DNA from: an uncultured Monoglobus sp.
GTDB taxonomy: Bacteria; Bacillota; Clostridia; Monoglobales; Monoglobaceae
DNA length: 64,000 bases
Direction of reading: 5' to 3'
Assembly: GCA_947628795.1 (NCBI GenBank)
Contig: CANRBF010000006.1
Span: 1 to 64,000, forward strand
This document shows positions 1 through 64,000 of this stretch, one piece after another. Each line of letters opens with the position of its first letter. Position 1 is the stretch's first letter. The position numbers and the translations under genes are program-made. The notes under the pieces are model-generated. The model saw nothing but the letters and a program-made list of their open reading frames with translations, had not been told where the DNA came from and did no database searches.

Positions 1-463
1 ACAACGTTGACCCCTCTCAGTCAGCTTCGCTGACAGCTCTCCCCAAGGGGCGAGCCAAGCGGGCGGATATATCCGCCACTACAGGATCATACAAAACGAC
101 GCGGGAACGCGGCAAAGAAATCCGCCGAATTATTCCCGCGTATTTTCTATTATCTAATCACAACGTTGACCCCTCTCAGTCAGCTTCGCTGACAGCTCTC
201 CCCAAGGGGCGAGCCAAGCGGGCGGATATATCCGCCCCTACTCCCGCAAAGCGCCAACGCAGTGCGCTTTGTGGGAAAGAGGAGCCGACCCGAAGCGGAT
301 GAGCCTTCCCGCTTGCGGGAAGGCGATTAAGCGTAGGGATCGGCGCACAGGGCTCCCGCAAAGCGCCAACGCAGTGCGCTTTGTGGGAAAAAGGAGCAAA
401 CCCGAAGCGGGCGCAGCTCCCGACGCAGCGCGTCGGGACAAGCAAGCGCAGGGATTTGCGACG
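1..463. repeat. Block of dispersed palindromic repeats, no gene
   Basis: No credible gene is seen here. Two near-identical copies of a palindromic element lie at about 3-77 and 162-237. Each starts with AACGTTG, continues with CCCCTCTCAG and a GTCAGC-TTC-GCTGAC hairpin, then CTCCCCAAGGGG, and ends with GCGGATATATCCGC. From about 239 a second family occurs twice (239-290 and 352-405): CTCCCGCAAAGCGCCAACG followed by CAGTGCG and TGTGGGAAA. Related copies are found at 26 kb and 44 kb in the opposite orientation. One heptad fragment (GATTAG) is at 148-160. The block lies downstream of the glutamate synthase operon and may help end its transcription, but no U-tract terminator is evident. Confidence 0.7.
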
Positions 464-1189
464 TCAGCATGCCGTATATATCTGCTTATACTGGTTCTTG
501 CTGTCGGGGGTCAGGACGAAAAAGTTTTTCTTCATGATTATCGCCTTATCGCCGCCAAACATTTCTATATACTCGTCGATGTAGCACTCTATCTCGTCAA
601 GGTCGGCCTTTTCGGCCTTGCGCGCGTTGACCTGGGGCGGAATGTCAAACGGCAGCTCCTCGCAGCGCAGGAATATCTTACCGCCGTGCATGCCCGTAGC
701 GCAGAACCGCTCCACGACCGTCTTTCTGTCGTCGTGTCCCAGACCCAGCACGATTATATATCCGCCCGCCTGGTACTCGCCGAGAAAGCTTCCGGCCTTG
801 CCGCCGATCACCAGCACCGGCACCTTGTCCTTATACGCCTTCATATGGATGCCCGCGCGGTAGCCCGCGTCGCCCTGCACGAAGATCTTGCCGCCGCGCA
901 TGGCGTAGCCCGTGGCGTCGCCCGACGAGCCGTGTATCGAGATCACGCCGTCGTTCATGGTGTCGCCGGTGGCGTCCTGCGCGTTTCCGTAGACCGTCAC
1001 GGTGCCGCCGTTTAAGTAGGCTCCCAGCGCGTTGCCGGGCGTGCCGTTTACCACAAGCTCCTTGCCGGAAATTCCGCAGCCGATATATCTCTGACCCAGG
1101 CAGTTGTCGACCTCGACTTTTTTGTCGCGTGTGGCGCGGATCTTTTTGTTTATCTCATCGTAGTATGTGAGTCCCGCGTTGATTTTCAT
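464..1189 (-). CDS. Glutamate synthase GXGXG-domain subunit (GltB3-like)
   Basis: A 241-residue stand-alone version of the C-terminal beta-helix domain of the large glutamate synthase subunit. The repeated G-x-x-x-G pattern of right-handed beta-helix coils runs from about residue 35 to 175 (for example GGTVTVYGNAQDATGD and GGKIFVQGDAGYRAG). In fused GltB this domain is structural and braces the ammonia tunnel. Here it is the last gene of a five-gene operon encoding the enzyme as separate polypeptides, as known in archaea and some Clostridia and Thermotogae. The ATG overlaps the stop of the upstream reductase (TAATG), with AGGAGGTG seven bases before it, so coupled translation is likely. Formylmethanofuran dehydrogenase subunit C shares the fold, but the neighbours favour glutamate synthase. 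Confidence 0.85.
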   Translation of the reverse strand: MKINAGLTYYDEINKKIRATRDKKVEVDNCLGQRYIGCGISGKELVVNGTPGNALGAYLNGGTVTVYGNAQDATGDTMNDGVISIHGSSGDATGYAMRGGKIFVQGDAGYRAGIHMKAYKDKVPVLVIGGKAGSFLGEYQAGGYIIVLGLGHDDRKTVVERFCATGMHGGKIFLRCEELPFDIPPQVNARKAEKADLDEIECYIDEYIEMFGGDKAIIMKKNFFVLTPDSKNQYKQIYTAC

Positions 1190-2427
1190 TACTTGACACC
1201 TCCTAAGTCGTCTTTTCTGACCGCTCTTGAGAACGCCATTTCCTGCGGCCTTTCTTTTATCGCCTCGAAATCTATCTCGTCAAGCGGCGTCTTTTCGCGC
1301 ACAAGACGGGTGTAAATTCCGGCTCTTTCGATATCGTCGATCAGTATGAAACCGCGCAGATTGTTGTTCGCGGTAACCAGCTTTTTGTACTTGGTCCCCT
1401 CGCGCTTCACATAGACCTCGCCCTCGTAGTCTCCCGCGGTTATGATATGCAGACCCCAGAAGCCGATGGCGTTCATCGGAATGGCGTCGTCGTATAATTC
1501 CTCGCCGCCGCTCATGTTGACGCCCGCCGCGTGCCCCATCATGTAGGCGTTTGGCAGCAGCGCCAAAACTTGATTCTTGCCCGTTATACTGTTAAGGCAC
1601 TCGGCGCAGTCGCCCGCGGCGTACACGTCGGGGATCGTGGTCGCGCATTTTAAGTCGGTGGTGATTCCGCGGTTCACCTCTCCGCCCGCGTCAGCCGCGA
1701 GAGCGGTGTTGGGCCGCACGCCCACCGCGATAACCACCGCGTCGTACTCTATCTTTTTGCCGCTTGAAAGCGTCGCTGTTCCGTCTTTAAACTCGGCCAC
1801 GCTGTCGTTTAGGTAAAACTTAACGCCGCGGCGCTCGATGTGCTTCTGCACTATGGCGGAGCCCTTTTCGTCCAGAATGCTCGGGAGTATCCTGTTCGCA
1901 AGATCGACAACGGTCAGGCTGCCCGCGCGGTCGCTTATGCCCTCGGCGCACTTGAGGCCGATAAGACCGGCGCCGACTATCAGCACGCGGCTGTCTTTGT
2001 CTATCGCGTCCGCCAGAGCCTTGGCGTCGTCCAGAGTCATAAAGCTGAATTTCTTTTCAACGCCGTCGAGCCCCTTCATGGGCGGCACAAACGGCGATGA
2101 GCCCGCGGCGATCAGCAGCTTGCCGTAGCCGATCTCGCGGCCGCCGCTGAGGCCGACCGTTTTCTTTTCGGGGGTTATCTTTTCGGCCCGCGCGCCGAGC
2201 ATAAGCTCAACGTCATTTTTCTTATAAAAATTATCCGGCCTGTAGCTCAGCATCTTTTTCTCGGTGGTCTTGTTCCACAGATAATACGATATCAGAGGCC
2301 GTCCGTAAACTTTGTAATTCTCATCGGTAACAACGCAGATACTGCCCTCGGTGTCGTTCTCCCTTATGCCCTCGATGCAGCCGACAGCGGCGATAGAGTT
2401 ACCGATTATCAAGTAATCATATTTCAT
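1189..2427 (-). CDS. FAD-dependent NAD(P)H oxidoreductase of the split glutamate synthase
   Basis: A 412-residue flavoprotein of the pyridine nucleotide-disulfide reductase superfamily. It has an N-terminal FAD-binding motif (GNSIAAVG, residues 9-16), a second Rossmann motif for NAD(P)H (VGAGLIGLKCAE, about 151-162) and the late FAD motif YAAGDCAE (about 267-274). It resembles rubredoxin/NirB-type reductases more than classical GltD, because it lacks the N-terminal iron-sulfur domain of GltD. That role may be taken by the separate ferredoxin encoded just upstream. It probably passes electrons from NAD(P)H through the ferredoxin to the FMN subunit. The gene follows the ferredoxin by 12 bases and overlaps the next gene at its stop codon. 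The electron-donor role is inferred from the operon, and the nucleotide preference is not visible. Confidence 0.82.
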   Translation of the reverse strand: MKYDYLIIGNSIAAVGCIEGIRENDTEGSICVVTDENYKVYGRPLISYYLWNKTTEKKMLSYRPDNFYKKNDVELMLGARAEKITPEKKTVGLSGGREIGYGKLLIAAGSSPFVPPMKGLDGVEKKFSFMTLDDAKALADAIDKDSRVLIVGAGLIGLKCAEGISDRAGSLTVVDLANRILPSILDEKGSAIVQKHIERRGVKFYLNDSVAEFKDGTATLSSGKKIEYDAVVIAVGVRPNTALAADAGGEVNRGITTDLKCATTIPDVYAAGDCAECLNSITGKNQVLALLPNAYMMGHAAGVNMSGGEELYDDAIPMNAIGFWGLHIITAGDYEGEVYVKREGTKYKKLVTANNNLRGFILIDDIERAGIYTRLVREKTPLDEIDFEAIKERPQEMAFSRAVRKDDLGGVK

Positions 2428-2439
2428 AATAATATCACC

Positions 2440-2877
2440 CTAAATCCTTTCCTCATATACTATCGCTCTGTTGGGGCAGCCCTTGACGCAGGCGGGTTCT
2501 CCCGACGCGTTGTCCATGCAAAGCTGGCACTTCTGCACGACCGAATGGTCGCTTGACGGCATAATCGCGCCGTATGGGCAGGACAGTATGCAGGTGAAGC
2601 AGCCCACGCACTTGTCGGTGTCTATCACCACGACTCCGTCCTTGTCGCGTGACAGGGCGCCCGAAATGCAGCCCTTGACGCAGCGGGCGTCGGAGCAGTG
2701 GCGGCAGTTGACCGCGAAGCTTATCTTATTGTCGCCCTCGACCTGTATTCTCGGGTGGATAGTCTTGCCCTTTAGAGCCTTGACCATATCGTCCATTCCG
2801 GAGTTGGCGAAAGCGCATTGGTATTCACACAAATGGCAGCCGAGGCACCATTCCTCATTAACATAAATTCTTTTCAT
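2440..2877 (-). CDS. Four-cluster 4Fe-4S ferredoxin subunit
   Basis: A 145-residue polyferredoxin of the HycB/DmsB type with four cysteine clusters: C11-x2-C14-x2-C17-x3-C21, CRHCSDARCVKGC, CVGCFTCILSC and CQLCMDNASG...CVKGC. This pattern normally ligates four [4Fe-4S] clusters and forms an electron wire between a reductase and a catalytic subunit. It lies between the FMN-containing synthase and the flavoprotein reductase, which supports an electron-transfer role in glutamate synthase. There is no signal peptide, so it should be cytoplasmic. The start ATG has GGAGGGA seven bases upstream. Confidence 0.88.
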   Translation of the reverse strand: MKRIYVNEEWCLGCHLCEYQCAFANSGMDDMVKALKGKTIHPRIQVEGDNKISFAVNCRHCSDARCVKGCISGALSRDKDGVVVIDTDKCVGCFTCILSCPYGAIMPSSDHSVVQKCQLCMDNASGEPACVKGCPNRAIVYEERI

Positions 2878-2892
2878 AACGGCATTCCCTCC

Positions 2893-4398
2893 TTATTCGC
2901 CCGCGTGTTTGATACCCAGGATCTCAAGCTCCTTGTTTGTGAGCCCTATTCCTCTGAGCATAAGCCTGTTTCCGCGCAGAGCCTCGATCGAGTTGATGCC
3001 CATGCCGCCCATCATTTCTTTGATCTCATGGGTCCAGGCGTGGACCAGATTCACAAGCCTTTCCTTGCCGTCCGCCGGGTTGAGGCGCTTTACCAGCTCG
3101 GGCACCTGGGTCGCGATGCCCCAGTTGCACTTGCCGGCCTGGCAGCTGCGGCAGAGGTGGCAGCCCAGCGCGATAAGTGCCGAGGTCGCGATATAGACCG
3201 CGTCGGCGCCCAGCGCTATCGCCTTTACCACGTCGGTGCTGCTTCTGATGCTTCCGCCGACGACCACGGACACCTCGTCGCGGATGCCCTCGTCGCGGAG
3301 GCGCTGATCGACGCTGGCGAGCGCCAGCTCAATGGGAATACCCACGTTGTCGCGTATTCTTTTTGGAGCCGCTCCCGTGCCGCCGCGATAGCCGTCGATG
3401 GCAATTATGTCCGCGCCGCTTCTGGCTATGCCGCTGGCGATCGCTGCCACATTATGCACGGCCGCGATCTTTACGATGACCGGCTTTTTGTAGTCGCTGG
3501 CCTCTTTCAGCGAGAACACCAGCTGACGCAGGTCCTCGATCGAATATATGTCGTGATGGGGCGCCGGCGATATCGCGTCGGTTCCCTCGGGGATCATTCT
3601 GGTCTTTGAAATGTCGTCGACTATTTTCTCACCCGGCAGGTGTCCGCCTATGCCGGGCTTGGCGCCCTGACCCATTTTGATCTCTATGGCGGCGCCCGCG
3701 TTCAAGTAGTCCTCGTGCACGCCGAATCTTCCCGACGCGACCTGAACGATCGTGTTGGGGCCGTACTGGTAAAAATCCTCGTGCAGTCCGCCCTCGCCGG
3801 TGTTGTATAAGATACCCAGCTCCTCGGCCGCCGTCGCGAGACTCTTGTGAGCGTTGTAGCTTATCGAGCCGTAGGACATGGCGGAGAACATGATCGGCGT
3901 CTCCAGCTCAAGCTGAGGCGAGGTCTCGGGAATAATGTTTCCGTTTCTGTCTCTTTGTATCTCCTCGGACTTTTTGCCGAGATATGTTTTTGTCTCCATA
4001 GGCTCGCGCAGCGGGTCGATCGAGGGATTGGTCACCTGAGACGCGTTGATGAGCATTTTGTCCCAGTAGACCGGATATTCCTTCGGATTGCCCATGGCGG
4101 AAAGCAGCACAGCTCCGGTGCCCGCCTGACGGATAACGTCGGTTATCGCCTCCTGTGTCCAGTTGGCGTTGAGCTTGAATGTATGGTCGCTCTTTACAAT
4201 TTTAAGGGCGTGGGTCGGGCAGAGGCAAACGCATCTTTGACAGTCAACGCAATTTGTGCTGTCGCTCACCATCTTGCCCAGGTCGCTGTCATAGCGATGA
4301 ACCTCGTTTGAGCACTGGCGCTCACAGGCGCGGCAGCCGATACACAGATCGGGGTTGCGCACCGCCTCGTATTCGGGATATAAGTAGTCACGCAGCAT
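2893..4398 (-). CDS. gltB: Glutamate synthase FMN catalytic subunit (GltB2-like) with ferredoxin N-terminus
   Basis: A 501-residue archaeal-type glutamate synthase synthase subunit. The first about 70 residues form a two-cluster ferredoxin domain (C19/C22/C25/C29, then NCVDCQRCVCLCP). The rest is the FMN-binding TIM barrel, with GQGAKPGIGGHLPG, IDGYRGGTGAAP and the [3Fe-4S] motif CHLCRSCQAGKC near residue 415. It condenses 2-oxoglutarate with ammonia to give glutamate. It takes ammonia from the amidotransferase encoded just upstream, whose stop codon overlaps this ATG (TAATG). Expression as separate domains instead of a 1,500-residue GltB is the notable feature. Confidence 0.92.
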   Translation of the reverse strand: MLRDYLYPEYEAVRNPDLCIGCRACERQCSNEVHRYDSDLGKMVSDSTNCVDCQRCVCLCPTHALKIVKSDHTFKLNANWTQEAITDVIRQAGTGAVLLSAMGNPKEYPVYWDKMLINASQVTNPSIDPLREPMETKTYLGKKSEEIQRDRNGNIIPETSPQLELETPIMFSAMSYGSISYNAHKSLATAAEELGILYNTGEGGLHEDFYQYGPNTIVQVASGRFGVHEDYLNAGAAIEIKMGQGAKPGIGGHLPGEKIVDDISKTRMIPEGTDAISPAPHHDIYSIEDLRQLVFSLKEASDYKKPVIVKIAAVHNVAAIASGIARSGADIIAIDGYRGGTGAAPKRIRDNVGIPIELALASVDQRLRDEGIRDEVSVVVGGSIRSSTDVVKAIALGADAVYIATSALIALGCHLCRSCQAGKCNWGIATQVPELVKRLNPADGKERLVNLVHAWTHEIKEMMGGMGINSIEALRGNRLMLRGIGLTNKELEILGIKHAGE

Positions 4399-5519
4399 TA
4401 TTCGTCACCTCCGATCTCTTCCATTGCCTCGTCGTAAAGCCGCACGATCACCGGCTCGCCGCCTCTGGGCGACCAGATCGTGTCAAGGTTGGGCTCTATC
4501 ACGCGCATGGCGCACTCCTCGCTGGCGATATAGACCATGTCATCCTTCTCGCCAACGACCATGCTGCGCAGCTTGAGCCTGTCGTTCAGCGCCATCATGC
4601 CTCCGGTAAAGCCCAGCAATATCGAGAACGGGCCTGTGATAAGCAGACTGCTGAACTTGTTGCGCAGGAACTTGAGTCTGCTTTTTTCCGGCTCCTCCAT
4701 GTGGTCTATGGTCGACCAGAAGGGCGCGGCCACGACGCTCGCCATTTCCTCAAGGCTCAGCTTCTGCTTGCGGAGCAAGTAGTCGGTTATGTAGGTGATG
4801 ACCTCGGTATCGGTCAAAAGATTGCATTTGTAGCCGTACATCTCGATAAAGCGGCGGTTCGCGTCGTATGATGAGATCTCGCCGTTGTGCACGATCGAGT
4901 AATCCAGCATCGCGAACGGGTGCGCTCCGCCCCACCAGCCGGGGGTGTTTGTGGGGTAGCGTCCGTGCGCCGTCCAGCAGTAGCCGTCGTATTCGTTTAA
5001 TCTGTAGAATCTGCCCACGTCCTCGGGGAATCCCACCGCCTTGAACACGCCCATGTTCTTTCCGCAGGAAAAAACATAGCAGCCGTCAAGCTTGGTATTG
5101 ATCCTGTTGACGCAGCGCACAACGTACTCCTTCTCGTCAAGCTGCGAGGCCGCCAGACGCGTGCGCAGGGGGTCGACAAAATACCTCCAGATCAGGGGCT
5201 CGTCCTTGATCTCGGGGATCCTTCTGATGGGTATTTTCGAAAGGTTGATAACGTCAAAATGACGGTCGAGGTACCTTTCGCAGATCTCTTTCGCCTCGTT
5301 TGTTTCGTAGAAAACGTGGAAGGCATACTGATTCTTGTATTCGGGATAAATGCCGTAACCCGCGAATCCGCCGCCGAGACCGTTTGAGCGGTCGTGCATA
5401 ACGGAAATCGAATCGATGATTTGCTTGCCGTTGATTCTCGTTCCGCTTTTCGAGAAAATACCGGATATAGCGCATCCCGCCGGAATCCTGTTGCCGTTTT
5501 CGCCTTCTCTGAGTAGCAT
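4398..5519 (-). CDS. Glutamate synthase class II glutamine amidotransferase subunit
   Basis: A 373-residue Ntn-type glutaminase domain. The ATG at 5519 is chosen because GGAAGGAG lies eight bases before it; a longer reading frame exists upstream but runs through the promoter. The expected nucleophile is Cys16 in AGCAISGIF, so the first 15 residues would be a propeptide removed by autoprocessing, as known for PurF-type enzymes. Later motifs fit class II amidotransferases: HDRSNGLGGGFAGYG, ARYPTNT-like GRYPTNTPGWW and HNGEISSYDANR. It supplies ammonia from glutamine to the FMN subunit. It is the first gene of the operon and follows a leader with an intrinsic terminator. Confidence 0.9.
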   Translation of the reverse strand: MLLREGENGNRIPAGCAISGIFSKSGTRINGKQIIDSISVMHDRSNGLGGGFAGYGIYPEYKNQYAFHVFYETNEAKEICERYLDRHFDVINLSKIPIRRIPEIKDEPLIWRYFVDPLRTRLAASQLDEKEYVVRCVNRINTKLDGCYVFSCGKNMGVFKAVGFPEDVGRFYRLNEYDGYCWTAHGRYPTNTPGWWGGAHPFAMLDYSIVHNGEISSYDANRRFIEMYGYKCNLLTDTEVITYITDYLLRKQKLSLEEMASVVAAPFWSTIDHMEEPEKSRLKFLRNKFSSLLITGPFSILLGFTGGMMALNDRLKLRSMVVGEKDDMVYIASEECAMRVIEPNLDTIWSPRGGEPVIVRLYDEAMEEIGGDE

Positions 5520-5601
5520 AGCTCTTTCTCCTTCCAACATAGCGATCGGGGATATCCGCGCGGTTCCGCGAAAATGATCTCCCGACGCCCGTATTCCGAG
5601 C

Positions 5602-5643
5602 AAAAAAACAGGCGTTCGCCGCTCATTGAGCAGACGAACGCCT
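5602..5643 (-). terminator. Leader terminator/attenuator of the glutamate synthase operon
   Basis: Read on the minus strand, AGGCGTTCG pairs with CGAACGCCT, with an inner GCTC-AAT-GAGC stem, and is followed by GTTTTTTT. The hairpin starts about ten bases after the predicted transcription start (near 5653) and lies about 80 bases before the first gene. Unless it is overcome, transcripts would stop at about 50 nt. No classical riboswitch or hexaloop ANTAR tandem hairpin is recognised in front of it. Confidence 0.72.
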
Positions 5644-5658
5644 TTGTTCGGTTTATAC

Positions 5659-5687
5659 AGTATACCACTGTATGAGAAAAAAGTCAA
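5659..5687 (-). promoter_or_regulatory. SigA-type promoter of the glutamate synthase operon
   Basis: On the minus strand, TTGACT (5687-5682) and TATACT (5664-5659) are separated by exactly 17 bases. It is divergent from the cyclophilin promoter at 5750. Confidence 0.8.
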
Positions 5688-5707
5688 CAAAAAAATTATA
5701 CAAAACA

Positions 5708-5733
5708 GCCGCCGAAATACGCGGCTTTTTTGT
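5708..5733 (+). terminator. Short terminator-like hairpin between divergent promoters
   Basis: AGCCGC and GCGGCT flank an eight-base loop and are followed by TTTTTT on the plus strand. It lies between the two divergent promoters and would stop antisense read-through toward the cyclophilin gene. Confidence 0.45.
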
Positions 5734-5749
5734 AAAACCGTCTCCGGCC

Positions 5750-5778
5750 TTGACATAATGCCGTATTTTATGTAAAAT
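5750..5778 (+). promoter_or_regulatory. SigA-type promoter of the cyclophilin gene
   Basis: TTGACA (5750-5755) and TAAAAT (5773-5778) with a 17-base spacer, 32 bases before the start codon. Confidence 0.8.
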
Positions 5779-5809
5779 ATATACAATAATATTTTTAGGA
5801 GGAAACCAA

Positions 5810-6472
5810 ATGAAAAACACAAAATTTTTAAAGCGGCTTTGTCTGGTCGCGGCGCTCGCTCTGGCGCTGTCGGCGCTGACTGCCTGCGGCTCGCAAAGCT
5901 CGTCAAAATCAAGCGGCTCAAAAACCGAAAGCGCGCCAAAGACCGAGGGCGAGGCCTTCGAGTTTGACGGCAAGGTCCCCGAGGACGGACCGACCGTTAA
6001 GTTCACTATGAGCGACGGCGGAACATTCACCGTAGTTTGCGCGCCCGAATACGCGCCCGAGACGGTCGAGAACTTCCTGAGTCTGGTAAAAAGCGGTTTT
6101 TACGACGGCCTGACCTTCCACCGCGTGATCGACGCGTTTGTGGCGCAGGGCGGCGATCCTGACGGCAACGGCACCGGCGGCAGCGACAAAACGATCAAAG
6201 GCGAATTCTATTCAAACGGCTTTGAGCAAAACACCCTTCCGCACCTGCGCGGCAGCGTGGCGATGGCGCGCTCGCAGGCTCCCGACTCGGCGTCCAGCCA
6301 GTTCTATATCTGCTATGATGATCTGCCGAACCTCGACGGCAACTACGCCGTGTTCGGACAGGTGACCGAAGGCATGGAAGTCATTGACGGATTTCTTGAT
6401 GTTCCCCGCGACTCTCAGGGAATGCCGCAGACCCCGATAGTTATCGAAAAAGCCGAGGTCATTTCGGAATAA
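5810..6472 (+). CDS. Cyclophilin-type peptidyl-prolyl isomerase lipoprotein
   Basis: A 220-residue protein with a lipoprotein signal peptide: basic MKNTKFLKR, a hydrophobic core and the lipobox LTAC with Cys at about residue 26. A Ser/Lys-rich linker follows, then a cyclophilin domain from about residue 60 with FHRVIDAFVAQGGDP, GSVAMARSQ and SSQFYI. It catalyses proline cis-trans isomerisation and would act on secreted proteins at the outer face of the membrane. It is a single gene with its own promoter, an AGGAGG site and a strong terminator. The FHRV and AQGGDP motifs are intact, so it should be active. Confidence 0.93.
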   Translation: MKNTKFLKRLCLVAALALALSALTACGSQSSSKSSGSKTESAPKTEGEAFEFDGKVPEDGPTVKFTMSDGGTFTVVCAPEYAPETVENFLSLVKSGFYDGLTFHRVIDAFVAQGGDPDGNGTGGSDKTIKGEFYSNGFEQNTLPHLRGSVAMARSQAPDSASSQFYICYDDLPNLDGNYAVFGQVTEGMEVIDGFLDVPRDSQGMPQTPIVIEKAEVISE

Positions 6473-6499
6473 TATAATAACTTTAATACGGAAACGATA

Positions 6500-6530
6500 A
6501 AAGACCCGAGCCGCGCGGCTCGGGTCTTTC
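6500..6530. terminator. Perfect palindromic terminator after the cyclophilin gene
   Basis: AAAGACCCGAGCC and its exact complement GGCTCGGGTCTTT form a stem of about 13 base pairs, read on either strand. It ends the cyclophilin transcript and would also stop any minus-strand transcript from 6590. Confidence 0.85.
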
Positions 6531-6687
6531 TGAGGGTTTTATTAATAAAACTCACCAAGTCGGCCGCCGCACCCGCCCGCGTCCGCTGATTATATTATAA
6601 CACAAAAACAGCGCCAAAAATCCCTACACGGTAAAACTGGTCTGTTTTTCGGGAAAAATGGACCGCTCGCGCAGATCAATCAAAAAT

Positions 6688-7968
6688 TTATTCAATAAAA
6701 ATCAAATTTTCGGATATAAAAACTCCGTTTTCATATTTTTGAACCGACTCTCCGTTATATTTATTCACAATGCGCTTTATATTTTTAAGGCCTATACCGT
6801 GAGAGTCCGCGTCCGCCTTTGACGTTTTTAAAAAACCGCGTCCGATTTTGACCGGATCCGACGTGTTTTCAACGACGCAGAGCAGATAGCTGTTTCTGTA
6901 TTTCAGCGTCAGCTTTATCCGCTTTTCCGCCGCGGCCGCTCTCGCGCAGCCCTCGACGGCGTTGTCCAGCAGATTGCCCAGAAGCATCACCGCGTCGACA
7001 TTGCTTATTTTCAGATTTTCGGGAATAATTATTTTCTCATGAAAATCTATTCCGAGGCGCAGCGCGGCGCTCTTTTTTCCGCTGACTAAAATATCTATCG
7101 CCGTGTTCCCGGTGTCGATCAGCCCGTCGGCGCCATCAAAATCAAGATCCAGCTCGTCTATGTATCGAGCCGCCGCTTCCGGATCGCCGCGCCGTATCAG
7201 CGATTGAATTACCCGCATATGATTTATTATATCATGCCTGACCGACATAATATGCTCCTCTTTTTTATCAATTTCAACATTCCGCCGCTTCTGTCCGCCC
7301 ACCTGCTCGCTCAGCGTGTCGCGCTCCGAGAGCAGCGCCGTCAGTTTATCGAAAAGATAAAACACAAGCAGGGTCGAATACATGGCGGAGACCGTCAGTA
7401 TAACAAGAGAATACGAAAATTCCGCGTTGAGGCTGTAGAGATAGCGGGTGTAATGAAGTATGAAAATAATATTCACAACAGGGATACTGAGAAGCAATAT
7501 CCAATAACTCACGCTGATTTTCGCGCGGCTTCTGTTAAAAAACAGTCCCGCGGCTTTAACCATAATAGTCATCAGGATCATAACGATAACCAGACCCATG
7601 ATATTGTACATGCTTTTGTCTCTTAACATTTCCTCAATGGGGATCCCAAACGCCAGCCCCGCCAAAACAAAAACAAAATTGGATACCGCTATAAAGAGCA
7701 TATAAAGCAGCGACATCAATAATTTTTTAAGCACGCTGTCTTTGTAAACGGCGGTGCACATAAACGTCAGAAGCAGCATAATTACAAAAGACAAAACAAA
7801 CGACTCGATATAAAGATTATAAAGCCATGTCAGGACGCAGTATGCCGCGCCTACCGCCGCGCGCGCCAAAGCGCCGCCCCTGCGCGAATCAAGCACAGCG
7901 TCAAAAAACATATATGTAATTATTATCTCAAACACCAATGTGATCAAGTCAATCGCCGTATATATCAT
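6688..7968 (-). CDS. AgrC-like sensor histidine kinase (GHKL, HPK10 type)
   Basis: A 426-residue membrane kinase. The first about 195 residues form six or so hydrophobic segments. A short coiled segment leads to the H-box VRHDIINHM (about residue 243-251, HDxxNH as in peptide-pheromone kinases), the N-box NLLDNAVEGC and the G-box GIGLKNIKRI. It would sense an extracellular signal, often a peptide, and phosphorylate the LytTR regulator encoded upstream, which it overlaps by 20 bases. No agrB processing protease or agrD pheromone gene is present nearby, so the ligand is unknown. The sensor region is the least conserved part. Confidence 0.9.
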   Translation of the reverse strand: MIYTAIDLITLVFEIIITYMFFDAVLDSRRGGALARAAVGAAYCVLTWLYNLYIESFVLSFVIMLLLTFMCTAVYKDSVLKKLLMSLLYMLFIAVSNFVFVLAGLAFGIPIEEMLRDKSMYNIMGLVIVMILMTIMVKAAGLFFNRSRAKISVSYWILLLSIPVVNIIFILHYTRYLYSLNAEFSYSLVILTVSAMYSTLLVFYLFDKLTALLSERDTLSEQVGGQKRRNVEIDKKEEHIMSVRHDIINHMRVIQSLIRRGDPEAAARYIDELDLDFDGADGLIDTGNTAIDILVSGKKSAALRLGIDFHEKIIIPENLKISNVDAVMLLGNLLDNAVEGCARAAAAEKRIKLTLKYRNSYLLCVVENTSDPVKIGRGFLKTSKADADSHGIGLKNIKRIVNKYNGESVQKYENGVFISENLIFIE

Positions 7969-8686
7969 AATTATCTCCGCTCACATACTCAAGAAAATCC
8001 TTTTTGAACTGCTGCCGCCTTGACTTGCTGACGGGTATATGCTCTCCTCCGCTCAGTATCACTTCTTTTGGATTAAAGGTCTCCACCTTGTCAAGATTAA
8101 CAAAGTATGACTTATGGGGAGATGAAAAGCCCCGCGGTCCGAGCCGCTCCGAAATTCCCTTCAGAGTGCCGTATATTTCAAAGTTCCCGTTCTCCGTATG
8201 GATCAGCACCTTTTTCGCGCTGCTTGTGATATAATTCACGCTTCCGCGCGGGATCTTTTTGTATTCGCCGCGGCATTTAAAGATCAGTTCTTTTTTCATG
8301 TCGGCCGATTTTCGGATAACTTCTTCAAAATCATCGCGCAAAACCTCATACTCGACAGGCTTGACCCAAAAATTCGCGGGCGCGGGCTTAAAGCAGTCGT
8401 AAACATATTTCGTGTGAGACGTCATGAAAAAAATAGCGGCTTTCTTGTCCGCCTCGCGAATCTTTAAAGCGGTCTCGATACCCGACAGCTCTTTAAGCTC
8501 AATATCAAGTATAAGAATATCAAAAAGTCTTTCCCCGCGGGAATAATGCTCAACAAGCTGCTCACCCGAATAGAATACCTCCCATTCGATATCCTTGTGA
8601 GACTTCTTGAATCTGAGCAGATGTTCTTCGATCCTGTTCACCCAAACATTCTCGTCGTCACAAATCGCAACACGCACATGCCTCAC
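7949..8686 (-). CDS. AgrA-like LytTR response regulator
   Basis: A 245-residue regulator. The receiver domain (residues 1-120) shows the acidic pocket CDDENVW, the phosphoacceptor Asp in LILDIE and the conserved Lys in FWVKPVEYE. The C-terminal LytTR DNA-binding domain (about 140-240) includes GPRGFSSPHKSYFVNLDKV and HIPVSKSRRQQFKK. It would bind paired direct repeats upstream of target promoters. It is the first gene of a two-gene unit with the kinase. No clear paired LytTR sites were seen at its own promoter, so its regulon is unknown; the neighbouring phage island is a possible target only by proximity. Confidence 0.92.
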   Translation of the reverse strand: MRHVRVAICDDENVWVNRIEEHLLRFKKSHKDIEWEVFYSGEQLVEHYSRGERLFDILILDIELKELSGIETALKIREADKKAAIFFMTSHTKYVYDCFKPAPANFWVKPVEYEVLRDDFEEVIRKSADMKKELIFKCRGEYKKIPRGSVNYITSSAKKVLIHTENGNFEIYGTLKGISERLGPRGFSSPHKSYFVNLDKVETFNPKEVILSGGEHIPVSKSRRQQFKKDFLEYVSGDNYDIYGD

Positions 8687-8722
8687 CCTTTGATAAGCGC
8701 TTTCTAAAAGCTATAATATTAA

Positions 8723-8751
8723 ATTATAACAGCGTCCTCAAAAAGTGTCAA
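8723..8751 (-). promoter_or_regulatory. Consensus SigA promoter of the LytTR/kinase operon
   Basis: TTGACA (8751-8746) and TATAAT (8728-8723) on the minus strand with a 17-base spacer: a fully consensus promoter, suggesting high basal expression of this signalling pair. Confidence 0.85.
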
Positions 8752-8761
8752 TAATTAAATT

Positions 8762-8800
8762 CAAAAAACGCCTCCGAATTGATTCGGAAGGCGTTTTTAT
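8762..8800. terminator. Bidirectional terminator ending the phage-derived island
   Basis: AAACGCCT-CCGAAT and ATTCGG-AAGGCGTTTTT pair. U-tracts are present for both strands. It lies just after the last virion gene and just before the promoter of the LytTR operon. Confidence 0.85.
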
Positions 8801-8807
8801 AAGCGCT

Positions 8808-10061
8808 TTACATGCCAAGCATGTTCTGAAGGATCAATTGGTTTATGCGCTCCTGCGTCAGACGGTTGTCGAGGCGGTCTCCCTCCAGCTGCGCGCGAAG
8901 CATATCCTCGTAATAGCCCATATAGATCCCCTGCATAATATTCTCGTTCGCCGCGTTTTCAAGCCCCAGCATGTTGGACTGCGACTTTTGGCCGTTCAGC
9001 ACGTCGGTCCAATTGTAGTCCTGGCTGTTCTGTTTCTCGGCCCAGTTGTATTTCTGTTTATTCAAAAGCTCGGTCCAATTGTAGTCCTGAGAGTTCATCG
9101 CTTCCTCCCAGCGGCGCTCGAAAGCGTTTTGGTCTCTCGAGGCGTTGCTCGACAGTGATGAATTGGCGTTGCTTATCGTCTTGTTGTTCGCGGCGTACGC
9201 GTTGCCCCAAACCGTGTCGTAAAGCCCGATCATATCGCCAAGCAGTTCCGAGTCGCGGCTCAGGCCGTCCGAGTAACGCTCATACGCCTGCTGCGCCAGC
9301 TCGGGTATCATTCCCGAAAGCTGACTCATATAATACTGCTGAGCCAGTCCCGCCGCGGTGACCGCGGCCGAGTTTGAATATCCTCCGGTCATGGCGGAAT
9401 ACGCGGCCATCGTATCCTCGGCGGCGCGTTCGGCGTTGAGAAGATATTGGTCACGGTAAGCCCCGTATACCGGATCGGTCTCGGGATCATACGAAAATTC
9501 CTTTCGGTTCATGATCGAATCGCTGAGACTCTCGATCCGCGGCAGGTACATATCGTTGTACTGCTCGAGCAGCTCATTCGGCGAAACGGCTCCTATCGAG
9601 TTAACATAATCGTCAACCGCTGACCGCACGTCGTTTTGAAACGCCCACGCCTTGCCGTCATCATCTATATACAGCGTGTCAAGGGGTATCCCGCCGATGG
9701 TGACGATTCCGTTCGAGTATCCCAGCGCGTCGGCGGACAGGCCGTATCTGCCCGCGTAGCCGCTGTAGGCGTCCGAAACTCTGACGACCGGATTGCTCGT
9801 GTTTGAATAAAACTGAGCAACGCTGCGCTGAATATCCGACGGCATTGAAAAAGATATTCCCGCCTGCTCGTTTATGTACTGCGGCCTCATCAGCTCTTTA
9901 CCGCCCAGAGTGACCGTTTTGTTCGCCTCGTTGTATCCTATCAGGCTGTTGTCTATCCCCATATTGCGCAGAGTGGCGCGGACTCCGACCATGCCGTCGG
10001 GACGCCTCGGGACCTCGACCTTTATCTGATTGGTTTTTGTTCTACCTGATGTCTTCGACAT
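8808..10061 (-). CDS. Phage-derived virion protein with stalk-like and YNW repeats
   Basis: A 417-residue protein, last gene of the virion island. Residues about 15-55 and 100-135 look like two copies of a stalk-like repeat (GIDNSLIGYNEANKTVTLGG and SADALGYSNGIVTIGG), as often seen in clostridial phage tail proteins. The middle is helical and Ala/Ser rich. Residues 325-357 form three 11-residue repeats, QDYNWTELLNK, QKYNWAEKQNS and QDYNWTDVLNG, followed by a predicted coiled helix. It overlaps the preceding gene by 20 bases and has GGAGG eight bases before its ATG. A role as tail needle, ejection or internal virion protein is a guess from position; no enzymatic motif is seen. Confidence 0.6.
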   Translation of the reverse strand: MSKTSGRTKTNQIKVEVPRRPDGMVGVRATLRNMGIDNSLIGYNEANKTVTLGGKELMRPQYINEQAGISFSMPSDIQRSVAQFYSNTSNPVVRVSDAYSGYAGRYGLSADALGYSNGIVTIGGIPLDTLYIDDDGKAWAFQNDVRSAVDDYVNSIGAVSPNELLEQYNDMYLPRIESLSDSIMNRKEFSYDPETDPVYGAYRDQYLLNAERAAEDTMAAYSAMTGGYSNSAAVTAAGLAQQYYMSQLSGMIPELAQQAYERYSDGLSRDSELLGDMIGLYDTVWGNAYAANNKTISNANSSLSSNASRDQNAFERRWEEAMNSQDYNWTELLNKQKYNWAEKQNSQDYNWTDVLNGQKSQSNMLGLENAANENIMQGIYMGYYEDMLRAQLEGDRLDNRLTQERINQLILQNMLGM

Positions 10062-11733
10062 TTGTTTTACCTCCTGTGTAGGTTATCATTTCTATATCAT
10101 GGACGACCGCCTTTCCCTCGCCTTCCAGCATGATGCGGAAGCTGTCGCACTTCTTGAGCCGTATCGGTATGCGATGGACCGAAAATCCCTTTTCTCCTTT
10201 GATCTCGCCTCGAGCGGTGAAATCCTCGCCGTCGGCCGAAAAGCTGACTGTGACCTTGGTATCGGACTCGGACTCCAGACGGATATAGACGGCGTTCACG
10301 CTCTTGAAGTCAAAATCGTCAAGCGTGAATTTTTTGGATACCACGCACCATCTTATTATCTCCTCCGCTTCCTCGTCTCCCAGCAGGTACATGTCGGTCT
10401 CGGTCGCGCCGTACAACCTTTCACCCAAACGGACAAAGTCAACGAATTTCGTGTCATCCTCTCTGTGCCAGACGCCCATATCGGGGTCATACACCAGCAG
10501 CGACGTTTTGCCGCTCTTGTCCGCGGCGCAGGCGTAGTAACGCCTGCCGTCGGTGCCGCTCTTGCACGTCTTGAACAGAGTTTTGATCGGGCGGCTTATC
10601 CTCTCGGGCTCGCCGCCGGTATACTCATAGAAACCGTCCGCCGCCATGTAGTAGAGAATGCCGCCAACCTCGGCGACGCTCTTTCCGTCAAGAGCGCCGC
10701 TCAGCGTCTGCTTCGGCACCGAAAAATTGGTCGGCGAATCGCCGTACACATGGTGGATATAGTCGCGTTTGAACGCCACGACCGAAGTTCTGTAGCTGAC
10801 AATTCCGGTAAAGGCGCCGGGAGTGCCGATCTCGGCGAACCAGCTGTCGTCGGCAAGACCGCGGAACGACGAGAAATTAAAGCAGTCGCCCAGCTTTGAG
10901 GCGAAAATATACTCGCCGTTTTCCGAGGCTCCGAACAGGCGGTTATTGTGCACGCAGGCGCAGGCAATGTCGGGAATATAAACCTCGATCTTGACCTCCG
11001 CGCTCTCGTGCCCGTTTTCAAAAAAAGCGTAGCCCCCCTTTTTGTTATACAGCAGCAGATCCAGATCGCTTATGCCCGCCTCTTTGACGATCGCGCTGAC
11101 TATGCTTTCGTCCGAAGCGATATCTTTTTTGCTGTCAAGCACGCGCGTGTTGTTTTGCGCATTTGAGCAGCCCGATATCACAAGGCTGTCGCCCGGCTTG
11201 AAATACAAATCGAACCGCGCGCTGGCGTCTCGGCTGATCCTCGCTCTGTATCTGCCGCTTATCTCGTCATAGTAGGAATAAAACGACGCGTTCGTCACCG
11301 TCATGCTTTTGCCCATCGGCCTGAGTTCGCTTTTGACCTCTCCGTCCTCGGGGTCGGGCAAATAACGGTAGTACACCTTGTCGGGAAAAATGCAGATGTT
11401 GCCGCCGAAATCCACGATCGACTTCTCACCCTTGCTCAAGGCAATATTGTCAATGCGTTTGCCCTTGTAGTAAAAACGGCCGTCCGCAACGCCGGTGAAC
11501 GAGTCAAGACCGCCCGGAGCGTACTCCGGAAGAGCCAGCGCGGTGATGCCCTTTTGCGAGGCGATATGCCGTCTGGGTTTTCGGGGCGTCAAACACGGCG
11601 CCGCATCCGATGACATATTGAGCATTTCCGCGAGCTGTCTGTCGTCTATCTTGTCTCTTTGGTCATATCCGAAAAAACTCAGGATATCGACCTTTTTGTT
11701 TTTGCTCTTTTGAGCCGCAATCGGCATATACAT
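10042..11733 (-). CDS. Tail nozzle / packaged-DNA-stabilisation-like phage protein
   Basis: A 563-residue protein of alternating beta-strand character. The repeated blade-like motifs (for example GVADGRFYYKGKRIDN, GIVSYRTSVVAFKRDYIHHV and GGILYYMAADGFYEYTGGEP) recall the beta-propeller of podovirus tail proteins such as P22 gp10 and T7 gp12. Position after the presumed head-tail adaptor supports this. The C-terminal about 100 residues form a separate beta domain. The ATG at 11733 has TAGGAGG seven bases before it; that site overlaps the stop codon of the upstream gene, so the two are coupled. The family match is by pattern only and needs a structure-based check. Confidence 0.6.
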   Translation of the reverse strand: MYMPIAAQKSKNKKVDILSFFGYDQRDKIDDRQLAEMLNMSSDAAPCLTPRKPRRHIASQKGITALALPEYAPGGLDSFTGVADGRFYYKGKRIDNIALSKGEKSIVDFGGNICIFPDKVYYRYLPDPEDGEVKSELRPMGKSMTVTNASFYSYYDEISGRYRARISRDASARFDLYFKPGDSLVISGCSNAQNNTRVLDSKKDIASDESIVSAIVKEAGISDLDLLLYNKKGGYAFFENGHESAEVKIEVYIPDIACACVHNNRLFGASENGEYIFASKLGDCFNFSSFRGLADDSWFAEIGTPGAFTGIVSYRTSVVAFKRDYIHHVYGDSPTNFSVPKQTLSGALDGKSVAEVGGILYYMAADGFYEYTGGEPERISRPIKTLFKTCKSGTDGRRYYACAADKSGKTSLLVYDPDMGVWHREDDTKFVDFVRLGERLYGATETDMYLLGDEEAEEIIRWCVVSKKFTLDDFDFKSVNAVYIRLESESDTKVTVSFSADGEDFTARGEIKGEKGFSVHRIPIRLKKCDSFRIMLEGEGKAVVHDIEMITYTGGKTNVEDIR

Positions 11734-11744
11734 ATTTCCGCCTC

Positions 11745-12521
11745 CTACCAGTAATTTTTAAAACGCGCCAAATCGTTCAGCGGGTTTCGAGTTTTGTAGT
11801 CCCTTTTATACTCATCGTAGATGTTGTTGTACTGTATCATGTGGCTCGAGTACGTGTCGTAGTCGTGCTGATACAGAGCGATCTTCGCCAGCAGATATTC
11901 GATGTACATGCGGTCATAGGGGGCTTCCGCCTCTGTCTCATCGTCTATCACCCTTTTTATCACAAGCTTCGCGCCCGTTTCGGGAGTGAAAATATCATCG
12001 GTCAGGCGCACTTTTTCACCGTCGTTTTCATAGACATAGGTGCGCGCAGGCTCAAACTCCGGATCATCGGGCATCTCGCAGATGATCTCATCGCCCTGCT
12101 CAAAGGGCAGCATCCATCCCTCGATAACGTTCTCGCTTATGTTGAACTCGCCCTCGATGCAGATATCCCGCACCTCGCCCGGAGTTGTGAGATAAATGAT
12201 CTTGAGCAGTTTGGGCGAGCCGAATGTCAGTCCGAATCTGCGGCGGAGATCGGCGCCCGCCAGATACGGCAGGCTCCTGAGATCCGCCTTTGTCAGCGGT
12301 CTGCCGCCGAGGTAAGCCGCCTCTATATTGTCGATCGAGATATCCTCGGGCAGCTCCAGCTCCTCGCGGCAGGTCACAACAGTCTCGATAATGTCATAAT
12401 ACTTTTTAATATGGCGGCGCAGGGACAGCGACACCTCGCCGCACCAGCCCAGCTTTTCCTCAAAGTCAAAGCTGTTGGGGCTGAGGGCGTCCGCCGCCTC
12501 TATCGCGTTTAAAAGCTTCAA
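11745..12521 (-). CDS. Putative head-tail adaptor of the phage-derived island
   Basis: A 258-residue protein with mixed helix and strand. It is placed between the small protein after the capsid gene and the nozzle-like protein, the place usually held by the head-tail connector or adaptor in short-tailed phages. No strong motif is recognised. The C-terminal about 50 residues (YLLAKIALYQHDYDTYSSHM and what follows) are helical and tyrosine rich, typical of adaptor C-termini. The start is a TTG at 12521, since a stop codon precedes it directly and no ATG or GTG lies nearby; AGGACGG is about nine bases before it. Function is inferred from gene order. Confidence 0.5.
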   Translation of the reverse strand: MKLLNAIEAADALSPNSFDFEEKLGWCGEVSLSLRRHIKKYYDIIETVVTCREELELPEDISIDNIEAAYLGGRPLTKADLRSLPYLAGADLRRRFGLTFGSPKLLKIIYLTTPGEVRDICIEGEFNISENVIEGWMLPFEQGDEIICEMPDDPEFEPARTYVYENDGEKVRLTDDIFTPETGAKLVIKRVIDDETEAEAPYDRMYIEYLLAKIALYQHDYDTYSSHMIQYNNIYDEYKRDYKTRNPLNDLARFKNYW

Positions 12522-12534
12522 TCACATCACCGTC

Positions 12535-12783
12535 CTACGCCTTCAGGCTGTCGATATATTTTTCGGCGGCAAGCTCCTGGCTGTGAGCGCGCTCCACTAC
12601 AAGCGCGACCTTTCGAGGTACCGTGACGGTCTCGCCGCGCTTTATCTGATAATTGGTGCCGTTTACCGTCACGGTCAGATCGTCCTTGTTTTTCCAGTTG
12701 TCCTTCACCAGCATAAGGGGCACCGGCTCGTTATAGAACGCCTCAAGCTCCGCCTCATATTTCTGTTTTTTTGTCATTGCCAT
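12535..12783 (-). CDS. Small protein of the phage-derived island
   Basis: An 82-residue protein, starting at the ATG at 12783 because GGGAGG lies eight bases before it. The N-terminus is helical and charged (MTKKQKYEAELEAFYN). The middle holds a compact beta segment (LTVTVNGTNYQIKRGETVTV). It lies between the major capsid gene and the putative adaptor, where head-completion or decoration proteins are often encoded. No family is recognised. Confidence 0.6.
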   Translation of the reverse strand: MAMTKKQKYEAELEAFYNEPVPLMLVKDNWKNKDDLTVTVNGTNYQIKRGETVTVPRKVALVVERAHSQELAAEKYIDSLKA

Positions 12784-12800
12784 TTGTCTCGCCTCCCGAT

Positions 12801-14033
12801 TTAGTAGCTGCACGCAGTCTCGACTCTCACCATAAACTCGGGAGAAAGAATTTCCGCCGTCTGCGTCGCCTTCCAGCCCACGGTGCTCCTCTGGTCGAGA
12901 GGATCGCCCGTTCCGGCGCTGCCCTTCTGTTTGATGATGGTCTCAAGACCGCCGCCTGTGATATTCGTAACGCCGTAGGCGTTTTGACCGATAAACAGCG
13001 TGGAGTAAATATCTCTGCCGTTCTTGCCCGCGCCCGCGGGATAGATTATCGAGCCCGCCGTCACCGTGGGGCTCAGGGTTTCGCTCACGGTTATCTTGGC
13101 CGCTCCGGGCTCGCCGGACGCCGCGGATGTGATCGAATAGTCAAAGCCGTTTATCTGGATCGTTCTGCCCGACAGAGCGGTCGCGTCGCTCGACGAGATC
13201 TCCTCGGCAACGGTTATGACCTTGCCGGAAACCGCCGCCACGGTCAGACTCTCGGGGTCTCCGATCGTGATATTTGCCATATTGCGCAGAGGCTCGGCTC
13301 TGAAAATTTTCGCCTCGGTAGACTCGACGAACACAACGCCGTGTATCTTGCCGATCGTGCCGTTGTACCAATCCTTGGGATCCACATTCTGCTTGACGGC
13401 CTTCCAGTCGGGATCGTTTGTCAGGTCGTTCGCCACATCGGGATGAATGATCGCCACATAGCAGCCGTCCTTGATGGGCTGTGCGTTGTTGCGCTTGAGC
13501 GTGGCGACCGCCCTTTTTACCGCGGCCACGCTGAGATAGTCGTTGCCGCTTGCCTGACCGCCAACAAGCACGTTTCTGTCAGCCTTGCCGTCGCCGTACT
13601 GCACGTTGGTTCCCGCGTTGATCTTCTCGCGGATGACCGTGTCGAGCGTTCTGCCCGCCTGGTCGCCCAGCACGTTCTGAGTCTCGACTATAACGTTGTC
13701 GATGGCCGAAAGCGTCAGCATATCGGAAAGGGTAACATAGTCGCCGTACTGATCGACAGTGGACTCAACGGTGGTCACATTCAGCTGATTGCCCTTGGGC
13801 GTAACGCCCTCGGTCAGGGGCTTCATCGCCTTGGGCAGAGGACTGAATCTGCGGAACTCGATGGTCTTGCCGGAGCCCTTGGGGATCGGCTTGCTCTGTC
13901 CGAACTGAGCGTGAACCAGTTTGGGAGAGGCGAAGCGGATCATCTGTCTGTCGTAGTACGCCTTCATCTCGGGGGTAACGTTGTTGCCCACGCGGTTTGT
14001 GGTCGTTGTCTGGGTGTTGTAATTAATACTCAT
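12801..14033 (-). CDS. N4-gp56-family major capsid protein
   Basis: A 410-residue protein recognised as a phage major capsid protein of the N4-gp56 type (HK97 fold) by its N-terminal part: TPEMKAYYDRQMIRFASPKL, KGSGKTIEFRRFSPLPKA, LTEGVTPKGNQLNVTTVE and QYGDYVTLSDMLTLSAIDNV. A beta-rich insertion at about residues 250-330 (ITVAEEISSSDATALSG to TAGSIIYPAGAG) looks like an extra surface domain. The frame is intact, the ATG has GGAGG eight bases before it, and base use matches the neighbours. A scaffold gene precedes it, but no portal or terminase gene is present in the window. Confidence 0.85.
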   Translation of the reverse strand: MSINYNTQTTTTNRVGNNVTPEMKAYYDRQMIRFASPKLVHAQFGQSKPIPKGSGKTIEFRRFSPLPKAMKPLTEGVTPKGNQLNVTTVESTVDQYGDYVTLSDMLTLSAIDNVIVETQNVLGDQAGRTLDTVIREKINAGTNVQYGDGKADRNVLVGGQASGNDYLSVAAVKRAVATLKRNNAQPIKDGCYVAIIHPDVANDLTNDPDWKAVKQNVDPKDWYNGTIGKIHGVVFVESTEAKIFRAEPLRNMANITIGDPESLTVAAVSGKVITVAEEISSSDATALSGRTIQINGFDYSITSAASGEPGAAKITVSETLSPTVTAGSIIYPAGAGKNGRDIYSTLFIGQNAYGVTNITGGGLETIIKQKGSAGTGDPLDQRSTVGWKATQTAEILSPEFMVRVETACSY

Positions 14034-14074
14034 TAAAAATACCTCCGTTTAAAATTTTTGTTTGTTGTATCGGA

Positions 14075-14641
14075 CTAAAACGAGATCTTCTCGCCGCGGC
14101 GGACGCGTCTTATGATGTCGTCAACTTCCTCGTCGCTCATGTCCTCGGGGTTCTTTTTCACCATGCCGCTGCCGCCGGGCTTTGAGGTCCCGTTCTCCGA
14201 TATCCTCTTTTCGGGCTCCTCGGGCTTTGCGCGGTCGTTTTCGGCCTGCTCCTCGCCGCGGTGGGCCAGATAGTAGGCGTCCTCGACGCTGAGCCCGTTG
14301 CCCCACAGATAGTTGCAGAACTTGGGGTCCCGGAGCTCGCGTCTGATGTCAAAATCGGGATTCTTTCTCGAGAACTCCCTTACCTGCGCGTCGATCTCCG
14401 CGGTTCTTTTGGCTATGTACGCCTCAAGCCGCGGATCGGCTCCGCCGCGCATACCCTGAGCGGGCATCGGCATGCCGTACTGCATGGGCGCGGCTCCGGG
14501 CATCATTCCGGGCATCATTCCCTGTGCTCCGTTCTGAGGCTGCGCGGGGTACCCCTGCGCCTGAACGGGATATCCGCCGCGCGCGGCCTCGGGATACTCC
14601 CGCTCCTCCGGATTCTGTTTTCTGTTTCCAAATCCAAGCAT
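14075..14641 (-). CDS. Phage scaffold-like protein
   Basis: A 188-residue protein. The N-terminal about 75 residues are Pro/Gly/Met/Gln rich and disordered. The central helix (LEAYIAKRTAEIDAQVREFS) and the NPDFDIRRELRDPKFCNYL segment are followed by a disordered linker and the basic C-terminus DDIIRRVRRGEKISF. This layout, with a C-terminal RRGEKI-like tail just before an N4-gp56 capsid gene, is typical of scaffold proteins in clostridial short-tailed phages. The ATG at 14641 is preferred over an upstream codon because AGGAG lies seven bases before it. It is the first gene of the virion island. The scaffold role rests on position and tail motif. Confidence 0.68.
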   Translation of the reverse strand: MLGFGNRKQNPEEREYPEAARGGYPVQAQGYPAQPQNGAQGMMPGMMPGAAPMQYGMPMPAQGMRGGADPRLEAYIAKRTAEIDAQVREFSRKNPDFDIRRELRDPKFCNYLWGNGLSVEDAYYLAHRGEEQAENDRAKPEEPEKRISENGTSKPGGSGMVKKNPEDMSDEEVDDIIRRVRRGEKISF

Positions 14642-14731
14642 AATTATGCTCCTTTCATAATAATTTCGCGCCGTTTTCCTCGGCACAATTTTATTATAAA
14701 CGGGTTTAAGTGCCGCAAAGTGCCAACGTTA

Positions 14732-14775
14732 AAAGCGCTATATTTAAATGACAAGTCATTTAAATATAGCGCTTT
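14732..14775. terminator. Perfect 21-bp-arm palindrome at the end of the ANTAR gene
   Basis: AAAGCGCTATATTT, continuing through AAATGAC, and its exact complement flank a two-base centre. The right arm contains the last codons and stop of the ANTAR gene (14760-14762). It can act as a terminator on either strand and would isolate the nitrogen genes from the phage island downstream. A GGCACTT direct repeat with a 10-base period lies just beyond it (14708-14727), upstream of a TATAAT that may serve the island. Confidence 0.7.
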
Positions 14776-15329
14776 AAAATTCCCGCGGCTATGTTCGCCC
14801 GGCTCTCGCGTTTGTCCATCGCCTGCTTTTCTATAAATCGGTGGGCTTCTTTTTCGGTCATTCTCTCCCGCTCTATCAGCACGCATTTGGCTCGGGATAT
14901 TATCCGCAGTTCTTCATATTTCTTTTCCTGCTTCGCCATCTTTTTGTCGATCTCGGCGATTCGGGCGGAAAACGCCAGCCCAAGCCTCACCGCGCTCCAG
15001 AACTGCCGCTGCTGCAGCGGCTTCGGGACCACGAACACTCCGTCTCCCTCAACCTTTGACGCCAGCACGTCGGCGATATCGTTCTTGGCGATCAATATCA
15101 CCGACGACCTTGTGCCGCGTATCATGTCCGCCGCCAGGTCGTTTCCCTGCTCGTCTTTGAGCGGCGCGTTTATGATGATCAAAGCGTAGCCGACGCGCAG
15201 CACCGCGCGTCTGGTCTCGGCTCCGCCCGAGGCAAAATCTATGTTGTTTATCGCGTATCTTCGCAGAATACGCGCCAACGCGTCGGAGCTTTTTTCCGAC
15301 GCGGAAACAATCAGAATCCTGTCATTCAA
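14760..15329 (-). CDS. ANTAR-domain response regulator (transcription antiterminator)
   Basis: A 189-residue two-domain regulator. A receiver-like domain (about 1-120) is followed by a coiled linker (IAEIDKKMAKQEKKYEEL) and a C-terminal three-helix ANTAR RNA-binding domain (about 130-185) with SRAKCVLIERERMTEKEAHR. The receiver lacks the usual paired acidic residues: the expected DD pocket reads SASEKS and the Asp region reads IIINAPLK. It may therefore be phosphorylation-independent. ANTAR proteins bind tandem hairpins in leaders and prevent termination. The gene directly follows glutamine synthetase, an arrangement described for nitrogen regulators such as NitR of solventogenic clostridia. 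The glutamate synthase leader terminator at 5602-5643 is a candidate target. Confidence 0.88.
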   Translation of the reverse strand: MNDRILIVSASEKSSDALARILRRYAINNIDFASGGAETRRAVLRVGYALIIINAPLKDEQGNDLAADMIRGTRSSVILIAKNDIADVLASKVEGDGVFVVPKPLQQRQFWSAVRLGLAFSARIAEIDKKMAKQEKKYEELRIISRAKCVLIERERMTEKEAHRFIEKQAMDKRESRANIAAGILKRYI

Positions 15330-15383
15330 TCGCTATCACATTCTTTCCCGTTATGAATTCGTGAATTAAACTCAAATCCGCGT

Positions 15384-16649
15384 CTATTTTTTATCCGCTT
15401 TAAGATATTCTTTATATTCGCGGCGCTTTTCGTTAATATATGTCGCCGTTATGTTGCGCGGCAGCACCCGTTTCACAAACTCGCTGCTTTCGGCAAAGCG
15501 CACGGCCTCCTCAAGGTTCCGCGGCAGGCGCACGAGCCCCTCGATGCCTTCCTTATAGGTAACGTTAACGGGGTCGGCGAGCCTCATCTCGTTTTTGATG
15601 CCGTCGATGCCCGCGTAGATCATAAGCGCGATAACCAGATACGGATTCGAGCATCCGTCGGGCGAGCGCAGCTCGAGACGGCTCTCTCCCACCGTATTTG
15701 TGGGGATGCGCATAAGCTGCTGTCGGTTCTGGTGCGACCATGTCACGAACTTCGGCGCCTCGAACTGACCCAACCTGCTGTATGAATTCACGGTCGGGCA
15801 CAGGAACAGGCTTATCTCATTGATGTGAGCCAGAATTCCCGCGATGAAGCGGCGACCCGTCTCGCAGCCTATGTCAATAAGGCTCTTTCCGGTCTTGCTC
15901 TCATATAAAGACAAATGTACGTGCATTCCGTTTCCGCTCTTGTCGGGAATGGGGCGTGGCATAAACGAGGCGTACAGTCCGTTCATATCGGCTATGGTCC
16001 GAACCAGATTTTTAAATGTCATCACATGGTCTGCCGCCTCGACGGGCGCGCCGTGGTTGTACACGATCTGGTGCTGGCCGGGGCCGCCCGCGTGCTTTGA
16101 GCTTCTGGGCTGTATCCCCATTTCCTCAAGCGTCAGGCATATCTCGCGTCGGATATTCTCGCCCCTGTCGGACGGAGCCACGTCGTAGTAAGTTCCGTTG
16201 TCGTGGGGGATGTCGGTCATCTCGCCGTGCTCGTCAAGATTGAACAGGTAGAACTTGCACTCGGTCCCTATCTCGCAGTAAAGGCCGTTCTCCCCCAGAT
16301 CGTCGATCGACTTTTTGAGTATGTTGCGCGAATCGCCCTCAAACATCTTGCCGTCGGGATAGCATATATCGCAGAATATTCTGAGGACTCTGGCGTGCTG
16401 CGGGCGCCACGGCAGTATCTCGGCGGTGGTCGGGTCGGGACGCAGCATAAGGTCGCTCTCGCCCACATTCATGAATCCGTTGATCTCCGAGACGTCAAAG
16501 GTCACGCCGTACTCCAGCGCCCTCGGCAGCTCGGACGCGAAAATCGAGATATTCTTCATATTTCCGAATATGTCAAAAAACACCAGACGTATGAACTTAA
16601 CGTCGTTATCCTCGATATACTCCATTATATCATCCAAAGAAAACAGCAT
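15384..16649 (-). CDS. glnA: Type I glutamine synthetase
   Basis: A 421-residue GSI-type glutamine synthetase, slightly short of the usual 440-470 residues. It has an N-terminal beta-grasp domain (FVDIFGNMKN-like VFFDIFGNMKNISI), the nucleotide and substrate motifs GGPGQHQIVY and SGNGMHVHLSL, and the late catalytic loop VGESRLELRSPDG. It makes glutamine from glutamate and ammonia and is the partner of the glutamate synthase at 464-5519. Two ATGs compete: 16655 has only two bases after AAAGGG, while 16649 has eight, so the second is preferred. The adenylylation-site region of proteobacterial enzymes is not apparent. Likely regulated with the ANTAR gene 54 bases downstream. Confidence 0.93.
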   Translation of the reverse strand: MLFSLDDIMEYIEDNDVKFIRLVFFDIFGNMKNISIFASELPRALEYGVTFDVSEINGFMNVGESDLMLRPDPTTAEILPWRPQHARVLRIFCDICYPDGKMFEGDSRNILKKSIDDLGENGLYCEIGTECKFYLFNLDEHGEMTDIPHDNGTYYDVAPSDRGENIRREICLTLEEMGIQPRSSKHAGGPGQHQIVYNHGAPVEAADHVMTFKNLVRTIADMNGLYASFMPRPIPDKSGNGMHVHLSLYESKTGKSLIDIGCETGRRFIAGILAHINEISLFLCPTVNSYSRLGQFEAPKFVTWSHQNRQQLMRIPTNTVGESRLELRSPDGCSNPYLVIALMIYAGIDGIKNEMRLADPVNVTYKEGIEGLVRLPRNLEEAVRFAESSEFVKRVLPRNITATYINEKRREYKEYLKADKK

Positions 16650-16770
16650 ACTCATTACCCTTTCTATATTAAAATTTTGCGAATCAATAAACCGAACGAA
16701 CGCGGTAACATCTTAACGTTTTAGGATAAATTATATCCGCGTATTCGCTATTCGCTAATCGCTAATCCCT

Positions 16771-16799
16771 ATGTTAGCACAAAACTCAAAATATGTCAA
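16771..16799 (-). promoter_or_regulatory. SigA-type promoter of glnA
   Basis: TTGACA (16799-16794) and TAACAT (16776-16771) on the minus strand with a 17-base spacer. The -10 box is fused to a copy of the dispersed heptad repeat (16741-16770), so the transcript starts within repeats of GATTAGC. The leader is about 115 nt and shows no U-tract terminator. Confidence 0.75.
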
Positions 16800-16849
16800 T
16801 TAAAAAGGCAAGGCCAAACTCGGCTCGATAACTGTGTAAAACCGACAAA

Positions 16850-16877
16850 AAATCAAAAGGACGACCGCAGCCGTCCC
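16850..16877 (-). terminator. Terminator after mecA
   Basis: On the minus strand GGACG-GCTGCGGT-CGTCC is followed by TTTTGATTTTTT, 13 bases after the mecA stop codon. Confidence 0.75.
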
Positions 16878-16889
16878 GTAATGAACCGT

Positions 16890-17516
16890 TTACGAAAAAT
16901 ACTCAACCAGCACATTCACCGCGTCGTGCCTTATCATGATCTCGCCCAGCTCATTGAGCCTGCCGTGGGATATCAACGTGCGGTTCTGCTTGTCGGAAAA
17001 CTCGAGCATTATTTTTTCAACGCTCAGCATAATTCTTATGTCATCGGGCGCGAGCAGCATATAATAGCTGCCGTCGCACTTATACAGCATGCTGTCGCCC
17101 GAAAAATCTCTATGTATCGCCTCGGCCGCGCGGCAAACGTTGTCAAAATCGCCGAAGCGGAATATGCGGCAGCTTTTTATTTTGTTCTCCGCGTTCTCCG
17201 GATAGAGACAGCGCTTTTTGATCTTGCCTCTGTAGGAGCAGTTGGCTACCGCGGCGTTTAAGTCCTTGTCGCTGAAAATTCTGGTGATCAACATCCCGAA
17301 TCCGTCGGTATGCTCCGGAATGGCCTCCACAAACAGCTTGGCGCCGTCGATGCTGAACCGCACCTCCTCCTGCGCGAGGCGTATGGCCGTTCTGAACATC
17401 TCTCGAACCGCCGGGGAATCGGACGCCATGTTGCCGGCGCTGATGTTCCATTCCCGCGCCTCGTCGGTGTCGATCAGAACCTTTATTTTATTTTCGTTAA
17501 TTTTTTCGATTCTCAT
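16890..17516 (-). CDS. mecA: Adaptor protein MecA
   Basis: A 208-residue MecA-family adaptor. The N-terminal substrate-recognition domain begins MRIEKINENKIKVLIDTDEA and includes EWNISAGNM. The C-terminal domain (about 90-208) carries the IFRFGDFDNVCRAAE motif characteristic of the family. In Bacillus MecA binds ClpC and delivers proteins such as ComK for degradation. The length matches the family (about 200-220). It is monocistronic between its own terminator and the 6S RNA region. Confidence 0.92.
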   Translation of the reverse strand: MRIEKINENKIKVLIDTDEAREWNISAGNMASDSPAVREMFRTAIRLAQEEVRFSIDGAKLFVEAIPEHTDGFGMLITRIFSDKDLNAAVANCSYRGKIKKRCLYPENAENKIKSCRIFRFGDFDNVCRAAEAIHRDFSGDSMLYKCDGSYYMLLAPDDIRIMLSVEKIMLEFSDKQNRTLISHGRLNELGEIMIRHDAVNVLVEYFS

Positions 17517-17755
17517 ATTTTTTCTCCTGATTTTTCGAAAACCGTATCAATATAAAAGCTTATCAATATATTTATAATCAAAAATATGCGCTCACAATTT
17601 TAATTATACCTAAATAAAATATAATTTCAATGCAAAAAATATGGAAACAAGAAATTGTTAATTCTCTGTAAACCGCCCGAAAAAACTTGTAACAAAACAG
17701 AAACGTTTGTAACAATAATCAATTAAAATTGTTATAAAAAGAACATAAATATGTG

Positions 17756-17784
17756 TTGTAATTTCATGTTTTATATGATATAAT
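17756..17784 (+). promoter_or_regulatory. Promoter of the 6S RNA gene
   Basis: TTGTAA (17756-17761) and TATAAT (17779-17784) with a 17-base spacer; the start would be near 17791. Confidence 0.75.
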
Positions 17785-17790
17785 ATGAAC

Positions 17791-17990
17791 ATAAAATAAT
17801 TCCCTGCGTTGTGCGTAATTATGACACTAATGTAAAACCAACAAAATTATTAAGGGATTTTAATCTTCGGGGGCGGCGCACATGCCTCACACCCTTCGGG
17901 GTCGTCCAGTGGACTTGTAAAGTTTCCGAGAAAATCCCACCTGGTTTCCAGGTTTTTACCTTAGTCATTCTACGGCAATCGCGGGGTTTA
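17791..17990 (+). ncRNA. ssrS: Probable 6S RNA
   Basis: This gap of about 550 bases holds no protein gene but a roughly 200-nt RNA behind a good promoter. The ends pair: CCCTGCG (17802-17808) with CGCGGGG (17980-17986), then TTG with CAA, CGTA with TACG and CTAA with TTAG. A large central bubble follows. Its 3' side carries the small hairpin CCTGG-TTT-CCAGG. Above it GGGATTTT pairs with AAAATCCC and a long terminal stem-loop follows. Closing stem, open bubble with a 3' hairpin and apical stem are the hallmark of 6S RNA, which mimics an open promoter and binds RNA polymerase. Identification is by structure, not by database match. Confidence 0.75.
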
Positions 17991-18049
17991 TTTATGTCGG
18001 CAAATAATTTGTTAAAATCGCTGTATTTTTACAAATTTATTTAAAACCC

Positions 18050-18078
18050 TTGACAAATTTACAATTTTGATATATAAA
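18050..18078 (+). promoter_or_regulatory. Promoter of the rsmD-coaD operon
   Basis: TTGACA (18050-18055) and TATAAA (18073-18078) with a 17-base spacer. Confidence 0.78.
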
Positions 18079-18129
18079 TATAAGGTGAATGTAATTATTT
18101 TGAAAAATTCTTTCGTTTGGAGGCTTGTT

Positions 18130-18717
18130 TTGCGAATAATATCGGGCAAAAGACGAGGATACAAATTAAAGGCTCCCGACGGGCTTGACACCCGACCCAC
18201 CACCGACAGGGTAAAGGAATCGGTCTTTAATATAATTCAGTCTCATCTGCCCTGCGGCTTTGTGCTTGACATGTTCGCGGGCAGCGGAGCGATGGGGATC
18301 GAGGCTTTGAGCCGAGGCGCCGAGGGCGCCGTGTTCATAGAGCAAAACCCCTCGTCATATAAAATCGTTGAGTCGAATCTCATCGGCTCCGGCCTGATGG
18401 ACGGTGCCGCGCTGTTTAAGACCGACGCGTACCCGCTGATCGACCGCCTCGCAAACGGAACTGCGACCGCCGTGACAGCCGGCGGGACCCGATTTGACAC
18501 AAATCGCGGCTTTGACATAATATTCCTTGACCCGCCCTACAATAAAGGGCACGTCGCAAAGGCGCTCGGCGAGATCGGCAGGCTCGGTCTGCTTAGCGAA
18601 AACGGCGTTATTGTGGCCGAGACCGAGGTCGGAGGAGAGGAAATTTCGCGGTGCGGCTTCAATGTCATAAGAGAGGCGCGGTACGGCAAGACTACAATAA
18701 CGGTTATGCAGAGGTGA
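18130..18717 (+). CDS. rsmD: 16S rRNA guanine-N2 methyltransferase RsmD
   Basis: A 195-residue class I SAM-dependent methyltransferase that modifies G966 (E. coli numbering) of 16S rRNA. The N-terminal [12 protein letters not shown] motif, the SAM motif [20 protein letters not shown] and the catalytic motif LDPPYNKG are all present. The start is taken as TTG at 18130: GGAGG lies six bases before it and the product then begins with MRIISGK as in relatives. A longer reading frame upstream overlaps the promoter. It is followed after four bases by coaD, the common Firmicutes gene order. Confidence 0.92.
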
Positions 18718-18721
18718 AACT

Positions 18722-19210
18722 ATGAAAACTGCTGTGTATCCGGGCAGCTTTGACCCATGCACCAACGGGCATCTTGACGTTATAAAGAGAGCATCCCGCC
18801 TGTTTGACAAACTCGTCGTGGCGGTACTTATAAACAGCTCAAAGCAGCCGTCTTTTTCGGTTGAGGAACGGGTGGATATGCTCAAGAGCGTGACAAAAGA
18901 TATAGACAACGTTGAGATCCGTTCATTTTCCGGGCTGCTCGCGGATTTTATGAAAAATATTAATTCTAGTATAATTATTAAGGGAATTAGAGCGGTATCT
19001 GATTTCGAGTACGAATTCCAGATGGCATTGACCAACCGTACGCTGAACCCGGAGCTTGAAACCTTGTTCCTGCACACCAGTCAGGACTACATGTTTTTAA
19101 GTTCCAGCATCGTTAAGGAGATCGCGAAGTACGGCGGATGTCTTGACGGGCTCGTTCCGGACGATTTAATCCCTATTATTAAAAGCCGTTTTGAAAACGC
19201 GGACGCATAA
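18722..19210 (+). CDS. coaD: Phosphopantetheine adenylyltransferase
   Basis: A 162-residue nucleotidyltransferase of coenzyme A synthesis that converts 4'-phosphopantetheine and ATP to dephospho-CoA. The signature [19 protein letters not shown] at the N-terminus contains the nucleotide-binding T/HxGH motif. [20 protein letters not shown] and the SSSIVKE motif follow. The length is standard. It is transcribed with rsmD, and the ATG follows GAGGTG by six bases. Confidence 0.95.
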
Positions 19211-19243
19211 TTCGGCTTTATATTTTTAAGGAGGTATTTGCAA

Positions 19244-19768
19244 ATGGATGCATTAGAACTGTTGGATGAACTGGAGGATATAATTGATAAAGGCGCTTCG
19301 GTGCCGTTTTCGGGCCGCTGCATTCTCGACAAGGACGAACTGCTTGATGTGCTTCAGGAGATAAAGCTGAAGCTTCCCGATGATCTCAAGCAGGCCAAAT
19401 GGATAAAAGAAGAGCGTCAGAGGATCCTTCAGGAGGCGCAGACCGAGTCCGACAATCTTATCAAGAGCGCCGAGGACAAGATCATCGCCATGGTGAACGA
19501 GAACGAGATCACCAAAAAGGCGATCGTTCAGGGCAACCAGATCATCGAGAATGCGCGCAGCAACGCTCAGCAGATCTCGGATTCTTCATACAACTACGCC
19601 GACAGTCTGCTTGAGACAGTCGAGAAGGTTGTTATGTCGTCGATGAAAGACCTGGAGCAGTGCGTGAATATAGTTCGCAGCAACAGAAGCGAGATGCGCA
19701 GCAACGGCAATGTTGTTCCCACGGCCGCCGCGGGAGTTCCCGCCGACAACGCCCAGCCCATTGAGTAA
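19244..19768 (+). CDS. Conserved clostridial coiled-coil protein
   Basis: A 174-residue protein of the kind found after coaD in many Clostridia, often loosely labelled ATPase although no nucleotide-binding motif is present. The N-terminus is LDELEDIIDKGASVPFSGR. Residues about 45-140 form a charged coiled coil (KEERQRILQEAQTESDNLIK and onward) resembling stalk subunits such as V-type H or F-type b. The tail is Ala/Pro rich. The ATG at 19244 follows AAGGAGG by nine bases. Its function is unknown; a link to division or secretion scaffolding would be a guess. Confidence 0.8.
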   Translation: MDALELLDELEDIIDKGASVPFSGRCILDKDELLDVLQEIKLKLPDDLKQAKWIKEERQRILQEAQTESDNLIKSAEDKIIAMVNENEITKKAIVQGNQIIENARSNAQQISDSSYNYADSLLETVEKVVMSSMKDLEQCVNIVRSNRSEMRSNGNVVPTAAAGVPADNAQPIE

Positions 19769-19778
19769 GACAAAATCA

Positions 19779-19815
19779 AGCCTTCGGGAAAAACCCGAAG
19801 GTTTTTTCTTTTTTA
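19779..19815 (+). terminator. Terminator of the rsmD operon
   Basis: CCTTCGGG-AAAAA-CCCGAAGG followed by TTTTTTCTTTTTT. Confidence 0.92.
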
Positions 19816-19844
19816 AATTATCTTACAAAATTTATTATTTTGGC

Positions 19845-19873
19845 TTGAAATATGTAATTTTATATGTTAAAAT
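19845..19873 (+). promoter_or_regulatory. Promoter of pheS
   Basis: TTGAAA (19845-19850) and TAAAAT (19868-19873) with a 17-base spacer. The leader is only about 35 nt, so no T-box element fits. Confidence 0.7.
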
Positions 19874-19916
19874 AGTTAGATGACAATTTGTGAAAACACT
19901 ATTGGGAGGTTATATA

Positions 19917-20942
19917 ATGAAAGACCGGTTAAACAGTATAAAGCTGAGCGCCGAAAGCGAGCTTCAAAACGCGGCGGACTTAAACGCCCTTGAGACGCTC
20001 AGAGTCAAATATCTCGGCAAGAAAGGCGAGCTCACGGCCGTTATGAAAGGCATGGGTAAGCTCTCCAAAGAGGAGCGCCCCGTGATCGGACAGCTGGCGA
20101 ACAAAGTTCGCTCGGGGATCGAGAGCGCTCTTGAGGAAAAGAAAAAAGCGCTTACCGAGCTGGCTAAGGAAATGAAGCTCAAGGCCGAGACGATCGACGT
20201 GGCGCTCCCCGGCAGAAAGCCCGAGACGGGCGCCAAGCACCCGCTCACCACGGTGCTTGACGATCTGCAGGACATTTTTATCGGCATGGGATTCTCGATC
20301 GTCGAGGGCCCCGAGGTCGAGCTTGACTACTATAACTTCGAGGCGCTGAACCTGCCGCCCGACCACCCCGCGAGAGACACGCAGGACACGTTCTATATCA
20401 GCGACAACGTGCTGCTCAGAACACAGACCTCTCCGGTGCAGGTGCGCGTTATGGAAAAGCAAAAGCCGCCCATACGCATAATCTCGCCCGGCAGAGTTTA
20501 CAGAAGCGACACGGTCGACGCCACCCACTCGCCTGTGTTCCATCAGGTCGAGGGTCTCGTTATCGACAAGGGCATCACGATGGCCGACCTTAAAGGCACT
20601 CTTGAGGTGTTCGCCAAAAAGCTGTACGGCGACGACACAAGGCTCCGTTTCCGTCCGCACCATTTCCCGTTCACCGAGCCCAGCGCCGAGGTCGACATCT
20701 CTTGCTTCAACTGCAAGGGCAAAGGCTGCAACATCTGCAAGGGCGAGGGCTGGATCGAGATATTGGGCTGCGGAATGGTCCACCCCAAGGTGCTGCGCAA
20801 CTGCGGCATCGACCCCGAGGTATATTCGGGCTTCGCGTTCGGCATGGGTCTTGAGCGCGTGACCATGTTCCGCTACGGAATAAAGGATCTGCGCCTGTTC
20901 TATGAGAACGATCTTCAGTTCTTAAAGCAATTTAAGATATAA
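19917..20942 (+). CDS. pheS: Phenylalanyl-tRNA synthetase alpha subunit
   Basis: A 341-residue class II synthetase catalytic subunit. It has an N-terminal coiled tRNA-binding region, then motif 2 region [20 protein letters not shown] and motif 3 [19 protein letters not shown] cysteine-rich loop ([18 protein letters not shown], about 258-275) sits in the catalytic domain and may bind zinc, as in a subset of bacterial PheS. The ATG at 19917 is favoured by GGGAGG seven bases before it over an earlier in-frame codon. It works with PheT as an alpha2-beta2 enzyme. Confidence 0.95.
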
Positions 20943-20980
20943 AATATTTATGATATAAAACGTTTATTCGGAATGATTAT

Positions 20981-21490
20981 ATGAAACGAGTAATGATATT
21001 CGGATTTTCGGGCGCGGGCAAATCCACGCTGGCGCGGAGGATAGCCGAAAAAATCGGGATCGAGCCGACCCATCTGGACGCGCTCCACTGGCTGCCCGGC
21101 TGGGTCGAAAGCGGCAGAGAACACAAACGGAACGCCCTGCGCCCCGTTCTCGAGAGGGATAAATGGGTCATAGACGGCAACTATTTGAAAGTGCTGTTTG
21201 ACGAGCGCCTTGATATGGCGGACACGGTCGTGTTTTTGGACTTTAACCGATTCATCTGCCTGTTTCGTGTGATAAAGCGGTATTTTAACTACCGCGGAAG
21301 ATCCCGCCCCGACATGGGCGAGGGCTGCCCCGAAAAGCTTGACGCCGAGTTTTTGCGCTGGGTGCTACTCGACGGGCGGAAAAACCGCGGGAAATACCGC
21401 TCCGCGATCCGCGAGGCGGCCGCTTCGGGCAAGCGTGCCAAAACGCTTAAAAACCCGCGCGAGGTCAGAGATTTTCTGAATAATCTTTAA
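20981..21490 (+). CDS. P-loop kinase of the FlaR / adenylate-kinase-like family
   Basis: A 169-residue P-loop NTPase with a Walker A motif near the start (GFSGAGKSTLARR, residues 8-20) and the family segments HLDALHWLPGWVES, WVIDGNYLK and FLDFNRF. Relatives are called DNA topology modulation protein FlaR, but their substrate is not established. The small size and lid-like basic stretch suggest a nucleotide or small-molecule kinase. Oddly it sits between pheS and pheT, which are usually adjacent, 38 and 32 bases from each. No ribosome site is obvious before its ATG. Confidence 0.82.
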   Translation: MKRVMIFGFSGAGKSTLARRIAEKIGIEPTHLDALHWLPGWVESGREHKRNALRPVLERDKWVIDGNYLKVLFDERLDMADTVVFLDFNRFICLFRVIKRYFNYRGRSRPDMGEGCPEKLDAEFLRWVLLDGRKNRGKYRSAIREAAASGKRAKTLKNPREVRDFLNNL

Positions 21491-21522
21491 AATCAAGACA
21501 TATAACAGTAGGAGGAATATAT

Positions 21523-23868
21523 ATGAACTTACCACTTTCATGGCTCAAGGACTACATGAACACCGACGGCATATCCGAAAAGGAATACGCCGATCGGCTC
21601 ACCATGAGCGGCTCGATCGTTGAAGGTATCAAAAACCTCGGAGCCGAGTTTAAAAATGTGGTCGTTGGCAAGATCACCAAGATAGAAAAGCATCCCGACG
21701 CGGACAAACTGGTCGTGTGCCAAGTTGACGTCGGAGACGAGGAAATACAGATAGTCACCGGAGCGCCCAACGTGTTCGAGGGCGCGGTAGTTCCGGTCGC
21801 CAAGCACAAAAGCGCCCTGCCCGGCGGCGTTAAGATCACCAAGGGCAAGCTCAGAGGCGTTATGAGCTTCGGAATGATGTGCTCGACCGACGAGCTGGGA
21901 ATATCCAAGGAGCGGGCCACCGGAATACTTATCCTTCCCGACGACACTCCGATAGGCGAGGACATCACCCACACCCTGGGTCTTGACGAGAGCGTGGCGG
22001 AATTTGAGATAACATCAAACCGCCCCGACTGCATGAGCATAATCGGCCTCGCCCGCGAGACCGCCGCAACCTTCGCGAGGGATTTTAAAATTCCCGAAAT
22101 AAAGGCCACGGGCAACAAAGAGGACGTGAACGACTACGCCGCCGTTGAGATAGCGGACAGCAAGCTCTGCTCCAGATTCACGGCAAGAGCGGTCAAAAAC
22201 GTCAAGATCGGCCCCTCGCCCAAATGGATGCAGAACCGCCTGACGGCCGCGGGACTCCGCGCCATCAACAACGTGGTCGACATAACCAACTATATCATGC
22301 TGGAATACGGCCAGCCGATGCACGCCTATGACCTTGACCATGTTGAGGGCAGAAAGATAATCGTGCGCGACGCCGGAAACGGCGAAATGCTTGAAACTCT
22401 GGATGACAAGCCAAGAGAGCTGAAGTCGGGCATGATCGCCATATCCGACGAAAAGCGCGCCATCGGCGTGGCGGGCGTTATGGGCGGCGCCAACTCCGAA
22501 GTGACCGACGACACCACGACCGTGCTGTTTGAAAGCGCGTGCTTCAATCCGGTGCTGGTTCGCCGCGGCGCAAAAGCGCTGGGCATGAGGACCGACGCGT
22601 CCGCGCTGTTTGAAAAGGGACTGGACAGCGAGAACTGTCTGCCCGCTATCAACCGCGCCTGCGAGCTGCTTCAAGACATGGGCGGCGGCGAGGTCGTCGG
22701 CGGCGTGATCGACGTGTATCCCGTGAAAAAGCAAAACACCGTGCTTCCGTTTGAGCCCGAAAAAATAAACAAGTTCCTGGGAACCGACATTCCCGAGAGC
22801 GATATGATCGAGTACCTCGGCCGCCTCGAGTTTGAAGTTAAGGACGGTAATGTGATAGTTCCCACCTTCCGCGGCGACATAGAGAGCATGGCGGACATCG
22901 CCGAGGAAGTCGCCAGACTGTACGGCTACGACAACCTGCCCGTCACAATGATGCAGGGCCGAGTGGTCGTCGGCGGCAAGACCTTTAAACAGAAGATCGT
23001 TGACAGCATCAAAAACACGCTGACAGGCTGCGGACTGTACGAGGCGATGACCTACTCGTTCATCGACCCCAAAGAGTTTAAGCAGACCCGCGTTCCCATG
23101 GATAACGTTGTGAAGATCACCAATCCTCTGGGCGAGGAAAACAGTGTTATGAGGACCTCAATGCTCTCGTCGATAATAAAAACGCTCAAGGTCAACTACA
23201 ACCGCAGAGCCTCATCAGCCAAGATCTTCGAGCTTGGCATGACATACAACCCGATCGGCGAGACCCTGCCCGATGAGCGGCAGATCGTGGCGATCGGCAT
23301 GTACGGCAAAACCGATTTCTTTGACCTCAAGGGCATAGTCCAGAATCTTTTGAGCCGTCTCGGTGTTTCGGACGTCGTGTTTGAGACCGAAAAAGAAAAT
23401 CCGTCATACCACCCCGGCAGATGCGCCAAGGTAACGGCGGGCGGCGACCTCATCGGCTATATCGGCCAGATACATCCCGTGGTGGCCGACAGCTTTAAGA
23501 TAGACACCGAGATATACGCCGCGGAGCTTGACCTCAACACGATAATCGGGCATGCCTCGTTTGACAGGACATACAAGCCGCTGCCCAAGTTCCCGTCCTC
23601 AAGCCGCGACATAGCGCTGGTTGTTGAGAAGGACATAAGCGTCGGCGAGATCGAGAAAATTATAAACAGCGTGAGCAGCGATATTCTCGAAAAAGTCAAG
23701 CTGTTCGACGTGTACGAGGGCGAGCAGGTCGGCGAAAACAAAAAGAGCGTGGCATACTCGCTGAAATTTAGAGCCGCCGACAGGACCCTGACCGACGACG
23801 AAGTAAGCGGCATGACCGAAAAAATACTCGCCGCACTCAAGGACGGCGTGAACGCCGAGCTGAGATAA
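21523..23868 (+). CDS. pheT: Phenylalanyl-tRNA synthetase beta subunit
   Basis: A 781-residue PheT of normal length. Domains in order: N-terminal B1, the OB-fold tRNA-binding EMAP domain (about 40-155, with HPDADKLVVCQVDVGDE), B3/B4 (about 215-385), the B5 domain (about 400-475), the catalytic-like core (about 480-680) and the C-terminal ferredoxin-fold anticodon-binding domain (KFPSSSRDIALVVEKDISV onward). It completes the PheRS heterotetramer and carries the editing site. An AGGAGG site precedes the ATG. Confidence 0.96.
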   Translation: MNLPLSWLKDYMNTDGISEKEYADRLTMSGSIVEGIKNLGAEFKNVVVGKITKIEKHPDADKLVVCQVDVGDEEIQIVTGAPNVFEGAVVPVAKHKSALPGGVKITKGKLRGVMSFGMMCSTDELGISKERATGILILPDDTPIGEDITHTLGLDESVAEFEITSNRPDCMSIIGLARETAATFARDFKIPEIKATGNKEDVNDYAAVEIADSKLCSRFTARAVKNVKIGPSPKWMQNRLTAAGLRAINNVVDITNYIMLEYGQPMHAYDLDHVEGRKIIVRDAGNGEMLETLDDKPRELKSGMIAISDEKRAIGVAGVMGGANSEVTDDTTTVLFESACFNPVLVRRGAKALGMRTDASALFEKGLDSENCLPAINRACELLQDMGGGEVVGGVIDVYPVKKQNTVLPFEPEKINKFLGTDIPESDMIEYLGRLEFEVKDGNVIVPTFRGDIESMADIAEEVARLYGYDNLPVTMMQGRVVVGGKTFKQKIVDSIKNTLTGCGLYEAMTYSFIDPKEFKQTRVPMDNVVKITNPLGEENSVMRTSMLSSIIKTLKVNYNRRASSAKIFELGMTYNPIGETLPDERQIVAIGMYGKTDFFDLKGIVQNLLSRLGVSDVVFETEKENPSYHPGRCAKVTAGGDLIGYIGQIHPVVADSFKIDTEIYAAELDLNTIIGHASFDRTYKPLPKFPSSSRDIALVVEKDISVGEIEKIINSVSSDILEKVKLFDVYEGEQVGENKKSVAYSLKFRAADRTLTDDEVSGMTEKILAALKDGVNAELR

Positions 23869-23877
23869 AGCTCTCTG

Positions 23878-23912
23878 ATCACTATTCACTAATCGCTAAT
23901 CACTATGTTAGG
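23878..23912 (+). repeat. Heptad repeat copy between pheT and ireB
   Basis: CACTAATCGCTAATCACTA lies between the two genes. The end of the element reads ATGTTAGGAGG, so it merges with the ribosome site of ireB. Confidence 0.7.
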
Positions 23913-23924
23913 AGGTGTTTTTAA

Positions 23925-24173
23925 ATGGAAAATCAGGAAACCAAAAAATTTCAAATAGACATGGAGCGGCCCGACCCGAAAAAGATAATCATGACGGTAT
24001 ATGAGGCGCTGAACGAAAAGGGCTACAATCCGATAAATCAGATCGTGGGATATATTCTGTCAGGCGATCCCTCCTACATCACATCCTACGGCGGAGCCAG
24101 AAGTCTTATCCGCAAGCTTGAGCGCGACGAGATCCTCGACGAGCTTGTCTCGTTCTATGTGAACAACAATTAA
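23925..24173 (+). CDS. ireB: IreB family regulatory phosphoprotein
   Basis: An 82-residue protein of the DUF965/UPF0297 family, with [20 protein letters not shown] and [20 protein letters not shown]. In Enterococcus IreB is phosphorylated by the PASTA kinase IreK and tunes cephalosporin resistance. It normally lies between alaS and ruvX. Here it follows pheT and is followed by a terminator, so the usual neighbours are absent. Its AGGAGGTG site is supplied by the edge of a dispersed repeat. Confidence 0.92.
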
Positions 24174-24177
24174 ACCG

Positions 24178-24212
24178 CAAAAAAGACGCCCTCTGCCGGG
24201 CGTCTTTCTTTA
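24178..24212. terminator. Bidirectional terminator between ireB and the transglutaminase-like gene
   Basis: AAAGACGCCC and GGGCGTCTTT pair around a six-base loop. T-rich tails on both strands serve the two convergent genes. Confidence 0.9.
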
Positions 24213-24224
24213 TTACTTTCCGAA

Positions 24225-24965
24225 TTAGCTCCATGCGTAGTGGTCAACAGAGATCTCAGCGTCGTTCTTCATGAAGTTGTCATAGAAAGGAATCGTGTTC
24301 GTGTTCGTTCCGTCTAAGATGGGATCGTCCCAAGTTACATCAACGTGGTACGCAGCTCCGTTAACTTCGATAACGTTCCAGCTGTGATTCATAGCTTCGC
24401 TCTCTACAACTGTGCAGGGAATACCAACCGCGTTCATAACATGCTGATAAGCGGAAGAATACGCCTGGCATACGCCCGTCTTGTTCACGATCGCGTCATA
24501 AGCGGTTCTTGCCGTGTAGGACAGATCGTAAGAGCAGTTCTCGATAAAGTAATTGTGGATAATTTTTGCTTTTTCTTCTGCCGCCATTGAACCGTCAACG
24601 AGGGCTGTGATCTTCGCAACCTCTGCGTCGAAAGCCGCAAGCTTCGCGTTGATGGCTTCGGGGCTGTCAACATAAGTGATCGTCAGCTTCGTAGCCTTGT
24701 TTGTCGTCTTTGAATAAGCGCAATCAACAGTCTTGGAAACGAAGAAGTTTCTCGGCGTCTTGTTCAAATAAGCCAGGAACGCGGTCATAGCGTCGTTGGC
24801 TGTAACATTGAACTCGCTAACGTCTACCGTTGTTGCATAGTTGGCGATAGCGGTCTCAAAAGCCGCGTCAAGCGCCGTGTTTTCCTCGGCAGCATAAGCA
24901 GATACGCTGCAAACAGCAACAACCGCGATCAACAGAACAAAAATGCTCTTCAAAGTCTTTGTCAT
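24225..24965 (-). CDS. Secreted transglutaminase-like protein under GEMM control
   Basis: A 246-residue exported protein. The signal peptide MTKTLKSIFVLLIAVVAVCS ends near AYAAEE. The C-terminal transglutaminase-like domain (about 120-240) holds the catalytic Cys in GVCQAYSSAYQHV, His in NHSWNVIEV and Asp in HVDVTWDDP, so the triad is complete. Such proteins may cross-link, cleave or transfer at the cell surface; the substrate is unknown. The start at 24965 follows GGAGG by six bases. It is monocistronic, with a leader of about 640 nt carrying three GEMM-I aptamers, which ties it to a cyclic dinucleotide signal. Codon choice is plainer (many TCT, GTC, AAG) than in neighbours, perhaps reflecting high expression. 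Confidence 0.88.
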   Translation of the reverse strand: MTKTLKSIFVLLIAVVAVCSVSAYAAEENTALDAAFETAIANYATTVDVSEFNVTANDAMTAFLAYLNKTPRNFFVSKTVDCAYSKTTNKATKLTITYVDSPEAINAKLAAFDAEVAKITALVDGSMAAEEKAKIIHNYFIENCSYDLSYTARTAYDAIVNKTGVCQAYSSAYQHVMNAVGIPCTVVESEAMNHSWNVIEVNGAAYHVDVTWDDPILDGTNTNTIPFYDNFMKNDAEISVDHYAWS

Positions 24966-25046
24966 GATAATCCTCCAATCTTTCACAAACCATTGCCGGG
25001 TGGCAATGACACTTATCACCTTGCGGTGACTCGACTTAATAATTAA
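24966..25046 (-). promoter_or_regulatory. Leader segment between the third aptamer and the transglutaminase-like gene
   Basis: On the minus strand this holds three hairpins: ACTTAAT/ATTAAGT, TCACC-GCAA-GGTGA and CATTGCC-ACCC-GGCAATG. The GGAGG ribosome site follows. No U-tract is present, so if this is the expression platform it should act on translation, RNA stability or Rho access and not by intrinsic termination. Confidence 0.5.
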
Positions 25047-25127
25047 GTAGGTGGCCGGGCTGTCATAGCAAGCAAGCTTGCTTTAGACCCCATAGCTTTG
25101 CGTCCCCGGCTTTCGCCGAGTTTGCCG
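25047..25127 (-). promoter_or_regulatory. GEMM-I riboswitch aptamer 3 (gene-proximal)
   Basis: On the minus strand: GGCAAAC, a GNRA-capped stem CGGC-GAAA-GCCG, the invariant GGGACGCAAAGC, the receptor-like GCTATGGGGTCTAAAG, then ATGACAGCCCGGCC. These match the conserved parts of the c-di-GMP-I (GEMM) family. The base before GCAAAC is G, as in c-di-GMP binders. Confidence 0.88.
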
Positions 25128-25225
25128 TTTGTTCAAGTTTTTATGGATTAAAACGATCAAACTTTCCTGTGGTATACCGCGATAAATCGCAGAGCGCGAA
25201 ACGCGCCCACTGCTTGTATACCAAA

Positions 25226-25321
25226 GCAGGCGGCCGGGCTGTCATGACCGAAACGCGCGCGTCCGCGCGAAACTGTTTTAGACCCCATAGCTTTGCGTCC
25301 CCGGCTTTCGCCGGGTTTGCT
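25226..25321 (-). promoter_or_regulatory. GEMM-I riboswitch aptamer 2 (middle)
   Basis: The same conserved core as the proximal copy: GCAAACCCGGC, GAAA, GGGACGCAAAGC, GTCTAAA and ATGACAGCC. The variable arm GCGCG pairs with CGCGC. The base before GCAAAC is A (TTGAGCAAAC). Confidence 0.88.
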
Positions 25322-25406
25322 CAATTATTAAATTGTAGTTCGATATGTCTTGTGATTCGGGTCCGCGGCAAGCCGCTTATCCTTCGTCTCTGCCGGCATA
25401 TCAGAA

Positions 25407-25501
25407 GCAGGCGGCCGGGCTGTCATTGTCAGCCGCGCGCGTCCGCGCGTCTCACTTTAGACCCCATAGCTTTGCGTCCCCGGCTTTCGCCGGGTTTGCT
25501 A
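25407..25501 (-). promoter_or_regulatory. GEMM-I riboswitch aptamer 1 (gene-distal)
   Basis: The same core as the middle copy, with the variable arm GACGCGC/GCGCGC. The base before GCAAAC is A (TGTAGCAAAC). The three cores start 179 and 181 bases apart. The promoter is about 110 bases upstream. Confidence 0.88.
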
Positions 25502-25612
25502 CAATCGTTCATTGACGTTTAATGTTTTAAACATAAAAGTCTTAAACGCGGAAAATGTGAACTTTGAAAAACACATCTCCCGGCTGAAGTGAAAATCCAC
25601 TTCCGCATTGTC

Positions 25613-25642
25613 ATTGTATCACAGCACTCTTAAGTTTGTCAA
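25613..25642 (-). promoter_or_regulatory. Promoter of the triple-aptamer leader
   Basis: TTGACA (25642-25637) and TACAAT (25618-25613) on the minus strand with an 18-base spacer. The start is near 25605, followed by a GAAGTG-GATTTT-CACTTC hairpin before aptamer 1. Confidence 0.75.
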
Positions 25643-25746
25643 TAAAATAACATAAAAAGTGTATTCAAATTTTGGAAATAAACTTATAACATTTTACTAA
25701 ATAATCAAATCAAATAATAATTTTTACGAAAGCCGCAAAATAAACC

Positions 25747-25775
25747 TTGACAACGGCTCAAACCTATTGTATAAT
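25747..25775 (+). promoter_or_regulatory. Consensus promoter of the tRNA gene
   Basis: TTGACA (25747-25752) and TATAAT (25770-25775) with a 17-base spacer, 15 bases before the tRNA. Confidence 0.88.
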
Positions 25776-25789
25776 ATATTCTTGTGAGT

Positions 25790-25865
25790 GCCGATATAGC
25801 TCAGTCGGTAGAGCGATTCACTCGTAATGAATAGGTCAGCGGTTCGAATCCGCTTATCGGCTCCA
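25790..25865 (+). tRNA. tRNA-Thr (anticodon CGT)
   Basis: A full cloverleaf can be drawn. Acceptor GCCGATA pairs with TATCGGC, D-stem GCTC with GAGC, anticodon stem ATTCA with TGAAT around the loop CTCGTAA (anticodon CGT), and T-arm AGCGG with CCGCT around TTCGAAT. CCA is encoded at the 3' end. It reads the threonine codon ACG. Confidence 0.96.
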
Positions 25866-25890
25866 GCGGAGCGATCCGCCTCATTTTGCG

Positions 25891-25921
25891 AACACCTTGC
25901 TCCGCAAGGTGTTCTTTTTTT
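25891..25921 (+). terminator. Terminator of the tRNA gene
   Basis: AACACCTTG-CTCCG-CAAGGTGTT followed by CTTTTTTT. Confidence 0.9.
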
Positions 25922-26170
25922 ACGGCGGTCGCTCCGCTTTTTCCCTAATCAGCAAGCTTGCTTGCGGGTTCAGAGCGACCGTTCAAAATCGCTTGCGATT
26001 TTGACCAAGCGCTTCCTTAATAGAAACGCACTCCGTTGGCGTTTCGCGGGAGCCCTATACAACTCAAAGCGCACGGCTTTGAGTTGAGAGGAGCCGACAC
26101 GAAGCGGGTGAGTCTTTCGCGCTTGTGCGAAAGCGAACAAATGCAGATTTCGGCGACGAGACGGAACAGG
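25922..26170. repeat. Dispersed repeat block after tRNA-Thr
   Basis: A 75-base element (25947-26021) is nearly identical to one at 44633-44707 and holds two palindromes, CAAGCTTGCTTG and CAAAATCGCTTGCGATTTTG. It is followed by CGCACTCCGTTGGCGTTTCG and GGGAGCCCT, a family also seen at 44.4 kb and, inverted, at 0.3 kb. The rest holds CTCAAAGC/GCTTTGAG and CGCTTGTGCGAAAGCG palindromes. No gene is seen. Confidence 0.7.
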
Positions 26171-26344
26171 GTACGGCTATCATATAAGAGCTATTTTTAG
26201 CCCGAGACTTTATTATAGCTTTATTTAAAACACTTTTTTGACAATCTGTATCTCACATTTTGTCAAGGGGAATTTTAATTTATATTAAAATTTATATTTA
26301 TTTATTATTTAAATATTTTGTCGAAATTTGTTTTAATGTTTTTG

Positions 26345-26373
26345 TTTACTTATGTTGCGGTCTGTGATATAAT
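26345..26373 (+). promoter_or_regulatory. Promoter of the AbrB-type gene and its leader RNA
   Basis: TTTACT (26345-26350) and TATAAT (26368-26373) with a 17-base spacer. Transcription would start near 26380, inside the first arm of the long hairpin. The AT-rich stretch 26171-26344 upstream shows no gene. Confidence 0.75.
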
Positions 26374-26376
26374 AAG

Positions 26377-26491
26377 AATCGCCAAATTAGTAATATAATT
26401 TTTTACTTGCGCAGTATGTTTTTTTGTTTCGGCAAAAATGCATGCTCTGCTTCACATACTGTGCGGTAAAAATAATACTAATTTGGCGATT
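26377..26491 (+). ncRNA. Long-hairpin structured RNA leader of unknown class
   Basis: A 16-bp perfect outer stem joins AATCGCCAAATTAGTA (26377-26392) to TACTAATTTGGCGATT (26476-26491). Inside, TTTTTAC pairs with GTAAAAA and GCGCAGTATGT pairs with ACATACTGTGC (11 pairs, one G-U). The apex holds TTTTTTG/CAAAAA and GCATGC. It lies directly after a promoter and before a terminator and the AbrB-type gene. It matches no riboswitch class I recognise. A miniature inverted-repeat element is an alternative, but no target-site duplication is seen. Confidence 0.6.
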
Positions 26492-26540
26492 AGGAGCATT
26501 GCGTTTTTGGGCGCGGCGCTATGCTTCGCGCCTTTTTATT
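26492..26540 (+). terminator. Intrinsic terminator in the leader of the AbrB-type gene
   Basis: GGCGCG (26510-26515) pairs with CGCGCC (26527-26532), followed by TTTTTATTTT. An alternative outer pairing of AGCAT (26495-26499) with ATGCT (26521-26525) would break the terminator stem. It ends 25 bases before the start codon, so it can act as an attenuator. Confidence 0.7.
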
Positions 26541-26566
26541 TTACTTAAATTTACGGAGGTATTATT

Positions 26567-26806
26567 ATGATCGTCAAAATTGATTCTATAGGAAGGATAA
26601 CCATTCCCAAAAAATATAGGGAAGAATTTAACTTAAAGCCTGATTCCGAGGCTAATATGCTGCCGCTGCCCGACGGGATCGGAGTATCGCTGTTCAGACT
26701 GACGCCCAGATGCGCCAACTGCGGAGAAGAGAAGGGACTTGAAAAATTTGATAATATATCGCTGTGTGATAATTGCAAAAAGATTTTGAAGTATGCGATA
26801 ATGTAG
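26567..26806 (+). CDS. AbrB/SpoVT-type regulator with C-terminal zinc ribbon
   Basis: A 79-residue protein. The N-terminal swapped-hairpin AbrB domain (residues 1-46) begins MIVKIDSIGRITIPKKYREE. The C-terminal half has two Cys pairs, CANC and CDNC (about residues 51-54 and 68-71), likely a zinc ribbon. Such proteins are small transition-state or sporulation regulators in Clostridia. The start follows CGGAGGT by seven bases. Expression appears to be gated by the structured leader and terminator upstream, possibly autoregulated. A role as an antitoxin-like MazE is less likely because no toxin gene follows. Confidence 0.88.
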   Translation: MIVKIDSIGRITIPKKYREEFNLKPDSEANMLPLPDGIGVSLFRLTPRCANCGEEKGLEKFDNISLCDNCKKILKYAIM

Positions 26807-26938
26807 GGACTAGGAAATAGGAACTAGTAACTAGGCGGGCGGCCGAGGTCGTCCGCCTGCCTCGCCCCATACCGTAGGGCCGGATGCCCACATCCGGCCG
26901 GCGGCTTGCAGGCAAGCCGCCCTACGGCACTAAACTTT
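26804..26938. repeat. Heptad repeat plus cruciform-type element
   Basis: GGGACTAGGAAATAGGAAC and further TAG-ending heptads (26810-26838) follow the AbrB-type gene directly. Two hairpins then stand within CCGTAGGG...CCCTACGG (26872-26927): GGCCGGATG/CATCCGGCC and GGCGGCTTGC/GCAAGCCGCC. The second part lies just after thiE and may end its transcript, though no U-tract is present. Confidence 0.7.
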
Positions 26939-26940
26939 TT

Positions 26941-27513
26941 TCAAAAAATATTCCTGTATCTATCAATATATTGAGATATATCCTCGCATTTCATAAAGCC
27001 CGACATGACGCAGACGCCGTCGGCGCCGGCGAATAACGCTTCTTGCGCGTTCTCGGGCGAGATACCGCCCAAGGCGTACACCGGAATGTCAACCTCGTTT
27101 TTTATATCCGTTAGCAGGCCCGTTCCGCGCGGGGCGAGCCCTTTTTTGCAGTCGGTGGCGAACACGTGCCCTGCCGTTATATAGGAAGCGCCAAGCTCCC
27201 GCGCACGGATCGCTTCCCGCACGGAATGTGTCGAAGCTCCAACCTCGGCAAAGCCCGAGATGTCCGCCGTCTCAAGCAGCGGCAGCGGCAGATGTATTTT
27301 CTCGCAGCCGAAATCCCGCGCCGCGCGGACAAAGCTGTGCGGTATGATATTTCCGCGGTCGATAGCGCACAGCAGCTTATAATACTCGCCCTCGGCAAGA
27401 TCTTTTTCGCGCAGAATAACGGGAATACCCGCGTCGATAATATCCCTGACACGCTTTATGAAATCCGTGCCGCACAGCGCGCGGTTTGAAAAACAGATCA
27501 GCTTGCTACACAT
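26941..27513 (-). CDS. thiE: Thiamine phosphate synthase
   Basis: A 190-residue TIM-barrel protein of the ThiE/TenI family: ILREKDL, the HLPLPLLE strand, GASTHSVREAI, GAGHVF-like TAGHVFATDCKKG, and the phosphate loop ALGGISPENAQEALFAGADGVCVMSG. It joins the thiazole and pyrimidine phosphates to give thiamine phosphate. ThiE and TenI are hard to separate by eye. Position as last gene of thiSFGHE and a complete phosphate loop favour ThiE, with some doubt because it is short (usual about 210). The ATG at 27513 overlaps the end of thiH by eight bases. Confidence 0.82.
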   Translation of the reverse strand: MCSKLICFSNRALCGTDFIKRVRDIIDAGIPVILREKDLAEGEYYKLLCAIDRGNIIPHSFVRAARDFGCEKIHLPLPLLETADISGFAEVGASTHSVREAIRARELGASYITAGHVFATDCKKGLAPRGTGLLTDIKNEVDIPVYALGGISPENAQEALFAGADGVCVMSGFMKCEDISQYIDRYRNIF

Positions 27514-28687
27514 AGATATAGTCACTCATGACAGGCTGCATGCCCATTTCCTCGATCTCTCGGTAAACATCATTGACCGACGCGCTGTCGTTGATCTTAA
27601 ACTGGGCGTCGCCCTTTGCCTCCTCGCCCTCTATATGACCGCCTATCCCGGTGGACACTCCTGCGGAGATCTTGGTCGCGGCGATTGAGATCACATGCTT
27701 TCGGAACACATTGCTTTCGCGCGTAGAAATGGTTATGCTCGCGAACGGCAGAAACAGTCTGTACGCGCATATCACCTGCAGCAGCTGACGCTCATGCACA
27801 TCCTTCGGATTGATCTTGTCGTTATTTATAATCGGTCTGAGCCTCGGGCATGATATGGCGATTTCCGCGTGGGGATACTTCTGCTGCAAAAGATACGCGT
27901 GATAACCCGTCGCGAACCCGTCCTTTCTGAAATCGTCAAGTCCCAGCAGAGCTGCGAATCCCACGCCCCGCATCCCGCCGAGTATGGCGCGCTCCTGCGC
28001 GTTGAACCGGTACGGCCAAATGCGCTTGTGCCCGGCAAGGTGAAGAGTTTCGTATTTGTCGCTGTTATAGGTTTCCTGAAACACCGTAACATAATCCGCC
28101 CCGCATTCGTGAAGGTATTTGTATTCGTCGGAGTTCATCGGATAGACCTCAAGCCCTATGACCTTGAAGTATTTGCGAGCAAGCCTGCACGCTTCGCCGA
28201 TATACCGAACATCCGAACCCTTGCGGCTTTCGCCCGTGAGAATAAGCACCTCCTGCAATCCCGTTTTCGCGATAGCCTCAAACTCTCTTTTCATTTCCTC
28301 AAGGTCAAGTTTTGCTCTGCGTATTTTATTATGTCGGTTAAAGCCGCAATATACGCAGAAATTCTCGCAGTAATTCGCGATATACACCGGTGTGAACATC
28401 ATGACGGAATTTCCGAAATGCTTTCGCGTTTCTGTCTGCGCACGCCGCGCGATCCGTTCAAGCAGCGGTTCGGCCGCCGGCGAGAGCAGGGCCCCGAAAT
28501 CGCGCGGAGACAGCACATCCTTTTTAAGCGCCGCAAGCACATCATTTTCGGTAAAGAGCGTATAGTCATATTCGTTCATCGCGTTAACGACCCGTTTATC
28601 AAGATCCGAGTCTATTACTTCCATATCCGGCAGATATGTCATATGGTCGATCCTGTTTTTCGGGTCAAGTTCCTTGATTTTTTCCAT
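27506..28687 (-). CDS. thiH: 2-iminoacetate synthase ThiH (radical SAM)
   Basis: A 393-residue radical SAM enzyme with the cluster motif CENFCVYC (CxxxCxxC, about residue 108-115) and the family C-terminal domain. It cleaves tyrosine to dehydroglycine and p-cresol and supplies dehydroglycine for thiazole formation, the oxygen-sensitive route used by anaerobes in place of ThiO. It stands between thiG and thiE. AAGGAGG precedes its ATG. The length is typical (about 370-395). Confidence 0.94.
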   Translation of the reverse strand: MEKIKELDPKNRIDHMTYLPDMEVIDSDLDKRVVNAMNEYDYTLFTENDVLAALKKDVLSPRDFGALLSPAAEPLLERIARRAQTETRKHFGNSVMMFTPVYIANYCENFCVYCGFNRHNKIRRAKLDLEEMKREFEAIAKTGLQEVLILTGESRKGSDVRYIGEACRLARKYFKVIGLEVYPMNSDEYKYLHECGADYVTVFQETYNSDKYETLHLAGHKRIWPYRFNAQERAILGGMRGVGFAALLGLDDFRKDGFATGYHAYLLQQKYPHAEIAISCPRLRPIINNDKINPKDVHERQLLQVICAYRLFLPFASITISTRESNVFRKHVISIAATKISAGVSTGIGGHIEGEEAKGDAQFKINDSASVNDVYREIEEMGMQPVMSDYIYV

Positions 28688-28699
28688 GTCGCGCCCTCC

Positions 28700-29467
28700 T
28701 TAATCGGCGAGAAATCCCGTAAGCGGCGATGACGCCGCCGCGCCCGTTTCAAGCACGCGGCCCGTGCCCGCCAGGTATGCTCCGCGGCCGGCCTCGATCG
28801 CGCGCCTGAACGCTTCGGCCATCGCGGGAATGTCGCCCGCCGTGGCTATGGCGGTATTCGCCATGACCGCAGCCGCGCCCATCTCCATAGCCTCGCACGC
28901 CTGTGACGGTTTGCCGATGCCCGCGTCGACGATCACCGGCAGGTCGATCTCATCTATCAGTATTTTGATAAATTCTTTTGTCGCGAGGCCTTTGTTGGTG
29001 CCGATCGGCGCGCCCAGCGGCATGATGCAGGCGGCGCCGGCGTTTGCCATGTCGCGCGCCGCGTTAAGGTCGGGATACATATACGGCATTACGACAAATC
29101 CCTCCTTTGCCAAGGTCTCCGTAGCCTTTGCGGTTTCGTAGTTATCCGGCAGAAGATATTTTGAATCCCTTATGCACTCGATCTTGATAAAGTCGCCGCA
29201 GCCAACCTCTCTCGCCAAATGCGCGATGCGCACGGCCTCCTCGGCGTTTCTCGCGCCCGAGGTGTTCGGCAGCAGGGTCACGCCCTTTGGTATGTAATCA
29301 AGAATATTCGCGACATTGCCCGTTGCCGCGCGGCGCAGGGCGAGCGTTATTATCTGCGCGCCCGCGTTCTCGACCGCCGCCTTTATGAGATCGAGCGAAT
29401 ATTTACCCGATCCGAGAATAAAACGGGACGTGAATTCGTGGTCCCCTAATTTCCATGTGTCTTTCAT
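28700..29467 (-). CDS. thiG: Thiazole synthase ThiG
   Basis: A 255-residue TIM-barrel enzyme. [12 protein letters not shown] at the N-terminus, the Schiff-base lysine region [17 protein letters not shown], the [19 protein letters not shown] phosphate site and [10 protein letters not shown] are all present. It combines 1-deoxyxylulose 5-phosphate, dehydroglycine from ThiH and sulfur from ThiS thiocarboxylate. It is adjacent to thiF (start one base after the thiF stop region) and thiH in the expected order. Confidence 0.95.
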
Positions 29468-30103
29468 TTATACTTCCCTCTCTCCCAAAATTAATCTGAT
29501 AATCATATTTGCCTGATGATTCGCGCATATCGCGACGCGCGGCGCCATGAGCCCGTTCACATCCGCGCTGTCGGTCACGCCGTCGCCGCATATGTACAGC
29601 CTATCAAACGCGCGCTTTGTCTGTATCATGTTTGAGCTGAGATAACCCGCCATGCCTGAACCCGACACGATCACGGTATTGCGACATTCGCCGAGCAGCG
29701 CGCTTATCAGCATCGCCTTTCTGTCCGCGCGGTCGAACGCCTCGCAAACGATGCCGAATCCGCCGAATATTCCGGCGGCGTTTTCCGCCGTGACTTTTAT
29801 TGTTTTGCGGGTCAGTTTCACGTAGGGATTGATTCGCGTCAATCTCTCGGAAAGCGCCTCGGTTTTGTATCTCCCAAGATCCGCGATCTCATACTGCTGG
29901 CGGTTAAGATTGCTCAAATCGACCCTGTCAAAATCGACCAGCATAAGCTCGCCCACGCCCGCGCGGGTAAGGGACACGGCGACGTTTGAGCCGAGGCCGC
30001 CAAGCCCCGCGACGGCGACCCGCGCCGATTTCAGCTTATCATAAACCGGACGGGTGTGGCGCTCGGTCATGACCCGTTCAAAATCTTCATATGAAGGCGT
30101 CAT
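29468..30103 (-). CDS. thiF: ThiS adenylyltransferase ThiF
   Basis: A 211-residue E1-like enzyme of the short ThiF family. The ATP site VAGLGGLGSNVAVSLTRAG, the conserved LSNLNRQQYEIADLG with its arginine, and the catalytic Asp region fit the family. It adenylates the C-terminal glycine of ThiS before sulfur transfer. The ATG at 30103 is chosen because its ribosome site GGAGGGGG is formed by the last Gly codons of thiS, giving tight coupling. The product is shorter than MoeB-type enzymes and lacks their zinc Cys pairs, as usual for this family. Confidence 0.92.
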   Translation of the reverse strand: MTPSYEDFERVMTERHTRPVYDKLKSARVAVAGLGGLGSNVAVSLTRAGVGELMLVDFDRVDLSNLNRQQYEIADLGRYKTEALSERLTRINPYVKLTRKTIKVTAENAAGIFGGFGIVCEAFDRADRKAMLISALLGECRNTVIVSGSGMAGYLSSNMIQTKRAFDRLYICGDGVTDSADVNGLMAPRVAICANHQANMIIRLILGEREV

Positions 30104-30107
30104 AAAA

Positions 30108-30305
30108 TCAACCCCCTCCGACAAAACTTACAACTTCCAAGCGGTCTCCGTCCTTTAGCACGACGGCGCCGTAGCTGTCTTTTTTCACGATATCGCCGTT
30201 CAGTTCGACCGCGATATATGATTCTTTATATCCAAGCCCGCAAAGCAGCTCCGACAGAGTTTTGCCGACAAAGCCCTCGCGGTTTTCGCCGTTTACTTTT
30301 ACCAT
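30108..30305 (-). CDS. thiS: Sulfur carrier protein ThiS
   Basis: A 65-residue ubiquitin-fold protein. It starts MVKVNGE and ends VVSFVGGG, so the C-terminal Gly-Gly needed for adenylation and thiocarboxylate formation is present. The final three Gly codons double as the ribosome site of thiF. It is the first gene of the thi operon, with GGCGGGG before its ATG. Confidence 0.94.
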   Translation of the reverse strand: MVKVNGENREGFVGKTLSELLCGLGYKESYIAVELNGDIVKKDSYGAVVLKDGDRLEVVSFVGGG

Positions 30306-30336
30306 TTTGCCCCGCCTTTCTGTAATGATCTATAAA

Positions 30337-30386
30337 ATAAAAAATCAAAAGAAGTCGTACCCGTGGTGGTGCGCCCCTTTTGATTT
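30337..30386 (-). terminator. Very short leader attenuator of the thi operon
   Basis: On the minus strand AAATCAAAAG, at or next to the transcription start, pairs with CTTTTGATTT, followed by TTTATTTT. The 25-base loop is GC rich (GGGGCGCACCACCACGGG and on). It lies about 30 bases before thiS. The TPP riboswitch core (CTGAGA and the GATAATGCC-type segment) is absent. Confidence 0.65.
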
Positions 30387-30391
30387 AATTC

Positions 30392-30420
30392 AGTATACCA
30401 TATGTTTCGGGTTTTGTCAA
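30392..30420 (-). promoter_or_regulatory. Promoter of the thi operon
   Basis: TTGACA (30420-30415) and TATACT (30397-30392) on the minus strand with a 17-base spacer. Confidence 0.82.
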
Positions 30421-30464
30421 GAGCGTTTTATCCGCATTTCCAAGCGTAAAACCCGAACACTATA

Positions 30465-31877
30465 TTACTCGATCAGATCCGCGTCGGGATCGTCGTCATC
30501 TTCCGAGGACGTGTCCGCGCGATCGCTGTCGTTTGAGATTTCGTCCTCATCGGAGGAAGAATCCTCAACATTCGATTTTGATTTCGGCCTCGGAGTCGCC
30601 GTCGCTTTGGGCGATTTGGTCGATTTAGGATTTGCTGTGGATTTTGATCCCCTTTCCTCATCGCTTTCGTCGTCATTTTTATTTGATTTCTTTGCATCCT
30701 CCTCGTCAAGTTCCTCGTCCGGGTCGGGCGTGGCATCGCTTTCGATAACTATCGGCGTCCTGTAGTTCGCAGAACGGACGTACAGCTTTGAGTCGCGGAA
30801 ATCAATTATCGCGTGCTCATACGGAGAAAGATTATTGTTTATCACCGTGGCGGTAAATTTCGCCTTATACTCGAAATCGTCAAATGCGCCGAACCATACC
30901 TCCAGTCTGTCTTCTATTGTAAATTTTACATCATTCACATTTTCGGCGTCAAACTTGGTCGTTCGTTCAAGGAGCCCCGCGCCGGCAAGCGCTTTGAGCG
31001 CGCTCAATACCGACTCAAGTTTTTCATTGTCGCTGCTCTCGATTCTTTTTCCGACGTCATATTTTTTTAGCTCCACGCCGTAAACCACCGGCGCGCTGTA
31101 TATAACGGCCCCGCTCTGAGTGCGCTGCACTCCCCCGTCCTTTGGCTCAGCGTCCTTCGGTTCGTCACTTGGCTCGGGCGTGTCCTCGGGAGTATCGTCC
31201 ACAAAAAATCTGTTCCCGTCCTCGTCAAACTCATAATGTCCTCCGTTTACGCGGTAGATCGGGTCGCCGTCGTCGTCATAACCCCAGATGGTGCCGTCGG
31301 CTGTTGAATTCGGATCGGGCTCGTCCGAATCATTCTCGTCATCCTCGTCATCGGGCGCGGGCGTTCCGGACGGCTCCGGCTGCTCGGTTATTTTTGTCTT
31401 TATGATCTCCTCCGCGTCCGCGGAATTCAGCACATCCAGAACTCCGCCGTTCATGTCGGTCACCGCCAGGCCGCCCGTCAAATTAAAATACGCGGACGGG
31501 TGCCTCTCCACGACGGTGATCCTGATCGTGTCGGGCAGTTCTCGAGTTATCTCGCAGCTTTCGATGTAATCAAGCTCCTCGATATGTTTTTTCTTATCCG
31601 AAAGGGATGTCAGAAAAATATTCTTTCCCGTTTGTATCCCGGAGGTCTGAGCGAGGACATCGGAGCTGATTTTGGTGTTTCCCTCGCATGCCACAGTGTC
31701 TATATCAAAAGCGGGAGCGAATAAAAAAACGCATACCAAAATCACCGCAAGCGCCGCCGCTCCGGCCGCGCACATCGCGATCACGCGCGTTTTTATCGGA
31801 TCGCGTCTTCGCGCTCGGCGCCTCGGCCGTTTTTTTCTGTTTGCGTTGTTTGCTCGTCCGATGTTTCTTTCGTTCAT
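30465..31877 (-). CDS. ftsQ: Cell division protein FtsQ/DivIB with acidic extensions
   Basis: A 470-residue bitopic membrane protein. A very basic cytoplasmic N-terminus (NRKKRPRRRARRRDPIKTR) precedes one membrane segment (about 32-54). The POTRA domain follows (FDIDTVACEGNTKISSDVLA to RITVVERHPSAYFNL). Two unusual low-complexity regions are present: an Asp/Glu/Pro insert at about 160-245 and a C-terminal tail of about 75 residues that alternates Lys/Pro/Thr and Asp/Glu/Ser. Normal DivIB has about 260-290 residues. It links the divisome to wall synthesis and ends the dcw cluster. The start is an ATG, with AGGAG seven bases before it. Confidence 0.85.
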   Translation of the reverse strand: MNERNIGRANNANRKKRPRRRARRRDPIKTRVIAMCAAGAAALAVILVCVFLFAPAFDIDTVACEGNTKISSDVLAQTSGIQTGKNIFLTSLSDKKKHIEELDYIESCEITRELPDTIRITVVERHPSAYFNLTGGLAVTDMNGGVLDVLNSADAEEIIKTKITEQPEPSGTPAPDDEDDENDSDEPDPNSTADGTIWGYDDDGDPIYRVNGGHYEFDEDGNRFFVDDTPEDTPEPSDEPKDAEPKDGGVQRTQSGAVIYSAPVVYGVELKKYDVGKRIESSDNEKLESVLSALKALAGAGLLERTTKFDAENVNDVKFTIEDRLEVWFGAFDDFEYKAKFTATVINNNLSPYEHAIIDFRDSKLYVRSANYRTPIVIESDATPDPDEELDEEDAKKSNKNDDESDEERGSKSTANPKSTKSPKATATPRPKSKSNVEDSSSDEDEISNDSDRADTSSEDDDDPDADLIE

Positions 31878-31909
31878 GACAATTCTCCTATATTATATTC
31901 TGAATTTTT

Positions 31910-33202
31910 CTAATAGCTCTTTTTTATGTCCGCTCCAAGCGCCTCAAAGTCGGCGGCTATATTCTCATATCCGCGCTCAATATAGTCCGCCCCGTATACG
32001 CGCGTGGTTCCGTCCGCGATCAATCCCCCGATCACCATAGCGGCTCCTCCTCTTAAATCAAAGGCTCTGACCTCGGCCCCGCTCAAACATTCTCTGCCCC
32101 GCACAATGGCGTGGCATATGTTCACGTCTATATCGGCTCCCAGCTTGACAAGCTCCGGCGCGTGCCTGAATCGGTTCTCAAAAATCGACTCGACAAACAC
32201 GGTGGCGCCTTTCGCTATCGTCATAGCCGCCATAAAAGCGGGCTGCGCGTCGGTGGGGAAACCGGGGTAGTACAAGGTCTTGATCCTCTTGACCGCCTTC
32301 GGGCGTCCGTTCATTTCTATCACGGCTCCGTCCGCAGTTATTTTGATATCCGCGCCCATATCTCTCAGAACCGCCAAACAAATCGACAAATGTTCCGGAT
32401 TCACGCCATGCAGATCGATTTTTCCTCCGCATGCCGCCGCGGCGGACATATATGTAAGCGCGGCTATTCGATCGGGCATTATTTCAAACTCCGCGCCGCG
32501 CAGACATTTTACTCCGTTTATCACAATAACATCGCTGCCGGCGCCTCGGATATCAGCGCCCATCGCGTTGAGAAAATTCTGCAGATCAACGATCTCAGGC
32601 TCTCTGGCGGCGTTCCTGATGACCGTCTCGCCATCCGATTTAGCCATGAGCAGCATTATGTTTTCGGTGGCTCCCACGCTCGGGCAAAGAAGCGGCACCT
32701 GCGCGGGTTTTAGTCCCGAATGAACGCGGCAGCGGATCCTTCCGCCTTCTTCATCTATCCTCACGCCCAGTCTCCTGAACGCGCCGAGATGCATATCTAT
32801 CGGTCTTAACCCGATCTCGCACCCTCCGGGATAACCCAGCTCGGCCTCTCCGTTTCGCGAGAGCATAGCTCCCATAAACAATATCGAGGACCGCATGCGG
32901 TTCATCATATCATTCTCGATAACCGTGCCGAACACGTTTTCCGCGTCGGTCTCGACAGCTTTCTCCTTTTCGTAATAAGCGCATCTGCAGCCAAGTCTTT
33001 CCAAGATCTCGACAGTGTTTTCCACATCGGTGAGACACGGGCAGTTTTTCAGACGGCAGCGGCCTTTTTCGCACAGCAGACATGCGGTCAGGCATGGAAG
33101 CGCGGCGTTTTTGCAGCCCTGAACTCGTATCTCTCCCGACAGCTTTCTTCTTCCGTTAACGCTTAAACAGCTTGTCACATAAATCCCTCCGTTTTTACGC
33201 AT
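31910..33202 (-). CDS. murA: UDP-GlcNAc 1-carboxyvinyltransferase
   Basis: A 430-residue EPSP-synthase-fold enzyme for the first committed step of peptidoglycan synthesis. The KNAALPCL loop, the PGGCEIGLRPIDMHL loop with the catalytic Cys (fosfomycin target) and the late YERGYENI-like VYGADYIERGYENI motif are present. It is encoded in the dcw cluster between murG and ftsQ, as often in Clostridia. The ATG follows AAGGG by seven bases. The active-site Cys suggests fosfomycin sensitivity by knowledge of the family. Confidence 0.94.
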   Translation of the reverse strand: MRKNGGIYVTSCLSVNGRRKLSGEIRVQGCKNAALPCLTACLLCEKGRCRLKNCPCLTDVENTVEILERLGCRCAYYEKEKAVETDAENVFGTVIENDMMNRMRSSILFMGAMLSRNGEAELGYPGGCEIGLRPIDMHLGAFRRLGVRIDEEGGRIRCRVHSGLKPAQVPLLCPSVGATENIMLLMAKSDGETVIRNAAREPEIVDLQNFLNAMGADIRGAGSDVIVINGVKCLRGAEFEIMPDRIAALTYMSAAAACGGKIDLHGVNPEHLSICLAVLRDMGADIKITADGAVIEMNGRPKAVKRIKTLYYPGFPTDAQPAFMAAMTIAKGATVFVESIFENRFRHAPELVKLGADIDVNICHAIVRGRECLSGAEVRAFDLRGGAAMVIGGLIADGTTRVYGADYIERGYENIAADFEALGADIKKSY

Positions 33203-33250
33203 ATTAAATCCCTTTTAAAGATATAGTATGCGCCTCAAACGGGTTTGTGA

Positions 33251-34357
33251 TTAAGCCGTAAGCCGTTTTACCTCGTTATATATATCCTCGGTGGCGGTGA
33301 CAGTCCCGGCATTTTTCGCCGCTCGCCGCATCTCCGCGAGCTTTTGCTTATCAAAGGCCAGCTCTTCGATCACTCCGCTAAGCGCCTCGGGCGTGAATTC
33401 CTTTTCAAGGATCACTCCGGCCCCGCCTTCTTTTTCAACCGCTCTGGCGTTGTGCTCCTGATGGTTGGCGGTCACATAAGGCGACGGAACAAGCACCGAC
33501 GGCTTGCCGAGAGCTGTCAGCTCGCTGAGCGTGCTGGCGCCCGCGCGGCAGACCACCAAATCGGCAGCCGCCATAACGATGTCCATGTCATATATATATT
33601 CGTTGACATCGATATCGGGATATTTCTCGATATCGACTCCGTTTTGTTTGAATCTCTCTATAACCGCGTCATATTGATGAAACTTTCCGGTACCCATCAT
33701 TATGCGGTATTTTTTGCTCTCGGCGACGCTTGATATCCAGTCAACAACCGTTTTGTTAAAGTCCTTAGCGCCCAGACTGCCGCCGAAAAACACAATAAAA
33801 GGCCGCTCGTCAAGCTTAAGTCTGCGGCGCGCGTCAAACGGATCCGCGGACAAGATCGACGGCCGCACCGGATTTCCCGTATACAGCACGCGCTTTGCTT
33901 TGCGCATATAATCCGCCGCGGGCCTGGCTCCGATCGCCACAGTGTCGACATAGGGCGCCAGCATACGGGTGGTCACGCCCGGATAGGCGTTTGACTCATG
34001 CACCAATGTGGGGATACCCGTTTTTGCGGCCGCAAGCAATACCGGCCCGCAGACATAACCCCCGGTGCCGATCACCATATCCGGCTTAAACTCCTTAATG
34101 ATTTTTTTTGAAGCCGCGTAGCTCATGGGCAGCTCAAAAATATTTTTAAAGTTCTGCAAATTAAGCGTCCGCTCAAAGCCGTGTATTTTTATAAGATAGA
34201 GCTTATGGTTAAGTCTCGGTATAAGCTCAGCCTCAAGGCCTTCCTTTGTACCTACGAAAGCTATATCCGTTTTTTCCTGTCCGCAAATATAATTGGCGAT
34301 GGCAAGAGCGGGATTAATATGTCCCGCGGTGCCGCCGCCCGCAAATAAAATTCTCAT
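33251..34357 (-). CDS. murG: Lipid II synthase MurG
   Basis: A 368-residue GT28 glycosyltransferase. MRILFAGGGTAGHINPALAI gives the N-terminal G-loop. GTGGYVCGPVLLAA, FFGGSLGAKDFN and the C-terminal RAGASTLSELTALGKPSVLV region bind UDP-GlcNAc. It adds GlcNAc to lipid I on the cytoplasmic face of the membrane. The start at 34357 follows AGGAGAGGG and lies one base after the ftsW stop. Confidence 0.95.
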   Translation of the reverse strand: MRILFAGGGTAGHINPALAIANYICGQEKTDIAFVGTKEGLEAELIPRLNHKLYLIKIHGFERTLNLQNFKNIFELPMSYAASKKIIKEFKPDMVIGTGGYVCGPVLLAAAKTGIPTLVHESNAYPGVTTRMLAPYVDTVAIGARPAADYMRKAKRVLYTGNPVRPSILSADPFDARRRLKLDERPFIVFFGGSLGAKDFNKTVVDWISSVAESKKYRIMMGTGKFHQYDAVIERFKQNGVDIEKYPDIDVNEYIYDMDIVMAAADLVVCRAGASTLSELTALGKPSVLVPSPYVTANHQEHNARAVEKEGGAGVILEKEFTPEALSGVIEELAFDKQKLAEMRRAAKNAGTVTATEDIYNEVKRLTA

Positions 34358-34358
34358 A

Positions 34359-35627
34359 TCACAGCACCCTCTCCTGTCTTGAGACATTCAAAATTAGTCC
34401 GATCTCCGCCATCGTTATGGCAAGGGCCGTTCCGCCGTAGCTGAAAAACGGCATCGGCATTCCGGTAACAGGAAACGAAGCCGACACAACTCCTATGTTG
34501 AGCAAAGCCTGAACGCCTATTAATCCTATACAGCCGACCACAATAAGCGTGCCAAGCATATCGGGAGCTTTTTGCGCTATTCTTATTCCCCGCCAAACAA
34601 GACAGATAAACAGAATAATAACAACTATGACCCCGAACCAACCGAGCTCCTCGGCGAGAACCGAAAAAATAAAGTCGTTGTGAGGCTCGGGCAAAGACAT
34701 ATACTTTTGACGGCTCTGACCGAAACCAACGCCGAAAATTCCGCCGGAGCCGATGGCGTACAGCGACTGCACTATCTGCCAGCCGGAACCTTGCTTATCG
34801 CCGAACGGGTCCATAAAAGCGGTGATCCTCTGAAGTCTGTATGGCGATGTTATGACCATCACTATTAATCCAACCACAACAGGAATACACATTATTCCGA
34901 AATGACGATATTTTGCTCCCGCCGCGAACATCATCAAAAGGCCGGTGAAAACAATAAGGATCGTGGCGCTGAAATGCGGCTCCATCAGCAGAAGCACGAC
35001 CACAACAGCCAAAATTCCCAAACACGGCAAAAATCCGGTAAAGAAGTGTCCCAATTTTGCCTGATATTTGTCTAGATACATAGCCACAACAAGTATAGTG
35101 GCAAGCTTCATGATCTCGGACGGCTGGAAACCGAACAGCCATCTTGTCGCGCCTCCGGCGGTTGTTCCCACGCCCGGTATAAGCACCATGATCAGCATGA
35201 TTATTCCGGCGCAATACATGATTGGCGAAATTTTCGCCAAAACATGATAATCGATCATCATAAAGAAAAACATTAAAATAACTCCCAGCCCGAGGCCGCC
35301 CAGCTGTTTTTTTACATAATACAAGCTGTCGCCTTTCTGGGTGGCATACGCGCGCGAACTGCTGGCGCTGTAAAGCATTATTATGCCGAAGGCCACAAGT
35401 ATGATCGTAAACATCAAAAACTGATAGTCAAATGCGCCCAGTCTGATTTTTTTGTCACCTATTCTAAGTATATTTTTCGCGGTCACGCGCACGCCGACAG
35501 GCCCGGCAGTTCCGCGATCCGCGCGGGCGCGTCCTTCCGGCTCGAGCCGCCGCGCCTCGTTATACGAATAACCCCGCTCTCCGCCGGGTCTCCGTCCATT
35601 ATTCATATTTCTGTTATGATCCGCCAA
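34359..35627 (-). CDS. ftsW: FtsW/SpoVE-type lipid II polymerase
   Basis: A SEDS-family protein of about 422 residues with around ten membrane segments. It shows YSASSSRAYA early and the SEDS signatures RLQRITAFMDPFGDKQGSGWQ (split by loops), VGFGQSRQKYMSLPEPHNDF and PVTGMPMPFFSYGGTAL. It polymerises glycan strands with its cognate PBP, probably the SpoVD-type protein upstream. The N-terminal about 55 residues are a polar Arg/Gly extension. Start choice is uncertain: TTG at 35627 sits six bases after GAGGTG, while GTG at 35636 overlaps that site. Confidence 0.92.
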   Translation of the reverse strand: MADHNRNMNNGRRPGGERGYSYNEARRLEPEGRARADRGTAGPVGVRVTAKNILRIGDKKIRLGAFDYQFLMFTIILVAFGIIMLYSASSSRAYATQKGDSLYYVKKQLGGLGLGVILMFFFMMIDYHVLAKISPIMYCAGIIMLIMVLIPGVGTTAGGATRWLFGFQPSEIMKLATILVVAMYLDKYQAKLGHFFTGFLPCLGILAVVVVLLLMEPHFSATILIVFTGLLMMFAAGAKYRHFGIMCIPVVVGLIVMVITSPYRLQRITAFMDPFGDKQGSGWQIVQSLYAIGSGGIFGVGFGQSRQKYMSLPEPHNDFIFSVLAEELGWFGVIVVIILFICLVWRGIRIAQKAPDMLGTLIVVGCIGLIGVQALLNIGVVSASFPVTGMPMPFFSYGGTALAITMAEIGLILNVSRQERVL

Positions 35628-35675
35628 TAAAATCACCTCACAGGGTATAAACCATCGAAATAATCCAATTATATC

Positions 35676-36653
35676 CTAACCGAAGAAATACATGACCGCG
35701 CAAAGCAGCAACGTCACAAGCGAGAACACGCACACGATCTTTTCTTCGCTCCAGCCGCACATTTCAAAATGATGATGAATGGGCGACATTTTGAATATTC
35801 GCTTGCCGGTCAGCTTGTAGGACGTCACCTGCATGATGACCGATAATGTCTCGATCACATAAACAAGACCGACAATAAGCAGCGTAAGAGGCTGACGCAG
35901 AGTTATGGCGAGACCGCAAACGGCGCCGCCGAGAAACAGCGAGCCCGTGTCGCCCATAAAAACCTTTGCCGGCTTTCTGTTATAAAACAAAAATCCCGCA
36001 AGCGCGCCCAGCATAATCGCGGCGAAAAGCGCCATCGCGCTGTTTTTTATCCTCAATGAGATCAAAAGATAAAACAGCATGACCACCATGGTTATGGTCG
36101 TGGCAAGGCCGTCAAGACCGTCTGTAAGATTAACGCTGTTGACCGTCGCGAGCATAACAAATATAATAAACGGGATATAGAACCAGTTCAAATCAATATT
36201 TGTCTTGGCAAACGGCAGGTCAATAACCGTTCCGGTATCTCCGAACACCGCGACAAAGGTCGCGAAAACCAACGACACCAAAAACTGCAAACTGAATTTC
36301 TGAACCGCGGTCAAACCCAGATTACGCTTTTTCACTACTTTTATATAGTCGTCAATAAATCCGATAACGCCGAACGACAGCGAAAGCAGCTCCACGATCA
36401 AAAGCTCGGTAAAACCGCCGCTTCTTCCGCCGAACAGAAAACCCCACAGGCAGGTGATAATGAGCGCCGCCGCCGAGGATATAATAAAAATTACTCCTCC
36501 CATAGTGGGGGTCCCGGATTTTGACGCGTGCCAGGACGGTCCGATCTCACGAATTTCCTGACCGAATTTAAGGCGTCTGAGCATGGGAATGGTAAACATT
36601 CCCAGCAAAAGCGACAGCGCTAGCGCCGCGATGCCTCCGATTATATAATACAT
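35676..36653 (-). CDS. mraY: Phospho-MurNAc-pentapeptide translocase
   Basis: A 325-residue membrane enzyme with ten predicted helices. It forms lipid I from UDP-MurNAc-pentapeptide and undecaprenyl phosphate. The motifs SGTPTMGGVIFI, the Asp-rich FIDDYIKVVKKRNLGL, NLTDGLDGLATT, FMGDTGSLFLGG and PIHHHFEMCGWSEEKI are all intact. The ATG at 36653 follows GGGAG by eight bases and gives the usual length. In most relatives murD follows; here ftsW follows directly. Confidence 0.95.
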   Translation of the reverse strand: MYYIIGGIAALALSLLLGMFTIPMLRRLKFGQEIREIGPSWHASKSGTPTMGGVIFIISSAAALIITCLWGFLFGGRSGGFTELLIVELLSLSFGVIGFIDDYIKVVKKRNLGLTAVQKFSLQFLVSLVFATFVAVFGDTGTVIDLPFAKTNIDLNWFYIPFIIFVMLATVNSVNLTDGLDGLATTITMVVMLFYLLISLRIKNSAMALFAAIMLGALAGFLFYNRKPAKVFMGDTGSLFLGGAVCGLAITLRQPLTLLIVGLVYVIETLSVIMQVTSYKLTGKRIFKMSPIHHHFEMCGWSEEKIVCVFSLVTLLLCAVMYFFG

Positions 36654-36700
36654 AAGTTTCTCTCCCATCAAATAAATTCAGAATTGCTCCAAATTCAAAT

Positions 36701-38104
36701 TTATTCCTTGTTTCCCAATTTATCGAGCGCCTCCGCGATTTTTTCAAGACGCATGCCTCTTGATCCCTTTATCCATACAACATCGCCTTTTCGGATGATC
36801 GAGCCGATTTTTTCTATGGCGTCAGGGCCGGATTCAAACTCATAAATATCATTGGTATTCATTCCGTGTTCAGCGGCGCCGCGCGCGATGTTTCGCGCCA
36901 TTTCTCCTATCGTGATCAGACAGTCGATATTTTTCTCGGCGCACATTCCGCCCACCTTGTAATGAGCCTCGACCGACTTGTCTCCAAGTTCAAGCATATC
37001 GCCCAGGCACGCCACCCTGCGCGCTCCGCCTCCGTTTTCCTCGGCGGTGAGTCTGAGAACGTCCATTCCGGACTCCATTGAGTCGGGACAGGCGTTGTAG
37101 CAATCGTTTATAACCGTAAAATCACGGTATTTGCTGACCGACTGCCTGAATCCCTCGGGCGCGAAATCATGCACGCCCTTGATCATATTCTTGACGCTGA
37201 CATTATATCTGTAACCCGTCAAAATAGCGGCAAGCGCGTTATAAATATGATGCACTCCGGGAACATTTGTTTCAAATCTGTGATCCTCGCCGTCTATGCG
37301 GACGGTGAACTCGCTTCCCGAAGAGAACAGCCGGATATCTTTGGCGACCAAGTCGCATGCCTTGTTTTCGATCCCGTAATACAAAGTCTCATATTCAAGC
37401 TCGCCGTTTTTTGACCAAAGCAGATCGTCGTCGCCGTTTAAAATAACGGTTCCGTCGATCGAAAGGCCGTCCAATATCTCGGTTTTTGCCTTTAAAATCC
37501 CCTCTCGGCTGCCCAGATGCTCAATATGCGATATTCCGATATTGGTGATAACCGCGGTGTCGGGCTTCACTATCCTCGACAGCCGCGAGATCTCGCCGAA
37601 CGCGCTCATGCCCATCTCTATAACGGCGGCCTCGTCGTCATCGGACAGACGGAAAAGCGTCAGGGGAACGCCTACCTCGTTGTTATAATTTCCCTCGGTT
37701 TTGAGAGTGGCAAATTCGGTGCTCATGACCGACGCTATCATGCCTTTGGTCGATGTTTTTCCGACGCTGCCCGTTATTCCTATCACCGGAATATTAAATC
37801 GGTCGCGATAGGCGGACGCTATATCGCGAAGCGCCTTAAAGGTGTCGTCCACCGCCACCACGGGCAGACCGCCGAAATCGCCTTCATCTTTATTCACAAC
37901 GCAGCAGACAGCACCGTTTTCCACCGCTCTCTCCACAAATCTGTGGCCGTTGTTGTTCTCGCCTCTGAGAGCCACAAACACTGTGCCCTCCTCAACTTCT
38001 CTGTCGTCGCGCACGATGTTTTTAACGATCTCGTCGCCGCTCAGATTACGGACCTCTCCGCCCGAGGCTTTCGCTATCGCGCTGACGTTCATACACCATT
38101 TCAT
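36701..38104 (-). CDS. murF: UDP-MurNAc-tripeptide--D-Ala-D-Ala ligase
   Basis: A 467-residue Mur ligase with an N-terminal UDP-binding domain, the ATP loop GITGSVGKTSTKGMI (about 112-126), NYNNEVGVPLTLF, and the C-terminal domain with INDCYNACPDSMESGM and CLGDMLELGD. It adds D-Ala-D-Ala to the UDP-MurNAc tripeptide in the cytoplasm. It lies between murE and mraY. AAGGAG precedes the ATG by eight bases. Confidence 0.95.
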   Translation of the reverse strand: MKWCMNVSAIAKASGGEVRNLSGDEIVKNIVRDDREVEEGTVFVALRGENNNGHRFVERAVENGAVCCVVNKDEGDFGGLPVVAVDDTFKALRDIASAYRDRFNIPVIGITGSVGKTSTKGMIASVMSTEFATLKTEGNYNNEVGVPLTLFRLSDDDEAAVIEMGMSAFGEISRLSRIVKPDTAVITNIGISHIEHLGSREGILKAKTEILDGLSIDGTVILNGDDDLLWSKNGELEYETLYYGIENKACDLVAKDIRLFSSGSEFTVRIDGEDHRFETNVPGVHHIYNALAAILTGYRYNVSVKNMIKGVHDFAPEGFRQSVSKYRDFTVINDCYNACPDSMESGMDVLRLTAEENGGGARRVACLGDMLELGDKSVEAHYKVGGMCAEKNIDCLITIGEMARNIARGAAEHGMNTNDIYEFESGPDAIEKIGSIIRKGDVVWIKGSRGMRLEKIAEALDKLGNKE

Positions 38105-38139
38105 AACTCTCTCTCCTTAATTTGCCTATATCTTAAAAT

Positions 38140-39585
38140 TCAGACCCCGAGAAGCTTTGTAACTATCTCACGCTCGTCAAATTTTATCGTGTCGGTCCCG
38201 AGTATCTGATATGTCTCATGGCCCTTGCCCGCAAGCAATATTATATCATCTTTTTGGGCATGGTCAAGAGCGTATTCGATAGCCTCAAACCTGTTTGTTA
38301 TCACAACATAATCGCAGTCTGTCTGCTTCACGCCCTCGACGACCTGCCGCACGATCTTTTCGGGATCCTCGGTGCGCGGATTATCGCTGGTGACAATGCA
38401 AAAATCCGAAAGCTCCGCCGCGATCTTACCCATCTTGGGGCGTTTGGTCGCGTCACGGTCGCCTCCGCAGCCGAACAGCGTCACGACACGTCCTTTGGCA
38501 AAACCTCTGATCGCGTTTATAACGTTCAGAAGTCCGTCGGGCGTGTGAGCGTAATCAATGATCACCGTGTAATCCGTGCCGGGTGTTTTAACGATCTCGA
38601 TCCTGCCCTTTACTCCGTGGGCGGTGTGTATTCCGTCGACCGCGTCTTTAAGAGATATCCCGTCCGCCAGACAGCAGCCTATGGCGGTCATGGCGTTGTA
38701 CACCGAAAATCTGCCGGGTATCGGCAGATCTACCCTTTGAGTCTCGCCTTTAAAGCTCAGGTCAAACTTAACGCCGTCGCTTCTGAGTTCAATATTCGAC
38801 GCCTTGAGGTCGCAGTCGCTGTCGATTCCGTAGGTTATAACGCTGTCGCAGGTCTCTTTTTCAAGCAGCAGCTTGCTGCCGCTGTCGTCGGCGTTTATCA
38901 CGCCGTTTTTACAGATGTTAAAGAGTATGCTTTTAGCGGCGAGATATTCCTCCATCGTCTTATGAAAGTCCAGGTGGTCCTGGGTTATATTGGTGAACGC
39001 TCCCACGTTAAACTCGCACGAGGTCACTCGGTCAAGAGCGAGCGCGTGGGACGAGACCTCCATGACAACATAGTCAACATTGTGTTTCGCTATCTCGTCA
39101 AAAAGCTGCATAAGCTCCAGAGAATCCGGAGTGGTGCGCGATGTTGGAATAACCATATCGCCTATCATATTCTGGTTCGTGCCGATAAGGCCGACCTTTT
39201 TGCCCATATGCTCAAGAATGGCCTTTATCAAATAAGTTGACGTGGTCTTGCCGTTGGTTCCGGTTATTCCTATAAGATTAAATTTTTTAAACGGATAATC
39301 ATAATATGTGGCGGCGATATGCGCCATTGCCTTTCTGGTGTTTTCGACGACCACGCAGGGCACGTCGACCGTGGGAAGATCATGCTCCGCCACAACCGCC
39401 ACCGCTCCGTTCTCCACCGCGGAGCGCGCAAACTTGTGCCCGTCGGTCGCGTATCCGGTTATGCAGACAAAAACATAACCCTGCTTCACTTTTCTGGAAT
39501 CATAGGCGACTCCGCTTATTTTCATTCCGCCGCCGCCCGACATTTTTTTGATTTTCACATCTTTAAGCAATTCCGATAAAGTCAT
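38140..39585 (-). CDS. murE: UDP-MurNAc-dipeptide--diaminopimelate (or Lys) ligase
   Basis: A 481-residue Mur ligase. The ATP loop is GITGTNGKTTSTYLI (about 109-123), with TTPDSLELMQLF and the C-terminal GCGGDRDATKRPKMG. The amino-acid selectivity motif reads TSDNPRTEDP; the DNPR form is the one linked to meso-diaminopimelate, so a DAP-type wall is likely. It is the first Mur ligase gene of the cluster, 36 bases before murF. GGAGAAGGG precedes its ATG. Confidence 0.95.
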   Translation of the reverse strand: MTLSELLKDVKIKKMSGGGGMKISGVAYDSRKVKQGYVFVCITGYATDGHKFARSAVENGAVAVVAEHDLPTVDVPCVVVENTRKAMAHIAATYYDYPFKKFNLIGITGTNGKTTSTYLIKAILEHMGKKVGLIGTNQNMIGDMVIPTSRTTPDSLELMQLFDEIAKHNVDYVVMEVSSHALALDRVTSCEFNVGAFTNITQDHLDFHKTMEEYLAAKSILFNICKNGVINADDSGSKLLLEKETCDSVITYGIDSDCDLKASNIELRSDGVKFDLSFKGETQRVDLPIPGRFSVYNAMTAIGCCLADGISLKDAVDGIHTAHGVKGRIEIVKTPGTDYTVIIDYAHTPDGLLNVINAIRGFAKGRVVTLFGCGGDRDATKRPKMGKIAAELSDFCIVTSDNPRTEDPEKIVRQVVEGVKQTDCDYVVITNRFEAIEYALDHAQKDDIILLAGKGHETYQILGTDTIKFDEREIVTKLLGV

Positions 39586-39628
39586 AACCCTTCTCCTTTT
39601 CCTGTCAATCGCGTAAATTTATTTTAAT

Positions 39629-41884
39629 CTAATCATTGGTCGTTTCCGACTCGTCATATCTGAAATTAAGCGTCACGACCGTTCCCGGCTCGACCATGGT
39701 TCCCTCCACAGGCGACTGACCTATGCAGGTCGCGTTTTTGCCGAACTTGGAAACGCCTTTTATTCTTGCGTTCAGCCCGTTATTTTCAAGGGTCGCGTTG
39801 GCCGAGGCCGGAGTCTCTCCCGTCACATTCGGGACCGCCACAGTCCGCTCGGCTCCGCCGCTTTCGGTATACGCGACGATCGTGCTGCCCTGCGTTACTC
39901 TGGTGTGAGGCTTGGGGATCTGATCGACGACCGTATCTCCGTTTCCGCTGATCTTTATCACAAGTCCGTTCTCATCCGCCGCGATACCGGCGTCTGCCTT
40001 GCTCATTCCCGCCACATCGGGCACCTCAACATCTATATACTCCTCCTCGTCGGAATTATACATGGGTTCGACTCCCAGATACTGCAAAGTCTCGCCCAGA
40101 ATATCGCGCACGACCGGAGCCGCTATCTGTCCGCCGTAATAGCTGTCGCCGTTCGGCTCATCCATAATGACCAGACACAGCACGCGCGGATCGTCAGCCG
40201 GAGCGAATCCGATAAACGAGGCGATATATTTTCCGTTTCCTCTGGGAATTTTTTCGGAAGTTCCGGTCTTGCCGGCTATTCTGTATCCCGCGAGATACGC
40301 GTTTTTGCCGCCGCCCTCGGAAACGACCGATTCGAGGATCTTGCACATTTCCTCGCTGGTCTCTTTAGAGATTACCTGGCGCACGATCTCGGGCTCGGTG
40401 CTTTCAACGATCCCCATATCGGAATTAACTATCTGCTTTACGATATGCGGTTTCATCAATGTGCCGCCGTTAGCGACCGCACTGACCGCCGCGGCCATTT
40501 GAAGAGGCGTGACCGTTATGGACTGACCGAACGACTCGGTGGCAAGGTCCACGTCGCTCATGCTGGCGTCGTATCCCATACCCGCGGCCTCACCGGGTAT
40601 CTCGATCCCGGTTTTGCTTAAAAAGCCGAACGCCTTTACTCCGCTTACAAATCTTTCCTTGCCGATTTTTTGGCCTATCTGAATAAACGCCGGGTTGCAG
40701 GAATTCTGCACCGCCTGCGAAAAATCCTGTGTGCCGTGGCCCGAGGTGTTTGCGCAGTTTATGGTTCTGTCCGCCACCTGATACGAGCCGCCGCATGTAA
40801 ACATATCGGTCAGCGCGCAGGCGCGCGTATCAAGCGCGATCGACGCGGTTACCGACTTGAACGTCGAGCCGGGCTCGTACGAGTCGACCACCGCCTTGTT
40901 TCGGCGCACCGTCTGCATTACCTCTCCCAGCTTTTCATTATACTCCTCGCCTTCCAATTTTTCAAGCTCTTGTTCAATATCCGGATATTTTTCTTTAATG
41001 GCGTCGGTAATTTCAAAGGGCTCGTTCAGATTATAGTCCGGTTCGGTGCACATCGCGAGAATTTCGGCTGTATCGACGTCCATAACTATCGCCGCGGCCC
41101 CCTCGGCCAATCTGTTGTCCGCCGCCGCCGCTTCCAGATTTTTCTGAGCATAGTTCTGGATCGTCTCGTCTATCGTGAGCACAACGCTGTTGCCGTCCTG
41201 AGCGGCGATATAGTTTTCATATCCGCTGTTTCCCTCAAGGCCAGTGGACTGCTGCGCGGAAACGACTCTTCCGGGCACTCCGCTGAGCTGATCGTCGTAT
41301 ATGCTCTCGATACCCTCAAGGCCCTGATTGTCTGTTCCGCAAAATCCTATGACCTGCGCGGCAAAATTGTTATACGGATAGTAACGCTTCACATCCTCGG
41401 TAAACACAACGCCGCTCAAATCGACCGACTTCACATATTCGCGCAGAGTATCGGCGACCTCTTTGTCCACCTTCTTTTTCAGAGTCTCGCTTTGTATCTT
41501 TTTGTCTATCTTGTCCTTGACAGTCTCCATATCCATATCGAGAATATCGCCGATGTTCTTAGCCACATTATCCACGCTGAGATTCTTATCCTCAATGGAC
41601 TTTCTGACTACATCGGGGCTGATGCTTATCGACTCAACGGTTATGTTTGACGCCAGTATCTTATAGTTTCGGTCATATATATTTCCACGTTTCGCGCTCA
41701 CAGTGTTGTCGCTGGTCTGCTGGTCCAAAGCCTGCCGCGACAGATCTTTGCCGCGCACGATCTGGATCCATCCTACGCGCAAACAAAGCAGAACCATTAA
41801 AAACGCAAAGGCAGCGGCTATAAAAATAAGTCTGCCGCTTGTTCCGCTTTTCTTTTTTGCTTTTTTTGCTTTTTTCGCCGCCAT
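39629..41884 (-). CDS. spoVD: SpoVD/FtsI-type penicillin-binding protein with two PASTA domains
   Basis: A 751-residue class B PBP. A single N-terminal membrane anchor (about 17-37) is followed by the dimerisation domain. The transpeptidase domain (about 290-620) has the active Ser in YEPGSTFKSVTA, a QNSCNP motif and KTGTSEK. Two C-terminal PASTA repeats follow (from EVPDVAGMSKADAG and VAVPNVTGETPASA). It cross-links septal or spore-cortex peptidoglycan and pairs with the SEDS protein. PASTA domains mark the SpoVD/PBP2B group of Firmicutes. GGAGG lies seven bases before the ATG. Confidence 0.94.
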   Translation of the reverse strand: MAAKKAKKAKKKSGTSGRLIFIAAAFAFLMVLLCLRVGWIQIVRGKDLSRQALDQQTSDNTVSAKRGNIYDRNYKILASNITVESISISPDVVRKSIEDKNLSVDNVAKNIGDILDMDMETVKDKIDKKIQSETLKKKVDKEVADTLREYVKSVDLSGVVFTEDVKRYYPYNNFAAQVIGFCGTDNQGLEGIESIYDDQLSGVPGRVVSAQQSTGLEGNSGYENYIAAQDGNSVVLTIDETIQNYAQKNLEAAAADNRLAEGAAAIVMDVDTAEILAMCTEPDYNLNEPFEITDAIKEKYPDIEQELEKLEGEEYNEKLGEVMQTVRRNKAVVDSYEPGSTFKSVTASIALDTRACALTDMFTCGGSYQVADRTINCANTSGHGTQDFSQAVQNSCNPAFIQIGQKIGKERFVSGVKAFGFLSKTGIEIPGEAAGMGYDASMSDVDLATESFGQSITVTPLQMAAAVSAVANGGTLMKPHIVKQIVNSDMGIVESTEPEIVRQVISKETSEEMCKILESVVSEGGGKNAYLAGYRIAGKTGTSEKIPRGNGKYIASFIGFAPADDPRVLCLVIMDEPNGDSYYGGQIAAPVVRDILGETLQYLGVEPMYNSDEEEYIDVEVPDVAGMSKADAGIAADENGLVIKISGNGDTVVDQIPKPHTRVTQGSTIVAYTESGGAERTVAVPNVTGETPASANATLENNGLNARIKGVSKFGKNATCIGQSPVEGTMVEPGTVVTLNFRYDESETTND

Positions 41885-42093
41885 ACGCTTTCCTCCATAA
41901 ATCCAATAAGGCGACCGTGCGCGGCCGCCGTTTTTTTGAGTAAACGCTGATCCGTACCGCTCCGCTGCCTGACATGGCCGATTTAATCAGCACTCGCCCG
42001 AACACACGCCGATCAACCGACGTTTACTTGGAAAGTTTATTTCAAGTTTCACTGCTTTAGAACAGTTCGGTTATATAAAATCCGAAACCGACG

Positions 42094-42915
42094 CTATTTT
42101 GATGATGAAGATTTGACTACCTCGTCGCCCGCACCCATATCAACATAAAAAATTTGTGACGAGTCGGGATTGATCATTCCCAATCGGTTCTTCGCGTAGG
42201 TTTCAAGATTTCCGAGCTCGATAGACCTGTCTATGTTCGATCGGATACTCTCGTTTGTCACAAGTATTCCGGACAGGTCGTTATTCAGTTTTTCGATCTC
42301 TCTGTTTTTTCCGAAGATCGCTGTCTGTCTGTATATCATAACCGCGCTGAGCAGAAATATGAATCCGATAACCCCGATCATTTTCATTCTGGCCCGCACC
42401 TTTTTGCGCCCCTCCTCGCGCTGCTCGCGCGTGAGGATCCGTCTTTGCGCCGGCCCGGTATCGCTAGTTCCGGGTCGCGTTTCCCTCGCGGGATGATCGT
42501 AGTTCCGTCTCGGCGGCGCCGCCTGCGGATAATCGGTATATGCCCCGTATCTCTGCGTCGAATAACCCGAAACCCGCGGGTCTCTGTCGGGATAAGACCG
42601 AACAGGCGCCGAATAATTCGCTCCGTTATAGCCCGTGTATCCGTTATATCCGCCCGCGCCGTTGTACGAGCCGCTCGAATACCGACGGCTGTCTGACGCG
42701 TGGCGTCCGGCTTGAGTATTATCGACGTAACGGGAACGCTGCGAAGTACGCGCGGTATACGCGCGTCTCGGATCCTCTGTCCGTTTTTGATTATCATATC
42801 TGTTATCGTATCGGGACGGCGCGGCTGCCCGGTATTCGTTTCGATAACTGTAATTTCGATTCGGCGCCGACTGACGCCTATACGACTCTCTTTGCTTGGT
42901 TGGCACCTGCCCCAT
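42094..42915 (-). CDS. ftsL: FtsL/DivIC-like division protein with long Arg/Tyr-rich N-terminus
   Basis: A 273-residue protein at the ftsL position between rsmH and the PBP gene. The first about 160 residues are low complexity, rich in Arg, Tyr, Ser, Gly and Asn (YNGAGGYNGYTGYNGANYSA). A basic stretch (REQREEGRKKVRARMK) leads to one membrane segment (IGVIGFIFLLSAVMIYRQTA) and a short extracellular coiled coil ending LETYAKNRLGMINPDSSQIF, as in FtsL/DivIC. Typical FtsL has about 110 residues, so the extension is unusual. GTG at 42906 is an alternative start, because AAAGGG lies too near the ATG at 42915. Confidence 0.72.
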   Translation of the reverse strand: MGQVPTKQRESYRRQSAPNRNYSYRNEYRAAAPSRYDNRYDNQKRTEDPRRAYTARTSQRSRYVDNTQAGRHASDSRRYSSGSYNGAGGYNGYTGYNGANYSAPVRSYPDRDPRVSGYSTQRYGAYTDYPQAAPPRRNYDHPARETRPGTSDTGPAQRRILTREQREEGRKKVRARMKMIGVIGFIFLLSAVMIYRQTAIFGKNREIEKLNNDLSGILVTNESIRSNIDRSIELGNLETYAKNRLGMINPDSSQIFYVDMGAGDEVVKSSSSK

Positions 42916-42930
42916 CCCTTTCGATAAATT

Positions 42931-43866
42931 TTAAAGTTTTCTCGCGGCTCTCAGCTTGGCGCTGTGGGCGCGGTTGTTTTTTTCGAGCTCGTCCGCCGCC
43001 GCGGTTATCGGCTTGCGGTTCACAAGCTCTATTTTCGGTTTGTTTCCGCAGACGCACACCGGGAAATCCTTCGGACACGTGCATCCGGTTTTGAGCTTAT
43101 TAAATGTATTTTTAACTATCCGGTCCTCCAAAGAATGGAATGTTATGACCGCCAGAACTCCGCCGGGTCTCAGCGCTTCGATAAAATCCTCAAGGGCTTT
43201 GTCAAGTCCTTTGAGCTCGCCGTTGACCTCGATCCTGATCGCCTGAAAGCTCCGCTTCGCGGGGTGCTTGTCCCCATAGCGCTTTTGCGGCGGAAACGAG
43301 TACTTTATTATGTCGCTCAGCTCGATCGTGGTTTCTATCGGCTTTTTCTCACGAGCCTTCACGATCGAGCGCGCAATTTTCGCCGCGTTTTTTTCCTCTC
43401 CGTATTCTCTGAGTATCCGATGCAGCTCCTCTTCGGAATATGTGTTGACGACATCAGCCGCGGTCAGAATATCCTCTCGGTCCATTCTCATGTCAAGAGG
43501 CGCGTCCATATTGTAGCTGAAGCCGCGCCCGGCTTCGTCGAGCTGGTGAGACGACACTCCCAGATCCAAAACTGCGCCGTCGATTTTTTCAACGCCCAAA
43601 CTTTCAAGTATCGCTTTTATATTAAAGAAATTGTCGTGTCGGATTATAACTTCGCAATTATATTTTCGGAGCCGCTCTTTCGCAGCCTCCAACGCTTCAA
43701 GATCTCGGTCTATCCCGATCAAAGTTCCGTTTTCGCCGAGCTTCTCGCAAATAAGCGACGCGTGTCCGCCGCCTCCGAGCGTGCCGTCCGCGTAAACGCC
43801 GCCGGGCCTTATGCCGAGCATTCTGACGCTCTCGTCGGGCAGCACGGAAATATGATTAAATTCCAT
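42931..43866 (-). CDS. rsmH: 16S rRNA cytosine-N4 methyltransferase RsmH
   Basis: A 311-residue SAM methyltransferase that modifies C1402 (E. coli numbering) of 16S rRNA. HISVLPDESVRML, the SAM motif YADGTLGGGGHASLI, DLGVSSHQLDEAGRGFSY and AVITFHSLEDRIVK are characteristic. It follows mraZ by two bases, the usual order. It was formerly called MraW. Its C-terminus carries a Cys-x-Cys loop region (CTCPKDFPVCVCG) as seen in Firmicutes. Confidence 0.95.
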   Translation of the reverse strand: MEFNHISVLPDESVRMLGIRPGGVYADGTLGGGGHASLICEKLGENGTLIGIDRDLEALEAAKERLRKYNCEVIIRHDNFFNIKAILESLGVEKIDGAVLDLGVSSHQLDEAGRGFSYNMDAPLDMRMDREDILTAADVVNTYSEEELHRILREYGEEKNAAKIARSIVKAREKKPIETTIELSDIIKYSFPPQKRYGDKHPAKRSFQAIRIEVNGELKGLDKALEDFIEALRPGGVLAVITFHSLEDRIVKNTFNKLKTGCTCPKDFPVCVCGNKPKIELVNRKPITAAADELEKNNRAHSAKLRAARKL

Positions 43867-43868
43867 AT

Positions 43869-44276
43869 TTATATAAGCTCATGCTCCTCCATAATCTTCC
43901 CGATATTCTCGGCGCTGTATTCATCATCTTCAAAATATTCCTTCCACGCGTCTCTGTTCCAGATCTCAACATGTCTGAAAGTTCCGACGACCGCTATCTC
44001 CTTCTTGAGCCCCAGATATTCGCGCAGATCGGGCGGTATTACCACTCTTCCCTGAGTGTCAAGCTCGCACTCCTTAGAGCCCGAGGTGAAAAACAGCAGT
44101 TTTTTTCTCTCTTTTATCTTATTGAGAAAACCTTCCCATTCGGAGCGCGGATAGAGGGCGATACAGTTGACGCCCTTGGCAACGACGAATGTCTGACCAA
44201 GCTCCGCGCGGAAACCCGCGGGAACATTAACTCTGAACTTAGCGTCCACAGTCTGTAAATATTCGCCAATAAACAT
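43869..44276 (-). CDS. mraZ: Transcriptional regulator MraZ
   Basis: A 135-residue protein with two tandem AbrB-like half domains. The first (FIGEYLQTVDAKFRVNVPAG) and the second (CELDTQGRVVIPPDLREYLG) each carry the D/GxxGR-type turn. In several bacteria MraZ forms a ring, binds 10-base-spaced repeats at its own promoter and represses the dcw cluster. The ATG at 44276 follows GGAGG by nine bases. The matching repeats and promoter lie about 500 bases upstream. Confidence 0.94.
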   Translation of the reverse strand: MFIGEYLQTVDAKFRVNVPAGFRAELGQTFVVAKGVNCIALYPRSEWEGFLNKIKERKKLLFFTSGSKECELDTQGRVVIPPDLREYLGLKKEIAVVGTFRHVEIWNRDAWKEYFEDDEYSAENIGKIMEEHELI

Positions 44277-44300
44277 GTCGTCGCTCCTCCTTCGTCGCAA

Positions 44301-44760
44301 ATTTCTCCGCTTATCGTAAAATACGCAAGCGTATTTTACTCACCGCTACGAATTTGCTCCTCTTTCCCACAAAACGCACTCCGTTGGCGCTTTGCGGGAG
44401 CCCTGCGCGCTCTGCGCGCTGTCTCGCCTCTTGGCTCGTTCCGACGCAAGCGTCGGAAGCTTCGCCTTGCCGGCAGCCGCTCCTCTTCCCACAAAACGCA
44501 CTCCGTTGGCGTTTTGCGGGAGCCCTATTTACTATTCGCTAATTGCTAATCACTATGTTGCGGGAGCCCTTCTATCTCGCTTATCGAAAATCCCGCTTCA
44601 AGGCTTTGGCTCCCCTTCCTTTAGGAGGGGATAATCAGCAAGCTTGCTTGCGGGTTCAAAGCTATCTTTCAAAATTGCTTGCAATTTTGACCAAGAGCTT
44701 CCTTAATGCTGTCTGCGGTTTATCCGCAGACTGAGGGGGAGGAATATTCCCGCCTCGCCT
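44301..44760. repeat. Repeat block separating mraZ from its promoter
   Basis: In order: a GTAAAATACGC palindrome (44318-44341); two copies of CGCACTCCGTTGGCG with GCGGGAGCCCT (44368-44402 and 44491-44525), one with a CGACGCAAGCGTCG palindrome between; a heptad repeat (44527-44556); and the 75-base element 44633-44707, matching 25947-26021. No gene is credible. Confidence 0.72.
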
Positions 44761-44793
44761 ATTCGATACATTTCGATACATTTCGATACACTT
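44761..44793. promoter_or_regulatory. Three 10-base direct repeats, likely MraZ operator
   Basis: TTCGATACAT is repeated three times head to tail on the plus strand (44762-44790). On the minus strand this reads AAAGTGTATC, GAAATGTATC, GAAATGTATC, starting at the predicted transcription start. The period of ten and the AAAGTGT-like core resemble MraZ-binding repeats known from Mollicutes. Confidence 0.6.
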
Positions 44794-44799
44794 TTCTTT

Positions 44800-44828
44800 A
44801 TTTTACTACATCTCGCGACAATATGCAA
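44800..44828 (-). promoter_or_regulatory. Likely promoter of the mraZ/dcw cluster
   Basis: TTGCAT (44828-44823) and TAAAAT (44805-44800) on the minus strand with a 17-base spacer, about 525 bases before mraZ. The three repeats lie directly at its start site. Confidence 0.6.
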
Positions 44829-44848
44829 GTGTTTTTTGCAGAATTATT

Positions 44849-44877
44849 ACAATTTTTTAAAAAAGATAATATAATCG
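44849..44877 (+). promoter_or_regulatory. Possible promoter upstream of spmA
   Basis: TTACAA and TATAAT separated by 17 bases on the plus strand at about this position. It would give a leader of about 220 nt. The expected SigE-type promoter for a spore maturation operon was not clearly recognised in 44880-45100, a stretch without a gene. Confidence 0.4.
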
Positions 44878-45104
44878 TATTTTGTAATATCAAGCGGGCA
44901 ATTATACCTCGAAAAAGCGGAATTTATCGCTCATTCTCGGAATATACTGTGCAATATATCTGTAATATTACATAACAAAACACCGCTGTCTTTTTCGTAA
45001 TTATACAGCGTTTCGCGGGATAAAAAACGTGAATTTTGAGAACCGTGGCTTACAAAAAGTTAAAAATAATATTACAAATTGATAAAAAAACGGGGTGATA
45101 CAAA

Positions 45105-45680
45105 ATGATGAATTATATATGGGGCGGAATGATAATAATTTCTCTGGTCGTGTCGGTCTTCACGGGGCGGGTCGAGCAGATAGCGGCGGCCGCGGTAAGC
45201 GGCGCGGGCGAGGCGGTTAACCTCACGGTGTCGCTGCTGGGGATCATGTGTCTGTGGACGGGAATTTCAAAAATAGGAGAAGAAGCCGGCCTGATAAAAA
45301 TTATCGCCAAGGCGATGAGCCCCGTGCTGCGCCGCCTGTTTCCCCGGCTCAAGCCGGACAGCGAGGCCTTCGGCGGGATCGTGATGAATATTGTGGCAAA
45401 CCTTCTGGGCATGGGAAACGCCGCCACGCCTCTCGGCATAAGCGCGGTGCGCAAGCTTAACGAGCTGAACCGCGACAAAAAACAAGCCACAAACGAGATG
45501 TGTATGCTGGTCGTGCTGAACACCGCCTCGCTGCAGCTTATACCCACAACTCTGATCTCGCTGCGGCAAAGCTGCGGCGCCCAAAGTCCGGGCGAAGTTA
45601 TCCCGGCGATCTGGATCTGCGAGATATGCGCCCTCGCTGTCGGCATCACGGCGGTAAAGCTCTTGGAAAAGAAATTTTAA
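45105..45680 (+). CDS. spmA: Spore maturation protein A
   Basis: A 191-residue membrane protein of the nucleoside-recognition (Gate) domain family with about four helices. Signatures are GEAVNLTVSLLGIMCLWTGI, NIVANLLGMGNAATPLGI and VVLNTASLQLIPTTLISLR. In Bacillus SpmA and SpmB are needed for proper spore core dehydration. It is followed by spmB after 19 bases, as in other spore formers. GGGGTGATA precedes the start; a second ATG follows immediately. Confidence 0.94.
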   Translation: MMNYIWGGMIIISLVVSVFTGRVEQIAAAAVSGAGEAVNLTVSLLGIMCLWTGISKIGEEAGLIKIIAKAMSPVLRRLFPRLKPDSEAFGGIVMNIVANLLGMGNAATPLGISAVRKLNELNRDKKQATNEMCMLVVLNTASLQLIPTTLISLRQSCGAQSPGEVIPAIWICEICALAVGITAVKLLEKKF

Positions 45681-45699
45681 CAAACAAGGTGATGAAAAC

Positions 45700-46221
45700 A
45701 TGGAGCTGATCTCGGCATACTCTGTGCCCTTTTTTATATTTATATTTCTGATGTACGGCTTTATCAAAAAAACGGATATCTACGACGCTTTCACTTTAGG
45801 CGCGAAAAACGGCCTCGAATCCGTATTTAACATAATCCCGTCGCTCGTCGGTCTGATGGCGGCGATATATATGTTCCGCGAAAGCGGCTGCCTTGATCTC
45901 ATCGCGAAAGCCGCCAAGCCTCTGACCGATCTCATACATATGCCGTCCGAGCTGGTGCCGCTCGGGCTGCTGCGCCCGGTGTCGGGCAGCGCGTCGCTTG
46001 CTCTGGTGACCGATATTTTCAAAAACTCGGGCCCCGACTCGGTTCAGGGAAAGATCGCCTCGATAATGATGGGCTCAACCGAGACCACTTTTTACACAAT
46101 AGCGGTATATTTCGGCAGCGCGGGGATAAAAAACGTGCGCCACACGCTTTTCGCCGCCCTCGCCGCCGACCTCACCGGCATACTGATGTCGGTAGCCTTA
46201 GTGCAGTTTTTCGGATTTTAA
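45700..46221 (+). CDS. spmB: Spore maturation protein B
   Basis: A 173-residue membrane protein, the partner of SpmA, with the same Gate fold. Signatures include LGAKNGLESVFNIIPSLVGL, GLLRPVSGSASLALVTDIF and MMGSTETTFYTIAVYFG. Length and order match the family. Its stop codon overlaps that of the convergent symporter gene (46218-46221), leaving no room for a separate terminator. Confidence 0.94.
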   Translation: MELISAYSVPFFIFIFLMYGFIKKTDIYDAFTLGAKNGLESVFNIIPSLVGLMAAIYMFRESGCLDLIAKAAKPLTDLIHMPSELVPLGLLRPVSGSASLALVTDIFKNSGPDSVQGKIASIMMGSTETTFYTIAVYFGSAGIKNVRHTLFAALAADLTGILMSVALVQFFGF

Positions 46222-47570
46222 AGCTTAATGACGCCCATCGCGTTCAGCACCGAGGATATAAGTATCGCTGCTATCAGCACCGGCGCGATATATTTTATCA
46301 TAACGTTAAACATTTTTTCGCGCTTGAATTTAGACGACAGCTTCACCTCGTCGGCTATAACGTTCACGCCGATGACCCACGCAACAAACACGCAGGTAAG
46401 CAGCGCCAGGATCGGCATAAGCACGGAATTTGTGATAAAGTCCATAATGTCGAGTATCGTCATGCCGCCAACCGTGACGTCGCTCCACACGCTGTAGCCC
46501 AATATCGGCGGAACACCCAGCAAAAACGAGCAGATACCCGCGCCGATAGTTGTTTTTGTTCTTCCCCAGCCGAATCTGTCGCAAAGTGATGACACTATCG
46601 CCTCAAGTATCGAGATCGACGAGGTGAGCGCAGCAAGCAGCACCAGGATAAAGAAGGCGGAGCCGATAAGCGTTGACATCCCCATGCTGTCGAAAACCTT
46701 AGGCAGCGTTATGAACATCAGACCGGGACCCGCGCCCAGAGCCGACTCGTCGCCGCCCGAGAACGCGAACACCGCGGGAATTATCATAAGCGCCGCAAGT
46801 ATGGCTATGCCCGTGTCGAATATCTCAATGCGGCCCACGTTTTTTTCAAGGTCGCTGTTTTTGGGCAGATACGAGCCGTAGGCTATCATGATTCCCATAG
46901 CCAGCGACAGCGAGTAGAACATTTGGCCCAGCGCCGCCAGTATGGCCGACACCGAAAAATGCTTAAAATCGGGCACAAACAAATATTTAAGACCCACAAG
47001 CGAGCCCGGCAGCGTGATCGAGTAGACCGCGACGGCTATCGCCAAGATTATCAGCAGCGGCATGAGTATCGTGCTGACCCTTTCGACGCCGCCTTGAACT
47101 CCGCGCATGATAACGGCCGTGGTGACAAACGAGAATATAAACTGGAACAGCAGCTGCTGTCCGGGCGACGCCAGCATAGCGTCAAAAAATCCGTCGCCCG
47201 CGGCCTGCGCGTGTCCGCCCGTGACAAACGTCACGGCGTACTTTATGACCCAGCCGCCTATAACGTTGTAGTACGGCAGGATTATCGCGGGCACTATCGT
47301 GGCGATAACGCCGAGGAACGCCCATTTTCTGCTGAGCTCGCCGAATGCCGAAAGCGCGCTCTTGCCCGTTTTTCTGCCGATCGCGTTCTCGGCTATCATC
47401 AGCGTGTAACCGAACGACAGCACCAACAGAATATAAAACAACAGAAACAGACCGCCGCCGTATTTCGCGGTCAGGTACGGGAACCTCCAGATATTGCCCA
47501 GACCCACTGCGGAACCCGCCGCGGCCAGAACAAATCCGAGACCGTGCGAAAATTTACCCCTGTTTTTCAT
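46218..47570 (-). CDS. Sodium-dependent transporter, NSS (LeuT-like) family
   Basis: A 450-residue secondary transporter with about 12 membrane helices. The helix 1 signature HGLGFVLAAAGSAVGLGNIWRFPYL contains the unwound sodium- and substrate-binding region. It would import an amino acid or similar solute with sodium; the substrate cannot be read from sequence. The start at 47570 follows GGGGG by seven bases. It is monocistronic and convergent with spmB. Confidence 0.9.
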   Translation of the reverse strand: MKNRGKFSHGLGFVLAAAGSAVGLGNIWRFPYLTAKYGGGLFLLFYILLVLSFGYTLMIAENAIGRKTGKSALSAFGELSRKWAFLGVIATIVPAIILPYYNVIGGWVIKYAVTFVTGGHAQAAGDGFFDAMLASPGQQLLFQFIFSFVTTAVIMRGVQGGVERVSTILMPLLIILAIAVAVYSITLPGSLVGLKYLFVPDFKHFSVSAILAALGQMFYSLSLAMGIMIAYGSYLPKNSDLEKNVGRIEIFDTGIAILAALMIIPAVFAFSGGDESALGAGPGLMFITLPKVFDSMGMSTLIGSAFFILVLLAALTSSISILEAIVSSLCDRFGWGRTKTTIGAGICSFLLGVPPILGYSVWSDVTVGGMTILDIMDFITNSVLMPILALLTCVFVAWVIGVNVIADEVKLSSKFKREKMFNVMIKYIAPVLIAAILISSVLNAMGVIKL

Positions 47571-47603
47571 AACATAACCCCCAAATTTTTGTGATTTTAT
47601 TCG

Positions 47604-47632
47604 ATTATAGCAGGAAAATATCAAAATGTAAA
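47604..47632 (-). promoter_or_regulatory. Promoter of the sodium symporter gene
   Basis: TTTACA (47632-47627) and TATAAT (47609-47604) on the minus strand with a 17-base spacer. Confidence 0.78.
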
Positions 47633-47683
47633 CACTTTTTTGATATTATGAAGTAAATTTTTTTCGGCGAAAATTCAAAGCTT

Positions 47684-47712
47684 TTGACAAAACCGAAATT
47701 TAATGATAAAAT
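47684..47712 (+). promoter_or_regulatory. Promoter of the 70-residue protein gene
   Basis: TTGACA (47684-47689) and TAAAAT (47707-47712) with a 17-base spacer. Confidence 0.78.
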
Positions 47713-47745
47713 AAATATATCAAACCTTTATCGGGAGATGATCTT

Positions 47746-47958
47746 ATGAAATTATTTAAAAAGCAAAAGACCGAGCCTATCCCCGAGGGCTACACCGCCG
47801 ACTCTGTCAGGATCGAGAAAAGCACCTGCACCGGAGAGCGCACTATCGGATTTTACAACCCCAAAGACAAAAAGCTCGTCGGCGCCGAGCTGGTCCGCAC
47901 CGACGCCGATATCACCGCCTTCCGCCAAAAATACGGCATAAAACAAATGAGCAAGTAG
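47746..47958 (+). CDS. Small basic protein of unknown function
   Basis: A 70-residue protein with its own consensus promoter and a GGGAGATG site before the ATG, so it is likely real. The N-terminus is basic (MKLFKKQK). The middle is KSTCTGERTIGFYNPKDKKL and the end FRQKYGIKQMSK. One Cys; no membrane segment or known motif. It is monocistronic between the symporter and the glycolytic operon and is followed by repeats. Confidence 0.75.
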   Translation: MKLFKKQKTEPIPEGYTADSVRIEKSTCTGERTIGFYNPKDKKLVGAELVRTDADITAFRQKYGIKQMSK

Positions 47959-48075
47959 AGGCAACGCAGTGATTAGCGATTAGCGAATAGTTATTAGGAT
48001 ACCCCCTCAGTCGCCTTCGGCGACAGCTCCCCCGAGGGGGCGCCTCTCAAATTTGCCCCACACCGCAGGGGCGGG
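47959..48075. repeat. Heptad plus CCCTCAG palindromic repeat
   Basis: GTGATTAGCGATTAGCGAAT and TAG heptads (47970-47998) are followed by CCCCCTCAG, the hairpin GTCGCC-TTC-GGCGAC and CTCCCCCGAGGGGGCGCC (48003-48043). It is the same composite as at 52.7, 58.8 and 61.1 kb. Confidence 0.8.
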
Positions 48076-48080
48076 CATAC

Positions 48081-48107
48081 AAAAAGGCGCGGATCATGAC
48101 CCGCGCC
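48081..48107 (-). terminator. Terminator of the pgk-tpiA-gpmI operon
   Basis: On the minus strand GGCGCGG-GTCATGAT-CCGCGCC followed by TTTTTG, ten bases after the gpmI stop. Confidence 0.85.
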
Positions 48108-48116
48108 GCCAATTTT

Positions 48117-49646
48117 TTATTTTTCTATAAGGCTCTCGCCGGTCATTTCTTCGGGCTGAGCTATTCCCATCATGTCAAGCAAGGTGGGGGTCAGGTCGGC
48201 CAGGCGGCCGGTCTTGAGCTTGACGCCCGATCTGCCGATCAGTATCAGCGGCACCACGTTGGTGGTGTGCGCCGTGAACGGCTCGCCTGTGCTATAGTCT
48301 ATCATCTGGTCGGCGTTTCCGTGGTCGGCGGTGATAAGCGCCTCGCCGCCCATCTCGAGCAGCGCGTCAACCACTCTGCCGACGCAGGTGTCGACCGTCT
48401 CGACAGCCTTCACTGCCGCGTCGAACACTCCGGTGTGGCCCACCATGTCGCAGTTGGCAAAATTCAGGATAACCGCGTCGTACTTGCCGCTCTTTATCCG
48501 CTCCACCACCGCGTCGGTGACCTCGGGGGCGCTCATTTCGGGCTGCAGATCATAGGTCGCGACCTTGGGCGAGTTTATCAGAACTCTGTCCTCGCCCTCG
48601 TAGGGCGCCTCGACGCCGCCGTTAAAGAAAAACGTGACGTGGGCGTATTTCTCGGTCTCGGCTATCCTCAGCTGGGTCTTGCCCAGCTTGCTCATATACT
48701 CACCGAAGGTGTTTGTCAGGCTCTCGGGCTTAAACGCGATATTCACGTTTGGCATGGTCGCGTCGTACTGGGTCATGGTCACGTAGTATGTTTCAAAGAA
48801 CTTTCTCTCAAAGCCGTTAAAGTCGGGATCGACGATCGTTCTTGTCAGCTCTCTGGCTCTGTCGGGGCGGAAGTTATAGAAAATAACCGAATCGTGCTCC
48901 TTGAGCCTGCCGACGGGCTCGCCGTCCTTTGTGATGACCGAGGGCACAACGAACTCGTCGGTGACCTTATCGTTATAGCTCTCCTCTATCGCGGTGACCG
49001 CGCTGTCAAACAGCTTGCCCTCGCCCTTGACTATCGCGTCGTAGGCCTTGCTGACTCGCTCCCAGCGGTTGTCGCGGTCCATTGCGTAGTATCTGCCGCT
49101 TATCGTGGCGATGTCGCCCACGCCGATCTCGCGCTCCTTGGCGATAAGCTCCTTTATGTATTCCTCGGCCGAGGCGGGCGGAACGTCGCGTCCGTCCAGA
49201 AAGCCGTGAACATGCACGTCGCTGAGGCCGTGCTCCTTCGCCATTTTGAGCAGGCCGTAGAGGTGATTCTGATGACTGTGAACGCCGCCGGGCGACAGCA
49301 GTCCCATCAGGTGCAGGGCCGAGCCGTGCTTTTTACAATTCTCCATCGCGCCCAAAAGCGCCTCGTTTTCAAACAGCGTGCCGTCCTCGATCGCCTTGGT
49401 GATGCGGGTCAGCTCCTGATACACTATCCTGCCGGCGCCTATGTTGGTGTGGCCCACCTCCGAGTTTCCCATCTGTCCGTCGGGCAGACCCACGTCCATG
49501 CCGGACGCGTGAATGACGGTGTTGGGGCACTCGCTCATGTACTTGTCAAGGTTCGGCGTTTTAGCCGCGTATATGGCGTTGCCGTCGTGCCGCTTGTTTA
49601 CGCCGAAACCGTCCATTATAATCAAAGCGTAAGGTTTTTTGCTCAT
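48117..49646 (-). CDS. gpmI: Cofactor-independent phosphoglycerate mutase
   Basis: A 509-residue alkaline-phosphatase-fold enzyme that interconverts 3- and 2-phosphoglycerate with two manganese ions. The metal-binding Asp lies in ALIIMDGFG, the phosphoserine nucleophile in [13 protein letters not shown], and the late metal ligands in [12 protein letters not shown] and ITADHGNAD. The length is standard. It is the last gene of the operon, 33 bases after tpiA. Confidence 0.96.
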
Positions 49647-49679
49647 GATCTTGTCTCCTATTAATTTTTTATTTATTAG

Positions 49680-50432
49680 CTACTCGGCGGCTTTGACTAT
49701 AACGTCAAAGTCCTCGGCCGTGAGGCTCGCGCCTCCGATCAGGCCGCCGTCTATATTAGGCTTGGAAAGCAGCTCGGCCGCGTTTCCGGCGTTCATGCTG
49801 CCGCCGTACTGGATCCTGATTTTCTCGGCCGCGTCCTCGCCGTAGAGCGAGCCTATCGTGTCGCGGATGATTCCGCATACCTCGTCGGCCTGCTCGGCCG
49901 TGGCGGTCTTTCCGGTGCCGATGGCCCAAACGGGCTCATAGGCTATAACGACCTTTTCGGCGTCCGCCTTGTCGATCCCCAAAAACGCCAGCTTTACCTG
50001 ACGGCAGACCGTCTCGGACGTCACGCCGTTTTCGCGCTCGGTAAGGCTCTCGCCCACGCACACGATCGGCAGCAGTCCGCCGCTCAGCGCGGCCTTGGTT
50101 CTCAGGTTGACCGTCTCGTCGGTCTCGCCGAAATACTGGCGTCTCTCGCTGTGGCCTATTATCACGTATTTAACCCCGATATCGGTCAGCATGTTCGCCG
50201 CCAGTTCTCCGGTATATGCGCCGCTCTCCATAAAGTGAACGTTCTGCGCTCCGACCTCAACATTGCTGCCGCTCGTCTTTTCCACAACTCCGGGCAGGCA
50301 TACCGCCGTGGGGCATACCACAACGTCGCAGCCCGCGCCCGCGGAATTCTTAACGATAGCCGCCGCCAGCTCCGCCGCCTCGGACGGGGTCTTGTTCATT
50401 TTCCAGTTTCCGGCAATTATCTTTTTTCTCAT
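49680..50432 (-). CDS. tpiA: Triosephosphate isomerase
   Basis: A 250-residue TIM barrel. The catalytic Lys lies in GNWKMNKT, the His in [13 protein letters not shown] and the Glu in [14 protein letters not shown]. The phosphate loop [10 protein letters not shown] is present. It converts dihydroxyacetone phosphate to glyceraldehyde 3-phosphate. It lies between pgk and gpmI, 12 bases after pgk. Confidence 0.97.
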
Positions 50433-50444
50433 GCTGCGCCCTCC

Positions 50445-51647
50445 TTATTTGTCGTCAAGCGCCGCGCAGCCGGGCAGAACTTTGCCCTCGAGCAGTTCCA
50501 TCGAGGCGCCGCCGCCCGTCGAGATGTGGGTCATCTTATCGCCGAAGCCCAAAGTGTTGATAGCCGCCGCGCTGTCGCCGCCGCCGATGATTGTCGTGGC
50601 GTCGGTGTCGGCCAGAGCCTGAGCCACAGCCACGGTGCCCGCGGCAAGGATCGGGTTCTCAAACACGCCCATGGGGCCGTTCCATACGACCGTCTTGGCT
50701 GTCTTTACCGTGTCGGCAAACAGGGCGCGCGTCTTTTCGCCTATATCCAGACCCATCTTGTCGGCCGGGATCTTGTCGGAGGGAACCGTCTCGATCTCGA
50801 TCTCCGCGTCGATAGGATCCGGGAAGTCGGACGTGATAACCGTGTCGATGGGCAGCTGCAGGGTCTTGCCGAGCTTTTCAGCCTTCTCTATCATATCCTT
50901 GCAGTAGCCGATCTTGTCCTCGTCGACCAGCGATGTGCCGACCTCGTAGCCCTTGGCCTTGAGGAAGGTGTATGCCATGCCGCCGCCGATTATCAGCGTG
51001 TCGCATTTTTCAAGCAGCGTTGATATAACGTTCAGCTTATCCGAAACCTTGGCACCGCCCAGGATAGCAACCAGAGGACGAACGGGATTGTCGATCGCGT
51101 TGCCCACAAAGTCGATCTCCTTGGCCATAAGGTAGCCCGAAACGCAGGGGCTCAAATACTCGGTCACGCCGACCGTCGAGCAGTGCGCTCTGTGGGCGCT
51201 GCCGAACGCGTCGTTAACATACGCCTCGGCCAGCGACGCCAGCTCTTTGCTGAAGTTCTCCTCGTTCTTGGTCTCCTCGGCTCTGAATCTGGTGTTCTGG
51301 AGCAGAACCACGTCGCCGTCCTTCATATCGGCGACCGCGGCCTTGGCGTTCTCGCCCACAACGTTGTCATCATTCGCGAAAACAACGGGCTTGCCGAGCT
51401 TTTCGGAAAGCGAGACCGCGACCGGAGCCAGAGAAAGCGACTCAACGACCTGTCCCTTGGGCTTGCCCATGTGCGAGCAGAGTATAACCTTCGCGCCGTC
51501 GCCCACCAGCTTTTTGATAGTGGGCATAGCGCCGTTTATTCTGGTCTCGTCCGTGATCTTGCCGTCCTTGATCGGAACGTTGAAATCGCAGCGGACCAAC
51601 ACTTTCTTGCCTTTCAGATTAACGTCGTCAACAGTTTTTTTGTTCAT
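50445..51647 (-). CDS. pgk: Phosphoglycerate kinase
   Basis: A 400-residue two-domain kinase. [16 protein letters not shown] with the substrate-binding Arg and Asp, [10 protein letters not shown], the GGAKVSDK hinge and the C-terminal GGGDSAAAI loop for ATP are present. It makes ATP and 3-phosphoglycerate from 1,3-bisphosphoglycerate. The ATG at 51647 follows GGAGG by seven bases; one codon pair upstream is too near. It leads the operon; gap, often first in such operons, is not in the window. Confidence 0.97.
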
Positions 51648-51731
51648 GATCATACCTCCAAATATATGTTAAATTATTATTTTTAAATTGATATATTTAT
51701 ATCGGACAGGAAAAATTATCTTCCAAACTTA

Positions 51732-51760
51732 ATTTTACCCCATTGTTTAAAATTTATCAA
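51732..51760 (-). promoter_or_regulatory. Promoter of the pgk operon
   Basis: TTGATA (51760-51755) and TAAAAT (51737-51732) on the minus strand with a 17-base spacer; the leader is about 75 nt and AT rich. Confidence 0.75.
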
Positions 51761-51827
51761 GAGGTTTTTACCAAAAAATCACATTAAATTTAGGCAAAGC
51801 TCCCCTTCTATTTTGTTAATTTGACAA

Positions 51828-51856
51828 TTGACATAACGCGCCGCATGTATTAATAT
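51828..51856 (+). promoter_or_regulatory. Promoter of the ECF S-component gene
   Basis: TTGACA (51828-51833) and TAATAT (51851-51856) with a 17-base spacer. The leader is only about 35 nt, too short for a vitamin riboswitch. Confidence 0.7.
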
Positions 51857-51897
51857 AAAACATATATCACGGTTTTGTAAAAAAGGAGTGTTATATT

Positions 51898-52449
51898 TTG
51901 AACAGCAAGCTGAAAACAAAAGATCTCGTGATCTCCGCTCTGCTCATAGCGATAGGGATCATGATCCCCATGATATTCACCGGCCCGCCCTTCAGGATAG
52001 TGGTCGGCCCGTACTCGGCGACCCTTATGGCCCACGTCCCCGTGATCCTGGCGATGTTCATCTCGCCCTGGACGGCGGTGTTCACCGCTGTGGGAACAAC
52101 GATCGGCTTCTTTTTCACCGCCCCGCTCGTGGTCGCGGTCAGAGCCGCGTCTCATATCCTGTTCGCCCTGCTCGGCGCCTATATGATAAAGAAAAACATA
52201 AACCTGATACTGACAGCCCTGTCGACCGGGATCGTCCACGCGGTGTTTGAGGGAATTGTGGTGCTGTTGTTTTTCGCGGGCGGCCTCTCGACGAGCGACA
52301 CCTATTCCGCCTCGGTCATGATGTGGATAACCGTCGCCGGCACCTTCGCGCACCATGTAGTTGATTTTATAATTTCGTACATCGTGGCAATGGCGCTCTC
52401 AAAAGCGAAAATGATGCCGTCGCTTCCGCCTGTTTGGGGCAAAAAATAA
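51898..52449 (+). CDS. ECF-type transporter S component, substrate unknown
   Basis: A 183-residue integral membrane protein with five or six helices. The first helix region KTKDLVISALLIAIGIMIPM and the AHVPVILAMFISPWTAVFTA loop are typical of ECF S components of the small-vitamin type. It would bind a substrate and share a common energising module encoded elsewhere. Niacin-type or related vitamins are possible, but nothing in the sequence decides it. The start is TTG, nine bases after AGGAG; no nearby ATG fits. Confidence 0.75.
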   Translation: MNSKLKTKDLVISALLIAIGIMIPMIFTGPPFRIVVGPYSATLMAHVPVILAMFISPWTAVFTAVGTTIGFFFTAPLVVAVRAASHILFALLGAYMIKKNINLILTALSTGIVHAVFEGIVVLLFFAGGLSTSDTYSASVMMWITVAGTFAHHVVDFIISYIVAMALSKAKMMPSLPPVWGKK

Positions 52450-52499
52450 AGGCATTTTTGGAAAAATCAAAAAAATTTTAAAATTTTTCAAAAAAAGGC

Positions 52500-52528
52500 T
52501 TGCTTTTTTGTAAAACATAGGATATAAT
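52500..52528 (+). promoter_or_regulatory. Promoter of the putative orphan small RNA
   Basis: TTGCTT (52500-52505) and TATAAT (52523-52528) with a 17-base spacer on the plus strand, with no reading frame behind it. Confidence 0.6.
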
Positions 52529-52534
52529 ATATTT

Positions 52535-52670
52535 GAATTTAGCGGAATAAATATTCCGCGTCTCCGCAAAGCGGAGATTTGAGCTTAGTTAATTGCTTTA
52601 AAGCAATTAAAGTTTTTCATATAATCCATTCACCTAAGAAAGTAGAGACGCCTCGCGCGTCTCTATTTTC
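52535..52670 (+). ncRNA. Putative orphan structured RNA with terminator
   Basis: About 135 nt between a promoter and an intrinsic terminator, with no reading frame. Hairpins in order: GCGGAATA/TATTCCGC (52542-52559), TCTCCGC-AAA-GCGGAGA (52561-52577), TTAATTGCTT/AAGCAATTAA (52589-52610), and the terminator TAGAGACGC-CTCGC-GCGTCTCTA (52643-52665) with TTTTC. GCGTCTC at 52558-52564 repeats the 3' arm of the terminator and could compete for its 5' arm, like an antiterminator. No gene follows on this strand. Confidence 0.5.
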
Positions 52671-52689
52671 ATAATTAAATAAATTTCTG

Positions 52690-52990
52690 CTTTGCCTCCT
52701 CCCGGGAGGAGGTGGCAGGCGTAAGCCTGACGGAGGTGGGAACGTAGGGACTAGAGAATAGGTTCTAGGGACTAGGCCCCCTCAGTCGAGCGTTGCCCGA
52801 CAGCTCCCCCAAGGGGGCGCCTATTTATTGCCTCCTCCCGGGAGGAGGTGGCAGGCGTAAGCCTGACGGAGGTGGGAACGCAGGGACTAGAGAATAGGTT
52901 CTAGGGACTAGGCCCCCTCAGTCGGGCTTTGCCCGACAGCTCCCCCAAGGGGGCGCCTATTTATTGCCTCCTCCCGAGGGCGCCTACCCG
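52690..52990. repeat. Tandem duplication of a composite repeat, period 136
   Basis: Two copies (from 52694 and 52830) each hold CCTCCTCCCGGGAGGAGG, GGCAGGCGTAAGCCTG, GGAGGTGGGAACG, four TAG-ending heptads, CCCCCTCAGTCG with a GTCG...CGAC hairpin, and CTCCCCCAAGGGGGCGCC. The hairpin differs between copies (GAGCGTTGCCC against GGCTTTGCCC). No gene is seen between 52450 and 53018 apart from the small RNA. Confidence 0.85.
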
Positions 52991-53018
52991 AATTTGCCTC
53001 CTCCGGGGATCCGGGGTT

Positions 53019-53546
53019 TTACTCCACGTCTTTGACTTCGATGATCTGACCCTCGGTGTTGGAGAACTTGCTGAGGGCGTTTAATGTCTGGCCGGCGCCT
53101 ATGTATCTGTTGGCATCGGTATAGTGGCCGAGACTGTTGTACTTGCCGTCTACCTCGATCGTGACGTAGGCGTCGTATCTCTCGGGCACGGTCACAACGG
53201 CGTACTCACCGCTTATTTTGCTTATTTCCATCTTCGCGTCCTCGGCCGACACGCTCACAACGTCGCCGATATATTCTTTGGTCTCTCTGTCGTAGACCGG
53301 GCCGCCCTTGCGCAGAGCCTCGAGAGTGTATTCTCTCACGCCCTCGACCTTGTAGACATACTGAAACTTCGAACGCTCGGTCGCCGTGTTGGCGTCGCTG
53401 TCCGAGGTGTATCTGGCATAGATGCCGAAGGCGAGCGCGGCGATACACAGGACAACCAAAATATCTATTATGCTTATTACCCCAAACAGCTTGCCCGTCT
53501 TTTTGAAGCTTCCGTTTTGGGATCTTGAATTGTTATTCTTAGCCAT
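53019..53546 (-). CDS. DUF4330-like membrane-anchored protein (copy 2)
   Basis: A 175-residue protein with a polar N-terminus, one membrane segment (about 23-43, ISIIDILVVLCIAALAFGIYA) and an extracytoplasmic beta-rich domain with RYDAYVTIEVDGKY. It is related in layout to the protein encoded just upstream, as expected for a duplicated DUF4330 pair. It is the last gene of an operon with murJ, a ligase-like protein and a glycosyltransferase, so a role in surface polymer export or assembly is plausible but unproven. Confidence 0.75.
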   Translation of the reverse strand: MAKNNNSRSQNGSFKKTGKLFGVISIIDILVVLCIAALAFGIYARYTSDSDANTATERSKFQYVYKVEGVREYTLEALRKGGPVYDRETKEYIGDVVSVSAEDAKMEISKISGEYAVVTVPERYDAYVTIEVDGKYNSLGHYTDANRYIGAGQTLNALSKFSNTEGQIIEVKDVE

Positions 53547-53575
53547 ATTATCGTCTCCTTTCTGCTCCGCCGCGA

Positions 53576-54061
53576 TTATTCGCTTATCTCAAGCCGCGTC
53601 ACGTAGCCGTAGCTGGCCCAGTTTCTGGTGCGCACCGCCGTGGCGTCGCCCACGCGTATCGGGCTGTCGCTTATCGTCACCGCGTCTTTGCCGTCTACCG
53701 CGTCGGCTTCCATCTCGACATACACGTCGTACTGATCGGGTATCTCCTGAACCGACGCCGAGCCCTGCTCCAGGTCATACGCGGTCACTCTGGCGTTCTC
53801 GTATCTCACGTTTGTCACAACGGCGGGCATTTTTTCTTTAACGCCGATCGTGACGTTGTCGCCCACCTGAGGCAGTTCGGTCAAAAACTTATCCTCTCTG
53901 GCAAACTCGACCTCGACCGTGGCGGTAACGCTCTGTCCGCTGGCCTTTTCCGCGTCGGTGTCGGCGGCCGTTGACGAGATAAAGAAGTACCCCGCCGCGG
54001 CTACCACAAGCACAACGGCCAGAATAATCAAAAAGTCCATAATGTTAAATTTTGCTTTCAT
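53576..54061 (-). CDS. DUF4330-like membrane-anchored protein (copy 1)
   Basis: A 161-residue protein with an N-terminal membrane segment (NIMDFLIILAVVLVVAAAGY) and an outer beta domain holding GDNVTIGVKEKMPAVVTNVR and YDVYVEMEADAVDGKDAV. It shares length, topology and the D-xY-V-x-x-E-x-D motif with the next protein. It lies 18 bases after the glycosyltransferase gene. The function is unknown; the neighbours suggest polysaccharide assembly. Confidence 0.76.
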   Translation of the reverse strand: MKAKFNIMDFLIILAVVLVVAAAGYFFISSTAADTDAEKASGQSVTATVEVEFAREDKFLTELPQVGDNVTIGVKEKMPAVVTNVRYENARVTAYDLEQGSASVQEIPDQYDVYVEMEADAVDGKDAVTISDSPIRVGDATAVRTRNWASYGYVTRLEISE

Positions 54062-54079
54062 AATATTACTCCATTTCTG

Positions 54080-55192
54080 TTATTTTCCAATCAGCGATTG
54101 GTACACGTTTTCGATTTTTCTCGTGTTGACCTCCGCGGTGAAGGCCGACTTATATATCTCTCCGCTCGCGCGGCTCATTTTTTCGTATAAATTTTTATCG
54201 GTCATAAGGCGCTCGATCCTGTCCGCCATGGCCTTCGGCTCCTTTATCGGAACCAGAAATCCGTTTACGCCGTCTTTGATGACCCCGGGATTTCCGCCGA
54301 AATCGGTGACGACGGCGGGCTTTTTAAGGCTCATGCCCTGAAGCAGCGAGAGGCTTGTGGCCTCGGTGCCGAACGAGCAGTTGACCTGAATGTCCATCGC
54401 GTTCATAAGCGGCTCCACATCTGTCAGGAACCCGAGCATTTTCACATAATCGCCGAGTTTTTCCGCCTCGATCCGGCGCTTGATATCGCTCTCCGTATCG
54501 CCCGTGCCCGCGATCAAAAACTTTGCCTTGACGCCCCGCGCTTTAAGCAGCTTGGCGGTCTCAACAAAATATTTGTGCCCCTTGACCTCGGTCAGGCGGG
54601 CGATTATCGCCGCCGCCTTCTCATCGGGCGCAATGCCGAGAGCCGCTCTCGCCTTTTCGCGCTCGTCGGGCGAATATTCCCGAAGAGGCTCCACGCCGTT
54701 TAAAATAACGTCTATCTTTTTTTCGGGCACTCCGGTGGCGACCAGGTTGTCCTTCGCGGCCTCGGCGACCGCGATTATCCGATCGGCCGCCCAACTGTTG
54801 ACCGCGCCGTTTATCAGCTTGCCTATGCCCCGCGACAGCCTTGCCGAGGGTTCGAACACGCTGTGCCGCGTGTACACGACCTTTATTCCGCAGAGCTTTG
54901 CCGCTATCCTGGCCGACATACAGCCGTGAGTGTGAACTATGTCGGGCCTGAGCCGCTTAAACAGCTTTTTGAGCAGCTTCACCGCGCCCGCGTCGAGGGA
55001 TTTTTCCGCCAGTCGGTCAAGCTCGTAGGTCTTGACCCCGAGCGCCTCGATCTCGGGCAGCAGCTTTGAGCCGGTCGGCACCACGGCGCCGACGTCGAAC
55101 TTGCCGCGGTCGTAATGCTTCAAAAAAGTGACGATGCACTTTCCGGCGCCGCCGATATTCGAGTCGGACGACACCTCCAAAACCTTTATCAA
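54080..55192 (-). CDS. GT4-type glycosyltransferase
   Basis: A 370-residue GT-B glycosyltransferase. The N-terminal donor-independent domain starts VLEVSSDSNIGGAGKCIVTF and contains VHTHGCMSARIAAKL and VYTRHSVFEPSA. The C-terminal domain has VILNGVEPL, IARLTEVKGHKYFVETAKLL and the EATSLSLLQGM signature with the family Glu pair replaced in part. It would add a sugar to a lipid-linked or surface glycan. The start is TTG overlapping the upstream stop (TTGA), so translation is coupled to the ligase-like gene. Confidence 0.88.
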   Translation of the reverse strand: MIKVLEVSSDSNIGGAGKCIVTFLKHYDRGKFDVGAVVPTGSKLLPEIEALGVKTYELDRLAEKSLDAGAVKLLKKLFKRLRPDIVHTHGCMSARIAAKLCGIKVVYTRHSVFEPSARLSRGIGKLINGAVNSWAADRIIAVAEAAKDNLVATGVPEKKIDVILNGVEPLREYSPDEREKARAALGIAPDEKAAAIIARLTEVKGHKYFVETAKLLKARGVKAKFLIAGTGDTESDIKRRIEAEKLGDYVKMLGFLTDVEPLMNAMDIQVNCSFGTEATSLSLLQGMSLKKPAVVTDFGGNPGVIKDGVNGFLVPIKEPKAMADRIERLMTDKNLYEKMSRASGEIYKSAFTAEVNTRKIENVYQSLIGK

Positions 55193-57081
55193 GCTTTCTT
55201 CACCGCCTTTTGCTCAGCTTTGGCAAGGTTGACCGCCGCCATTCCCAGCGCCAGCACGTACCAGAAGATGAGGAAAACTCTGTAATTATAGAAGCAGTTG
55301 TCAAACATACCCTGCACGCAGAAGCCCGCGACGCCCGCGGCGATCGCCACGATCATGGCGCCGAGCTTGCTGCCCTTCTTTGAGGTAGCCTGATATCCGC
55401 CGACCATTTTCTTGAAAAACATAAACAGCAGGACCAGGAATATCGAAATTCCCACTATGCCCGACTCCACAAATATCTGAAGGAACATGTTGTGGGAGTG
55501 GGGCGCCACTATTCCGCTGTATGAATAGAACGGGTAAACCGACTGGAACGCCTTTGTTCCGGGGCCTATGCCCGACGCCCAGAAGTCCTTGAGCATTCCG
55601 AAGGTGCCGAACCAGATATAAACTCTGTAGGACGTGGACGAGTCTGTCATGTCGCCCACACTGACAAATCTGTTGATTATGCTCTCGGGAATGACCATGG
55701 GCACAAAGGGCAGCGCGATCAGCGCCAGTCCCCACAGCTTGCCGCAGACAAACGTCACATAGATACCCGCGACGATTATGAATCCTATCCAGCAGCCGCG
55801 GGAGAACGTCAGTATAAGCGTCAGGAACATCAGACCCGCTATAGCTAAGTACATCGCCTTGGAGAGCTTTTTGGAGCGCTCCCACAAAAGGCCGACGCAG
55901 ACCGGGACCACAAGCAGTATGTACTCGCCCAGAACGTTGGGGTTCTCGAGAGTTGAATATACGCGCATCTTTATATCGGTGAACATCTCCTCATCCATCC
56001 ACGCCGAGGCGGTGTCCCAGCCGAACACATACTGCGCCACGCCGTAGAGGCAGACCAGCGCGCCCGACAGCACAAACAGCGCCAGCGCGTCGAACAGCTG
56101 CTTGCGGGTCTTTACCGTGTTGATAACAACGAAGTAGAACAGCATAAACGCCATATACACCAAGAATATGCTCAGGCTGTTAAGCATCGCGAAAGAGAAC
56201 ACGCTCGCTATAAGATACATGATGAGCATCCCGAGGATCAAAAAGCCCATTCCGTCGAACTTCCATCTGAATTTTCTGTCGCACACGCCCTTGACAAGCA
56301 GCGAGAACAAACTCAGAAGCGACAGACCGACCATGACCATGGTGGGCGCAAGCGGCGCCAAAAATATCGTGAAATAAACTCCTGCCAAAGGCGCGCGGAG
56401 CACGACGAACAGCCCGAACAGTCCGCCCAGAACAAGCAAAGGCAGCAGCGGGCTCACGAACGCCGAAAGACCCGCGGCCGCGCCCAAAATCCCCGCGAGC
56501 CAAAGGCGAGACGCGGGCTTTGTGTATCTTTGGGCGAACACCTTATTGAAATCCATATCAATGCCGGTCAGGTGCGAAAAGGCCTTGACCAGCCACGAGC
56601 CTCTTAAATAAGCCGTCAGATTGACGTCGATCAGCATAAACAGAGCGCCGACAACGGCCGCCGCGCAAAGCAGCGCGCTTATGCCCGAGCCCGACGCGAT
56701 CCCCGCCGCGGATGCTCCGAGCGCCGCAAACAGCATGAGCGTGCCGATAAAGCGGGTGTTGAGAGCCAGCAGATTGTGCAGATAAATATTCGCCGCCCGA
56801 ACAACGCGGCTTGTTGCGATCTTTTCCGAAAGCGCGCCGCCTATCGTCCTCTGAAGCCATGAGAGAAACGTGAACGGACAGCCTAAAACTCTTCCCGCCA
56901 GGCTGTTTTTAAGCGTCTCGGCGGAAAAATGCTCGCGCCTAAAAAAGTTGGTTATAAGTCCGCGCTGCCACGCGCCGGAAATGCCGCTGTATATCTTTGT
57001 CAGCAGCTTATAAACAAAGCTCTGTTTTATCAGACCCCATATGTACATCCAAAGGGTCTCAAAATATCCCATTTCGCCCAT
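55189..57081 (-). CDS. O-antigen ligase-like polysaccharide membrane protein
   Basis: A 630-residue protein with around a dozen membrane segments. The N-terminal about 200 residues are an extra region before the Wzy/WaaL-type core. The core carries the long outer loop with SRGCWIGF, then ASGIGPGTKAFQSVYPFYSY and APHSHNMFLQIFVESGIVG, the H-x-H-N motif typical of O-antigen ligases and polymerases. It would polymerise or transfer a lipid-linked glycan at the outer face. It lies between murJ and a glycosyltransferase. Substrate unknown. Confidence 0.85.
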   Translation of the reverse strand: MGEMGYFETLWMYIWGLIKQSFVYKLLTKIYSGISGAWQRGLITNFFRREHFSAETLKNSLAGRVLGCPFTFLSWLQRTIGGALSEKIATSRVVRAANIYLHNLLALNTRFIGTLMLFAALGASAAGIASGSGISALLCAAAVVGALFMLIDVNLTAYLRGSWLVKAFSHLTGIDMDFNKVFAQRYTKPASRLWLAGILGAAAGLSAFVSPLLPLLVLGGLFGLFVVLRAPLAGVYFTIFLAPLAPTMVMVGLSLLSLFSLLVKGVCDRKFRWKFDGMGFLILGMLIMYLIASVFSFAMLNSLSIFLVYMAFMLFYFVVINTVKTRKQLFDALALFVLSGALVCLYGVAQYVFGWDTASAWMDEEMFTDIKMRVYSTLENPNVLGEYILLVVPVCVGLLWERSKKLSKAMYLAIAGLMFLTLILTFSRGCWIGFIIVAGIYVTFVCGKLWGLALIALPFVPMVIPESIINRFVSVGDMTDSSTSYRVYIWFGTFGMLKDFWASGIGPGTKAFQSVYPFYSYSGIVAPHSHNMFLQIFVESGIVGISIFLVLLFMFFKKMVGGYQATSKKGSKLGAMIVAIAAGVAGFCVQGMFDNCFYNYRVFLIFWYVLALGMAAVNLAKAEQKAVKKA

Positions 57082-57085
57082 AAAT

Positions 57086-58651
57086 TCAGTCCTTTCTTAA
57101 AACAAATCCTATAGCGGTCTTAAACTCGCTCACCTTAAATATCCACGCCAAAGCCGCGTACACGACGCACGCGGGAACCGCGGCTATGCAGAGCTTAACG
57201 AGCGTCATCACAACGCCCGAGCCGGGCAGCATGTCCGCGGGGATATATATAAGCTTCGCCGCGGCAAACGCGGCGGCGCCGCAGATCAGCGTCTTTACAG
57301 TGTTCAAAACAAACTCGCGGGTCACCACTCCCGCGCGTCTGCGGTTTATCATAACAAGCAGCGCCAGCGCGATAGCGGTGGAGCTGATCGCGCTCGCCAG
57401 CGCCAGTCCGTTTATGCCGAGACCCAGCCCGAGCACGAACAGCGCCGCGCAGCCCACGTTTACCACGACCCCGAAGATCGAGGTGAACATCGGCGTCTTG
57501 CCGTCGCGTATGGCGTAAAAGCTCTTGTTGAGCACCTCGCAGATCGAGTAACCCACCATGCCGAACGAGTAGAAAAACAGCGCCGACGCCGTGATCTTTG
57601 TGTTATCGGCGGTAAACGCGCCGCGCTCGAACACGACCCTGATGATCGGGTCGCTGAGCGCCAGAAACAGCGCCGAAATTATCGTTATTATAAATATTAT
57701 CCAGCCCACCGAGGTCCGCGTGGTCTCGGCGAATTTCTCGTCGCTGCCGCCGGCGCTGAGCCGAGACAGCCGCGGGAAAATAAAGTTTGTTATGGCGTAG
57801 GCGAAAACGCCCACCATTATTATATATATCTTATTCGCCCAGTTAAGCGCCGACACCGCGCCGTCGCCCAGACCCGAGCCGAACGACATATTTATCACGT
57901 TGCAGAGCGGCTGCACCCACGAGCTTATCAGCACGGGCAGCGCCAGCAGCGCGACCTCCTTCATGGTGCCGTCGCTGAAATTCATTCGGGGGCGGTATCT
58001 GTATCCGGTCTTTATCAGCCACGGGAGCTGGAAAAACAGCTGCAGCGCCCAGGCGATAAGCATCGAGACAGCCACGCCCGCAAGGCCCATTTTGTCGCCG
58101 AATATGATCAGATACGCTATCATCACGCCGTTTGACACGACGCTTATCAGCGACGGGACGGTGAACTGCCCGTGGGACTGGAGTATGCCCACGACCACAT
58201 AGGCGATCGCGGTAAACGCGATCGAGGGGAACAATATTCGAAGCAGCCGGGCGGTTTCCTCGACCTTTCCGGGCACGTCGGCGTAGCCGGGCACCATCAG
58301 GCGCACGATCGGCTCCGAGAACACGGCGCCGAGTATTGCCGCAAGCACCGAGACCGAGCCGACGACCGTGATAAAGTTATTGGCGAACGCGTCCGCCGCG
58401 CCCTGTCCCTTTTGCTCCAAATTTTTATTGTATATAGGCACAAACGTGGACAAGATCGCCACGCCAAGCACCATGTCAAAAAACAACAGAGGGATCTGCG
58501 TGGCGCTGTTGATGACGTCGCTGGCATAGCCCTGGCCGTATATCCCGGCAATAAGCATCTCGCGCAGCAGACCCATAAACTTTGCGAGCATGATCAAAAC
58601 GGCCATTATGCCGATTGACCGCACCGCCTTTCCGCCTTTGTTCTCCGCCAT
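57086..58651 (-). CDS. murJ: MurJ/MviN-type lipid II flippase
   Basis: A 521-residue MOP-superfamily protein with 14 membrane helices. GKAVRSIGIMAVLIMLAKFM starts helix 1, with SDVINSATQIPLLFFDMVLG and the RLSRLSAGGSDEKFAETTR loop typical of MurJ. It would flip lipid-linked precursors across the membrane. In this operon it is followed by a ligase-like protein and a glycosyltransferase, so a flippase for another surface glycan is possible. GGGAG lies seven bases before the ATG. Confidence 0.88.
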   Translation of the reverse strand: MAENKGGKAVRSIGIMAVLIMLAKFMGLLREMLIAGIYGQGYASDVINSATQIPLLFFDMVLGVAILSTFVPIYNKNLEQKGQGAADAFANNFITVVGSVSVLAAILGAVFSEPIVRLMVPGYADVPGKVEETARLLRILFPSIAFTAIAYVVVGILQSHGQFTVPSLISVVSNGVMIAYLIIFGDKMGLAGVAVSMLIAWALQLFFQLPWLIKTGYRYRPRMNFSDGTMKEVALLALPVLISSWVQPLCNVINMSFGSGLGDGAVSALNWANKIYIIMVGVFAYAITNFIFPRLSRLSAGGSDEKFAETTRTSVGWIIFIITIISALFLALSDPIIRVVFERGAFTADNTKITASALFFYSFGMVGYSICEVLNKSFYAIRDGKTPMFTSIFGVVVNVGCAALFVLGLGLGINGLALASAISSTAIALALLVMINRRRAGVVTREFVLNTVKTLICGAAAFAAAKLIYIPADMLPGSGVVMTLVKLCIAAVPACVVYAALAWIFKVSEFKTAIGFVLRKD

Positions 58652-58693
58652 ATCAATTCTCCCGTTTATAAATTCATGAAATCATTTAAAGAC

Positions 58694-58722
58694 ATTATAT
58701 ACCAAAATAAAAATAAAGTCAA
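58694..58722 (-). promoter_or_regulatory. Promoter of the murJ operon
   Basis: TTGACT (58722-58717) and TATAAT (58699-58694) on the minus strand with a 17-base spacer. A heptad repeat lies directly upstream of it. Confidence 0.8.
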
Positions 58723-58735
58723 CATAGTAAATTAG

Positions 58736-58870
58736 TAAACATAGTGATTAGTGATTAGTGATTAGTGATTAGTAAATAGCGATTAGGATCATCTCCCCCC
58801 TCAGTCGGCTCCGCCGACAGCTCCCCCGAGGGGGAGCCTGATTAAAGCCTCCTCCCGGGAGGAGGTGGAT
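58736..58870. repeat. Heptad, CCCTCAG and CCTCCTCCC composite repeat
   Basis: The longest heptad copy of the window: AACATAG, four TGATTAG units, TAAATAG and CGATTAG (58737-58786). It is followed by CCCCCTCAG, the GTCGGC-TCC-GCCGAC hairpin, CTCCCCCGAGGGGGAGCC and CCTCCTCCCGGGAGGAGG (58851-58868). It sits between murJ and obg. Confidence 0.85.
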
Positions 58871-58881
58871 TTTCGCCGATG

Positions 58882-60159
58882 TTATTCAACGTAGTCGAAT
58901 TCGCAGTCATATATCTCGACCGGGTCGCCATTCTTAATGCCGGCCTCTTTGAGCTTGTCGATTATGCCGCTCTTTATCAGCGCGCGCTGGAAATATTGAA
59001 GCGACTCGTAGTCGTCAAGGTTGGTGGAGCCCACAATCAGGAAGGCCTTGCGGCCCTCGACATGATAAACTCCGTCCTCATCGCGGGTGACGGTTATGGT
59101 CTCGTCGGCTTTGCGCTCCGCCTCCATGTCAAACATCTCGTACTCTTCCTCGAATTCCTCGGGCGGGATCTTTGACAATTCCTCGTAGGTGTATTTTAAT
59201 ACCTCGTCTATGCCCTGTTTGGTGGCCGCGGAAATTTTGAACACCTTGAGGCCGCGGCTTTCCATCTCCCGTTTAAATATCTCAAAATTCTCGTCAAAGC
59301 CCGGTATATCGCACTTGTTGGCGAGCACGATCTGACGCTTTTTCGCCAGCTTTTCACTGTGCAGAGCCAGCTCGCGGTTTATCGTGTCGAAGTCCTCTAT
59401 AGGGTCGCGCCCCTCGATACCCGACACGTCCACCACATGCAGCAGCAGCTTTGTCCGCTCCACATGCCGAAGGAACTCGTGGCCTAGACCCACTCCCTCG
59501 TGGGCGCCCTCGATTATGCCGGGTATGTCGGCCACGACAAAAGAGCCGTCGCCCATGTTGACAACGCCCAAATTCGGCTCAAGGGTTGTGAAATGGTAGT
59601 TCGCTATCTTTGGCCGCGCGTCGCTGACGATAGACAAAAACGTCGATTTTCCCACATTGGGAAAGCCCAGCAGACCCACGTCGGCGATCAGCTTGAGCTC
59701 AAGAGTCACGTATCTCTCGTCTCCGGGGTTTCCCGGCTTGGCGAATCTCGGCACCTGCCTGGTGGCGGTGGCGAATCTCTTGTTGCCCCAGCCGCCAATG
59801 CCGCCCTTCGCGACAACGAACTCCTCGCCTTCCTCTTTGAGGTCGCAGATGACCAAACCGCTCTCCTCGTCGCGCACGATAGTGCCGACAGGAACGGGAA
59901 CGCGGAGATCATCGCCGTTTTTGCCGTATCGGTTGGCGTCCCGTCCGGGGCCGCCGTTTTCCGCTTTGAACTTGCGCCTGTAGCGGAAGTCGATCAGGGT
60001 GTTGACGTTTTTGTCGGCGACAAATATGACGCTGCCGCCTCTTCCGCCGTCGCCGCCGTCGGGGCCGCCCGCCGCCACGTATTTTTCGCGGTGGAAGGTA
60101 ACCGCGCCGTCGCCGCCGTCGCCGCCCTTTATAAAAACTCTCGCTCTGTCAGAAAACAT
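58882..60159 (-). CDS. obgE: GTPase ObgE/CgtA
   Basis: A 425-residue GTPase. The glycine-rich Obg fold (about 1-158, with RVFIKGGDGGDGAVTFHREK and PGRDANRYGKNGDDL) precedes the G domain with GFPNVGKSTFLS (G1), DIPGIIEGAHEG (G3) and ANKCDIPG (G4). A C-terminal OCT domain (about 345-425) follows, as in Firmicutes. It acts in 50S subunit maturation and stress response and is encoded with rplU and rpmA, as is common. Confidence 0.96.
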   Translation of the reverse strand: MFSDRARVFIKGGDGGDGAVTFHREKYVAAGGPDGGDGGRGGSVIFVADKNVNTLIDFRYRRKFKAENGGPGRDANRYGKNGDDLRVPVPVGTIVRDEESGLVICDLKEEGEEFVVAKGGIGGWGNKRFATATRQVPRFAKPGNPGDERYVTLELKLIADVGLLGFPNVGKSTFLSIVSDARPKIANYHFTTLEPNLGVVNMGDGSFVVADIPGIIEGAHEGVGLGHEFLRHVERTKLLLHVVDVSGIEGRDPIEDFDTINRELALHSEKLAKKRQIVLANKCDIPGFDENFEIFKREMESRGLKVFKISAATKQGIDEVLKYTYEELSKIPPEEFEEEYEMFDMEAERKADETITVTRDEDGVYHVEGRKAFLIVGSTNLDDYESLQYFQRALIKSGIIDKLKEAGIKNGDPVEIYDCEFDYVE

Positions 60160-60227
60160 AAGCCGCTCCTTTCAAATCACAAATTACGAAAAAGGGACGG
60201 ACAACGTCCGCCCCCAAAAATCCAAAA

Positions 60228-60488
60228 CTATTGAGCTATCTCGTACACAGAGACCTGCTTTTTGTCTCTGCCCTTGCGCTCGAACTTAACCCTGCCGTCG
60301 ATAAGCGCGAACAGTGTGTCGTCGCCGCCCTTTTTAACGTTAAGTCCCGGATAGATTTTGGTTCCTCTCTGTCTTACGATGATGTTTCCCGCGAGACAGG
60401 GCTGACCGTCACCCAGCTTCACGCCGAGACGTTTCGACTCGGAGTCTCTGCCGTTTTTGGTGCTTCCCATACCTTTCTTATGAGCCAT
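60228..60488 (-). CDS. rpmA: Ribosomal protein L27 without the Firmicutes N-terminal extension
   Basis: An 86-residue bL27. The protein begins [20 protein letters not shown], directly at the mature start that reaches the peptidyl transferase centre. Most Firmicutes L27 proteins carry a short extension ending in Phe-Phe that the protease Prp removes; it is absent here, and no prp gene lies between rplU and rpmA (37 bases apart). The central [16 protein letters not shown] is typical. Confidence 0.97.
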
Positions 60489-60525
60489 TAAATATCACTC
60501 CTTATTATCAAAATCATGTAAAATC

Positions 60526-60834
60526 TTACGCGTTGATCGCTGTAATCTTAACCTTTGTGTAGGGCTGTCTGTGACCCTGCTTCTTGTGATAATGCTTCTT
60601 AGGCTTGTACTTGTAGACAATGATCTTCTTGGACTTGCCGTTCTTCTCGACCGTGGCCGAAACCGTGGCTCCGTCAACATAAGGAGCGCCTATTTTCAGC
60701 TCGCCGCCGCCGACAGCCAAAACCTTGTCAAAAGTAACAGTCTCGCCGGCCTCAACGTCCAGCTTCTCGATGAACAAAACGTCGTCCTGCTCAACCTTGT
60801 ACTGCTTGCCGCCTGTTTCAATAACTGCGTACAT
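60526..60834 (-). CDS. rplU: Ribosomal protein L21
   Basis: A 102-residue bL21 with [18 protein letters not shown] at the start and [20 protein letters not shown] near the end. It binds 23S rRNA in the large subunit. It leads the rplU-rpmA-obgE transcript, with GGAGG nine bases before the ATG and a structured leader upstream. Confidence 0.97.
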
Positions 60835-60839
60835 TAAGT

Positions 60840-60920
60840 CGTATACCTCCTATTACCCAAGACTCGCCATTGGGGCGCGCATGCGCGTCTTAAAAAAGCC
60901 CCTTCTGCGCGGTTACCGAA
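60840..60920 (-). promoter_or_regulatory. Structured leader of rplU, L21-leader-like
   Basis: On the minus strand AACCGCGCAGAAGGGGC is followed by pairings GGGGC/GCCCC and AAGAC/GTCTT around a GCGCATGCGC palindrome, then the ribosome site. The position and the CGC-CAGA start resemble the autoregulatory L21 leader of Firmicutes. The match is by eye. Confidence 0.45.
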
Positions 60921-60922
60921 AC

Positions 60923-60951
60923 AGTATAACAGATTTATCCGCGTATGTCAA
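60923..60951 (-). promoter_or_regulatory. Promoter of rplU-rpmA-obgE
   Basis: TTGACA (60951-60946) and TATACT (60928-60923) on the minus strand with a 17-base spacer. Confidence 0.85.
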
Positions 60952-60984
60952 GCTTTTTTTGAAAATTTTTCGCGATGTTTGGCT

Positions 60985-61141
60985 CTAGTCCCTACGTTCC
61001 CACCTCCGTCTGCGGCAAACCGCAGCCACCTCCTCCCGGGAGGAGGCTTTAATTAGGCGCCCCCTTGGGGGAGCTGTCGGGCAAAGCCCGACTGAGGGGG
61101 ATACCTAGTCCCTAGTCCCTATTCTCTAGTCCCTACGTTGA
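60985..61141. repeat. Composite repeat overlapping the end of the GH3 gene
   Basis: Read on the minus strand: AACGTAG, heptads GGACTAG, AGAATAG, GGACTAG, GGACTAG (61141-61106), then CCCCCTCAG, GTCGGGC-TTT-GCCCGAC, CTCCCCCAAGGGGGCGCC, CCTCCTCCCGGGAGGAGG, CTGCGG-TTT-GCCGCAG and a second AACGTAGGGACTAG (61000-60987). The first heptads encode the last residues of the GH3 protein. Confidence 0.85.
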
Positions 61142-63431
61142 TTATCAGGCTCAATATATTTTTCGCGGCGCGGCGCAGCTCGTCCGCGCTCAGATTGCCG
61201 TTTTTAAGCTCTTTTAAGGTGTTGTCGCCGCCGCTGTTTTTCTCGGCGCTTTTCGCAACCATGTATATGTCGCCGCCCGCCCGCAGCATGGCCGCCGAAT
61301 TTCTCCGCGATGGCGCCGAGCAGGAGCCCAGCGACGCCCACCAGTCGGTCATGACTATGCCCGAAAACCCGAGCTCGCCGCGGATAATCCCGGATATCAG
61401 CTCGTAATTTGAGCCGCACATCTCTCCGTTTATTCCGTTGTAGGCCGTCATTATCGCTTGCGGCTCCGACAGTTCCATCGCGTATTCAAGCGGCCGCAGA
61501 TATATCTCTCTGAGCGCCCGCTCGGACAGAACGGTGTCGAGACTTTTTCTGCCTTCCTCTCGGTTATTAGCCGCGATATGCTTGAGCGTTCCGCGCACTC
61601 CGCGGCTCTCAAGGCCTCTCAAAGCGGCGGCCGCGGCCGCGCCGCTTATGTACGGGTCCTCGGAATAATACTCGAAGTTTCGGCCGCAGAGCGGGTTTCG
61701 ATGAATATTGAACCCCGGGCCAAGCAGCAGGTCGATATCGTTTTCGATCATCTCGCCGCCGATACACGAATATACTTCCTCGATCAGCTCAATATCCCAT
61801 GTGCAGGCAAGCATGGTGCCGATCGGCGCCAGAGCCGCCTTGTCACCGTTGTCGAGCCGCAGCCCCGAAGGGCCGTCGGTGGCGGAGGCGCAGGGTATGC
61901 CGAGCTTTTGAAGTCCTTTTGATACTCCTCCGAACGCCGCGCCGGTTCCGGGGCGCACCAGCCTGCTGCCCATGCCCTCGCCGCGGCAGAGGCGCGCCAG
62001 TTCCTTTTCGGGAATAGCGCTCACAAACTCATCCAAAGTTATTTGTCCGTTTTTCACATCTTCAAATTTATAACTTCGCGGCCGAACGATATCCGCTATA
62101 CCCGAAAACACCTTCCGTTTTGTTTTTCCGTCCTCGCCGCCGCTTTTGCCGCTTTGCGCCGTCGGCGCGTCCTCATATATCGGACCGCCGTCAAAACCTA
62201 TAAGCCGCTTAAACGGCTCTTTGGGCGCCGCCAATCTATCGCATTTTTTAATAATATCCTTTGACAATTTCATTCTTACCGAGCAGCTTTTGTCGCGAAC
62301 GTTTTTGCCGATTATCAGCTTGTATTCTCCGCGGTCAATGCGCCATTCGGAATTTTTGTCATCGTAATATTTCAGTCTGCTCAGCGGAAATTTTATCCTG
62401 AGCGTTTGCGTCTCCCCGGGAGCCAGCGTTTTTGTTTTGGCGAACTCGACCAAGATATGCTTCGGCCGCGGCGTTTTCGATTTCGGCGGTTCGGCGTAGA
62501 TTTGAACGATCTCGCGTCCCGACGCGCCGCCGATATTTTTCACGTCCGCGGTCAGGCTGATCTTTTGGTCCGCGAACACAGCCGCTCGGCACGATATCTC
62601 AGAATCGGTGTAGGACAGACCGAACCCGAAGGGGTACAAAACCTGATCGGGGCAGAATGTTTCGAAATATCTGTAGCCTGCGAAAACGTCCTCATTATAA
62701 TATATCTTATTCTTAGCGTCAAAGCCGTCGGACGACGGATAGTCGGCGTATGAGGCGGCGATCGTGTCGGTCAGTCTGCCGCCGGGCGACGCTCCGCAAA
62801 GCGCCTCCGCCGCCGCGGCTCCGCCCTCCTGTCCGCCCTGCCAGATATACAACACGGCGTCGGGCCCGATCTCGCCCACAAAGCTCATGTCGATCACAGA
62901 CGGAACGTTGAGCAGAACAATGAGCTTTTTAAAAAGCCCGCGCGCCGTTTTTAAAAGCTCGGTCTCGGCCTCGGTCAGCAGAAATCCGCCGGGAGCGTTG
63001 ACGCTGTCCTGCTCCTCGCCCGCCGAGCGTCCGATCACAACTATCGCGGTTTCAGACTCGTCGGAAACTTTTTTCATGAGATAATCATCTATCTGCGGCT
63101 CCTTTTGAAAAAGCGGACGGGAAGCCCACATTCCGCCGCCGCTTAATACGGGATTTTTTGAGACCCAATCTCTGTAAAACCGCGCGAGAGTTCGGTTCAC
63201 CTCTACGTCCGACTTTTCAAGAGACGACAAAATATCGGTTTGGTACTCGGTGTTAACGCTGCCGCCAGAGCCCGTGCCGCCCGCGTTGTAGTCTATCTGC
63301 GAGCGTCCGAAAACCGCGATTTTTTCACCGCAGCCGAGGGGCAGCGCGCCGTTTTTGTTCTCAAGCATCACTATGCCGTCGATGGCGGCTCGGTGCGCCG
63401 CGGCGAGAGTTTTTTTCGTAGCGTCGGTCAT
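61119..63431 (-). CDS. Glycoside hydrolase family 3 enzyme with permuted domains
   Basis: A 770-residue GH3 protein with inverted domain order. The (alpha/beta)6 sandwich comes first (about 1-250, from AHRAAIDGIVMLENKNGALP), then a fibronectin-like domain (about 280-390). The TIM barrel with the nucleophile Asp in GFSGIVMTDWWASLG follows in the C-terminal half. DGPSGLR, GPGFNIHRNPLCGRNFEYYS and KHIAANNREEGRKS mark the barrel. The same permutation is known from Ruminococcus albus beta-glucosidase. There is no signal peptide, so it should act on imported oligosaccharides. The last five residues (VGTRE) and the stop come from a dispersed heptad repeat. Confidence 0.92.
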   Translation of the reverse strand: MTDATKKTLAAAHRAAIDGIVMLENKNGALPLGCGEKIAVFGRSQIDYNAGGTGSGGSVNTEYQTDILSSLEKSDVEVNRTLARFYRDWVSKNPVLSGGGMWASRPLFQKEPQIDDYLMKKVSDESETAIVVIGRSAGEEQDSVNAPGGFLLTEAETELLKTARGLFKKLIVLLNVPSVIDMSFVGEIGPDAVLYIWQGGQEGGAAAAEALCGASPGGRLTDTIAASYADYPSSDGFDAKNKIYYNEDVFAGYRYFETFCPDQVLYPFGFGLSYTDSEISCRAAVFADQKISLTADVKNIGGASGREIVQIYAEPPKSKTPRPKHILVEFAKTKTLAPGETQTLRIKFPLSRLKYYDDKNSEWRIDRGEYKLIIGKNVRDKSCSVRMKLSKDIIKKCDRLAAPKEPFKRLIGFDGGPIYEDAPTAQSGKSGGEDGKTKRKVFSGIADIVRPRSYKFEDVKNGQITLDEFVSAIPEKELARLCRGEGMGSRLVRPGTGAAFGGVSKGLQKLGIPCASATDGPSGLRLDNGDKAALAPIGTMLACTWDIELIEEVYSCIGGEMIENDIDLLLGPGFNIHRNPLCGRNFEYYSEDPYISGAAAAAALRGLESRGVRGTLKHIAANNREEGRKSLDTVLSERALREIYLRPLEYAMELSEPQAIMTAYNGINGEMCGSNYELISGIIRGELGFSGIVMTDWWASLGSCSAPSRRNSAAMLRAGGDIYMVAKSAEKNSGGDNTLKELKNGNLSADELRRAAKNILSLIINVGTRE

Positions 63432-63445
63432 ATTATCACGCTTTC

Positions 63446-64000
63446 TTAATTGTTAAAATATTTGTCAATGCCGTTCGCGATCGCCTTTCCGATCTGCTCA
63501 TATTCGGAATTCAGTATGGCGCGGTCCGAAGAATTGTCAAAGAATCCGCACTCGATATAGGCGATCGGGATCGGGCTTTTGCAGAACAGGATAAGTTCGG
63601 GCATATACGGATAGCATCCGCCCATATACGCCGAAAGGCTTGTTGTAGATGTTATCTCATCGTTTATCAGCCTGCCCGCGTAATTGCCGATATCCGCGTA
63701 GTTTGACGGGATACCCGCCTGGTCGTAAACGCCCGACAGCTCAATATAGGCGCTGCCTCTGCCGCCGCCCGCGTTTGAGTGTATGCAGACAAACAGATCC
63801 GCGTCGGGAGCGGCGGACGTGTCATTATTCGGATAACAATATATGAGCCGCTTTGTCATCGAAGGATTCTCGTCGTTCGTGTTTCTTGTCATGCGCACCT
63901 CGTAGCCCATTTCCTCAAGATATTTTTTCGCGAACATGCAGTTGCGCAAAGTTATCTCGGGCTCAAGCTCGCGGTCGCCCGCGCCGATCGAATACCAGCA
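63446..64000 (-). CDS. N-acetylmuramoyl-L-alanine amidase (Amidase_3), partial
   Basis: At least 184 residues; the frame is open to the window edge, so the N-terminus is missing. The visible part holds the zinc-ligand Glu region (ELEPEITLRNCMFAKKYLEE), the motif VRMTRNTND, the second His ligand in LFVCIHSNAGG and the catalytic Glu in IAYIECGFFDN. It cleaves the bond between MurNAc and the stem peptide. The usual first His motif (DPGHG) would lie beyond 64000. It precedes the GH3 gene by 14 bases and may be co-transcribed. Confidence 0.9.
   Translation of the reverse strand, partial: CWYSIGAGDRELEPEITLRNCMFAKKYLEEMGYEVRMTRNTNDENPSMTKRLIYCYPNNDTSAAPDADLFVCIHSNAGGGRGSAYIELSGVYDQAGIPSNYADIGNYAGRLINDEITSTTSLSAYMGGCYPYMPELILFCKSPIPIAYIECGFFDNSSDRAILNSEYEQIGKAIANGIDKYFNN

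Follow-up and report, generated by a model that had tools for sequence, protein, structure and literature searches.

How does a compact run of phage virion genes come to lie intact among ordinary bacterial genes, with no packaging or lysis genes around it? This question is raised by a 64,000-nucleotide stretch (hereafter the window) of contig CANRBF010000006.1 from an uncultured Monoglobus species of the family Monoglobaceae (assembly GCA_947628795.1). A preliminary description, made from the letters of the window, recognised six adjacent capsid and tail genes and proposed either a decayed prophage or a domesticated particle under host control. The analysis presented here suggests that this island is probably one locus (locus A) of a podovirus-derived gene transfer agent (GTA) that is fixed in the Monoglobaceae and has its genes dispersed around the chromosome of the host.

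The six-gene island

An ORF check found six intact frames, all on the minus strand between positions 8808 and 14641 (Table 1), in agreement with the preliminary description, as are the 20-base overlap of genes 5 and 6, the C-terminus of gene 1 (RRGEKISF) and the host-type neighbours, ANTAR/glnA on one side and LytTR/kinase on the other. The capsid, adaptor-like and nozzle-like assignments were borne out by profile matches for gene 2 and by predicted folds for genes 4 and 5. The AlphaFold model of gene 4 (pLDDT 87) resembles podoviral adaptors over its whole length (Z 8-11), reaching Z 11.4 with the KHP30 tail and also matching N4 and T7 gp11 in the structure comparison, and the protein is predicted to have the podoviral head-to-tail adaptor fold. 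The model of gene 5 (pLDDT likewise 87) matched the nozzles P22 gp10, Sf6 and T7 gp12 (E 1.5e-14 to 1e-9), which predicts a P22 gp10/T7 gp12 nozzle fold. A sequence search of the capsid against the PDB gave weak matches only, to major capsid proteins. Gene 3 holds the same position in related phages, according to cluster comparison, while gene 6, for which a profile search gave no family match, has the conserved core TGG..NS.A..TA. Judged by these similarities, the island is a set of six genuine, intact genes with homology to the virion cluster of podoviruses.

Palindromic terminators had been proposed at both ends of the island. The one past gene 6 stands as a terminator-like hairpin; the palindrome 5' of gene 1 (about 14732-14775) is present in this genome, but it is missing at that place in sister species and was rejected as a conserved terminator. 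The six-gene cluster contains no integrase or replication genes, nor were genes for integration or replication recognised next to it.

Table 1. Locus A features (window coordinates) and unlinked element loci of the same genome.
Feature	Location	Strand	Description
Terminator-like hairpin	8771..8790	-	3' of gene 6; consensus scan only
Gene 6	8808..10061	-	417 aa; virion-associated, C-terminal NW-type repeats; in related phages, homologues lie 3' of the nozzle gene
Gene 5	10042..11733	-	563 aa; predicted tail nozzle; phrog_511 (6.4e-44) and predicted structure
Gene 4	11745..12521	-	258 aa; predicted head-to-tail adaptor; phrog_12105 and AlphaFold model
Gene 3	12535..12813	-	92 aa; small conserved phage protein 3' of the capsid gene; phrog_15239 (1.2e-19)
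Gene 2	12801..14033	-	410 aa; major capsid protein; phrog_1357 (phage major head protein, 7.5e-82), Phage_capsid_3 PF13252 (5.9e-7)
Gene 1	14075..14641	-	188 aa; scaffold-like from its position (portal-capsid interval in related phages); phrog_13908 (1.9e-10)
Late-type promoter of locus A, predicted	14693..14724	-	GGCACTTTGCGGCACTTAAACCCGTTTATAAT; 10-bp direct repeat GGCAC and -10 box
Locus B	contig C1, about 73.7-79.7 kb		fibre-like protein, P22-type portal, CI/S24-type repressor, small regulators, TerL
Locus C	contig C1, about 107.2-108.4 kb		holin and Amidase_3 endolysin
Locus D	contig C8, about 21.7-22.1 kb		XhlA-like protein

Packaging, lysis and fibre genes at unlinked loci

Packaging and lysis genes are absent from the window, as reported, but not from the genome, where portal, terminase, repressor, holin and endolysin genes occupy unlinked loci. 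Among the matches listed, the portal, TerL, PF05105 holin and endolysin all lie on other contigs than locus A, and the genome carries at least four element loci with host-type genes flanking them (Table 1). In the single-contig genome G014, the loci are spaced 0.27-1.9 Mb apart. The seven genes of locus B keep their order across the Monoglobaceae, and the Walker and nuclease residues of TerL are invariant; a sequence search of the TerL profile against the PDB found nothing. The holin/amidase locus is present in all 12 genomes of the genus Monoglobus and in eight further bearers, and genomes without loci A and B contain only other amidases among the matches listed. A holin/CHAP-endolysin cassette (G000:C21, L282) was rejected as the lysis module, with close full-length copies in few species and no promoter match on its contig. 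Contig C20 of the Monoglobus genome carries an additional TerL-like match, so a prophage could in principle supply the motor too, which counts against the GTA reading.

A shared late-type promoter

Loci A, B and C are all headed by the motif GGCACN5GGCACTN10TANAAT. These three element operons account for every perfect match in the genome, and the single match with one mismatch is at locus D; under a third-order Markov model, the number of matches expected in the genome is 0. The 12 genomes of the genus hold 50 matches, whereas 13 genomes that lack the element yield 1. In related species, the motif pointed to XhlA-like genes and to a tail-fibre locus that was not found in the genome of the window, and in g3 it was not found upstream of F284. 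A shared promoter is therefore a means to gather scattered GTA genes from a genome; here it revealed the XhlA-like locus, and in relatives the tail-fibre loci.

Distribution, inheritance and selection

The capsid island was found in 24 of 38 Monoglobaceae genomes, spanning six genera, and every one of these 24 genomes also has the portal. A family-type TerL is present in all capsid bearers except G012 and G030, the TerL initially assigned to G012 having been taken out of the analysis because it groups with prophages; the TerL genes of G051 and G052, which stand alone, likewise fall outside the family TerL group. The loci are retained jointly and lost jointly. In all bearers with enough flanking sequence except g3, locus A consists of only the six virion genes amid host genes; in g3, the portal and one gene each for a fibre and a holin also lie there, and gene 6 was not found.

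On the rpoB tree, this distribution requires no more than an element already present at the root of the family and lost once. The gene trees have 10-17 of 18-21 splits in common with rpoB (about 0.2 with shuffled labels), those of locus A show a few supported conflicts with it, and the Monoglobaceae TerL and portal form clades separate from their phage homologues. No internal stops occur in the island across 24 species, and dN/dS ranges from 0.02 to 0.23, with dS similar to that of host genes. The capsid (gene 2) is 77-97% identical over five genera, with a dN/dS of 0.02-0.07. In G021, the capsid is 96% identical, versus 65-87% for other genes. Recombination was rejected as the cause of this similarity: divergence at four-fold sites (0.38) is almost as high as in the neighbours (0.39-0.64), and constraint is therefore the main reason. 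An amino-acid-cost signature has been reported for alphaproteobacterial GTAs; here the cost is mixed, with capsid, TerL and nozzle cheaper than their phage homologues and the portal dearer. These genomic patterns mark the element as a particle system of phage origin that occupies multiple loci and is inherited vertically.

Alternative explanations

Several other histories could place phage virion genes in these positions. Prophage remnants left at several places and frozen by chance would account for the phage origin of every gene and for a six-gene cluster devoid of integrase and replication genes. The strong form of this reading is already refuted by the intact frames, the shared promoter and the dN/dS values, and the joint retention and loss of the loci also speak against decay, which we consider extremely improbable. 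The decayed-prophage branch of the preliminary description is thus unsupported, while its proposal of a domesticated particle under host control gains support from the absence of internal stops, the host-like dN/dS and the vertical inheritance. If only locus A were involved, it could form an empty or non-DNA compartment or a delivery shell, which would suit a window that lacks portal and terminase. This reading is hardly credible, since locus A is accompanied by a portal and by a TerL whose ATPase and nuclease residues are conserved, and the portal operon has the same promoter motif. With portal, terminase, repressor, holin and endolysin encoded elsewhere and the motif common to three of these loci and the island, an empty compartment is less likely than a DNA-packaging particle. 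It is also very doubtful that the loci belong to an active split-genome phage or satellite moving between hosts. The same genes do occur in related phages and prophages, and the bearer G028 has, in addition, a contig (L079) that is a true related phage; however, the distances between loci in G014, the lack of recognised integration or replication genes beside locus A and the largely host-like gene trees argue against such movement.

The same loci could instead produce a domesticated killing particle of the PBSX kind, in which DNA-filled, short-tailed particles lyse out and kill relatives with no delivery of DNA. We regard this as unlikely, though deserving serious attention. Such a particle would have the same content (capsid, portal, TerL, tail, fibres, holin, endolysin and repressor) and the same vertical inheritance; PBSX-like particles could leave an identical genomic pattern, and sequences do not separate the two readings. 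The tail genes here are, however, of the short podoviral type, and the tail of PBSX differs in being contractile. Even for FpGTA, the podovirus-like GTA of Faecalibacterium reported by Borodovich et al. 2026, such an alternative is kept open (PMC12946183). PBSX, from the Gram-positive Bacillus subtilis, is comparable in being a domesticated phage particle that packages host DNA, but it does not inject this DNA and acts as a tailocin (PMC12946183).

A probable gene transfer agent and its relation to known systems

The GTA reading was examined with the criteria of Kogay et al. 2022 (PMC9662315). Particle proteins derived from caudoviricetes, for which protein similarity suffices, are represented by matches for capsid, portal, TerL, adaptor, nozzle, holin and endolysin. 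Full endogenisation, often at several loci, is seen in the four or more loci with host-type flanks, far apart in G014, and mostly vertical inheritance with co-diversification in the rpoB tree and the gene-tree congruence, although a few supported conflicts remain. A further criterion is that the element genome is too dispersed or large to be packaged whole; loci spaced 0.27-1.9 Mb apart, as in G014, would not fit together in a single head. The scheme also asks for particles filled mostly with random host DNA and for its delivery to other cells, which the element here may achieve. Ordinary prophages of the related podovirus group are expected to combine genes for structure, packaging and integration in a single movable cluster, an arrangement that the Monoglobaceae element does not share. 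In related phage and Clostridia-prophage clusters, homologues of TerL, portal, gene 1, capsid and genes 3 to 6 follow in the same order, and the capsid of Bacillus phage Page (Page/Pony group) is 40% identical. In the Page/Pony group and the Clostridia prophages, these genes form one cluster, whereas in the Monoglobaceae they are split over the chromosome and vertically inherited.

Gene order and the conserved Ser/Lys of the S24 repressor suggest that it would restrain the divergent operon ZN78-ACT144-SMALL78-TerL until the operon is freed by self-cleavage or a different host signal. The GGCAC-repeat promoters of loci A, B, C and D may then be switched on jointly by a late regulator, for which ACT144 is the probable candidate. 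By analogy with known families, capsid, portal, adaptor and nozzle would assemble, TerL would load the heads with DNA, and holin and amidase would lyse the cell, after which the particles may bring random host DNA to kin.

The only GTA of Monoglobus or other Clostridia found in the literature is FpGTA, which is likewise podovirus-like, belongs to gut Clostridia, has its genes, holin and endolysin among them, in more than one operon and is near-universal in its genus (PMC12946183). In FpGTA I, however, TerL, portal, scaffold and capsid form one 10.5 kb operon, whereas in the Monoglobaceae motor, capsid and lysis genes occupy three separate loci, with TerL and portal on another contig than scaffold and major capsid protein. 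FpGTA particles have been seen and sequenced, while the Monoglobaceae element is known from genes alone and the two were compared by description. No Faecalibacterium was found among the 391 class genomes with the 18-base 16S probe Fprau645. The Brachyspira BhGTA/VSH-1 is similar in having a terL that stands apart from the structural cluster, is conserved in the genus and co-diversifies with the host, but, compared by description, BhGTA has a flexible long tail, a 16.3 kb cluster that includes the endolysin and a terL of unproven role (PMC9662315). RcGTA is also phage-derived and vertically inherited, with five loci (PMC9662315), and its direct activator is given as GafA in PMC6363796; it differs as a long-tailed siphovirus type of Alphaproteobacteria, whereas the element here is podoviral, belongs to Clostridia and retains a CI/S24 repressor at the packaging locus. 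On balance, there is an even chance that the Monoglobaceae element represents an undescribed GTA lineage that dates back to the origin of the Monoglobaceae or earlier, with separate capsid, motor, lysis and fibre loci joined in one regulon by a repeat-type late promoter under a CI/S24 repressor. It would then form a new viriform family, one independent of the GTAs of Alphaproteobacteria and spirochaetes and of FpGTA, the last compared by description only.

Significance

To our knowledge, very few GTAs are known. A phage island that seems to lack packaging genes may be a single locus of a complete system, and caution is needed in interpreting such islands. The only known GTA-like systems of Gram-positive bacteria are PBSX and FpGTA (PMC12946183). 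With a cultured bearer in Ructibacterium gallinarum DSM 107454, a family-wide candidate in gut Clostridia would allow direct tests of how widespread and how old Gram-positive GTAs are and how they are regulated.

Structural, packaging and lysis genes

All six frames of the island (locus A) given in the preliminary description were recovered as described in the source genome (2.35 Mb in 25 contigs, with the window at bases 1-64000 of contig 6). Profile searches identified gene 2 as a phage major head protein, matched gene 5 to the virion protein family phrog_511 and genes 1, 3 and 4 to phage families of unknown function, and returned no family match for gene 6. The adaptor-like and nozzle-like roles proposed for genes 4 and 5 agree with their predicted structures, which have the corresponding short-tailed-phage folds. 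Capsid residues 248-333 or so form an additional domain with a weak Ig-like match (Big_11), missing, by matched length, in genus g3 and approximately half of the phage homologues; this domain could be a surface decoration.

The reported lack of portal and terminase genes does not extend to the whole genome. Genus g3 carries a P22-type portal immediately upstream of gene 1, and a profile built from it detected a portal in 25 family genomes, including the source genome, where a large terminase gene (TerL) lies nearby (locus B; Table). Locus B (L117) encodes, in order, a fibre-like protein of 284 aa (F284), the portal, a divergent HTH and peptidase-S24 repressor, ZN78, ACT144, SMALL78 and TerL, with secD on one side and a ruvX-like gene on the other, as judged by eye; ACT144 weakly matches a transcription regulator of phages. 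The Walker A, Walker B and acidic nuclease residues of TerL are all conserved in six aligned sequences. The repressor retains its Ser and Lys. One genome (G017, 88% complete) contained locus B with no capsid match.

The amidase of the lysis locus (locus C) was detected in 20 genomes of the family. In 17 of these the holin adjoins it, G027 has a holin of another family, and the contig ends at that point in two. An XhlA-like gene precedes locus C in several genomes. In the single-contig genome G014, loci C, B and A lie at 0.03, 1.63 and 1.91 Mb, and in G029 about 16 kb separates loci A and B on a single contig.

Coordinates of element genes and other phage-type features
Feature	Coordinates	Remarks
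Capsid (gene 2)	12801-14033	Window
Portal, locus B	C1:77167-78741	Source genome; g3-portal profile
TerL, locus B	C1:73721-75202	Source genome; close to portal
Locus C	C1:107.3-108.4 kb	Source genome; SPP1-type holin, then Amidase_3 endolysin
TerL-like match	G000:C20:17744-19159	Source genome, outside loci A-D; perhaps from a prophage
Second lysis cassette	L282:6822-8404 (G000:C21:20821-22403)	Source genome; PF05105 holin, SPP1-like holin, CHAP-type endolysin
Baseplate-like genes, then holin and endolysin	L283 (G014:C1:710000-726000)	Resembles a tailocin or a prophage with a contractile tail
Phage/prophage contig	L079 (G028:C18:1-8896)	TerL, portal, capsid and collagen-like fibre clustered
DnaD-like/Lin1244-type genes behind motif	L378:5082-5597, L380:5031-5546, L393:5393-5890, L386:5434-6192; L391:6488-7135, L385:5957-6898	Monoglobus species
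Solitary TerL genes	L277:7576-8970, L279:6142-7527	L164/L165 genomes; between host-type genes

A shared promoter

A promoter-like sequence of fixed spacing, GGCAC-N5-GGCACT-N10-TATAAT-like, occurs upstream of gene 1, F284 and the holin, and was not found upstream of the portal, TerL, ACT144, ZN78 or repressor genes. When the 38 family genomes were scanned with GGCAYN5GRCACTN10TANAAT, the source genome gave three perfect matches, one each at loci A, B and C, and a single one-mismatch match, which lies 36 bases ahead of locus D, an XhlA-like gene; in other species the counterpart of this gene adjoins the holin. A third-order Markov model built on sequence from this genome predicts 0 perfect and 0.1 one-mismatch matches per genome by chance. 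The 12 genomes of the genus gave 50 matches, compared with a total of one across the 13 element-free family genomes. In five genomes (G015, G018, G019, G044 and G045) tail-fibre genes follow a match at a distance of 42-51 bases; the tail-fibre locus was not located in the source genome. In several Monoglobus species, DnaD-like genes (phrog_186) and replication-initiator-like genes of the Lin1244 type likewise follow the motif, and the regulon may therefore include former phage replication proteins. The second lysis cassette of the source genome lacks the motif and has close copies in few species only.

Distribution, inheritance and selection

Among the order's 51 genomes, mostly fragmented metagenome assemblies, a capsid match was obtained in 24; these all fall within six genera of one family (38 genomes), and none of the matches contained internal stops. 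The six-gene order holds on every sufficiently long contig outside genus g3. In g3, one fibre gene and one holin gene lie between genes 3 and 4, and gene 6 was not found. The ANTAR-glnA and LytTR flanks noted previously are the same in five species of the genus, including this one, but differ elsewhere. Related phages and prophages have a single cluster, TerL-portal-G1-capsid-G3-G4-G5-G6; G028 bears, besides the scattered element, a contig from a genuine related phage or prophage. A 6.7-kb contig with 87% identity to the island, catalogued in IMG/VR as a virus (L029; IMGVR_UViG_3300013414_001080), is probably a Monoglobaceae chromosome fragment.

On the rpoB tree, the distribution requires two changes, presence at the family root and one loss, in clade g4 + g7 + g8. 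Splits shared with rpoB numbered 17/21 for the portal, 14/20 for TerL, 14/19 for the nozzle, 12/18 for the repressor, 11/20 for the capsid and 10/19 for the adaptor (0.1-0.2 with shuffled labels), and the capsid, nozzle and adaptor trees contain some strongly supported splits that conflict with rpoB. The family portals (support 99) and TerLs (support 96) each form a clade separate from phage homologues. In the capsid tree, L164 and L165, from two genomes outside the family, are placed among family sequences; both are portal-scaffold-capsid blocks between host-type genes, and the solitary TerLs of these genomes pair together and are not close to that of Monoglobaceae. Between close species, dN/dS of element genes is 0.02-0.23, favouring retention as the preliminary description had proposed, and dS is similar to that of neighbouring host genes.

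Possible function

By description, the nearest known system is FpGTA, the gene transfer agent (GTA) of Faecalibacterium (PMC12946183), which is likewise podovirus-like and split; however, its motor and capsid genes share one operon, unlike those of the Monoglobaceae element. Of six criteria published for GTAs (PMC9662315), the genomic comparisons support three for the element. The main rival explanation is a killing particle like PBSX, the domesticated phage particle of Bacillus subtilis. Gene order and family matches suggest a cascade in which the S24 repressor would control ACT144, which in turn would act on the late promoters. Promoter sharing predicts that the loci are expressed jointly, and their anatomy, as read from sequence, fits a DNA-packaging particle that lyses its maker.

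Follow-up and report, generated by a model that had tools for sequence, protein, structure and literature searches.

A multi-copy leader RNA family of Clostridia that is likely to act as a transcription attenuator

Introduction

Leaders in which an antiterminator competes with a terminator, such as those carrying c-di-GMP-I riboswitches (RF01051), place these mutually exclusive structures in the 5′ leader, occur in tandem copies and have surface-protein targets. All of these characteristics are shared by the RNA element described here. Among published proposals, the SLH motif comes closest: this orphan riboswitch candidate, reported with 80 examples, occurs in Clostridia and Negativicutes among others and lies upstream of S-layer-homology genes or genes of unknown function (PMC6429828). 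A further point of reference is provided by plasmid attenuators of the pT181/pIP501 type, which are replication leaders that work with a trans antisense RNA.

The element lies in a 64,000-nucleotide stretch of DNA from an uncultured Monoglobus sp. (the window), where it precedes a gene for an AbrB-zinc-ribbon protein. An earlier note had interpreted it as a regulated leader belonging to no recognized riboswitch class, and this reading is supported both by the absence of an Rfam match and by the covariation of mutually exclusive antiterminator and terminator pairings. We propose that the leader probably belongs to a multi-copy family of cis-acting RNAs whose members attenuate transcription by means of three alternative strands. 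No experiments were performed, and there are no data on a ligand, a factor, the transcript or termination.

Leader anatomy

The features of the leader are listed in Table 1. The earlier note had described a consensus-like promoter that starts transcription inside a perfect 16-bp stem, two further long stems enclosed by it, and a terminator with a U-rich tract. Each of these claims held on reading the sequence, and the transcription start is predicted near position 26380, within P1, in the absence of transcript data. The distance from the terminator to the start codon had been put at about 25 bases and is 29 nt. An AGCAT/ATGCT alternative that would break the terminator also held and is part of the longer pairing between strands D and T′. 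Two things had been missed: a stronger alternative in which U pairs with D, and the lack of specificity for AbrB genes.

Table 1 Features of the leader and of the gene that follows it, in window coordinates
Feature	Positions	Strand	Description and basis
Promoter	26345–26373	+	−35 TTTACT (26345–26350), 17-nt spacer, extended −10 TGa-TATAAT (26368–26373); direct sequence reading; part of recurrent cassette
P1 5′ strand, basal stem	26377–26392	+	Perfect 16-bp stem with P1 3′ strand; sequence reading, fold, covariation
P1 3′ strand	26476–26491	+	Sequence reading, fold, covariation
P2 5′ strand, upper rod	26409–26419	+	Pairs with P2 3′ strand; fold; sequence varies freely among copies
P2 3′ strand	26454–26464	+	Fold
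P3, small apical hairpin	26421–26438	+	Stem 26421–26426/26433–26438; fold; 5′ arm resembles D; holds A-rich half of U
Strand U (AAAAATGCATGCTCT)	26434–26448	+	Near rod tip; partner is P3 5′ arm or, alternatively, D
Strand D (GGAGCATTGCGTTTTT)	26493–26508	+	Just 3′ of rod base; partner is U (putative OFF) or T′ (putative ON)
Intrinsic terminator	26510–26537	+	Stem GGCGCG 26510–26515/CGCGCC 26527–26532, U-run 26533–26537
T′, terminator loop and arm	26517–26527	+	Antiterminator partner of D; pairs with 26493–26503 at 10 of 11 positions in this copy
RBS GGAGG and spacer	26550–26566	+	Sequence reading
AbrB/MazE-type DNA-binding domain and 4-Cys zinc ribbon, 79 aa	26567–26806	+	ATG at 26567; Pfam matches under cut-off

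The fold of the leader has a z-score of −5.4, and none of 200 shuffled sequences is equally stable. Under simple folding, the lowest-energy state of the window copy is the terminator and not the antiterminator.

Conserved pairings and covariation

The anatomy and covariation of the element were assessed using an alignment (A5) of 106 copies. Over 105 copies, the spacer is 17 nt in 97 and the TG of the extended −10 is present in 95, and 6 nt separate the −10 from the basal stem in 85. Because this last spacing is nearly fixed, the RNA is expected to begin at the base of P1. The linkers are near-constant as well, with 7 nt between P1 and D and 10–11 nt between U and P2. The rod totals roughly 31 bp, and its middle is free to vary: copies within the window's own genome are 32–37% identical there, with 37% in the 5′ strand of P2. 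Conservation is found in strand U near the rod tip (consensus AAAAAUGCAUGCUCU) and in strand D (consensus GGAGCUAUGCRUUUUU), which lies 3′ of P1. Pairing by U, P3 and D accounts for most of the conserved unpaired bases, and no classical aptamer core is obvious.

A covariation check on homologous leaders, suggested in the earlier note, reveals covariation at P1, U:D, D:T′ and the terminator across the 106 copies, wherein D pairs with either U or T′. P1 is paired in 1,223 of 1,237 cells (98.9%), and each of its 12 modelled pairs shows both-side changes; the terminator stem is paired in 99.5% of cells, again with both-side changes at every pair (six of six). The corresponding values are 93.2% and eight pairs for U:D, and 88.1% and seven pairs for D:T′. 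Covariation scores exceed those of all 500 shuffles and of every slid control. Taken alone, the counts of covarying pairs and the pair types for D:T′ do not beat the shuffles (63/500 and 119/500), and the shuffle controls leave some relatedness among copies.

Also consistent with pairing within each copy is the fact that duplex energies are stronger in cis than in trans for both U:D (z = −11.7) and D:T′ (z = −12.5), whereas the control combination U:T′ has no cis preference (z = −0.6). The same preference is observed among the 14 copies tested from the window's own genome (U:D, −4.6; D:T′, −5.0; U:T′, −0.7) and likewise in 41 copies from outside the family Monoglobaceae. Furthermore, G-U pairs far outnumber A-C mismatches (170 to 32 in U:D and 249 to 37 in D:T′), which indicates selection for RNA pairing rather than for a DNA operator. 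Mean energies are −16.5 kcal/mol for U:D, −16.2 kcal/mol for D:T′ and −14.6 kcal/mol for the terminator, and such near-equality among three alternatives is what would be expected of a poised switch. The existence of the family, its pairings at P1, U:D, D:T′ and the terminator, its fixed promoter and linkers, and its gene context are shown by comparative sequence analysis. Covariation, together with recurrence in many genomes, places the observation far beyond chance.

Distribution of the element

A covariance model built from 14 AbrB leaders (R1) detects the element in 33 of 38 Monoglobaceae genomes, mostly away from AbrB genes. With a second model built from 69 copies (R2), we find 18 copies in the window's own Monoglobus genome (E up to 1e-3), five of them at AbrB-zinc-ribbon paralogues, and up to 35 copies in a single genome, that of a relative. 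In a sample of the class Clostridia, R2 identifies copies in 66 of 245 genomes and 44 genera, with a best E value of 5.6e-21 outside the family. Only 11 candidates were scored per genome in this sample, so these counts are minimum values. A less sensitive survey of 398 genomes from the phylum (seven candidates scored per genome), which doubles as a specificity control, matches only the window's own genome and none of the 397 others. Model searches found no copy in a complete genome of the same genus (G005).

Tandem pairs and one triple are present, and each tandem copy examined carries its own promoter. The element was also encountered by BLAST in phages on an unverified 6.5-kb 'Bacteriophage sp.' fragment (L264, MT837627.1), and two IMG/VR contigs (L262 and L263) carry it at one of their ends. 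Carriage by phages is possible and remains unproven. BLAST of plasmids returned no match to the element.

Genes that follow the element

An open reading frame with an RBS begins within 60 nt of 58 of the 106 copies, at 61–150 nt in 11 and farther away in 19, and 18 copies have no open reading frame within 400 nt. Some copies without a nearby reading frame may have decayed or might act as small RNAs. Directly after five gene-less copies (L166, L170, L173, L176 and L205) there are short stretches that resemble P1 and D sequences from AbrB-type leaders, which are possibly remnants of rearranged leaders.

The downstream genes largely encode secreted or surface proteins, and most of the remainder comprises recurrent small unknown proteins and AbrB-zinc-ribbon genes. 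Pfam domains include the copper-amine-oxidase N-terminal (stalk) domain, BspA leucine-rich repeats, CHAP, M23 peptidase, RCC1, transglutaminase and ricin-type lectin; the signal peptides present on most of these proteins were judged by eye. Two families of small proteins are found behind the element, one rich in Cys (GKDCPGNG...CCCDEC; L243, L244, L247, L250 and L169) and another that starts with MNIKVELLKNYISDFI (L224, L230, L233 and L234). Both recur behind the element across different families, and one representative of each (L243 and L224) has no Pfam match. At another locus (L158), the element precedes a gene for a secreted transglutaminase-domain protein. Separately, the window carries three tandem c-di-GMP-I riboswitches (25047–25510, − strand) ahead of a secreted transglutaminase-like gene (24225–25019, − strand).

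The gene in the window was named partly by reading its protein sequence, because its matches to the Pfam models MazE_antitoxin, MraZ and DZR_2 fall below cut-offs. Its own genome contains three close paralogues (81–94% identical) and one distant one (38%), and all five genes share one leader plan with completely different stem sequences. The pattern recurs at roughly 40 such AbrB-type genes in relatives; those identified from the named collection are MAGs of Monoglobus and Clostridia that bear the label Lapin. The description of the element as an AbrB leader nevertheless had to be amended: most copies sit before other genes, and thus the element is not AbrB-specific. The 3′ flank of the window's AbrB gene (26806–26936) contains CTAG-rich and palindromic GGGCGGC-type sequence, and similar stretches follow other copies (for example, L005, L170 and L173); these are possible dispersed repeats.

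Proposed mechanism

The leader meets the structural expectations for an attenuator in that a terminator precedes the RBS and open reading frame, D:T′ excludes this terminator, and U:D competes as an anti-antiterminator. That switching among these states controls read-through, the direction of this control and the existence of one signal common to all copies that sets the choice are inferred. If this model is correct, transcription would start at the foot of the basal stem, and the rod would fold first with U near its tip. U would be partly held in P3, with its 3′ half free to serve as a toehold. Capture of D by U through strand displacement of P3 would keep D from reaching T′, allowing the terminator to form and leaving the gene OFF. 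If instead U is kept in P3 or is bound by a factor, D would pair with T′, break the terminator and turn the gene ON. U:D may arise as a long-range pseudoknot with the rod intact, which appears feasible since the two near-constant linkers could together span the rod, although this is only a geometric estimate.

The common signal could be a small molecule, a protein or an RNA. The AbrB protein is unlikely to provide the signal by binding its own leader, given that most copies precede other genes. CsrA was considered as a partner and rejected: it is encoded by none of the 66 carriers, versus 83 of the 245 sampled genomes, a comparison that shared ancestry could confound. The complete lack of overlap between element carriers and CsrA carriers in these class genomes perhaps arises because the carrier lineages are non-flagellate.

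Alternative explanations

The alternative closest to our proposal, and a special case of it, is a riboswitch proper, in which the rod and the U:D pseudoknot together bind a small molecule in a pocket; this ligand, which might be a signalling nucleotide, would control surface proteins. Such a reading is possible, and there are no binding data. It would fit the many copies, including tandem pairs and a triple, the resemblance of the secreted-protein targets to the transglutaminase-type gene behind the window's c-di-GMP-I riboswitches, and the presence of a bulged base, conserved A/U-rich loops and constant linkers. However, strongly conserved unpaired bases are few, tandem copies each carry a separate promoter, which is not usual for tandem riboswitches, and no Rfam riboswitch matches. 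The copies might instead be trans-acting small RNAs, in that U, exposed at the rod tip of a terminated leader, would pair with an mRNA or with the D strand of another copy, so that the copies regulate one another. Gene-less copies exist, the expected 5′ end is paired in P1, and U and D strands taken from different copies still pair with a mean of −13 kcal/mol. We consider this unlikely because pairing in cis clearly beats pairing in trans, including among the 14 copies tested from one genome, and because the majority of copies lie directly before a gene with an RBS.

Two further readings are both very unlikely. AbrB-type proteins bind DNA, and U, D and T′ could be repeated operator sites for the AbrB-type protein itself; U and D are indeed inverted repeats, and the element is present at all close AbrB paralogues. 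Against this stand the excess of G-U over A-C, the maintenance of P1 by compensatory change, the location of most copies before non-AbrB genes and the lack of a cis preference for U:T′. The other reading is a mobile, MITE-like inverted-repeat element whose structure is a by-product of transposition. It draws on the numerous dispersed and tandem copies and on those found on the unverified phage record and at IMG/VR contig ends. The earlier note had held that occurrence at unrelated sites with target-site duplications would refute a regulatory leader, and copies do occur at unrelated sites. However, the low identity of the mid-rod among copies from one genome fails the near-identity expected of such elements, promoter and linkers are fixed, and copies are mostly oriented towards genes. 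Together with compensatory pairing, this makes recent mobile copying unlikely, in the absence of data on target-site duplications.

Comparison with known systems

An Rfam check of the kind suggested in the earlier note (Rfam 15, gathering threshold) assigns no family to the element in the window or at the approximately 60 loci scanned, and scans at relaxed thresholds yield no consistent weak family. The RF01051 aptamer is not found at the element, and its only matches in the window are the tandem riboswitches on the other strand. The literature searched contains no description of the element; its presence as a candidate within the list of Fremin and Bhatt 2021 (PMC8040213) is not excluded, as the supplements were outside the search. 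The attenuator reading concerns a large RNA switch family of many gut Clostridia that is apparently undescribed. With copies in about a quarter of the sampled Clostridia genomes, as many as 35 in one of them, and no Rfam entry, it would rank among the more abundant regulatory RNAs that are still uncharacterized in gut bacteria. Such a family suggests that secreted and surface proteins form a regulon governed by one shared, unidentified signal.

A bolder interpretation is that the element represents a class of riboswitch or RNA signalling that is new and widespread among gut Clostridia, in which one common signal acts on cassette-like copies, numbering up to dozens in a genome, to set the expression of surface and secreted proteins. 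The evidence falls a little short of favouring this view. The defined pairings open the mechanism to direct testing, and with the models and alignment it is possible to look for cultured carriers and to screen for a ligand or factor.

Compared with c-di-GMP-I and similar riboswitch or attenuator leaders, the element differs in that it lacks an Rfam match, that almost all copies carry their own promoter at a constant spacing from the basal stem, and that base conservation is concentrated in U and D with no evident aptamer core. The SLH motif has a similar kind of target, and its identity with the element is neither shown nor excluded, its sequence being available only in a figure. The same genome also encodes 6S RNA (RF00013), another long rod RNA of similar size, which is located separately (17798–17991, + strand, 80 bits); the element has no 6S match. 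The element probably acts like an attenuator, and riboswitch status cannot be claimed without a ligand. In contrast to the pT181/pIP501 type, it is chromosomal and multi-copy, and no antisense partner is known. As in that type, pairing between an upstream strand and the antiterminator strand would decide whether transcription terminates.
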